From a virus, in the IMG/VR virus record IMGVR_UViG_3300030419_005459, positions 9,761 to 37,541 of that record: DNA of 27,781 nucleotides, one strand, 5' to 3'. Shown piece after piece: positions 1 through 27,781 of the stretch. Every line of letters begins with the position of its first letter. The first letter of the stretch is position 1. The position numbers were made by a program, and so were the translations under genes. Below the pieces are notes generated by a model. The model worked only from the letters and a program-made list of their open reading frames with translations, did no database searches and was not told the origin of the DNA.

Positions 1-33
1 AATAATATATATAAAATATATATATATATAAAA
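1..33. other. AT-only tract at the left edge
   Basis: The first 33 bases contain only A and T, mostly alternating TA steps. Such DNA melts easily and is often found beside replication origins or at the ends of terminators. It directly abuts the hairpin at 34-66 and lies 34 bp from the first iteron. It could be the unwinding element of an origin, the U-rich tail of a leftward terminator, or both. The window starts here, so its full extent is unknown. Confidence 0.5.
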
Positions 34-66
34 ATACCCCTTCGTCGGCGAGATCCCAAGGGGTAT
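34..66 (-). terminator. 9-bp hairpin followed by a U-rich tail on the minus strand
   Basis: ATACCCCTT (34-42) is the exact reverse complement of AAGGGGTAT (58-66), with a 15-nt loop. Read on the minus strand, the stem runs into TTTTTATATATA, the shape of an intrinsic terminator for leftward transcripts. No leftward gene is seen to the right of it, so it would stop antisense transcription leaving the early region. It could instead be a cruciform element of an origin, given the AT tract and iterons on either side. Confidence 0.45.
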
Positions 67-190
67 GTAGAAGTATGCAGAAGTTTACTAAGTGCTTTAA
101 AAACAAAGACTTAAGGTGTAGAAGTATGGTAGAAGTTTGGTAGAAATTTGCATAAATTTGGCTTAAGTGCTTTAAAAACAAGAGCTTAAG
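67..190. repeat. Two iteron blocks, each followed by a 27-bp direct repeat
   Basis: An 11-bp unit with best form GTAGAAGTTTG repeats head to tail with exactly 11-bp spacing: 67-77 and 78-88 in block one; 118-128, 129-139, 140-150 and 151-161 in block two. The later copies are progressively degenerate. Each block is followed by a 27-bp repeat (89-115 and 164-190) that begins TAAGTGCTTTAAAAACAA, ends TTAAG and differs at only 3 positions. An 11-bp period puts each copy on the same DNA face, as expected for cooperative protein binding. With the AT tract beside it this resembles a replication origin or partition/operator site; the function is inferred. Confidence 0.65.
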
Positions 191-194
191 CAAT

Positions 195-231
195 GGGAAA
201 ACTTTTCCCCCCAAATGGGAAATATTTTCCC
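195..231. promoter_or_regulatory. Paired palindromic operator-like boxes
   Basis: GGGAAAACTTTTCCC (195-209) and GGGAAATATTTTCCC (217-231) are both inverted repeats of GGGAAA and TTTCCC, each preceded by AT. Their centres are 22 bp apart, about two helical turns, so two dimers could bind on the same face. The second box ends 9 bp before the -35 element at 241, a usual place for an activator or repressor of the early promoter. The ribbon-helix-helix protein at 1732-1914 is one candidate ligand, which is only a guess. Confidence 0.55.
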
Positions 232-240
232 TTTATTCAT

Positions 241-269
241 TTGACAAACCCAATCCCATACCTTATATT
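241..269 (+). promoter_or_regulatory. Strong sigma70-type early promoter
   Basis: A perfect -35 hexamer TTGACA (241-246) is followed after 17 bp by TATATT (264-269), one mismatch from TATAAT. It lies upstream of the whole rightward gene cluster and is its obvious early promoter, to be read by host RNA polymerase. Transcription should begin near 275-280, just before the leader hairpin. Confidence 0.75.
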
Positions 270-281
270 ATAAGTTCCCAT

Positions 282-300
282 TTACACCTTTTCGGTGTAA
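282..300 (+). promoter_or_regulatory. Leader hairpin of the early transcript
   Basis: TTACACC (282-288) pairs perfectly with GGTGTAA (294-300) around a 5-nt loop, TTTTC. It would lie at the very 5' end of the early mRNA and be followed by an unstructured CA-rich stretch up to the first ribosome binding site. A 5' terminal stem-loop of this kind often protects phage mRNA from decay. There is no U tract after it, so it is not a terminator. Confidence 0.45.
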
Positions 301-335
301 TCACACACACTCACAAAACCGCGGAGAAAACCCAA

Positions 336-494
336 ATGGACAGCATCGAAAGATACGACGAAAGGCTAAGAAACGAGAGAATAGAGGATTTACACACAAA
401 GATAATAAAAATAGAGGAGCATATGGAGAAAATGTTAGATTGTATGGAGTTAATAGAGATGCGCATTGGGGACTTAGCGACAGGAGATAAATAA
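336..494 (+). CDS. Small coiled-coil early protein, 52 aa
   Basis: First gene after the early promoter. ATG 336 follows GGAG (323-326) at good spacing, and the stop at 492-494 is one base before the next start. The 52-residue product begins MDSIERYDERL and is dominated by charged residues with regularly spaced Ile, Leu and Met, so it should be a single amphipathic helix or short coiled coil. No known family is recognised. First-position early phage proteins often act on host functions, but nothing here shows that directly. Confidence 0.7.
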   Translation: MDSIERYDERLRNERIEDLHTKIIKIEEHMEKMLDCMELIEMRIGDLATGDK

Positions 495-495
495 T

Positions 496-792
496 ATGAA
501 AGACATCGGAGAATTCGATATCGCAAACCGCGGTCCAGGTCGTGGTGTTACTTTTACTCGCGGAAGGTTCGGTAGCACAGAGCTGTCGAGCATGAACCTG
601 GACATAGAATACGCAGAGTTCGTCCTAGGGCTTCAGCAATGGCTCCGGGGAGCGTTAATCCAAGATGTATTCCCGAAGGCAACTCCAGAGGAACGTGAGT
701 TCATAGTTAGCGGACTCACACCCGAAGTATGGGACAAGATATTTGGAGAAGAAGAGTATAATGATAACGAACTAAGCGAGGAGCCAGAATGA
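496..792 (+). CDS. Hypothetical early protein, 98 aa
   Basis: ATG 496 has GGAG at 483-486. The N-terminal third is Gly/Arg rich. The middle carries a pattern FPKATPEEREFIVSGLTPEVW, followed by DKIF and an acidic tail (EEEYNDNELSEEPE). The EREF-hydrophobic-SG-x-W-x-F pattern resembles small phage proteins of unknown function that in other phages often carry Cys residues here; this one has none. It overlaps the next gene by 4 bp (ATGA), so translation is probably coupled. Function unknown. Confidence 0.75.
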   Translation: MKDIGEFDIANRGPGRGVTFTRGRFGSTELSSMNLDIEYAEFVLGLQQWLRGALIQDVFPKATPEEREFIVSGLTPEVWDKIFGEEEYNDNELSEEPE

Positions 793-971
793 TAGCAAGG
801 GACAAGAGAGTGTTAAGGCATGACTACCTAAGCGAAGATTGTAAGTTAACCCTCGCCAAAGCAGACGAAGTAATAAAAAGACACAAAGAAGCAATAGAAT
901 TACTCGAGCGCCTAAAAATAAGTGTAATAAAAGAAGACATAGAAAAAAGGAGATCCGAAGATGACTCGTAA
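789..971 (+). CDS. Hypothetical helical early protein, 60 aa
   Basis: Begins at ATGA overlapping the stop of the previous gene. The product is highly charged and almost entirely helical, with a heptad-like stretch from about residue 20 to 50 (LAKADEVIKRHKEAIELLERL). It overlaps the next gene by 11 bp. No family is recognised; the tight overlaps on both sides support it being real. Confidence 0.65.
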   Translation: MIARDKRVLRHDYLSEDCKLTLAKADEVIKRHKEAIELLERLKISVIKEDIEKRRSEDDS

Positions 972-1152
972 AGACTACGTAGTAATAGCTCAGGCAATAG
1001 CAGAGCTCTACAAAGACGAAATACAAGAATGTCAGAGCACAATACATACCAGTAAAGCAGAGGAAGTTATCAGCAAACACTTAAATCAAAACTATAGTAA
1101 TTTTAATATCTCAAAGTTCGGAGACTACATAACGAAAAAAGCCGGCATATAA
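961..1152 (+). CDS. Hypothetical early protein, 63 aa
   Basis: ATG 961 is preceded by AAGGAG (948-953) at good spacing. The product starts MTRKDYVVIAQAIAEL and ends FGDYITKKAGI. Small phage proteins of this style (MTRKDY, a helix, then F-x-x-YI near the end) are frequent in early regions of many phages but have no assigned role. The stop TAA overlaps the next start as TAATG. Confidence 0.7.
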   Translation: MTRKDYVVIAQAIAELYKDEIQECQSTIHTSKAEEVISKHLNQNYSNFNISKFGDYITKKAGI

Positions 1153-1601
1153 TGAACGCCCTCGAAATAAGAGAAAAAATCAAAGCTCTAAGAATCAAAG
1201 AAATAGCACTTAGAGCAGAGCGATTCACACTAGAGTGCCGCCTGACCGAAGTAGAATCAGAGCCAAAGTTCACTAAGGGCGACATAAGAATCTGGCGAGC
1301 CATAGACAGGAGAGAATCAAAGCACATAAAAATACTAGAAGCAATACCAGAGCGCGACGGTTGGAAATATAGAGTCCAATATGAACTTAGCAACGGCACA
1401 GAAATAAGCCCCAACACACTAGCCCGAGAGGAAGATCTCTACAGCACAAAGTCACCAGAGAAGTATTACGCGAAAAAGAAGCCGAAAGTAAGATTAAAAT
1501 CATTCGAGGAACGCGCAAAGTCTAAGTCCAAGCCTACAAAGCGCAAGGAGAAAACCTCGCGGAGTAGTCAAGAGATATTAGACTTACTAAACAGCATATA
1601 G
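1152..1601 (+). CDS. Early protein with basic linker and DLLNSI tail, 149 aa
   Basis: Start ATG 1152 is in a TAATG junction with no clear ribosome binding site, so it is probably coupled to the upstream gene. Residues 1-40 form a charged helix. About 40-100 look like a small beta domain (KGDIRIWRAIDRRESK, then GWKYRVQY, then NTLAREEDLYS), reminiscent of an SH3-like fold. Then comes a Lys/Ser/Arg-rich linker of about 35 residues and a C-terminal SSQEILDLLNSI. The same tail ends the protein at 1874-2218. A basic flexible linker with a short conserved terminal peptide suggests nucleic acid contact plus docking to a partner. Function unknown. Confidence 0.75.
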   Translation: MNALEIREKIKALRIKEIALRAERFTLECRLTEVESEPKFTKGDIRIWRAIDRRESKHIKILEAIPERDGWKYRVQYELSNGTEISPNTLAREEDLYSTKSPEKYYAKKKPKVRLKSFEERAKSKSKPTKRKEKTSRSSQEILDLLNSI

Positions 1602-1603
1602 AA
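1585..1603 (+). repeat. 19-bp direct repeat, copy 1 (encodes the DLLNSI end)
   Basis: TACTAAACAGCATATAGAA occurs here and at 2202-2220 without a mismatch. It covers the last codons, the TAG stop and two bases beyond, in two different genes. Identity including synonymous and non-coding positions points to a recent duplication or gene conversion. Confidence 0.8.
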
Positions 1604-1605
1604 TT

Positions 1606-1627
1606 AATTCATAATCTGAATCAATGG
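1606..1627 (+). promoter_or_regulatory. Intergenic palindromic motif, copy 1
   Basis: TTCATAATCTGAATCAATGG (1608-1627) matches the 20-bp consensus TTCAynwTnTGAATyAATGG, also found at 10718 and 20745, with 15 of 20 positions invariant. The core AATTCA-N5-TGAATc is an inverted repeat, as expected of an operator for a dimeric protein. This copy lies just after the first DLLNSI gene and runs into the ribosome binding site of the micro-ORF at 1639. Confidence 0.5.
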
Positions 1628-1638
1628 AGCCAGGATAT

Positions 1639-1713
1639 ATGGACGGACTAGACCTCTTCTTATTACTAGCATTTTTTAGTATCTTGTATTTTGGAATGAA
1701 AAATAAGGACTAG
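1639..1713 (+). CDS. Possible 24-residue membrane micropeptide
   Basis: ATG 1639 has GGAG at 1626-1629, nine bases upstream. It encodes a 24-residue peptide: MDGLD, about 14 hydrophobic residues (LFLLLAFFSILYFG), then MKNKD, ending at TAG 1711-1713. An acidic N end, one membrane-spanning stretch and a positively charged C end fit a single-pass membrane peptide. An in-frame ATG at 1624 exists but has no binding site. It fills an otherwise empty 130-bp gap. Phage peptides of this size can act on the host membrane or on superinfection, but nothing here proves a role. Confidence 0.4.
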   Translation: MDGLDLFLLLAFFSILYFGMKNKD

Positions 1714-1731
1714 AATAGGCAAACATAACCG

Positions 1732-1914
1732 ATGAAACGTATGTATGTAAACTTAGACCCGGAGCTAGACGCTAAACTCCAGGCATACCTTAACACTCAC
1801 GGAAATCACTTCGGCCTGCGGGCCGAGGTGCTCCGTAGGGCTTTACACGAATATCTAGAAAAGGAGCGTGCCAATGAACTTAGGTCCAGGCCAATACGTA
1901 TATTGGAACGGTGA
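1732..1914 (+). CDS. Ribbon-helix-helix (CopG/Arc-like) DNA-binding protein, 60 aa
   Basis: The N-terminal strand MKRMYVNLDPELDAKL, followed by LQAYLNTHG and a second helix LRAEVLRRALHEYLEK, is the classic layout of a ribbon-helix-helix repressor of about 45 residues. Such proteins bind DNA as dimers through the strand, usually at tandem or palindromic sites, and commonly repress their own operon. A short basic tail (NELRSRPIRILER) follows. The start at 1732 has only a weak binding site; ATG 1741 is an alternative. The last 41 bp overlap the next gene in another frame. Possible targets in this window are the boxes at 195-231, the 11-bp iterons and the AATTCA-N5-TGAATT motif; which one is not shown. 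Confidence 0.75.
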   Translation: MKRMYVNLDPELDAKLQAYLNTHGNHFGLRAEVLRRALHEYLEKERANELRSRPIRILER

Positions 1915-2218
1915 AATAAGAAAAATAGACTCCGAAGCAAGCGAAACTCATACATGGCTTCAAGGTAAACCCGGAGATCCCAACCGAGCCTTCGCACCAA
2001 GCTCAGACCTAGAGCCAATCCCAACAGACTACGAGCTCCTAATCAGGGATGTCAAAGAGTTAAGCGATAGTGAACTTAGCGAGGCTTTAGACTTCCTAGA
2101 AAACGCAAAGCTAAACAATAGCGATAGACCACAAGCAAAAAAACGATCACAACAAAAAACAAAAGAAGAAATACGAATGAGCAGTAAAGAAACTATGGAC
2201 CTACTAAACAGCATATAG
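1874..2218 (+). CDS. Second early protein with DLLNSI tail, 114 aa
   Basis: A GTG in frame at 1868 would allow a slightly longer product, but AAGGAG (1861-1866) is 7 bases from ATG 1874 and only 1 from the GTG, so ATG 1874 is the start. Residues 1-50 look like a small beta domain (PGQYVYWNGEIRKIDS, then RAFAPSSDLEPI), similar in plan to the gene at 1152. A helix (LLIRDVKELSDSELSEALDFLENA), a Lys/Gln/Arg-rich linker and SSKETMDLLNSI follow. The shared order of beta domain, basic linker and identical tail suggests a diverged paralogue of the 1152 gene. Function unknown. Confidence 0.75.
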   Translation: MNLGPGQYVYWNGEIRKIDSEASETHTWLQGKPGDPNRAFAPSSDLEPIPTDYELLIRDVKELSDSELSEALDFLENAKLNNSDRPQAKKRSQQKTKEEIRMSSKETMDLLNSI

Positions 2219-2220
2219 AA
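2202..2220 (+). repeat. 19-bp direct repeat, copy 2
   Basis: Exact second copy of TACTAAACAGCATATAGAA from 1585-1603, again covering the last codons, the stop and two bases of the non-coding gap. Sequence just upstream (GAGCAGTAAAGAAACTATGG against GAGTAGTCAAGAGATATTAG) is also clearly related. Confidence 0.8.
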
Positions 2221-2232
2221 AAGGATAGGAAC

Positions 2233-2469
2233 ATGCCCATAGCACTAGCGTTCAACTACCAAAGCGAAGATTTCAACGAACCCTACGTAGTATCCGTACT
2301 CATAGAACCAGGAGAGTGTGCAACCTTAGAAGACCCTGGATATCCTCCAGAAGCCATAATAGAATCAGTAAAGTTAGGTTCCGGCGGAGGATACGACATA
2401 TCAGCACTCATAAGCGACGAGCTGCTAGATAACTTGCGCGAATACGCTCTAGAAGAGGCTCACAAATGA
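2233..2469 (+). CDS. Hypothetical acidic early protein, 78 aa
   Basis: ATG 2233 follows AGGATAGGAAC at normal spacing. The product is acidic, with predicted strands at the start (IALAFNYQSEDF, YVVSVLIEPGE) and a C-terminal helix (SDELLDNLREYALEEAHK). No family is recognised. Its stop overlaps the nuclease start as ATGA, so the two are probably made together; a role tied to the nuclease is possible but unproven. Confidence 0.7.
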   Translation: MPIALAFNYQSEDFNEPYVVSVLIEPGECATLEDPGYPPEAIIESVKLGSGGGYDISALISDELLDNLREYALEEAHK

Positions 2470-3362
2470 AAACAGGAATCTACAAAGACGAACACATAAT
2501 AAAAGTAGATAACTACGCATTAAGCGAATTTCGTACGTGCCCGCGAAAGTTCCAACATCGCATTGCACAAGCTCTCGTACCTGGTGGTATGGCAGTTTCA
2601 GATGAATCCATAAAGATCCCAGACAGCCCCTTGCTGTTCGGCATCGCAATTCACAAAGCCCTAGACACTTTATTCATGGAGGAGCACCTACCATCAGCAG
2701 TTGATGTATTCTTAGAATCATACCAACCCGTACCAGAAGATCCCAAACGCACACCAGGCCGGGGCGTACGCTTAATAGAAAACTACGCAAAGCGTTGGAT
2801 GAAAGAAGATAACATATACAACACAGTAGACAGCGAATTATATTTTGAATCCTCACTAGGCCACATAGACATAGACGGGACAGAATGGGAAATACGCTAT
2901 GGAGGACTTATAGACAAAATCCTAAGCGACGACACAAGTCTCATATGCATGGACCACAAAACCTCCACCTGGGAATCTCAATACCTAGTCCCAAGCTATA
3001 CCTTAAGTAACCAGTTTGTAGGCTATGTCTGGGCAGCACAACAAATACCAGAATACAGTAAAGTAAATGGTCTCGTAGTAGACGTATTACTAATGAGCCC
3101 TAAGAACGACTCGTTTTTTAGGTCATCATTGTCTATGAACGAAACCATACTCGCAGAATGGAAACGCGGCATAGAAGTAACTTGTGCTCAGATCCTCCGT
3201 ATGCACTACGATAACTTCTATCCCATGTATGGCAAAGACGCATGTACATCGTGGAATCGCTTATGTCCCTATTTCGATATATGCAGTGCCTCACACGGAT
3301 TCAGACAAACAGTCATGAATGCACAATACTCCAAACTGGTTTGGGATACAGCAGCCAGATAG
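2466..3362 (+). CDS. PD-(D/E)XK exonuclease, Cas4/AddB-like, with iron-sulfur cysteines
   Basis: The 298-residue protein shows the order of motifs of RecB-family nucleases: ALSEFRTCPRKF near residue 18-29, GIAIHKALD with His63, GGLIDKI with Asp150, and CMDHKTS with Asp163 and Lys165 as the catalytic D-x-K. A Q-x-x-GY-like segment (NQFVGYVWAAQ) follows. Cys25 together with Cys260, Cys267 and Cys273 (in CTSWNRLCPYFDIC) are spaced like the four ligands of the iron-sulfur cluster in Cas4 and AddB. It should resect DNA ends for recombination. It is followed after 18 bp by a Sak4-like ATPase and then an SSB-like gene, a typical phage recombination set. There are no CRISPR genes nearby. Confidence 0.85.
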   Translation: MKTGIYKDEHIIKVDNYALSEFRTCPRKFQHRIAQALVPGGMAVSDESIKIPDSPLLFGIAIHKALDTLFMEEHLPSAVDVFLESYQPVPEDPKRTPGRGVRLIENYAKRWMKEDNIYNTVDSELYFESSLGHIDIDGTEWEIRYGGLIDKILSDDTSLICMDHKTSTWESQYLVPSYTLSNQFVGYVWAAQQIPEYSKVNGLVVDVLLMSPKNDSFFRSSLSMNETILAEWKRGIEVTCAQILRMHYDNFYPMYGKDACTSWNRLCPYFDICSASHGFRQTVMNAQYSKLVWDTAAR

Positions 3363-3380
3363 AAAGGAACAGGCAAAAAT

Positions 3381-4115
3381 ATGCCACAGCACCTAGACAT
3401 GTCGAAAAAACGTGACGACGCTCCAAAGAAAACTCTAATCTACGGAGATGTAGGAAGCGGTAAGACCTTCTGTTTACGCACTTTACCAGAACGTGCTTTG
3501 CCCGCATTTATCATCGACATAGACGAGGGTTCAGAAGCCTTAGAAGGAGACTTCACAGAAGGTAACTTCAAAGGTATCATCCCAGATCGTCTAGCCAAAA
3601 ACAAAAACGGTAAAGAAGTCCCAGTAGCATACGATCAAATCAAAGATGCTTTACAACGCTTACATAAAGCAGATCCTGAGTGTCAGCCGAAAACAATAAT
3701 CATAGACTCCATGACAAGACTCTATGGCGCCATTATGGATCATACTATGGCATCGAACAATAAAGCTCTAGATGCCGCGCCAACCCAACCAGACTACGGC
3801 ATCGCAATGAGGCTCACAATAAAATTCATCGAGGCATTAATCATGATGCAGAAAAATCTCATCATCATATGCCACGAGGACTCGAAAGAAAACGAAACCA
3901 CGGGCATAGTAAAAATAGTACCGAGCCTCACTGGAAAGCTAGCCGGAATAATTCCATCATATTTCGACTATGTACTCCATGCAGTCGTAAAGGGCAAAGG
4001 AGACAAAGCATCCTACATATGGCAAACCCGTCCAAGCGGCGTGTACACCGCACGAGTTCGTAACCCTAACCTTGAGGCAGAGATGCCTCAGAACTTTGAC
4101 ACATTACTGCCATGA
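3381..4115 (+). CDS. Sak4-like RecA-fold ATPase (single-strand annealing/recombination)
   Basis: The 244-residue product carries a clear Walker A, GDVGSGKT at residues 22-29, and a Walker B, TIIIDSM with Asp109. A later strand, NLIIICHED, has the sensor-like polar end seen in RecA-fold proteins. The size and the compact single ATPase core fit the phage nucleotide-binding proteins of the Sak4 group, which anneal or load onto single-stranded DNA during recombination. It lies between the Cas4-like nuclease and the SSB-like gene, which supports that role. The next gene overlaps by 4 bp (ATGA). Confidence 0.8.
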   Translation: MPQHLDMSKKRDDAPKKTLIYGDVGSGKTFCLRTLPERALPAFIIDIDEGSEALEGDFTEGNFKGIIPDRLAKNKNGKEVPVAYDQIKDALQRLHKADPECQPKTIIIDSMTRLYGAIMDHTMASNNKALDAAPTQPDYGIAMRLTIKFIEALIMMQKNLIIICHEDSKENETTGIVKIVPSLTGKLAGIIPSYFDYVLHAVVKGKGDKASYIWQTRPSGVYTARVRNPNLEAEMPQNFDTLLP

Positions 4116-4363
4116 ACCCTAAGCAAGATTTTAATCTTCTAGGCAACATCAACAAAGGATATGCTAAGATGCCTGAAGATACAGTATACATACCCATCAC
4201 AGAAGAAGATGGGTATGTGCTCCAAAAAGTATTAATAGATAGTATATCTAGAGCACGTTCTCTAGGCTTTACCGAGACATCAGAAACTCTTACCCGTGTC
4301 AATATTGCTCTTCAACACGCTTTGTCAGCGGCATCAGAGAAAGGAGACTCAGAAGAGCACTAG
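4112..4363 (+). CDS. Hypothetical early protein, 83 aa
   Basis: The start lies inside the end of the ATPase gene (ATGA overlap) and has no binding site of its own, so it should be coupled. The product has a middle helix (DGYVLQKVLIDSISRARSLG) and a second amphipathic helix (TLTRVNIALQHALSAASE), ending in a hydrophilic tail. No family is recognised. Its place between recombination genes suggests an accessory role, which is inference only. Confidence 0.65.
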   Translation: MNPKQDFNLLGNINKGYAKMPEDTVYIPITEEDGYVLQKVLIDSISRARSLGFTETSETLTRVNIALQHALSAASEKGDSEEH

Positions 4364-4436
4364 TGACCTTTACATAGCTGACACACCGTAAACCTTACTC
4401 ACATTCCATAACTTTAACTAAGGAATAAAAATCATC

Positions 4437-4919
4437 ATGAGTGAACTTTATCAAGACCTCGAATTTGGCAGCCTCGAAAACGAAAAGAAGAAGCTCGAAC
4501 GCACACTCGATCCTGGAACCTACGAACTTATGTTCAGCAAGTGGACCTATCGAGAGTCGAGATCTTCCGAGAAACCTGGCATCAATTTCGAGTTCAAAGT
4601 CATTAACGCTGAGAATCCAGACGATAATGGCTTCACGGTATTTCACTGGTGCTCGTGGGGCTCGTGGTTCTTCAACCAGGCCACGACTGCGGTATTCGCA
4701 GACAGGCTCTCTGAGCTTAATGGACTCGACCCGGATAGCGATGAATACGAATCGCGTAAGGTCAAGTTGAATTTCGAGGAAATCCAGAACAACGTTTCCG
4801 AAGATCTGGACTCCGTCATTGGTACCGAAGCCACGGCTAAGATCAAGTCTGAGGAATGGACTAACGAAGCTACTGGAAACTCAGGCACCTCGATCAAGAT
4901 CGAGCGCTTTATTCTGTAG
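4437..4919 (+). CDS. SSB-like single-stranded DNA-binding protein, 160 aa
   Basis: After a short N-terminal acidic stretch, the sequence PGTYELMFSKW, then SSEKPGINFEFKVI and NGFTVFHWCSW, reads as the strands of an OB-like fold of the kind in phage DUF669 proteins, which coat single-stranded DNA. It ends SIKIERFIL, without the acidic tail of bacterial SSB. It stands apart: its own 5' gap of 73 bp, its own strong terminator at 4944, and codon use unlike its neighbours (no ATA isoleucine codon at all, whereas ATA is common around it). This suggests very high expression. The nuclease and annealase genes lie just upstream. Assignment is by fold pattern and context. Confidence 0.7.
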   Translation: MSELYQDLEFGSLENEKKKLERTLDPGTYELMFSKWTYRESRSSEKPGINFEFKVINAENPDDNGFTVFHWCSWGSWFFNQATTAVFADRLSELNGLDPDSDEYESRKVKLNFEEIQNNVSEDLDSVIGTEATAKIKSEEWTNEATGNSGTSIKIERFIL

Positions 4920-4943
4920 CCCATAGTAACATAAGTTCCATCT

Positions 4944-4982
4944 AAGGTATGGGTAGGCTCTAGGGCTTACCCATACCTTTTT
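4944..4982 (+). terminator. Intrinsic terminator after the SSB-like gene
   Basis: AAGGTATGGGTA (4944-4955) pairs perfectly with TACCCATACCTT (4968-4979) around a 12-nt loop, and the stem runs into five T residues (4978-4982). A 12-bp perfect stem plus T tract is a textbook rightward terminator. It would end the first early transcript, or be read through in part to reach the methyltransferase gene 17 bp later. Confidence 0.9.
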
Positions 4983-4998
4983 ATAAGGATTATCAAAT

Positions 4999-6390
4999 AT
5001 GCCTGAATTTTTACCTGAAGAATCCGATGACGCAGTACTTCAAGAACTAGGTGAAGACCTACATAGCCTAGATCCCTTTGTAATTAAAGTCCCTATGTCT
5101 CGTCAACGCAAAGAGTTCGCGCCAAACAAGATCCAAGAACTCGCAGACAGCATCCACGAGGTAGGGCAAATCCAACCCATCGTAATAGACACAAACCAAA
5201 TACTAATCGCAGGAGAACGCAGACTCAAAGCAGTCAAGCATATATTACACTCGAAAGACACTTACGAAAACTGGGAGAATTTCAAATACATAAAAGTCTC
5301 TGTCATATCTCCACAAGACGATTGGCATCGTCATACCATAGAACTCCAAGAAAACATCAAACGTGAGCCACTAACACCCGCAGAGGAATCTCGCGCCGTA
5401 GACGAATACGAACGTCTCATGGAACAGCGAAAAGGTAAACAAAAACGAGGTCGCGGCGCAGTGGAGGGAGGTCACTCCCAAAAAGACACCGCAAAAGACC
5501 TAAACATATCAGAAGCCTCCGTAAGTGATCACCGCAAAGTAGCAAGGGTTCTGGACATAGCACAGCACATCCCTGAGCTAAAAAACCTAGAAGACGAAAG
5601 TTCCAAGAGCGGCATCCTGGGCAAATTCAAAGCATATAAGATAAAAGAAATACGAGGTGAAATAGCCCGTAGGGCAATGGAGAGCCACAGACAAGACCTA
5701 GAAGGCGTCGTAGTCCTAAGCGATGCACTAGACTGGCTAGGTACGCTTAAAGAAGAAAGTGTAGATTTAGTACTAACAGACCTACCATTTGGCATAGACG
5801 TATTTGAGTCGCACACTCTAGCCAAATCCTCACATGGCACCCAATGGCAGGACGACGAAGAAACAGTTAAAGACTTCGTACATGAGCTAATCCCTAAGTT
5901 ATACTTAGCCCTAAAACCTAACGCTCACATGTGGATCTTTAGTTCCTGGATACAGACATTCTGGATTGAACGCGCATGTACGCTAATTCCAGACCTAGAG
6001 TTCGAATACCCACCGTGGATATGGAACAAGATCAAATCTACACCTGCAATAAACGGAGCTGCTACAGGAGACCAAACATACGAATACCTCTGCCACTTAC
6101 GTAAAGGTACCGTAAGTATGCCAGAACGCCTCGGTCCCAACATGGTATCATTCCAAAGACCTATGAGCTCTAAGTATCCCACGGAACGTCCCTTAGATCT
6201 CCTCAAGCACTTCATAGAAATGTGCACACTCGAAGGTGAGTTAGTCATAGATCCGTGTTGTGGTTCAGGCGGTCACCTCGTAGCAGCAATCCAGTCAGGT
6301 CGTAGAGCTTTAGGCTGTGACAAGAACCCAGAGGCCATAAAAGTAGCTAAATCCAGACTCGTATTGGAGACTCCCCATGAAGCAGCATAA
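4999..6390 (+). CDS. ParB-like domain fused to a DNA methyltransferase, 463 aa
   Basis: Residues 25-110 are a ParB/Srx-type domain with the key AGERRLKAV at 71-80. A helix-turn-helix follows near 158-183 (KDTAKDLNISEASVSDH). The C-terminal half is an amino-methyltransferase with motif IV TDLPFG (Asp261) before the SAM-binding DPCCGSGG (from Asp418), the permuted beta-class order. Such enzymes methylate adenine N6 or cytosine N4. Motif IV is DLPF rather than the usual DPPY or NPPF, so its second position is altered. ParB-methyltransferase fusions are common in phages and probably protect phage DNA from restriction or mark it; no partner endonuclease is seen. AAGGA lies nine bases before the start. 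Confidence 0.9.
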   Translation: MPEFLPEESDDAVLQELGEDLHSLDPFVIKVPMSRQRKEFAPNKIQELADSIHEVGQIQPIVIDTNQILIAGERRLKAVKHILHSKDTYENWENFKYIKVSVISPQDDWHRHTIELQENIKREPLTPAEESRAVDEYERLMEQRKGKQKRGRGAVEGGHSQKDTAKDLNISEASVSDHRKVARVLDIAQHIPELKNLEDESSKSGILGKFKAYKIKEIRGEIARRAMESHRQDLEGVVVLSDALDWLGTLKEESVDLVLTDLPFGIDVFESHTLAKSSHGTQWQDDEETVKDFVHELIPKLYLALKPNAHMWIFSSWIQTFWIERACTLIPDLEFEYPPWIWNKIKSTPAINGAATGDQTYEYLCHLRKGTVSMPERLGPNMVSFQRPMSSKYPTERPLDLLKHFIEMCTLEGELVIDPCCGSGGHLVAAIQSGRRALGCDKNPEAIKVAKSRLVLETPHEAA

Positions 6391-6625
6391 AATCCATAGC
6401 ACAAGATTCGGAGCAAATCAGCAAATAGTAAACGTGTATACATCTTGCGGTAGAGTCCAAGTAACCGTAGACGAAGGAGGAATTAAAGTTCACATGAGAC
6501 CTCACAAAACCAAGACCCTCATGAATGCAGAGGGCTGGCCAAATGTTCCCCACGATACAGTGTATTTTAGAGCGAAGCCAAAGTACAAATCAGTGAGGAC
6601 CACAAGACAAGGTGGTACTAAGTAG
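6377..6625 (+). CDS. Hypothetical basic protein, 82 aa
   Basis: Starts inside the end of the methyltransferase gene (14-bp overlap) with GGAG eight bases before the ATG. The product is basic (many His, Lys, Arg) with alternating strands (QQIVNVYTSCGRVQVTVDEGG, IKVHMRPH) and a Thr/Arg/Lys-rich end. A small beta-rich nucleic-acid-binding protein is plausible. No family is recognised. Confidence 0.65.
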   Translation: MKQHKIHSTRFGANQQIVNVYTSCGRVQVTVDEGGIKVHMRPHKTKTLMNAEGWPNVPHDTVYFRAKPKYKSVRTTRQGGTK

Positions 6626-6639
6626 TATTTGGATTTTAA

Positions 6640-6669
6640 GGGGTGTAGGGGGGTGGTGGATGGGCGGGG
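6640..6669 (+). other. G-rich tract with quadruplex potential
   Basis: Within 30 bases there are tracts GGGG, GGGGGG, GGG and GGGG, with extra GG pairs between. The loops are 4, 8 and 1 bases, slightly over the classical limit of 7 for one loop. Nothing else this G-rich appears in the early region. It lies in the gap before the DNA polymerase, just upstream of a promoter-like sequence, on the coding strand. Confidence 0.5.
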
Positions 6670-6677
6670 ATCTCAAG

Positions 6678-6706
6678 TTGGACCCAATACCCATGTCATA
6701 TTTAAT
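6678..6706 (+). promoter_or_regulatory. Weak promoter-like sequence before the DNA polymerase
   Basis: TTGGAC (6678-6683) and TTTAAT (6701-6706) are 17 bp apart. The -35 matches the consensus at only three positions, the -10 better. Its place after a gene-free gap and 45 bp before the polymerase start favours a promoter, perhaps one needing an activator or working with the G-rich tract just upstream. Uncertain. Confidence 0.3.
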
Positions 6707-6713
6707 GGCCTTA

Positions 6714-6735
6714 GAAGGCAAGACGCTGTGCCTTC
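6714..6735 (+). promoter_or_regulatory. Hairpin abutting the polymerase ribosome binding site
   Basis: GAAGGCA (6714-6720) pairs perfectly with TGCCTTC (6729-6735) around an 8-nt loop, AGACGCTG. The next bases, AGGAG (6736-6740), are the ribosome binding site of the polymerase. A hairpin touching the ribosome binding site is how T4-type phages let the polymerase repress its own translation, so an RNA operator is possible here; this is by analogy only. Confidence 0.45.
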
Positions 6736-6750
6736 AGGAGATATAAAAAA

Positions 6751-9075
6751 ATGGTACAACCAGAAGGACACGAAAAAGCAGAGATAGTAATACTAGGCGA
6801 ATCACCATCCAAAAATGACGTAATAGCGGGTTACCCATTCGCAGGATCTCAAGGGGAGATGTTATTCGATGACATACTAGCCCGAGCAGGTATCTTCCGT
6901 AAGGACTGCTTAGTAATGTATGTGTATCCTAAACAAGCTCCGGCAAACAAGCTCGAGGTATTAAATGATCCTTTCGAGTTCGCAGAAGATAACTGGAAAC
7001 TCATACAAAAGCACCCACGTAAATTAATAATCGCAGTAGGAGAGTACGCACTAAAGTTCCTATGTGCCGAATCAGGCATCACAAAGTGGCGTGGATCATT
7101 ATTGTTTTCTAACAGAGGAAAAATCCCTGTTATTCCTATGATCGCGCCCATAGCAGTAATACGACAATACTCATGGTTAGTGTTATGTCGTAAGGATGCC
7201 AAGAAGGCCGCGAGAGTAATAACAGACTATGACTCAATCCTAGACCATAAGCGAAACATAGTACACTATGGCCAACTCAAGAAAGAACACGCAACAGAAG
7301 AATCTGGCCTCATAACTAAGCTTCTCATAGCAGCTCTTGAGTCGTACCACGATGCCCCATGTCTGGCATTTGATATTGAAACATACGCAGAATGCATAAC
7401 TTGTGTCGGAGTAGCAAGGTCAGAAACCGAAGCTGTCGTAATACCCTTTACATCCCAGCTTCGTCACGAACATCGCATAGAACTCATACGAGCTTTAGGT
7501 AAACTACTTAGTAATAATTCCCTAAAAGTAGGCCAGAATCTAGACTATGATACTCAGTATCTAGCCAAGAAATTCGGCATCAAGGTTCGTAATGTATGGA
7601 TGGACACAATGGTAGCGCATTCAGTAATGCATCCAGAGATGGGTCATAGTTTAGATCTCTTAGCATCCATATACACAAACAAGAATTTCTACAAAGAGAT
7701 GCGTAAAGAAGCTACCAGTGGTAATTATAACAATACCTTATGGGAATACAATGGTATTGATTGTTGTGTCACATACGAAGTAGCCGTAAAACTAGCCCAT
7801 GAGCTAATAGAAACAAAAGCCTGGGAGTTCTTTCATTCTGTAGCTATGCCAGTCACGAAGACCCTAATCCGCATGGAGCATAAAGGAGTAAATATAGATG
7901 AAGATCTTAGGGCGCAACGCAAAAAAATGCTCTCTAGCGAAGTGGATAATATTCTTGCCGATGATGCTCTGTGCGGGGTTAATCCTAATAGTCCTAAACA
8001 AGTACTGGACTATTTCGAGTCCAGAGGAATACGACTTCCAGTAGCCCGTGGCCGTAAGACAGCATCTACAGATGTACACACACTAAAACTACTTAGACCC
8101 AGGCAACCTAAGCACGCGGAGTTCATAGATAAGTGTCTTGCAGTTCGTGATAGACGTAAAATCATAGGAACATACTTAGAAGCTAAGATCCATACTGACG
8201 GTAGAATGCGTACATCATACAGAACCTCAGCAACAGACACAGGCAGGATCTCGAGCTCGAAAGACGTATTTAATAAAGGCATGAATCTTCAGAATGTCCC
8301 AGGAGATCAACGAGATTGGTTTGTGCCAGATCCAGACCTAGTGTTCTGGGAAGCTGACGGTTCACAAATCGAAGCCAGAATCACAGCTTATGTAGCTAAC
8401 GACCACAACTACATGCAAGGGTTCAAAGAAGGTCGTGATATTCATACTGAAAACGCAATGGCTTTGTTTAGAATCCCTGAATCTCAAGTACGAGACATTG
8501 TAGAAGGAACTCATTATTCATATCGTGACATAGGCAAACGTGCATCTCACGCGATTAATTACATGGTAGGTCCAGGCAAACTCAAGGACTTAATGAATGA
8601 GTATGTACCTACTATGACATTCACACTTAATGATGCTCGTAGGTTCATCGATAGCTTCAAAACGCTCAGGCCAGGCATACATAAGTGGTGGATTAACACA
8701 ATCCAACATCTTAAGTCTGATCGAATTATGCGTACTCCCTATGGTCGTCAAAGGATATTTCTAGATCGTTGGGGTGATCAATTACATCGAGCCGCTGTAG
8801 CATTTGTGCCTCAGTCTACAGCAGCAGATCACATTAATGCATCGCTTGCGCGTATAGAAGCTCGCTTAGATTCTATACCTGAAGCATCTGTATTGCTTCA
8901 GGTGCATGACTCTGTGGCAGGGCAGTGTAGGGTGGGGGATCTAGATCAAGTTAAAGCTATAGTTTGCGAAGAAATGGAGAAACCAATTCCCACAGGTTTT
9001 GGGTATTATTGGGAAGGCGAGTTAATAATACCCGCGGACTTCGCATCTGGACCTAACTGGAAAGCATGTAAGTAG
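6751..9075 (+). CDS. Uracil-DNA glycosylase-like domain fused to family A DNA polymerase, 774 aa
   Basis: Residues 10-160 follow the family 4 uracil glycosylase pattern (LGESPS at 15-20, GYPFAGSQG at 27-35, APANK, KWRGSLLF), but the iron-sulfur cysteines and the active-site His motif are missing (MIAPIAVIR has Ala132 where His is usual). A 3'-5' exonuclease domain follows: FDIETYAE with Asp208 and Glu210, QNLDYDTQYL, and YNGIDCCVTYEV. The polymerase domain has motif A ADGSQIEAR (Asp536), motif B RDIGKRASHAINY (592-604) and motif C LQVHDS (Asp720). Motif C ends in Ser where Glu is normal. Aligning R592 and K596 with E. coli Pol I R754 and K758 puts His600 at position 762. This is the replicative polymerase; the glycosylase part may only bind uracil. 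Confidence 0.9.
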   Translation: MVQPEGHEKAEIVILGESPSKNDVIAGYPFAGSQGEMLFDDILARAGIFRKDCLVMYVYPKQAPANKLEVLNDPFEFAEDNWKLIQKHPRKLIIAVGEYALKFLCAESGITKWRGSLLFSNRGKIPVIPMIAPIAVIRQYSWLVLCRKDAKKAARVITDYDSILDHKRNIVHYGQLKKEHATEESGLITKLLIAALESYHDAPCLAFDIETYAECITCVGVARSETEAVVIPFTSQLRHEHRIELIRALGKLLSNNSLKVGQNLDYDTQYLAKKFGIKVRNVWMDTMVAHSVMHPEMGHSLDLLASIYTNKNFYKEMRKEATSGNYNNTLWEYNGIDCCVTYEVAVKLAHELIETKAWEFFHSVAMPVTKTLIRMEHKGVNIDEDLRAQRKKMLSSEVDNILADDALCGVNPNSPKQVLDYFESRGIRLPVARGRKTASTDVHTLKLLRPRQPKHAEFIDKCLAVRDRRKIIGTYLEAKIHTDGRMRTSYRTSATDTGRISSSKDVFNKGMNLQNVPGDQRDWFVPDPDLVFWEADGSQIEARITAYVANDHNYMQGFKEGRDIHTENAMALFRIPESQVRDIVEGTHYSYRDIGKRASHAINYMVGPGKLKDLMNEYVPTMTFTLNDARRFIDSFKTLRPGIHKWWINTIQHLKSDRIMRTPYGRQRIFLDRWGDQLHRAAVAFVPQSTAADHINASLARIEARLDSIPEASVLLQVHDSVAGQCRVGDLDQVKAIVCEEMEKPIPTGFGYYWEGELIIPADFASGPNWKACK

Positions 9076-9084
9076 TATTAATAT

Positions 9085-9203
9085 AGCCAAGAGAGGATTA
9101 GAGTCTGGGGAGTCTCTAGCTTGTGTGTCCTATATGCCTCTGGAAAGACCAGAGTGCCCACAAGCCTGTAGAACTGGGGAGAACTGCAGTTCCTCTCTTG
9201 GCT
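9085..9203 (+). ncRNA. Four-way-junction structured RNA (novel candidate)
   Basis: A closing stem of 13 perfect pairs joins AGCCAAGAGAGGA (9085-9097) to TCCTCTCTTGGCT (9191-9203). Inside are three hairpins with almost no unpaired bases between them: P2 TAGAG/CTCTA (9099-9103 with 9114-9118), P3 GCTTGTG/CACAAGC (9119-9125 with 9159-9165) topped by CTCTGG/CCAGAG (9138-9143 with 9149-9154), and P4 CTGTAG/CTGCAG (9166-9171 with 9184-9189, one G-U pair). The loops of P2 and P4 both contain CTGGGGAG. The ribosome binding site AAGGAG (9208-9213) of the next gene follows at once. It could be a cis-regulator (riboswitch-like or protein-binding) or a processed small RNA. It is not a tRNA, and no family I know fits. 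Confidence 0.75.
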
Positions 9204-9219
9204 TCACAAGGAGTAAGTT

Positions 9220-9432
9220 ATGCATATTCACATTAAAAACTCTGTAGCTGATAATATGTCCGTGTATGAAAGCGATAGCGACGACAGTATCGTAATAGCA
9301 GTCCTAGACGATAGTATCGTTACTGCAATAGTCTTAGACATCGCGGCAGAATCTGCTCTTAAGCTATATAACGAATTAGGCTCCAAGCTCAATGTCACTC
9401 AGGCCGAGGTTATAGAGATGCCTAAGTCCTAG
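9220..9432 (+). CDS. Hypothetical acidic protein downstream of the structured RNA, 70 aa
   Basis: ATG 9220 follows AAGGAG at six bases. The product is acidic (a run of Ser and Asp near residues 15-23) with strands SIVIAVLDD and SIVTAIVLDI, then a helix AAESALKLYNELGSKLNV. No family is recognised. If the RNA just upstream is a cis-regulator, this gene and the ATPase 16 bp after it are what it controls. Confidence 0.7.
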   Translation: MHIHIKNSVADNMSVYESDSDDSIVIAVLDDSIVTAIVLDIAAESALKLYNELGSKLNVTQAEVIEMPKS

Positions 9433-9448
9433 CCATGAAGGGATCGAG

Positions 9449-10717
9449 ATGCTCGATGAATCCTCTTTAGGGCCAGAAAAGGAATACCGAAATGATTTTA
9501 TTAGTCTATACCTCGATTATACCAAAGGTCAAGAATCGCCTAGGGATTTCCATTTCTGGACAGCAGTAAGTCTGCTGAGTGGAGCCGTAGGCAGAAAAGT
9601 CTGGCTTCCTCGCGGACACGATAGACTTTACCCGAACCACTATGTGATACTTGTGGCAGGTTCAGCTATGAGCCGTAAGAGTAGTGCAATAAACATAGGG
9701 GTAGGATTACTTAGACGAGCAACGCAAAACAAAATAGATTCAGGCTTGACTCAAGGACTCAGCACAATACTCTCAGGTAAGATGACTCCAGAAGCATTGT
9801 GCAGAGCTATATCGTCCAGGGGTCTTGAAGGTATGCTAGAATCCGACACAACACCAGTGGTAACAGACCGCACATCACGCCCATGTTATTTATTTAGTTC
9901 TGAACTAGGAGTGTTTTTATCGAAAGCCGCGCAGTCGAATGGTCTAGTGGATTTACTTATAGACTGGTACGACTGTCCAGACGTATTTGAATACATAACT
10001 AAAACATCAGGATCAGATTATGTCTATGAAGTCTACGTATCGTTACTCAGTGCGACGACTCCAGACTGGATCGCTCAAAATGTCACGTCTTCCGTATTCA
10101 ACCAAGGTTTTGTGGGCCGTGTTATATTTGTCCACTCTGAGCGGTCTAATGTTAGGATTGCGCATCCTGTGGTGGATAGCGTCTTAGAAAAACTCCGCGA
10201 TAGACTAGTGAATCATCTAGAACATCGCATGGGCATGGAAGGAGAGATGCAACTTACACAAGACGCATGGGATTATTTTGAGTCTTGGTATAACTCACGA
10301 ATAGAAAGCGAAACACTAGACAACGTACAAAGCGGGTTCTTTGGCCGTGAGCATACTCACGTACTAAAACTCGCTATGACATTTTCGATAGCTCGTAGAC
10401 GCACATTAGTAATCCACAAATGTGATATCCACGATGCTATAGAAAAAATAAGCCATACGTTCGAAGGATTAAACTCTATATTCAAGGAGGTCAAATACGC
10501 CAACGAGATCTTTGAAACTAAAATCGTAGAAGGCGTAATAAAAGACGCAAGGAAAATAGATCGCACAACACTCTTAAAAGCAGTTTATCGTAAGATGAAC
10601 AAAGATAAACTAGACGAGTGTTTGAGCATACTTAAAGCAGCAGGAGTAATTGACGAGGAAGTTAAAGCGAAGAAAGGTGGCGGAAGGTCTAAAGTCACCT
10701 ACATCTCAAAACAATAA
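9449..10717 (+). CDS. DUF3987-type P-loop ATPase, probable replication helicase, 422 aa
   Basis: After an N-terminal segment (FISLYLDYTKGQESPRDFHF) comes VILVAGSAMSRKSSAI, a Walker A in which the usual final Gly is Arg (G71-x4-R76-K77-S78), as in DUF3987-like phage proteins with G-x-x-x-x-R-K-S. Further family signs are YLFSSELGVFL, LIDWYDCPDVFEY, LLSATTPDWI and GFVGRVIFVHSE, with the arginine-finger-like FVGR. The last 80 residues look like a winged helix (RTTLLKAVYRKMNKDKLDECLSIL) ending in a basic tail. Such proteins lie beside phage DNA polymerases and act in helicase or primase steps. No separate DnaB-type helicase is present in this window. Confidence 0.75.
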   Translation: MLDESSLGPEKEYRNDFISLYLDYTKGQESPRDFHFWTAVSLLSGAVGRKVWLPRGHDRLYPNHYVILVAGSAMSRKSSAINIGVGLLRRATQNKIDSGLTQGLSTILSGKMTPEALCRAISSRGLEGMLESDTTPVVTDRTSRPCYLFSSELGVFLSKAAQSNGLVDLLIDWYDCPDVFEYITKTSGSDYVYEVYVSLLSATTPDWIAQNVTSSVFNQGFVGRVIFVHSERSNVRIAHPVVDSVLEKLRDRLVNHLEHRMGMEGEMQLTQDAWDYFESWYNSRIESETLDNVQSGFFGREHTHVLKLAMTFSIARRRTLVIHKCDIHDAIEKISHTFEGLNSIFKEVKYANEIFETKIVEGVIKDARKIDRTTLLKAVYRKMNKDKLDECLSILKAAGVIDEEVKAKKGGGRSKVTYISKQ

Positions 10718-10737
10718 TTCACGTTATGAATTAATGG
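10716..10737 (+). promoter_or_regulatory. Intergenic palindromic motif, copy 2
   Basis: AATTCACGTTATGAATTAATGG. The core AATTCA-N5-TGAATT is a perfect 6-bp inverted repeat, and the flank TTCA....TGAAT.AATGG matches copies at 1608 and 20745. It fills nearly all of the 29-bp gap before the endolysin and merges with its binding site GGAGG (10736-10740). A bound protein, or an RNA hairpin, here could time expression of the endolysin. Confidence 0.55.
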
Positions 10738-10746
10738 AGGCTATAC

Positions 10747-11271
10747 ATGTTAGCAGAATTTAATCACCCAAACATCAGTAGCGCAGAGTTCGAGAACCCT
10801 CACAAGATGGACCCAGAGTTAGTATTCGGCTTAGGGCTCACACGTGACTGGATTAAGCGTCCTATGAGTTTCACTCAAACCGTAAGCGGCACAGTAATTC
10901 ACCCTCACGGTGATGCAGTAGATGTATGGAGTAAGTCCCACTCAAAAGGGTCACTTCATAAGTACGACTGTGAGCATATACGTACCGCAGAAGTAGGCTC
11001 TGTCGTAAGAGCTCCTGGAGCTCTAGGCTTAGCGCAAGACTGGGATTGTGGAATCAAAGACCCCGAAGAACTATTCGACATGTACCTTACCCTCGAACGT
11101 CTAAACTACTGGGAAGGTATCGGACTCTATCCCCATTGGAATCGCCCTGGATTCCACGTAGATATCAGAAGTCAAGAACATCCAAGTGCCCGGGCAAGGT
11201 GGTTTCGGATCAAAGGTGGAACCTACTTCCCCCTCACCTGGGCAAACTGGAAATCAAAAGTTATTGATTAA
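10747..11271 (+). CDS. M15-family peptidase, probable endolysin, 174 aa
   Basis: The product has the M15 zinc motif H-x-x-G-x-A-x-D as HPHGDAVD (His52, Asp59) and the downstream ligand motif GFHVDI (His137, Asp139). These match D-Ala-D-Ala carboxypeptidase or L-Ala-D-Glu endopeptidase enzymes used by many phages to cut peptidoglycan cross-links. There is no signal peptide or wall-binding domain, so it would need a holin for release. The holin-like genes lie on the opposite strand immediately after, and the two gene ends overlap by 11 bp. GGAGG six bases before ATG 10747 gives a strong start. A capsid- or tail-bound role cannot be excluded. Confidence 0.8.
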   Translation: MLAEFNHPNISSAEFENPHKMDPELVFGLGLTRDWIKRPMSFTQTVSGTVIHPHGDAVDVWSKSHSKGSLHKYDCEHIRTAEVGSVVRAPGALGLAQDWDCGIKDPEELFDMYLTLERLNYWEGIGLYPHWNRPGFHVDIRSQEHPSARARWFRIKGGTYFPLTWANWKSKVID

Positions 11272-11458
11272 GCTGCGAATGTAGTCCTCGCAGAATCTCA
11301 AGGCGGCCTTGAAGTCTGGACGCAGTAGGATCATTGGCAATCAACTGAGCAATACGTTCTTGAAACGTACTCTCGTTGTTCGCAATGTCCTGCTCAATGT
11401 CTGCGACTTCAACGGCCGCTTTGTCATTTTTGGGCATTTCTGCAACTTTAGAACTCAC
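11261..11458 (-). CDS. Small hydrophilic protein in the lysis cluster, 65 aa
   Basis: Starts with GTG 11458, seven bases after GGAGG, and overlaps the stop of the upstream gene as GTGA. The product is charged and helical, with a likely coiled coil (VADIEQDIANNESTFQERIAQLIAND) and an end LQGRLEILRGLHSQLNQ, a pattern I associate with small proteins next to phage holins. It has no membrane segment. It is the last gene of the leftward late cluster and runs 11 bp into the end of the endolysin gene on the other strand. Confidence 0.7.
   Translation of the reverse strand: MSSKVAEMPKNDKAAVEVADIEQDIANNESTFQERIAQLIANDPTASRLQGRLEILRGLHSQLNQ
11273..11312. other. Two hairpins at the convergent junction
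   Basis: CTGCGA (11273-11278) pairs with TCGCAG (11288-11293), and TCAAGGC (11298-11304) pairs with GCCTTGA (11306-11312) around one base. They lie immediately after the endolysin stop, within the end of the opposing gene. Neither is followed by a T tract. They could slow polymerases from either side, but intrinsic termination is not supported. Confidence 0.25.
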
Positions 11459-11697
11459 GATTCACCTCCAGAGTTATCAGTAAAGAATTGACGAACAGAA
11501 TTAATAATAGCAGAGAGTCCTGCCACTACATACGGTACAATGTCAGGCGCTGATAAAGCAGTAGGCATGTACCCGAGGTCGCTAATAATAGTATAAGCAA
11601 CAGCACCCACTCCACCCACTGCTGCGCCTTTCGCAGTCTTTGAAGTTTCTTTTTTGCCAAATCCAATGTTAATGTTTTCTTTGATTTTATCAAGCAT
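11455..11697 (-). CDS. Holin-like membrane protein, 80 aa
   Basis: A TTG at 11712 opens a longer frame, but AAAGGA (11704-11709) sits six bases before ATG 11697, which is the likely start. After a basic amphipathic N end (MLDKIKENINIGFGKKETSK) there are two hydrophobic stretches, GAAVGGVGAVAYTIISDLG and IVPYVVAGLSAIINSV, separated by a short turn, then a polar end. Two membrane spans and this size suit a class II holin, and neighbouring genes fit a lysis cluster. No named family is claimed. Confidence 0.6.
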   Translation of the reverse strand: MLDKIKENINIGFGKKETSKTAKGAAVGGVGAVAYTIISDLGYMPTALSAPDIVPYVVAGLSAIINSVRQFFTDNSGGES

Positions 11698-11708
11698 CGC
11701 CAATCCTT

Positions 11709-12119
11709 TCAATTAAGTGGGCGCATTGCCCACGCCAACAGACTGCCAATAGCAACCTGAAGTACACCTATCGTTGCTTCGTGTTCAAACACCGGAGCCC
11801 ATTTGCCCCAGCCGCCAGATACCTCAACTACTTGATACGTAATAATAAGTGTAGTAGCTGCTGTACTTGCATAGGCTGCACTAGATTTTTCTTTGCTCTT
11901 AGCGTGCTCTTTCTTTGTTAAAGTTACAAGCTCACTTTTGGCTTTTTTCAGATCCGCTTGTGTGCCACGAACTTCTTTAGTTCTTGTTGTGAGAGTACTA
12001 TATGCAGCGGATCTCTGTCTTTTGCATTCGTCAAGTTGACTCCATAAGGTTTCATAGTGTTGTCTAAGCTCAGCGAATGATCCTACAGTTTTAGGATCTC
12101 GAGGTGGTTTTCTCAGCAT
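11709..12119 (-). CDS. Membrane protein with coiled coil, holin/spanin-like, 136 aa
   Basis: A TTG at 12170 extends the frame, but GAGG lies eight bases before ATG 12119 (MLRKPPRDPKTVGSF), so that is the likely start. Residues 15-80 are a charged coiled coil (ELRQHYETLWSQLDECKRQR and on). Two C-terminal hydrophobic segments follow, STAATTLIITYQVV and TIGVLQVAIGSLLAWAM. A long cytoplasmic coil joined to a membrane hairpin may be an unusual holin or a tail-associated membrane protein. It overlaps the upstream small membrane gene by 29 bp in another frame. Confidence 0.6.
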   Translation of the reverse strand: MLRKPPRDPKTVGSFAELRQHYETLWSQLDECKRQRSAAYSTLTTRTKEVRGTQADLKKAKSELVTLTKKEHAKSKEKSSAAYASTAATTLIITYQVVEVSGGWGKWAPVFEHEATIGVLQVAIGSLLAWAMRPLN

Positions 12120-12318
12120 ATTGCTTACCTCGTTTACGTGTATTCCCAGCCTGCGTTTCTGCCCATTCAATTAGCTTTGTTATACGCTGACCGAGGGCTT
12201 CTACTCGTTTATCACTTTTGCTTATACGATCTTTTAGCGATAGTAATAACCAAGTATTAGCCCCGATCAGCGCGACCAGCGCCAAAGCGACTACGGAAAC
12301 GATGCCATCAACGTCCAC
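12091..12318 (-). CDS. Single-span membrane protein, 75 aa
   Basis: An N-terminal membrane segment (GIVSVVALALVALIGANTWLLLSL) is followed by a charged coiled coil (RISKSDKRVEALGQRITKLIEWAE) and a basic end. The start is uncertain: GTG 12318 just after the fibre stop is the natural choice, while GTG 12345 would overlap the fibre gene and add nine Cys/Gly-rich residues; neither has a good ribosome binding site. Small proteins of this plan follow tail fibre genes in many phages and are annotated as holins or spanin-like subunits. Confidence 0.55.
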   Translation of the reverse strand: MDVDGIVSVVALALVALIGANTWLLLSLKDRISKSDKRVEALGQRITKLIEWAETQAGNTRKRGKQYAEKTTSRS

Positions 12319-12319
12319 G

Positions 12320-15300
12320 CTACCGCACCAACCACAAATCAACACTGTCGCTGATCTGCTTCATCTTGATCCATCGCGGATTCGTCGCCTCGTTTGCTTT
12401 AACTGGCACCTGACCGAGCAAGCCGATCAGCCACCACTCATCCCGATCTTCGCGGCTCTTATAGTTTTCTTCAAGGGCCGGGTCGTAGTCTGGATTCTCC
12501 TTCTTTTCGCTCTGCATTGAACTGGTAGCGCCACTCGGCGGAGTCCACTCTGAATCTTTTGCGAGTTCCTCGCGCTCGTAGCATGACCCTGCTTCGATTT
12601 TGATATCGCCAACGGCAACGCCAACGACCTCCGCAGTCTTGACATCGCCCACCTCCTTGCCATCGGGTATGTCGTCACCGTCCTCGTAATACGTTGCTGC
12701 CACCGCGTCAACGACATCCGACTCTGTTGCCAGCACATCATCCCATACCCAAACCTTGACATCCTCCATGATATACTGTCCGTAGTCATCAGTGAGGAAT
12801 CTGTCGTGCCAATAACTCCACGCCATGCCGTGTGCAGACGGGCCTTTGGCATTTTTCTTCGGGCGTGTAATGCCAATAATATTTTCCGCACTATCCGTCG
12901 CGGCGTTATAATACCTGACCTTATTGTCCTCCAACACCACGGATCTACCGAGTTCTACTGCTGCACCGTCGCTGGATTCAAAATACTCTGCATAATCCAG
13001 CGTATCATCATTGAAAGCTGCATCCGCATAAGCTGATCCGTCACCTTTAAAGTTAAACTCAAAGGTGTCTGTATTGCCCGCATAGCATCCAATAAAACTG
13101 TAGGCATCCGTAGAGGCACGATGGGCATTTAGTTGGAACACCTGTGCGCCAAAGGACGCATGAGATGCTTCTAATTTATGGGCGTGATTTGTGCTTGTGT
13201 AATCGGTGTTTAGGATGCCCGTCATGCTGGTCGTGCCGATGCCGACATAGCCGCTGTTGTCGATCTTAAGGCGATTAGTAAAACTTATCGCCGCACCTGC
13301 ACTGGTAGAGGCGGCTGTGTCGAAATAGTGTTCGCCACCGTACTGGTAATACCGTGTTGCCTCGTCAGTTACAATTGCTCGCCACTCGTCTGCTGAATCA
13401 CGATACAGGTTGTTCGACAGGAACACCATATTGTTGGCAGACGCTTCGTCGTGCGGGTCTACCCACAACGCACCCGTGCCAATCTGTATCACGCCGTGGT
13501 CGGTATGCCACCCACCCGTAGGAGTGGTTTTGACCCCCAACACACCCTCGTTATTAATTCGGAGTGCCTCCGTGCCGCCAGTAGCAAACGTCATTGCGTC
13601 AGATTGGTCGTTGGAGAGTGACATAACGCTGTTGGATGTACCGCCAAAACCCACCCACCCCAACCGCGTGCCTCCGTCTGTGGAGCCATAAAAGCCAATC
13701 GTGGACTCGCTCGCATCTGCGCTTCCGCTCGGGTCCGTTATTCGTACTCCATTGCCCGGCGCTACGATCACCTCCAAGGGCGCTGCGGGGGTTGCGGTAC
13801 CAATACCGATGCGATCCGTGCTTGCATCCGCGACAAACAGATTAGCTTGAGAGTCACCTTCGATCCGAAAGTCTTTGTCGGCTCCAGACTCATTGAAGAC
13901 AAATGACCCGCCATCCATACTAACGTCTCCGCTGAAAGCCGCAGCTTGCGGAAATGTTACACCACCACCATCCGCAATCGTTATCGCGTTATCGCCATCC
14001 GAATAGTCGATGGTTCTGACTTGTAAGCTACCAGTTGTAGTAAGTGTATTTGAGCCTAAATCAACCGCCTGCGCAAAAGTTACGCCGCCTCCATCAGCTA
14101 TAGTGATTGAGTTATCACCATCGGTGTATCCAATACTCGCGGTCTGGACCTCACCGCCAACTTTTAGATCACCCGATACATCCACCCGCGTCGAGGCATT
14201 TAGGTCAATGATCGCCTCACCATCTATACGCAGTGTGCCATCGGAAGATTGCTGGATGAATGAAGCAGCATCACCAAATGTGAGTTTATTAGTAGAGTTA
14301 AGCGTCAGTCCTGTACCATCTGTATGCGTTAGCGTAGTATCCAGATCCGCGCCAAACTCAAGTAATGCACCATCAGACTTCAACTGAACATCATTAACAA
14401 AGATCGCGTTACCTTCATCGCTACCATCAAGCGTCAGTGCCGTAACCGCTGATCCATTATCGTCAACCTTAATAATCACATCAGCATCGTTAGCCTGTGC
14501 GTCTATCGTAATGTTCCCACTCGTCGTTTCTATACTAACTGCTCCATCACCAGCAGAAATGTCATCCGCAGCAGTTGAGCTTCCTGAGCCTGCAGCTCCA
14601 ATATCACTAAGTACCTGAGATCCTGTACGATAGTCTACGTTACCACTACTGTCAAGCACTAGGAACTTATCAGTATCTTCGCCTGCAGCTGCGACAGTGC
14701 CAATAGTCAACGTACCTGACGTAGTAACACCTCCACCGTCAGCAATAGTAATAGCATCATCACCATCTGTATACGCGATCTTAGTAGTCTGTACTTCGCC
14801 TGGAACATTAATACCCGCGGCCGCATCCAGGATCTTCATATTCGTAGCATCACCATTGTCGGTGAATACTAAATCCTTACCATTAGTAGCGAGCTTGACC
14901 GTAACGTCACCACTATTGCCTTCAGTAAATCTTAGAACCTCACTACCGGCGTCCTTAAAAATAAATATACCAGTATGTGCATCTAGCGTTAGCGCGTCGC
15001 CAGAATCTACAATTATTGGATTAGCTGCAATCGTGACTCCAGTAGTGCCGTCGTGAGTTAGTGTAGCATCACTACCAACACCCAGTGACAACACCGAAGA
15101 GTCAGTAAGTAGCTTAACATCATTACCGAATATAGCATCCTTAACTACACTCAACCCACCATCCGTCTGCAACGATCCATCAGTAGTACTAGTAGCATCT
15201 GTGGCATCTTCAGTCTTCAAGATCCCATCAAATGTACCTGCACCATCAGTAGTAATCGTAGCTCCTGACGATCCAGTACCTCCCCCAAACGTAGCCGCAG

Positions 15301-16102
15301 CAGTACACACTAAACTTGCTAGTGTAGATGCACCTGCACCTAGAGTGCCTGTGACCGTAAGATTGTCCGCTACAGTAGTCTCAGACGTACTATGACCAAT
15401 AGTAATCGCTATTCCTGAGGTCTCAGTAGCGAGCTTAAGTGCACCCGTAGCATTCGCAATATAACTATTGCTGCCATCGTGGTACACTTGCAAATCATCA
15501 CTGTCACCTAGGAGCAACTTATCACTGTCACCGATATCAAACGCACTAGCTCCAGCTACCGTCACACCTCCAGTAACAGTAAGATTCCCGCCTACTGTTG
15601 CATGTCCAGCAATCGCAGTAGTCGAGCTTGCTACCGTAGAATTAGGCGTTAGCGTAAGCTGAGTGACATATGTACCTTTCGAGGCGATGTCATTTCCTAG
15701 GGTAACAACACCTCCATCAGCAACATTAAGTTTCCAAGCGTCACCCGCATCGTCACCTTGATCGGCCTTGAGAACTACAGCTAACGCTGCACCTTCAACA
15801 CCTGTATCAATCAACAACGCATCATCAGTGCCTTCATCATATTGAATCTTAATGTCACTATTCGTGCCAAATATAAGATCAATATCATCGGCCATAGTTA
15901 AAGTACCAGAGTGCGTTCTGGTACCCGTGATGGTCTGGTTAGCATTCAACACACTAACACCATCAGATGAAGATGTATCTACATTATTCGTGTCTAGCTG
16001 CCCATTCACGAGAGTAAAAAGCTGATCTATGTCAACATTCCACTCACTTTCAGTAGGCTTCTCACCAGATACAAATGAATGAGACCTAGTTATTGAACCC
16101 AT
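12320..16102 (-). CDS. Tail fibre with C-terminal self-cleaving chaperone (peptidase G2-like), 1260 aa
   Basis: SITRSHSFVSGEKPTESEWN begins a short adaptor part, then about 700 residues of Gly/Asp/Thr/Ala-rich strands as in trimeric beta fibres. A unit YTDGDxAITIADGGGVT occurs three times. The final 220 residues open with TLDYAEYFESSDG and continue IIGITRPKKNAKGPSAHG and WHDRFLTDDYGQYI, close to the peptidase G2 intramolecular chaperone of phage neck appendages, which cuts itself off after trimer folding. A GC-rich C-terminal half (60% in line 13621) contrasts with the neighbouring late genes, pointing to module exchange. AGAGGAGAA precedes the start in a TAAATG junction. It should bind the host surface. 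Confidence 0.85.
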   Translation of the reverse strand: MGSITRSHSFVSGEKPTESEWNVDIDQLFTLVNGQLDTNNVDTSSSDGVSVLNANQTITGTRTHSGTLTMADDIDLIFGTNSDIKIQYDEGTDDALLIDTGVEGAALAVVLKADQGDDAGDAWKLNVADGGVVTLGNDIASKGTYVTQLTLTPNSTVASSTTAIAGHATVGGNLTVTGGVTVAGASAFDIGDSDKLLLGDSDDLQVYHDGSNSYIANATGALKLATETSGIAITIGHSTSETTVADNLTVTGTLGAGASTLASLVCTAAATFGGGTGSSGATITTDGAGTFDGILKTEDATDATSTTDGSLQTDGGLSVVKDAIFGNDVKLLTDSSVLSLGVGSDATLTHDGTTGVTIAANPIIVDSGDALTLDAHTGIFIFKDAGSEVLRFTEGNSGDVTVKLATNGKDLVFTDNGDATNMKILDAAAGINVPGEVQTTKIAYTDGDDAITIADGGGVTTSGTLTIGTVAAAGEDTDKFLVLDSSGNVDYRTGSQVLSDIGAAGSGSSTAADDISAGDGAVSIETTSGNITIDAQANDADVIIKVDDNGSAVTALTLDGSDEGNAIFVNDVQLKSDGALLEFGADLDTTLTHTDGTGLTLNSTNKLTFGDAASFIQQSSDGTLRIDGEAIIDLNASTRVDVSGDLKVGGEVQTASIGYTDGDNSITIADGGGVTFAQAVDLGSNTLTTTGSLQVRTIDYSDGDNAITIADGGGVTFPQAAAFSGDVSMDGGSFVFNESGADKDFRIEGDSQANLFVADASTDRIGIGTATPAAPLEVIVAPGNGVRITDPSGSADASESTIGFYGSTDGGTRLGWVGFGGTSNSVMSLSNDQSDAMTFATGGTEALRINNEGVLGVKTTPTGGWHTDHGVIQIGTGALWVDPHDEASANNMVFLSNNLYRDSADEWRAIVTDEATRYYQYGGEHYFDTAASTSAGAAISFTNRLKIDNSGYVGIGTTSMTGILNTDYTSTNHAHKLEASHASFGAQVFQLNAHRASTDAYSFIGCYAGNTDTFEFNFKGDGSAYADAAFNDDTLDYAEYFESSDGAAVELGRSVVLEDNKVRYYNAATDSAENIIGITRPKKNAKGPSAHGMAWSYWHDRFLTDDYGQYIMEDVKVWVWDDVLATESDVVDAVAATYYEDGDDIPDGKEVGDVKTAEVVGVAVGDIKIEAGSCYEREELAKDSEWTPPSGATSSMQSEKKENPDYDPALEENYKSREDRDEWWLIGLLGQVPVKANEATNPRWIKMKQISDSVDLWLVR

Positions 16103-18259
16103 TTAACGATTCTCCTCTTGTTGGTACCCAACAGATTCTTGAGGTGCGTGTAGTGCATTATAGCTTTGAATTTGCTCTAATACAGTCCCTATAGACCATA
16201 TAGTACGTTTGTGATCCCCTAATCGTTTACCTACAGGATGATTTAGCATGTGCCGCGTAAGTGCTTTTCCATAATCTACAGAACGCTGAACTAACCCTAT
16301 ATTATGTAAAAATTTACCTGTAAACTTAGGACTAGAAAAAGGAACGAAAAGAAAAAGTGCTGGGTTATAAAAAAGCCCTCCTAAGCCTACAGCTGCTGTA
16401 CGTTGCAAAGCGCTAACAGCAGACCCACGCGCTACAAGTGACGAAGGAGTCCATCGACGCGAAATTAATCCTGCAATTCCAGCGTGGATCGACTCACCTG
16501 TAACATTTTCTATTTCATCTATAAGTTGCTTCTTAATAGGATTATTTTGAATCGCCTTCATGTATGCATTTAGTACTTCACTATCTCCTGTTCCATGTTC
16601 TTTGAATGCACTATATGCACGTTCAATATCAGTACGAACACTTTCATGCCTTATGATATGAGCCCACGCATTATCCTGGCTCATAGGATTGTCCATAAGA
16701 TCTTGCAATGCGCCAGATTCTGGTAACAAATCTGATATAGGATACGTACTCTGAGTATCTGCTATTTGCGCAAGCTCGTCTAATTGTTCTCGCAAAGTAT
16801 CATAAAATGCATTTATAGTAGGAGCATTCCCAGGATTTTTTCTATGGGCTAACAGCATTTGAATAACCCCTGGAGTATCGCTAAATGCATCTCCTATAAG
16901 TGCAGTTTTCATAGTTGGAAGATCTGATAAATTACTATTTACCAACCTTTGCATCCAATTAACAAGATCTTTTGCTTTTGTGTTAGGTATATAAATACCT
17001 GTATCTACAGGTATATAATCTACCTTACCAGTCTCAGGATTTGGAGGATTAAATCTAATACCTACTCCTGCATCTTTTAATTTTTTGTTTAGCGAGCTTA
17101 CAAAACCTCTTCTCCACGATATTTCATCCAGCTTCCCCCCAAGTAAACTAGGAATTGTTATTGTAGGAGCTATGCCTTTTACAGTAGGTACTGATTTATC
17201 GACAAATCCACCTTCTCTACGTACAGTTGCAAAAGTCTCTCCATCCATCCAATTTTGAAATATCTTTTCCATCAAAGCATCGGTTTGCTGGAGAATTATA
17301 TTCGCATATTTATGGTTGATATGAGCTATATGACCAATAGTAGCTGCTTCATCGCGAAATCCTCCTGCAATATCAGGATCGTCACTTCTAGCACGTAAGA
17401 AATGTTCTCTAGGAGTTTCTCCAAATTTCTTTTGTGTCGCAGCATCATCGAATCTGCCAAGCCAATGCATAGGATTAAGGCCTACTATATCCATCTGAGC
17501 ATCGGTAAGCCTACCTGTGCGCTGCATAGCTTCTAGCGATTGTACAGGCTCACCAGTAAGAAATTCAAGTCCAATACGTCCAAGTTTGCCTGTGCCACTC
17601 ATTAAAGTTGCTGTACCGCGAAGTGCTACACTACCAATCGCAGTTACAGGATCTGTAACTATATCTATAATAGGCTGACTTACTCTACGTGTAGTTTCCG
17701 CCGCCATACCAACTGCAGGTCTAATAACTTCTCCTACAGGAATGTTAGCTTTACCTATGCGTTGAGTTGGTGGAAGTTTAGCAAGCATACCCCCAACACC
17801 TTGCTGAGCCATAGCACGTAATTTTTGCGCGCTTTGCAATCTACCTGCAAGTCCAAATCCAGGCGCTACTACAGTAGCTTGCCCCACAGGATCTGTAGCT
17901 ATAGTACGTTTTATATTTTCCCAAGATCCATACTGTTCTTTTAAAGCCTCTACAGCTCCATCAAGCCCTGCATCATAAATAGCTTCCATAGTATCTATTG
18001 GATTAAATATCATATCCGCTAATCCAGTAAATAAATTCACTGCAGACGGAACTATATTACTAGCAAGTTCTGCGCCATACTCGCTAGAAAACATATCCAT
18101 CTTACCTGGGTCTTTAGGCGCTAAAGTGCTAAAATTACTTCTATAGCGTGACTCTCCATAAGTAGTTAGTAAACGCTTAGTTTCTTCGAGCTCAGCACGA
18201 GTATAACGAGCCAACAACTGTTGAGGCGTTAGTGAGAGATCATTAGGTAATACTGGCAT
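16103..18259 (-). CDS. Large internal virion-type protein, 718 aa
   Basis: Starts at ATG 18259 after AAAGGAT, 11 bp past the previous gene. The sequence is mostly helical with repeated amphipathic segments (TPQQLLARYTRAELEETKRLL, AVNLFTGLADMIF, SAQKLRAMAQQGVGGMLAK) and a hydrophobic stretch near the end (AAVGLGGLFYNPALFLFVPF). It lies between the tail nozzle and the fibre with two other giants, where podoviruses encode ejection proteins that form a channel across the host envelope. No transglycosylase motif is visible. The gene is AT-rich (32% GC in line 17041, counted by hand). Confidence 0.6.
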   Translation of the reverse strand: MPVLPNDLSLTPQQLLARYTRAELEETKRLLTTYGESRYRSNFSTLAPKDPGKMDMFSSEYGAELASNIVPSAVNLFTGLADMIFNPIDTMEAIYDAGLDGAVEALKEQYGSWENIKRTIATDPVGQATVVAPGFGLAGRLQSAQKLRAMAQQGVGGMLAKLPPTQRIGKANIPVGEVIRPAVGMAAETTRRVSQPIIDIVTDPVTAIGSVALRGTATLMSGTGKLGRIGLEFLTGEPVQSLEAMQRTGRLTDAQMDIVGLNPMHWLGRFDDAATQKKFGETPREHFLRARSDDPDIAGGFRDEAATIGHIAHINHKYANIILQQTDALMEKIFQNWMDGETFATVRREGGFVDKSVPTVKGIAPTITIPSLLGGKLDEISWRRGFVSSLNKKLKDAGVGIRFNPPNPETGKVDYIPVDTGIYIPNTKAKDLVNWMQRLVNSNLSDLPTMKTALIGDAFSDTPGVIQMLLAHRKNPGNAPTINAFYDTLREQLDELAQIADTQSTYPISDLLPESGALQDLMDNPMSQDNAWAHIIRHESVRTDIERAYSAFKEHGTGDSEVLNAYMKAIQNNPIKKQLIDEIENVTGESIHAGIAGLISRRWTPSSLVARGSAVSALQRTAAVGLGGLFYNPALFLFVPFSSPKFTGKFLHNIGLVQRSVDYGKALTRHMLNHPVGKRLGDHKRTIWSIGTVLEQIQSYNALHAPQESVGYQQEENR

Positions 18260-18270
18260 TTTTATATCCT

Positions 18271-20733
18271 TTATCTACCGTAAGAAGGTACAGGAGCATA
18301 TCGCCCACCTGGGCCTCTGTAACGTCCAATAACCTCACCTCGTTGCACACGTCTAAAATCTTCTCCCATCTCACGTCTAGTTCCGCTTATAGTACGATAC
18401 GAAGATGGGTCATACCCAGTTCCAATATATGGATACGAACGTCGAGGCGCATACTGAGATGCTACACTTGTAGCAGCTTCATAAGCAGGCCCAAGCCCAA
18501 ATCCTCCAAAGAATCTACCTTGACCTTCTTGCGCTGAGAAGTTTCCAGTTCCAGGAGCAATATTACCCATAGCAGGATTATACATATCTTGAAGTCCAGG
18601 ATATGTCTGATTTAAACCCCAAGCATAATTAGAATCTACCAAAGCATTCTGATAACTTTGCATACCTGACTTAATTGCAGCTTCGTTAGCACCAAACGAC
18701 AGTAGCGTATTTCGCGTATGTTCGGCTGCTGCAGCCCTATCACCAACCAGTGGATTGTTAGGCCGTCCCACCTGATTAATATGCCTAAGAGGTGAAGTCG
18801 TAATATGCAAATCTGCTAGTTCCATGGTTTTATCCGAAATTACCCTAGCATCTCCTAAAACCCATTGGTCAAGCTCAATATCCCAATGATAATTTTTGTC
18901 AAATGTTTTTTGACCCCGAAGATTGCGAGTAAAAGGCCTAGATTTTATTTTAGGTGATGCACCCCAATCAGCAGGATTTGCCGGCATATTTGAAAATGCA
19001 GGGTATTTTATTTGCCATTCATCATATAAAGTTGAATTTAAAACCTTACGCCCTTGACCTCGAAGATTTCTATCATGTTGCCATGCTTTTGCTAATTCAC
19101 TTTTTGCGTCTTCCCATTGAGCATTTGTATATCCTTTTTTAGGAAAAGCCCATACATCAACTTCCAACGTACCTCCATCTGCCAGAGATAACGCAGCATC
19201 TATAGTAGTTTCTCCTGATTGTCCTGTAACGCCTGCGTTTAGCATTACACCCTTATATTCAGGCATAAAACGGTTCATTAATTCAGTATTTAAATATTCT
19301 GTAGCTTGATCTATATCCGTATAACCTATAGCTGCAATATTTAATATTTCTTTTCCATCAGCACTTAAGTGACTTCCAACATAAGGAAATAATCCAGCTC
19401 CAACTGTTTCTGATATAGCATTTGACATAAGCTCGGCTTGAAAATCTTTTTCTGCCTGTAGTATATTTAACATACCCGCAAGATTTTCATTTGTTATTAA
19501 TTTTTTATGCAACGCTAAATTTTCTTCGTTAATGCCTTTGCCTCCGATATCCAAAATGCCTTGCATCCAATTATCTGTAGTTATATTAAATGCTTCTCCA
19601 AGCGTATTCATATTCTCTGCTAGACGCAATATATCATCACGCATAACAGCTTCATCACTACTCAAACGTAGTACTTTTTTCAATAAATTTTCAAATTGAA
19701 ATGCATTAATATTAGGATCTCCATGAATTTCCCATAATCCAGTATCTTTATTTAGTTTTACAATTTTGGCAAACTCAGGATCGTCAAATAAAGACGCAAA
19801 AATAGAATCCATAGCCTGGAATTTCTTTTCGTGCACTGAATATCTACTAGATGGATTTTGTAACTGCTTAACCATTCCGCCAAGTACTTCGCGTTTTTCT
19901 GCTTGCCGAGCATTAATTAACTCACGAGCAGCAGTTTGTTTATTACCTTGCATTATCTGCTCTTGGAGCTCAAAGGCTTTTTGAGCGCGGTTCTCGGCTT
20001 CTGTTCTAGCCCACTTATCAAACTCAAATCGTTCTGTTGAAAGGTCAAATTGACGCTGATTTTGCATCGCATTGAACAATTTGCCTTGATAATCACGTTG
20101 TAGCGTACCTATAGAAGTAGCATACCCTTCATCAAACGCTGCCTTACGCGCATCGGCAAACCATCCACTGAACATTCCAGAAGAATCAGGAGCTGCAGCA
20201 CTAAGATTCCCTAGCACATCACTAAAATGTTCTACAGGCTGAAACTTAGAAGTAAATTCAGGTGCAGTAGCAGCTACAAAACCACTCTGATCAGCAATTT
20301 CCGCATAAGCAGGCCTAGAGTTTGATATTACATTCGTAAGCTCTGCAGCACCAGCTTTCGCCCCTGCCTGCTGAGCCTGCGAAATCATCGTATTACGAAT
20401 TGTGTCATACGCACTTACAGCAGTAGCAGCATACCCAAGTCCAGTACCTAATCCTCTCCAAAGTCTTCCTGCGCCTGAAGACTCATAAGGATCTATCTCA
20501 GGCTCTTCTTGGTACACAGGCTGCATTGGAGCGCGTCCACCAAGGCCAAAGAAAATATTAGCCATGCCAGCTTTACGCTCAGATTCCCTGCGCCTACGCT
20601 GAGCCTCTTGCTGCATCTTAGTGACGCGATTATAGTATTTTTCTTGGTTTTTCCCTTCGAGATAATTGCCAATTCCCGAAGAAACCATGCTACCCGCTTG
20701 AAGTGCAAACGGTAGCCAAACTGGAAGAGCCAT
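18271..20733 (-). CDS. Large internal virion-type protein, 820 aa
   Basis: ATG 20733 is preceded by AAGGAA. The N end is hydrophobic (ALPVWLPFALQAGSMVSSGIGNYL) and leads into a basic coiled coil (YYNRVTKMQQEAQRRRRESERK). A second long coil rich in Gln, Arg and Glu lies near residues 205-265, then a large mixed domain, and a Gly/Arg/Tyr-rich end (YRGPGGRYAPVPSYGR). N-terminal hydrophobic plus coiled-coil design suits a membrane-inserting ejection protein. It sits with the other two giants in the order typical of podovirus core proteins. Family not recognised. Confidence 0.6.
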   Translation of the reverse strand: MALPVWLPFALQAGSMVSSGIGNYLEGKNQEKYYNRVTKMQQEAQRRRRESERKAGMANIFFGLGGRAPMQPVYQEEPEIDPYESSGAGRLWRGLGTGLGYAATAVSAYDTIRNTMISQAQQAGAKAGAAELTNVISNSRPAYAEIADQSGFVAATAPEFTSKFQPVEHFSDVLGNLSAAAPDSSGMFSGWFADARKAAFDEGYATSIGTLQRDYQGKLFNAMQNQRQFDLSTERFEFDKWARTEAENRAQKAFELQEQIMQGNKQTAARELINARQAEKREVLGGMVKQLQNPSSRYSVHEKKFQAMDSIFASLFDDPEFAKIVKLNKDTGLWEIHGDPNINAFQFENLLKKVLRLSSDEAVMRDDILRLAENMNTLGEAFNITTDNWMQGILDIGGKGINEENLALHKKLITNENLAGMLNILQAEKDFQAELMSNAISETVGAGLFPYVGSHLSADGKEILNIAAIGYTDIDQATEYLNTELMNRFMPEYKGVMLNAGVTGQSGETTIDAALSLADGGTLEVDVWAFPKKGYTNAQWEDAKSELAKAWQHDRNLRGQGRKVLNSTLYDEWQIKYPAFSNMPANPADWGASPKIKSRPFTRNLRGQKTFDKNYHWDIELDQWVLGDARVISDKTMELADLHITTSPLRHINQVGRPNNPLVGDRAAAAEHTRNTLLSFGANEAAIKSGMQSYQNALVDSNYAWGLNQTYPGLQDMYNPAMGNIAPGTGNFSAQEGQGRFFGGFGLGPAYEAATSVASQYAPRRSYPYIGTGYDPSSYRTISGTRREMGEDFRRVQRGEVIGRYRGPGGRYAPVPSYGR

Positions 20734-20744
20734 AGATTTATTCC

Positions 20745-20764
20745 TTCACAATGTGAATTAATGG
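20745..20764. promoter_or_regulatory. Intergenic palindromic motif, copy 3
   Basis: TTCACAATGTGAATTAATGG (plus strand) shares 15 invariant positions with the copies at 1608 and 10718, and its core TTCAC-aat-GTGAA is a perfect inverted repeat. It lies in the 67-bp gap between two late genes; the genes here read leftward, so the motif is just upstream of the 820-residue protein and its end overlaps the region of that gene's ribosome binding site. Confidence 0.5.
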
Positions 20765-20800
20765 GCTTGGTATGTATAAAAACACCCTATTCTAGCTAAA

Positions 20801-23800
20801 TTATCCACGCCCTGCCATTGAAATTTCAGCAAACATGTCATCATAAAGAGCTTTAGCTTCACGATATTCTTCGTCTGATCCATAGTCAGCACGTTCAGGC
20901 GCAGGATTATCACGTTGCCAGTCAAGTACACTAAAATTAGTTCCTGTTAATTCTCTATTTAAAAATGCTTCTTCATCAGGAGTAAATGTACCATCAACTG
21001 CCTCAGCAGCTCTTCGGGCTCCAAACACATCCATTTGACGTTGCCATTCACGATCTTCCGCACGTATACGACGCTCAGTCTCATAATCTTGCCTTGAAGT
21101 TGCGTACCGTTCTTTTTCGAGTTCTATAGCAGTATCATAACGTTCATCTTCTAAAGCATACCGTTCTTGACGTTCAGCTCTACCAGCTCGGCCTTCTTGC
21201 GCTGCAAGTGTACCAACACCCATGCCACGAATGCCCCGCCCACCATACAACTCTTCTTCGGCAAGGCGATTCCGAAACGCTTCACGTTGACCGGCTTCAC
21301 GTGCTAATTCAACACGTTCTCCCTCGTAACCTAAACGCTCACGCTCAAATCCTGCGGCTCGATCGGCTTGCCGTGATGCGAGGGTTCCTCGACGGGGGTC
21401 TACATCAACTCCTCCATACAGTTCCTCTCTAGCTAACGCACGCTGGAGTCTATTTTCTTGTTCTCGAGAAGCAATATCCCTCTCCGCCAAGCCTTCACGA
21501 GATCCTATTTCAGCAGCACTTAAACGCCCACGCAACGCACGCTCCTGTGCGGCTATTTCTTCTCGTGAAGTTAATTCTCGGTCAAATTGCTCGCCTCGTT
21601 GTGTAAGATCTCGAGCAGCTATTGTACTCGGGCCTCCACGCCCCGATGCTATCATAGAACGTTCAGCTTCGCTCAACTCCCGGCCATACAGACTAATTTC
21701 CTGGAGTCGTGATTGCTCAGCAGTACCTTCACGTGTTAAGGCACGATCTAGTTCAGCTTGTTCTTCCCTAGACCCTATCTCAGCAGCGCTTAGTCTCCCT
21801 CGTAATGCACGTTCTTGGGCTGCAAGTTCGCCGCGTTGTTCACGCTCGAGCGCAGATTCACCACGCGCAAACCTTCGCCCTGCCTCAGCCTCTCTTGCAG
21901 CAAGTGTACCTCGGCGAGGATCTACGTCAACACCACCGTATAGTTCTTCACGGGATAAAGCACGTTGCAATCGAGCTTGCTCCGTGGTCAATTCTCGATC
22001 TAAAGCAGCCTCACCTCTAGTAAGCTCTCGGTCTAATTCTGCTTGCTCTCCTGTAAATTCTCGACCTACACGAGCTTCACGAGCTGCTAAAGTTTCGCGA
22101 CCCCTGATAGAGCGCCCACCTGTGATAGCTGCCAATTCATCTTGCGAAGGTTCACGTCCTAGTTGCTGCTGTAATGCCTGCCGAATTGCAGTATCTCGAC
22201 CCACAGCCATTTCAAGGCCAGGATCGATATTTAATGTATCTAGCGATATCTCTTCTGCGCCTCCATACATCTCTTGCTCAGCAAGGGCCATACGACGACG
22301 TTCTTGAGCAACTTGGTCTCTACGTGCCGCCTCAGCAACGCTAACTCTACGACCTTCGAAACCTTCTTGCACTAATGCCGCACGTTCCATTTCGTCAAGC
22401 CTGCGACCTTCGAAGCCTTCTCGTATTAATGCAGAACGTTCTATTTCATCCTGTTGACGCAGAGCTATTTCACGCTGCGATAGCCCAGCCGCTTCCATCT
22501 CATCGAGTCTACGCCTCTCAGCCGCTATTTGTGCTTCTTGGCCTGTAGCACCTAGAGTTCTCGCACCTCCCATCTTACGTTCATATTCGGTAGTAGCTCT
22601 ACCATACAACTCTTCACGAGCTAATTCTCTAGCAAGTTCAGCTTGTGCAGTTTCCTGACCAAACTGAGCTTGTTGCATCGCTTCCCGAGATCTACGTTCA
22701 GCAGCGCCTTCCGTTTTAGCTAGTGTACCTACACGGCCCATTTCACGGTCATACTGAGTTGTATACCCACCATAAAGCTCTTCACGAGCTAGATCTCGCG
22801 CCAAACCTGCTTCAGTAGCACGAGCTTCTCGCTCACGTCTTCCCTCAGCCTCAGTTAAGCGCCTCTGAGCACCTGCTTCTCTAGCAGCTAAAGTCTGCTC
22901 CCTACGCCCATCAATTTCCCTAAATCCCATCAACTCTTCACGTGCCAACTCACGATCAAGCCTTGCCTGATCTTCCCTAGACGTACGCTCTCGTGCAGCT
23001 TCTGCCGCGGCTAAAGTCTGCGCACCGCCCATCGCGCGCTCGTATGCAGTAGTAGTTCTACCGTAGAGTTCTTCCCGCGCTAAGTCACGGCCAAGTCCAG
23101 CCTGTCGAGCTTCTTGCTCAAGAGCTTCACGGGCTAAAGTATCTTGACCGTCAACCGTACCAAGAGCCTGTTGTGCAGCTAAGGTTCGCTCTGTGCCTAT
23201 CTCACCCAACAATTCCCCACGACGAAGCTCTAGCTCTCTTTGCTGCATAGTCTGTGGGGCGCCTTCTGCAGCACTTCTTGCCCCATACAACTGCTGAGCT
23301 GCTAGTGTTCGGCCTCCGTCAAACTCTCCCGTAATTCCTGCCTGTTGAAATGCTTCTTGCTGTTCACGCGCTCTGCGAGCTTCAGTCTGTCGGGTTACAT
23401 CATCACCGCCAAGATCAGTGCCAAATGTCTGAGCTAAGCCTAGTCTATACGCTAGATCCTGCCTCTGCTGATCAACAGTACGCTGTCCATCATACAACCC
23501 CGTTACACCAGCACGCTGAAAACCTTCTTGGACCAACGCAGCTCTCTCAGCTTCACGCTGCCTATCACGATTCAAAGCATCCTGAGACAAATACTGCCTA
23601 GTGCTCAAATCCCGAGAGAATCGGCCCATACGTTCAGCTTCAGACTGCTGCCTGCCCGCAACCCCAGCTTGGGCTGTAGTCCCATACATCCCTATGCCCT
23701 GCTGTATAGCCTGGCTTATACCGGCATCACGCTGAGCCTCAAACTGTGCCCCTATAGCCTGCTGCCCTCGAAGTACCCCAGCCTCAAACTCCCCAAACTG

Positions 23801-23989
23801 ACTAGCAGTTTTCCCACTCCCTCGCAACACACCAAGCCTATTTAGCCGCTCCGATAACTCCTGGCGTGACTTCTCGGCTTGTGCTTGGTAATCAGCTTGA
23901 GCAGCTTCCTGACGTTTCGCGTATGGATCAGCAGTAAGACGCTTAGAAATAGCGCCTTCAAGCTGTCCTCTGAAACTTCCTATAGCCAT
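20801..23989 (-). CDS. Repetitive Arg/Glu/Ala-rich virion protein, 1062 aa
   Basis: Almost the whole protein is charged helix made of related units built on LAREELYGG and TLAAREA. Longer repeats include AAQERALRGRLSAAEIGSRE (two identical copies), ELYGGVDVDPRRGTLA (two) and LAREELYG-x2-TT-x-YER-MGG (three or more). Composition is dominated by Arg, Glu, Ala, Gln and Leu, so it should form very long coiled coils or an extended rod. Its place after the tail nozzle and before two other giants fits a podovirus internal core or ejection protein. The C-terminal 70 residues are non-repetitive and acidic. Start ATG 23989 is in a TAATG junction with GGGAG upstream. Confidence 0.7.
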   Translation of the reverse strand: MAIGSFRGQLEGAISKRLTADPYAKRQEAAQADYQAQAEKSRQELSERLNRLGVLRGSGKTASQFGEFEAGVLRGQQAIGAQFEAQRDAGISQAIQQGIGMYGTTAQAGVAGRQQSEAERMGRFSRDLSTRQYLSQDALNRDRQREAERAALVQEGFQRAGVTGLYDGQRTVDQQRQDLAYRLGLAQTFGTDLGGDDVTRQTEARRAREQQEAFQQAGITGEFDGGRTLAAQQLYGARSAAEGAPQTMQQRELELRRGELLGEIGTERTLAAQQALGTVDGQDTLAREALEQEARQAGLGRDLAREELYGRTTTAYERAMGGAQTLAAAEAARERTSREDQARLDRELAREELMGFREIDGRREQTLAAREAGAQRRLTEAEGRREREARATEAGLARDLAREELYGGYTTQYDREMGRVGTLAKTEGAAERRSREAMQQAQFGQETAQAELARELAREELYGRATTEYERKMGGARTLGATGQEAQIAAERRRLDEMEAAGLSQREIALRQQDEIERSALIREGFEGRRLDEMERAALVQEGFEGRRVSVAEAARRDQVAQERRRMALAEQEMYGGAEEISLDTLNIDPGLEMAVGRDTAIRQALQQQLGREPSQDELAAITGGRSIRGRETLAAREARVGREFTGEQAELDRELTRGEAALDRELTTEQARLQRALSREELYGGVDVDPRRGTLAAREAEAGRRFARGESALEREQRGELAAQERALRGRLSAAEIGSREEQAELDRALTREGTAEQSRLQEISLYGRELSEAERSMIASGRGGPSTIAARDLTQRGEQFDRELTSREEIAAQERALRGRLSAAEIGSREGLAERDIASREQENRLQRALAREELYGGVDVDPRRGTLASRQADRAAGFERERLGYEGERVELAREAGQREAFRNRLAEEELYGGRGIRGMGVGTLAAQEGRAGRAERQERYALEDERYDTAIELEKERYATSRQDYETERRIRAEDREWQRQMDVFGARRAAEAVDGTFTPDEEAFLNRELTGTNFSVLDWQRDNPAPERADYGSDEEYREAKALYDDMFAEISMAGRG
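21378..23210 (-). repeat. Degenerate internal coding repeats
   Basis: Repeat units are conserved in protein but not in DNA. For example, the 20-residue block AAQERALRGRLSAAEIGSRE at about 21496-21561 and again at about 21765-21830 is identical in amino acids but differs at roughly 17 of 60 bases. The blocks carrying YGGVDVDPRRGTLA are at about 21378-21446 and 21899-21970. Diverged codons over conserved protein indicate old duplications kept by selection. Confidence 0.7.
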
Positions 23990-25503
23990 TAGTGTACTCC
24001 CAGTTTTCTAACTGTTTCAGGTCCAATAGGCTTGTACATCAGCATAGAACGACGAACAGTAATAGGCTGATCTAGTGTACTATTTTCATATCTTAATTGC
24101 GACACAGGACTATATCCATGCAGATCTGTGTCATTCACAAAAGCCGTAGTTGACGAACGAATTGCAGAAACACCAATAGTAAATTCTGTTTCCAAAGCAT
24201 CTGTAGGATCACCTACATCAAACGTATCCGACTTAGTAGTAATCCCAGGACCAGTCTGAAATACCGACGTATTATACGACACATCAGCAGCATTAAACTC
24301 GTGACGTGCATATAACCACCGTACTCTCGTGGCAATGCTAACAGGAGGAGTAGCTGCGGTAGTCGCTTTTACAGTAAATGCCGCGGTATTATCATTAGTA
24401 CCAGTATTATGTTTAAATAGCAATCCATCATCATACCCACCTAAATGCGGAAGATCATCAAAATACGCTCCTGAGATTCGCGTATTTCCAGTATAAACCC
24501 CTACCCATTGACGGAGCTTATAGTTCCACACTAACGCATAGTTCATGTATTGCTGATTCTCGCCATACGGTACCCAGAACCAAATTTGGTCATCCGACGT
24601 AACCAAATGCGCAAAACTATACTCAAGTCTATCTTTGTTTAAGTTATCCCAAAACTCTGAACCATCGAAATTTCCAGATACCTTCATAGGCGGCTCAGAT
24701 CCACCCCATTCGTATATGCCATCACGCCGCATAAACAACTGATTGCCAAATTCATCAGTTATAACACTACGTCTAGCAATCGTCCCTCTGTCTGCACGCC
24801 GCTGAATACTATAAGGTACATCAGCATTTCCAGTTGGGAACAATCCATAGATGCCATTCTCGTTATGCAACCCTAAGAAACTCTTGACAGGCGCGGCACC
24901 TGTGATCTTTTCGTCAGTTATGTAATAATCATTTGCGCCGAAAGACTCGATATTTGTGGTCGATGAATAATGAGCAAATCGCTCACCCTGGTTCGTAGAT
25001 ACATACCAAAGTCTATTATCCCAGAATATCGGCAAATCCGCAGAGGTAACACTCGATGAGCCCATTCCGGCTGCGGCTATGTTACCTGCCGCTGCTGCCC
25101 ATTTTATAGGAGCATTATTTCCAATGCCATTAGTTCCAATTAAGGTACCTCCAGCATTAGTGGTCATCCAGTACTTATCTACATGGTCCGTGATCGAAAT
25201 CGACGCCGTACGATCGGTCCAAGTACCACTAACATCCTCAAAAAACTTATCACCTGCAATCACAAACACCGAACTAGACGACGCGCTGAACCTTTGTTTT
25301 CCCACACCTACTATAGACGGAGTACCACTAAGCGCTCCAGAGATATACTTAGCAGTACCCCGCCTAGTATTCAATGATCCTGCATTATCGAGAAACATAT
25401 TCTCGATTGCAGATAATACATTTGGTTGTAGGTCAATGGCAGGCACAGAATAATTCACAGTCTGCCACGGGCCATACTGTATTCCATCAGCTTGTATTGC
25501 CAT
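23989..25503 (-). CDS. Tail nozzle/stabilisation protein, beta-propeller (P22 gp10-like), 504 aa
   Basis: Begins MAIQADGIQYGPWQTVNYSV and continues with IENMFLDNAGSLNTRRGT, the typical opening of packaged-DNA stabilisation proteins. Repeated blade-like units follow: LPIFWDNRLWYVSTNQG, YYITDEKITGAAPVKSF, NQLFMRRDGIYEWGG, SDDQIWFWVPYG, ALVWNYKLRQWVGV. Together they suggest a beta-propeller hub like P22 gp10 or T7 gp12, which extends the tail tube and closes the portal channel. The tail adaptor gene lies directly upstream in a TAATG overlap, the normal order. Confidence 0.8.
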   Translation of the reverse strand: MAIQADGIQYGPWQTVNYSVPAIDLQPNVLSAIENMFLDNAGSLNTRRGTAKYISGALSGTPSIVGVGKQRFSASSSSVFVIAGDKFFEDVSGTWTDRTASISITDHVDKYWMTTNAGGTLIGTNGIGNNAPIKWAAAAGNIAAAGMGSSSVTSADLPIFWDNRLWYVSTNQGERFAHYSSTTNIESFGANDYYITDEKITGAAPVKSFLGLHNENGIYGLFPTGNADVPYSIQRRADRGTIARRSVITDEFGNQLFMRRDGIYEWGGSEPPMKVSGNFDGSEFWDNLNKDRLEYSFAHLVTSDDQIWFWVPYGENQQYMNYALVWNYKLRQWVGVYTGNTRISGAYFDDLPHLGGYDDGLLFKHNTGTNDNTAAFTVKATTAATPPVSIATRVRWLYARHEFNAADVSYNTSVFQTGPGITTKSDTFDVGDPTDALETEFTIGVSAIRSSTTAFVNDTDLHGYSPVSQLRYENSTLDQPITVRRSMLMYKPIGPETVRKLGVH

Positions 25504-26210
25504 TATGAAGCTACCTGTAATGATCCTTCTTGGACAACAAAATCAAACTGACCAGGGATAGAATCTCTACGCCCCATACGGAACTTACGATCTGAAGATA
25601 CAGATCTATTATACATTAATCCAGTTTGTATGTAGTTATTTTTATATCCGTTTTCTTGTGCCGCACCTTGCGCATCACCTTTTTCAGAATGATACTGTTC
25701 TGACACACCATACAATACCGCAGCCTGGAACCAAATAGGCGCATAGATATCATAATTAGTGGTCATATTAGCTTCAGCAAAGTCAGGTACATGCGCGACA
25801 TATTCATACGTAATCGTTGCGGTCGAGTCTGGAGTAGGATACAGCGTGATTTGCAGCTCACCCGCCGAACTTTCGTTCACTCCACTATGGAACAAAAACC
25901 TAGCATCTCCAGTCTCAGACCTATCTATGTCAAGTTCATCAATATAACTTTCTGTAACAATCTTTACAGGATTATCATTAGTAGTGTCTTTAACGTGGCG
26001 CAGATGCGCTACATCAGACGCTAAGTCATACTCTGCAGTACTACTAGACGTACTAAACGTACCAGTCTTATGCCGAAAGACCCACGGATGAGACAACAAC
26101 TCAGCCATAGTCATATTAGCATAATCTATCGCATTATCTCGATAGGTACTGTTACTATATGATAGACCAGCTCTTCGCAAAGCCATGTCTAAAATAGTTT
26201 GCGGAGTCAT
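25503..26210 (-). CDS. Tail adaptor/tubular protein (P22 gp4 or T7 gp11-like), 235 aa
   Basis: The start MTPQTILDMALRRAGLS and the helices ANMTMAELLSHPWVFRH are typical of the head-tail adaptor that docks under the portal. A beta part follows (TITYEYVAHVPDF), then a helix with FQAAVLYGVSEQYHSEKGDAQG, also common in this group, and a basic end. It lies just before the tail nozzle with overlapping stop and start, as in other podoviruses. The binding site CAGGAA precedes ATG 26210. Confidence 0.75.
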   Translation of the reverse strand: MTPQTILDMALRRAGLSYSNSTYRDNAIDYANMTMAELLSHPWVFRHKTGTFSTSSSTAEYDLASDVAHLRHVKDTTNDNPVKIVTESYIDELDIDRSETGDARFLFHSGVNESSAGELQITLYPTPDSTATITYEYVAHVPDFAEANMTTNYDIYAPIWFQAAVLYGVSEQYHSEKGDAQGAAQENGYKNNYIQTGLMYNRSVSSDRKFRMGRRDSIPGQFDFVVQEGSLQVAS

Positions 26211-26211
26211 A

Positions 26212-26598
26212 TTATTCCTGCGCGGTTAGAGCCAAAGCCTCGAAATCATCGTCGTATTCCAATCCAGCACTACTTACTTGATTACCCTCTTTCCACTTCT
26301 GCTGCCACAACTCAACTGCACGTTCACCTTTTTCTACTACATTCTCAGGAGCCACAGGAACGAAGTCTTCCCCGTGGTATGCTTCACCGAAAGTACGCAT
26401 GTTTTGCAATGCGTCAATATTACCCTTACGGCGCCTCTGCTTTACAGGTGTAGCGACTCCAAGAGCCTTAGCCATAAGACTCTTAGTTTCATCAGACGAT
26501 CCCTGGATCAACTTTACGAGCGAATCAGCCGTAAGAGCATCCTTGGGAACCTCTGCATCTGTAGCAGGCTTCGCAATATTACTAGCGGCCTTGTTCAT
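26212..26598 (-). CDS. Hypothetical late protein, 128 aa
   Basis: ATG 26598 overlaps the stop of the tiny basic gene upstream (ATGA). The product has an Ala-rich start, a Lys/Arg cluster (TPVKQRRRKGN), a Trp-containing helix (AVELWQQKWKEGN) and an acidic end. No family is recognised. Placed between head and tail genes, it could be a minor structural or assembly factor. Confidence 0.65.
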   Translation of the reverse strand: MNKAASNIAKPATDAEVPKDALTADSLVKLIQGSSDETKSLMAKALGVATPVKQRRRKGNIDALQNMRTFGEAYHGEDFVPVAPENVVEKGERAVELWQQKWKEGNQVSSAGLEYDDDFEALALTAQE

Positions 26599-26723
26599 TT
26601 TGACTTTCTCTTAGGTTTAGCCTTACGCTTAGTTACAGCCTTCCCTGTAGCCTTCGCGTAGGACTTAGCGGCCTTCTGGCCAGCCTTAGAATATGAAAAA
26701 TGCTTACCCCCAACTTTAGGCAT
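26595..26723 (-). CDS. Very basic 42-residue protein
   Basis: ATG 26723 has GAGGAG seven bases upstream, and the stop overlaps the next start. The product begins MPKVGGKHFSYSKAGQKAAK and ends KRKAKPKRKSK; about 17 of its 42 residues are Lys or Arg. Small Lys/Arg-rich proteins occur between capsid and tail genes in many marine phages, perhaps packed with DNA, though their role is unknown. It has a stronger ribosome binding site than most genes here. Confidence 0.7.
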   Translation of the reverse strand: MPKVGGKHFSYSKAGQKAAKSYAKATGKAVTKRKAKPKRKSK

Positions 26724-26742
26724 TGTAAGCTCCTCGTTAAAT

Positions 26743-26775
26743 AAAGTGAGGGCACCATTTCGATGCCCCCACTTT
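26743..26775 (-). terminator. Intrinsic terminator after the decoration protein gene
   Basis: On the minus strand, AAAGTGGGGGCA pairs with TGCCCTCACTTT around a 9-nt loop, giving 12 pairs with one G-U wobble, followed by ATTTAA. Read on the plus strand the wobble becomes an A-C mismatch, so the structure suits leftward RNA. It lies 7 bp past the stop at 26783. The T tail is short, so it may allow read-through to the tail genes while raising the ratio of head proteins. Confidence 0.7.
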
Positions 26776-26782
26776 AGTAATA

Positions 26783-27571
26783 CTACGCAATCAACCCTTG
26801 CAAGACAACGCCTACATGACCTGTGTCATCAGACGCATAACAAGCAAATCCAACAAGAGGCTCAGTCTCAGCATCTTTAAGTTGCACTGCACCAGTTATG
26901 TCATCACTTAAAGTCACGTTAGCTCCAATGGCAAGTCCACCATTAGAAAGGATTGTAGCAATACCAGCAGTCTGAAACCACCCGTAGTAATTAGCCTGGA
27001 AAGTAATAGGAGTAACTCCAGCAATGATATAATCAGTACCAGCAGTTGCGCCTACAACATTATACCAAGGACTACCTACGATAGCGATATCAGTAGCGGA
27101 AGCATCCAAAGCTACTTCAATAGGATCATATAGGGTAAAACCTACATTACCACTTGAAGTATCTCCGCGAGCAGTATTGCTTTTGATTCTATACTGATGA
27201 CCTTCACCATCATCATCAGTAATCTGCAAATAACCACCTGCATACTGGTTTTCAGTGCCTGCACTTAGAGTAATTTCAACCATAGACGACCCTGCAGACA
27301 ACGAGTAATCGCCAGCCGAAGCTACTATAGCGCCATCAGTTTCTACTACACTCGTAGCCGAAACATCCTGAGAAACCAACAAACCGCGATTAATGGCAGC
27401 GGCAGTATAACCGTACCGGAACACACGACCATCCGCGAGCTCCAGCTTTTCGCCAATAGGATACTTGGCGGTAGAGGATTCCTCATAAATCCCCTGGCCA
27501 GCTTTACTTCCAATGCCTTCACCGCCTACGCGGTTATTGCTGAAATTATGCGCTCTAAAATTAACAGCCAT
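26783..27571 (-). CDS. Putative head decoration protein, 262 aa
   Basis: ATG 27571 is preceded by AAAGGAAG. The start, MAVNFRAHNFSNNRVGGEGIG, is followed by a beta-rich, Gly/Ala/Asp-rich body (SMVEITLSAGTENQYAGGYL, HQYRIKSN, VGFTLYDPIEV), giving a sequence of strands and turns like phage capsid-decorating proteins. It sits directly downstream of the major capsid gene and upstream of a terminator, so it should be made in large amounts. No named family is claimed; a minor capsid or head-fibre role is also possible. Confidence 0.55.
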   Translation of the reverse strand: MAVNFRAHNFSNNRVGGEGIGSKAGQGIYEESSTAKYPIGEKLELADGRVFRYGYTAAAINRGLLVSQDVSATSVVETDGAIVASAGDYSLSAGSSMVEITLSAGTENQYAGGYLQITDDDGEGHQYRIKSNTARGDTSSGNVGFTLYDPIEVALDASATDIAIVGSPWYNVVGATAGTDYIIAGVTPITFQANYYGWFQTAGIATILSNGGLAIGANVTLSDDITGAVQLKDAETEPLVGFACYASDDTGHVGVVLQGLIA

Positions 27572-27605
27572 CTTAATTCTTCCTTTCCCTATGAGCAGGG
27601 CTAAA

Positions 27606-27623
27606 CCTCCATTGGCTTGGAGG
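27606..27623 (-). terminator. Short hairpin after the capsid gene
   Basis: CCTCCA (27606-27611) pairs with TGGAGG (27618-27623) around six bases. On the minus strand it is followed by only TTTAG, so it would terminate weakly if at all. It may instead protect the 3' end of processed capsid mRNA. Confidence 0.35.
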
Positions 27624-27631
27624 CAGGATTA

Positions 27632-27781
27632 TTAGGTCAACGCAGTAGCGACACCGTGGCGCCGTGCGTTATTGATAACAAGCTGGCAACCGAATACGAT
27701 GTACGCAACCATCGCAAACTGATTAACCGGCTCTTTGAAAGCCGTCTTCGCAAAGTTCTTACCCTGCTGTATCTTCAACTT
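27632..27781 (-). CDS. Major capsid protein, C-terminal 49 residues (partial)
   Basis: The reading frame is open to the window edge and ends at TAA 27632-27634. The visible part ends KEPVNQFAMVAYI, VFGCQLVINNARRHGVATALT. The ending and the position, upstream of a putative decoration protein and the tail adaptor, fit the end of a capsid gene. Too little is visible to assign a fold with certainty; another head gene is possible. Confidence 0.6.
   Translation of the reverse strand, partial: KLKIQQGKNFAKTAFKEPVNQFAMVAYIVFGCQLVINNARRHGVATALT

Follow-up and report, generated by a model that had tools for sequence, protein, structure and literature searches.

The DNA analysed here, referred to as the window, is a stretch of 27,781 nucleotides (positions 9,761 to 37,541 of IMG/VR virus record IMGVR_UViG_3300030419_005459). 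Matches to a P22-like portal (at the cut-off) and to a terminase suggest that it may derive from a podovirus-like phage, and from the IMG sample type we take the phages concerned to be probably marine. On the + strand, a family A DNA polymerase is followed by a 70-aa open reading frame (ORF) and a DUF3987 primase/helicase-like gene, all presumably early genes, judging from replication functions. Polymerase relatives in genome contigs are distant (26-30% identity) and come from MAGs of many phyla. The 70-aa ORF has neither a PHROG match nor a Pfam match above threshold; its product is acidic, begins MHIHIK and gives a structure model of low confidence (pLDDT 56). Between the polymerase and this ORF lies a structured RNA, which had been described from the sequence as standing before an early operon; it sits within the early gene block rather than ahead of it. 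The features of the region, in window coordinates, are as follows.

6751..9075, + strand: family A DNA polymerase, the upstream gene (PHROG 17, E 3.6e-101); its stop lies 9 nt before P1
9085..9097, + strand: 5' strand of the closing stem P1, AGCCAAGAGAGGA, purine-rich; pairs with 9191-9203, with compensatory changes in relatives
9098..9098, + strand: junction U, opposite U9190 here; a U-A pair takes its place in L004-L007
9099..9118, + strand: P2 hairpin, the first arm; missing from the three-way forms L008 and L009
9105..9112, + strand: CUGGGGAG in the loop of P2, the first of the two G-run motifs; 11/11 copies have a run of 3-5 unpaired G in their first arm
9119..9165, + strand: P3 arm, with lower stem 9119-9125/9159-9165 and bulge 9126-9137; covariation in both of its stems
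9138..9154, + strand: apical part of P3, with stem 9138-9143/9149-9154 and loop 9144-9148
9166..9189, + strand: P4 hairpin, the last arm
9174..9181, + strand: CUGGGGAG in the loop of P4, the second of the two G-run motifs; 11/11 copies have a run of 3-5 unpaired G in their last arm
9191..9203, + strand: 3' strand of P1, UCCUCUCUUGGCU
9208..9213, + strand: Shine-Dalgarno sequence AAGGAG of the next ORF
9220..9432, + strand: 70-aa ORF, the downstream gene, with its AUG at 9220; lacks a family match and is present in 10/10 copies at the polymerase site
9449..10717, + strand: DUF3987 primase/helicase-like gene, next in the block (Pfam PF13148, E 5.4e-15; PHROG 14296)

A base-by-base check of the coordinates confirms the four-way junction drawn in the sequence-only reading. 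On the + strand, a 13-bp P1 and the arms P2, P3 and P4 occupy 9085-9203, U9098 and U9190 are left unpaired at the junction, and P2/P3 and P3/P4 abut without a gap. P3 is interrupted, however, by a bulge of 12 nt in its 5' strand (9126-9137) and is therefore not paired throughout. The predicted minimum free energy is -55.9 kcal/mol, compared with -38.3 +/- 4.0 for shuffled sequences (z = -4.4; none of 200 shuffles is as good). Several coding windows of the same genome reach z near -4.5, so the fold of a single sequence is only suggestive, and we rejected folding energy as proof of structure.

The decisive evidence comes from relatives. A polymerase search of the collections, which are fragmentary, yielded ten sequences that include the downstream spacer (the window and L001-L009), and in 10/10 the RNA lies between the polymerase stop and the 70-aa ORF. 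L001-L007 share the four-way plan of the window. L008 and L009 have three arms; their first G-run is found in the first arm that is left, where it forms a bulge on the 5' side. In alignment A16, comprising nine sequences, compensatory changes affect both sides of 25 of the 34 pairs (15.8 in shuffles, with 0/500 reaching 25) and 96.1% of the cells pair. The covariation score is 0.712, against 0.365 when shuffled and at most 0.24 when the partners are slid. The covariation extends to all five helices, and RNAalifold independently predicts 38 pairs, 28 of them with two-sided changes. These statistics ignore kinship and stem from a small sample (about 11 copies, falling into two main sequence groups, L046 and the three-way forms); changes inside the first sequence group are also compensated. 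Aligned by hand, the ten copies from the polymerase spacer together contain 231 Watson-Crick, 20 G-U, 4 U-U and no A-C pairs. This assigns the RNA to the + strand, because the G-U pairs would read as A-C on the opposite strand, and it likewise disfavours a function as DNA. The claim of a structured RNA has thus stood the covariation check on related contigs, with compensatory changes in every stem, and it is settled by this covariation and not by folding energy. The RNA at 9085-9203 is a real folded molecule, evolutionarily kept in at least 11 related phages.

Among the copies, the RNA ranges from 83 to 125 nt, and it nearly fills the polymerase spacer whatever its length. In the ten polymerase-spacer copies, 1-9 nt separate the polymerase stop from P1 and 13-16 nt separate the end of P1 from the AUG, with the gap between P1 and AGGA fixed at 3-5 nt. 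Subtracting the RNA leaves a spacer of 14-25 nt. This is near the length of the whole spacer where the RNA is lacking, about 21-32 nt as taken from the annotation of GenBank relatives (~29% polymerase identity by tblastn), in which the polymerase is followed by a DUF3987-type gene or a short ORF. Given this likeness in length, we treat the RNA as an insert within a normal gene boundary. Tight spacing is not general, since the distance from RNA to AUG is 24 nt in L046 and 19 nt in L038. The geometry requires neither a four-way junction nor G-runs and therefore leaves the most conserved feature unexplained.

That feature is a pair of exposed G-runs. The twin CUGGGGAG loops singled out from the sequence do represent two matching exposed loops under selection, but the exact CUGGGGAG twin occurs only in the window, and so the family is better defined by the G-runs than by CUGGGGAG itself. 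Each copy has two unpaired G-runs, one in the first arm and one in the last, with at least GGG in 22/22 loops of the 11 copies (range GGG to GGGGG); the P3 loop has a G-run in 0/11 copies. GGA is present in 20/22 G-run loops, GGAG in 17/22 and A-N-GGA in 1/22. The stems vary freely and the G-run loops are constant. An extra G-run hairpin at record position 9338 falls within an open frame and was taken as chance.

A covariance model built from four sequences was used to find further copies. The eleventh, in L046 (99.8 bits), occupies another spacer, the one that separates a 160-aa ORF from a ParB/methyltransferase gene, on the same strand and again just 5' of a ribosome-binding site; the 70-aa ORF is absent from L046. 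A match in L218, with an R2 model score equal to that of the L046 copy, overlaps the end of the 160-aa ORF that also precedes the RNA in L046. L218 was added by a DNA pattern scan of IMG/VR, which also returned six matches with different folds. R2 was run on about 1.5 Mb of loci, most of them chosen because their polymerase, methyltransferase or primase is related, the others contributed by the DNA pattern; its matches are confined to this phage group, and a search for DNA similarity in GenBank phages and plasmids returned none. With the four-sequence model, the L046 copy at 99.8 bits is nearer the window group than are L004-L007 (49-58 bits), an order with which the gap-inclusive RNA identities agree, whereas polymerase identity is 59-60% for L046 and 84-85% for L004-L007. 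Because the RNA of L046 is closer to that of the window while its polymerase is more distant, the comparison suggests that the RNA may have been transferred between lineages and sites. The second site also weakens the proposed specific link to regulation of the gene at 9220, since in L046 and L218 the RNA follows the 160-aa ORF in another spacer.

Other structured spacers occur in these phages. Stable hairpins are found in the methyltransferase spacer of all relatives read. In the window, the spacer that leads from the 160-aa ORF to the methyltransferase gene (4920-4998) has a strong hairpin and UUUUU, followed directly by a Shine-Dalgarno sequence, leaving little room for a promoter. Several relatives have a large multi-arm RNA inside this spacer, some with predicted GGGAG loops. 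Phages of the L001 type (L141, 4792-5001; L142, 4794-5001) carry a multi-arm RNA of ~190 nt with a terminator-like closing stem. A third type of methyltransferase-spacer RNA occurs in L157 (4850-4985), L159 and L162, whose near-identical sequences contain CUAGGGAGG and are predicted to form a long P1 and a hairpin that includes (U)UGGGGAG. Finally, L038-L041, L045 and L046 (~59-60% polymerase identity) have a different, unrelated-looking spacer of ~145 nt 3' of the polymerase. It is conserved in L038 (6299-6443), L040 (6299-6443) and L046 (6299-6442), where it contains two copies of a CCUUGUUGGU-like sequence and one of CAUCAACAACG, and it shows weak structural covariation in four sequences.

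As the most likely reading, we propose, tentatively and with a probability of about 0.4, that this new structured-RNA family acts in cis as an intercistronic module of early phage mRNA and that a two-site factor docks on its G-run arms. From gene order and strand, the RNA would be co-transcribed with the early genes. Closing stem P1 would fold about 120 nt aside, and the polymerase stop and the next ribosome-binding site would thereby be kept about as close as in RNA-less relatives. The two G-run arms flanking P1 may then bind one dimeric or two-site factor, of phage or host origin, and the bound factor would control processing, stability or translation at the gene boundary. The L046 copy fits this proposal, lying in another spacer of the same block, on the same strand and 5' of a ribosome-binding site.

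Alternatively, the G-runs might be used by an RNA that acts in trans. A phage small RNA cut from the early transcript, its two G-run loops capturing an RNA-binding protein of host or phage, or a C-rich RNA, in a decoy or guide role, is a serious rival to the cis-acting module, although we lean towards considering it unlikely. Its fold is self-contained, its loops stay constant as the stems change, and its position is seemingly unimportant, because the L046 and L218 copies sit in a different spacer beside other genes. In L046, P1 also runs into a U-tract, like the 3' end of a terminated RNA. No such tract follows P1 in the ten polymerase-spacer copies, however, which also speaks against an intrinsic terminator there; none of the candidates of a promoter scan falls between the end of the polymerase gene and P1, the next AUG follows at an unusually constant distance, and a CsrA-type decoy is not favoured by the loop sequences. 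A different reading, which we think improbable and offer as speculation, is a new class of phage regulatory RNA, mobile among the spacers of the early block, in which the two invariant G-run arms flanking P1 capture a dimeric host or phage protein, or self-associate through four G-runs, while the stems are free to change.

Two further proposals concern the neighbouring genes more directly. If the RNA were a translational switch acting in cis on the gene at 9220, a protein or ligand would decide between P1 and pairing of the P1 3' strand with the Shine-Dalgarno sequence. The P1 5' strand does resemble a Shine-Dalgarno sequence, the pyrimidine-rich 3' strand is predicted to pair with AAGGAG in the window, L001, L003, L007 and L008 (5 of the 8 post-polymerase copies examined), and both the fixed P1-AGGA distance and the constant presence of the 70-aa ORF at the polymerase site would suit such a switch. 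For L004-L006 and L009, however, the prediction of this pairing is not clear; the length and stability of P1 also speak against a switch, as does the L046 RNA, which precedes another gene. Another alternative pairing, GAACTG 9171-9176 with CAGTTC 9187-9192, had been put forward as a switch, but is restricted to the window, with the complement absent in L001, L003 and L046. We consider a switch at 9220 doubtful on these grounds. Much less probable, and rejected on architecture and position, is a processive antitermination RNA acting on RNA polymerase at terminators of the early block, after the manner of the put RNAs of phage HK022. There, antitermination is purely RNA-based (PMC9378689) and acts via the beta' zinc-binding domain of RNA polymerase. 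As in HK022, the structured RNA is phage-encoded and would belong to early transcripts, and terminator-like hairpins with U-runs do occur in the spacer before the methyltransferase gene. However, put RNAs are about 70 nt long with two stem-loops and lie just 3' of early promoters or ~270 nt away (PMC9378689), whereas the present RNA has 83-125 nt and three or four arms and is found in the middle or late in its gene block. At the polymerase site it is 3' of the terminator-like hairpin, with only three + strand genes remaining before convergent genes.

The catalogue of structured phage RNAs is poor, and few of its members have comparable covariation from so few genomes. The clear plan, the two contact points that never vary, the three-way variant marking one arm as dispensable and a second genomic site together make partner and function testable with short synthetic RNAs, a route that needs neither phage nor host. 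If the G-runs bind a host regulator, they would represent a new, RNA-based way for a phage to steer its host.

Comparison with known systems bears out the earlier impression that the RNA belongs to no known family. Against Rfam release 15 (4227 models), the window, L009, L007, L126 and L127 gave no match at the gathering threshold, and a relaxed search of four members gave matches far below threshold or none. To illustrate, L009 scores 17.9 bits against RF03084 (DUF2815 RNA), below the gathering score of 41.2, and is thus not a member; RF03084 is a model of 62 positions, and the four-way plan with twin G-run arms is unmatched by Rfam models. ARAGORN finds neither tRNA nor tmRNA in the window. 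CsrA/RsmA sites and decoys are alike in presenting two G-rich motifs in hairpin loops that suit a dimeric protein. CsrA sites, though, need A-N-GGA (an ANGGAN loop), and ACA and GGA were fully conserved in SELEX (PMC7652899). Here a CsrA decoy fails the sequence test, with A-N-GGA in a single loop of the 22 and GGA missing from two. A role as substrate of a T4 RegB-like RNase, an enzyme specific for GGAG, was also considered and set aside, although most of the G-run loops contain GGAG. The intercistronic RNase III sites of T7 early mRNA are similar in placing a stable stem between early genes, 5' of a ribosome-binding site, although conserved twin G-run arms or a four-way junction are not known there. 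A likeness is also seen to orphan phage intergenic RNAs such as the DUF2815 RNA, which combine a conserved fold between phage genes with an orphan function.
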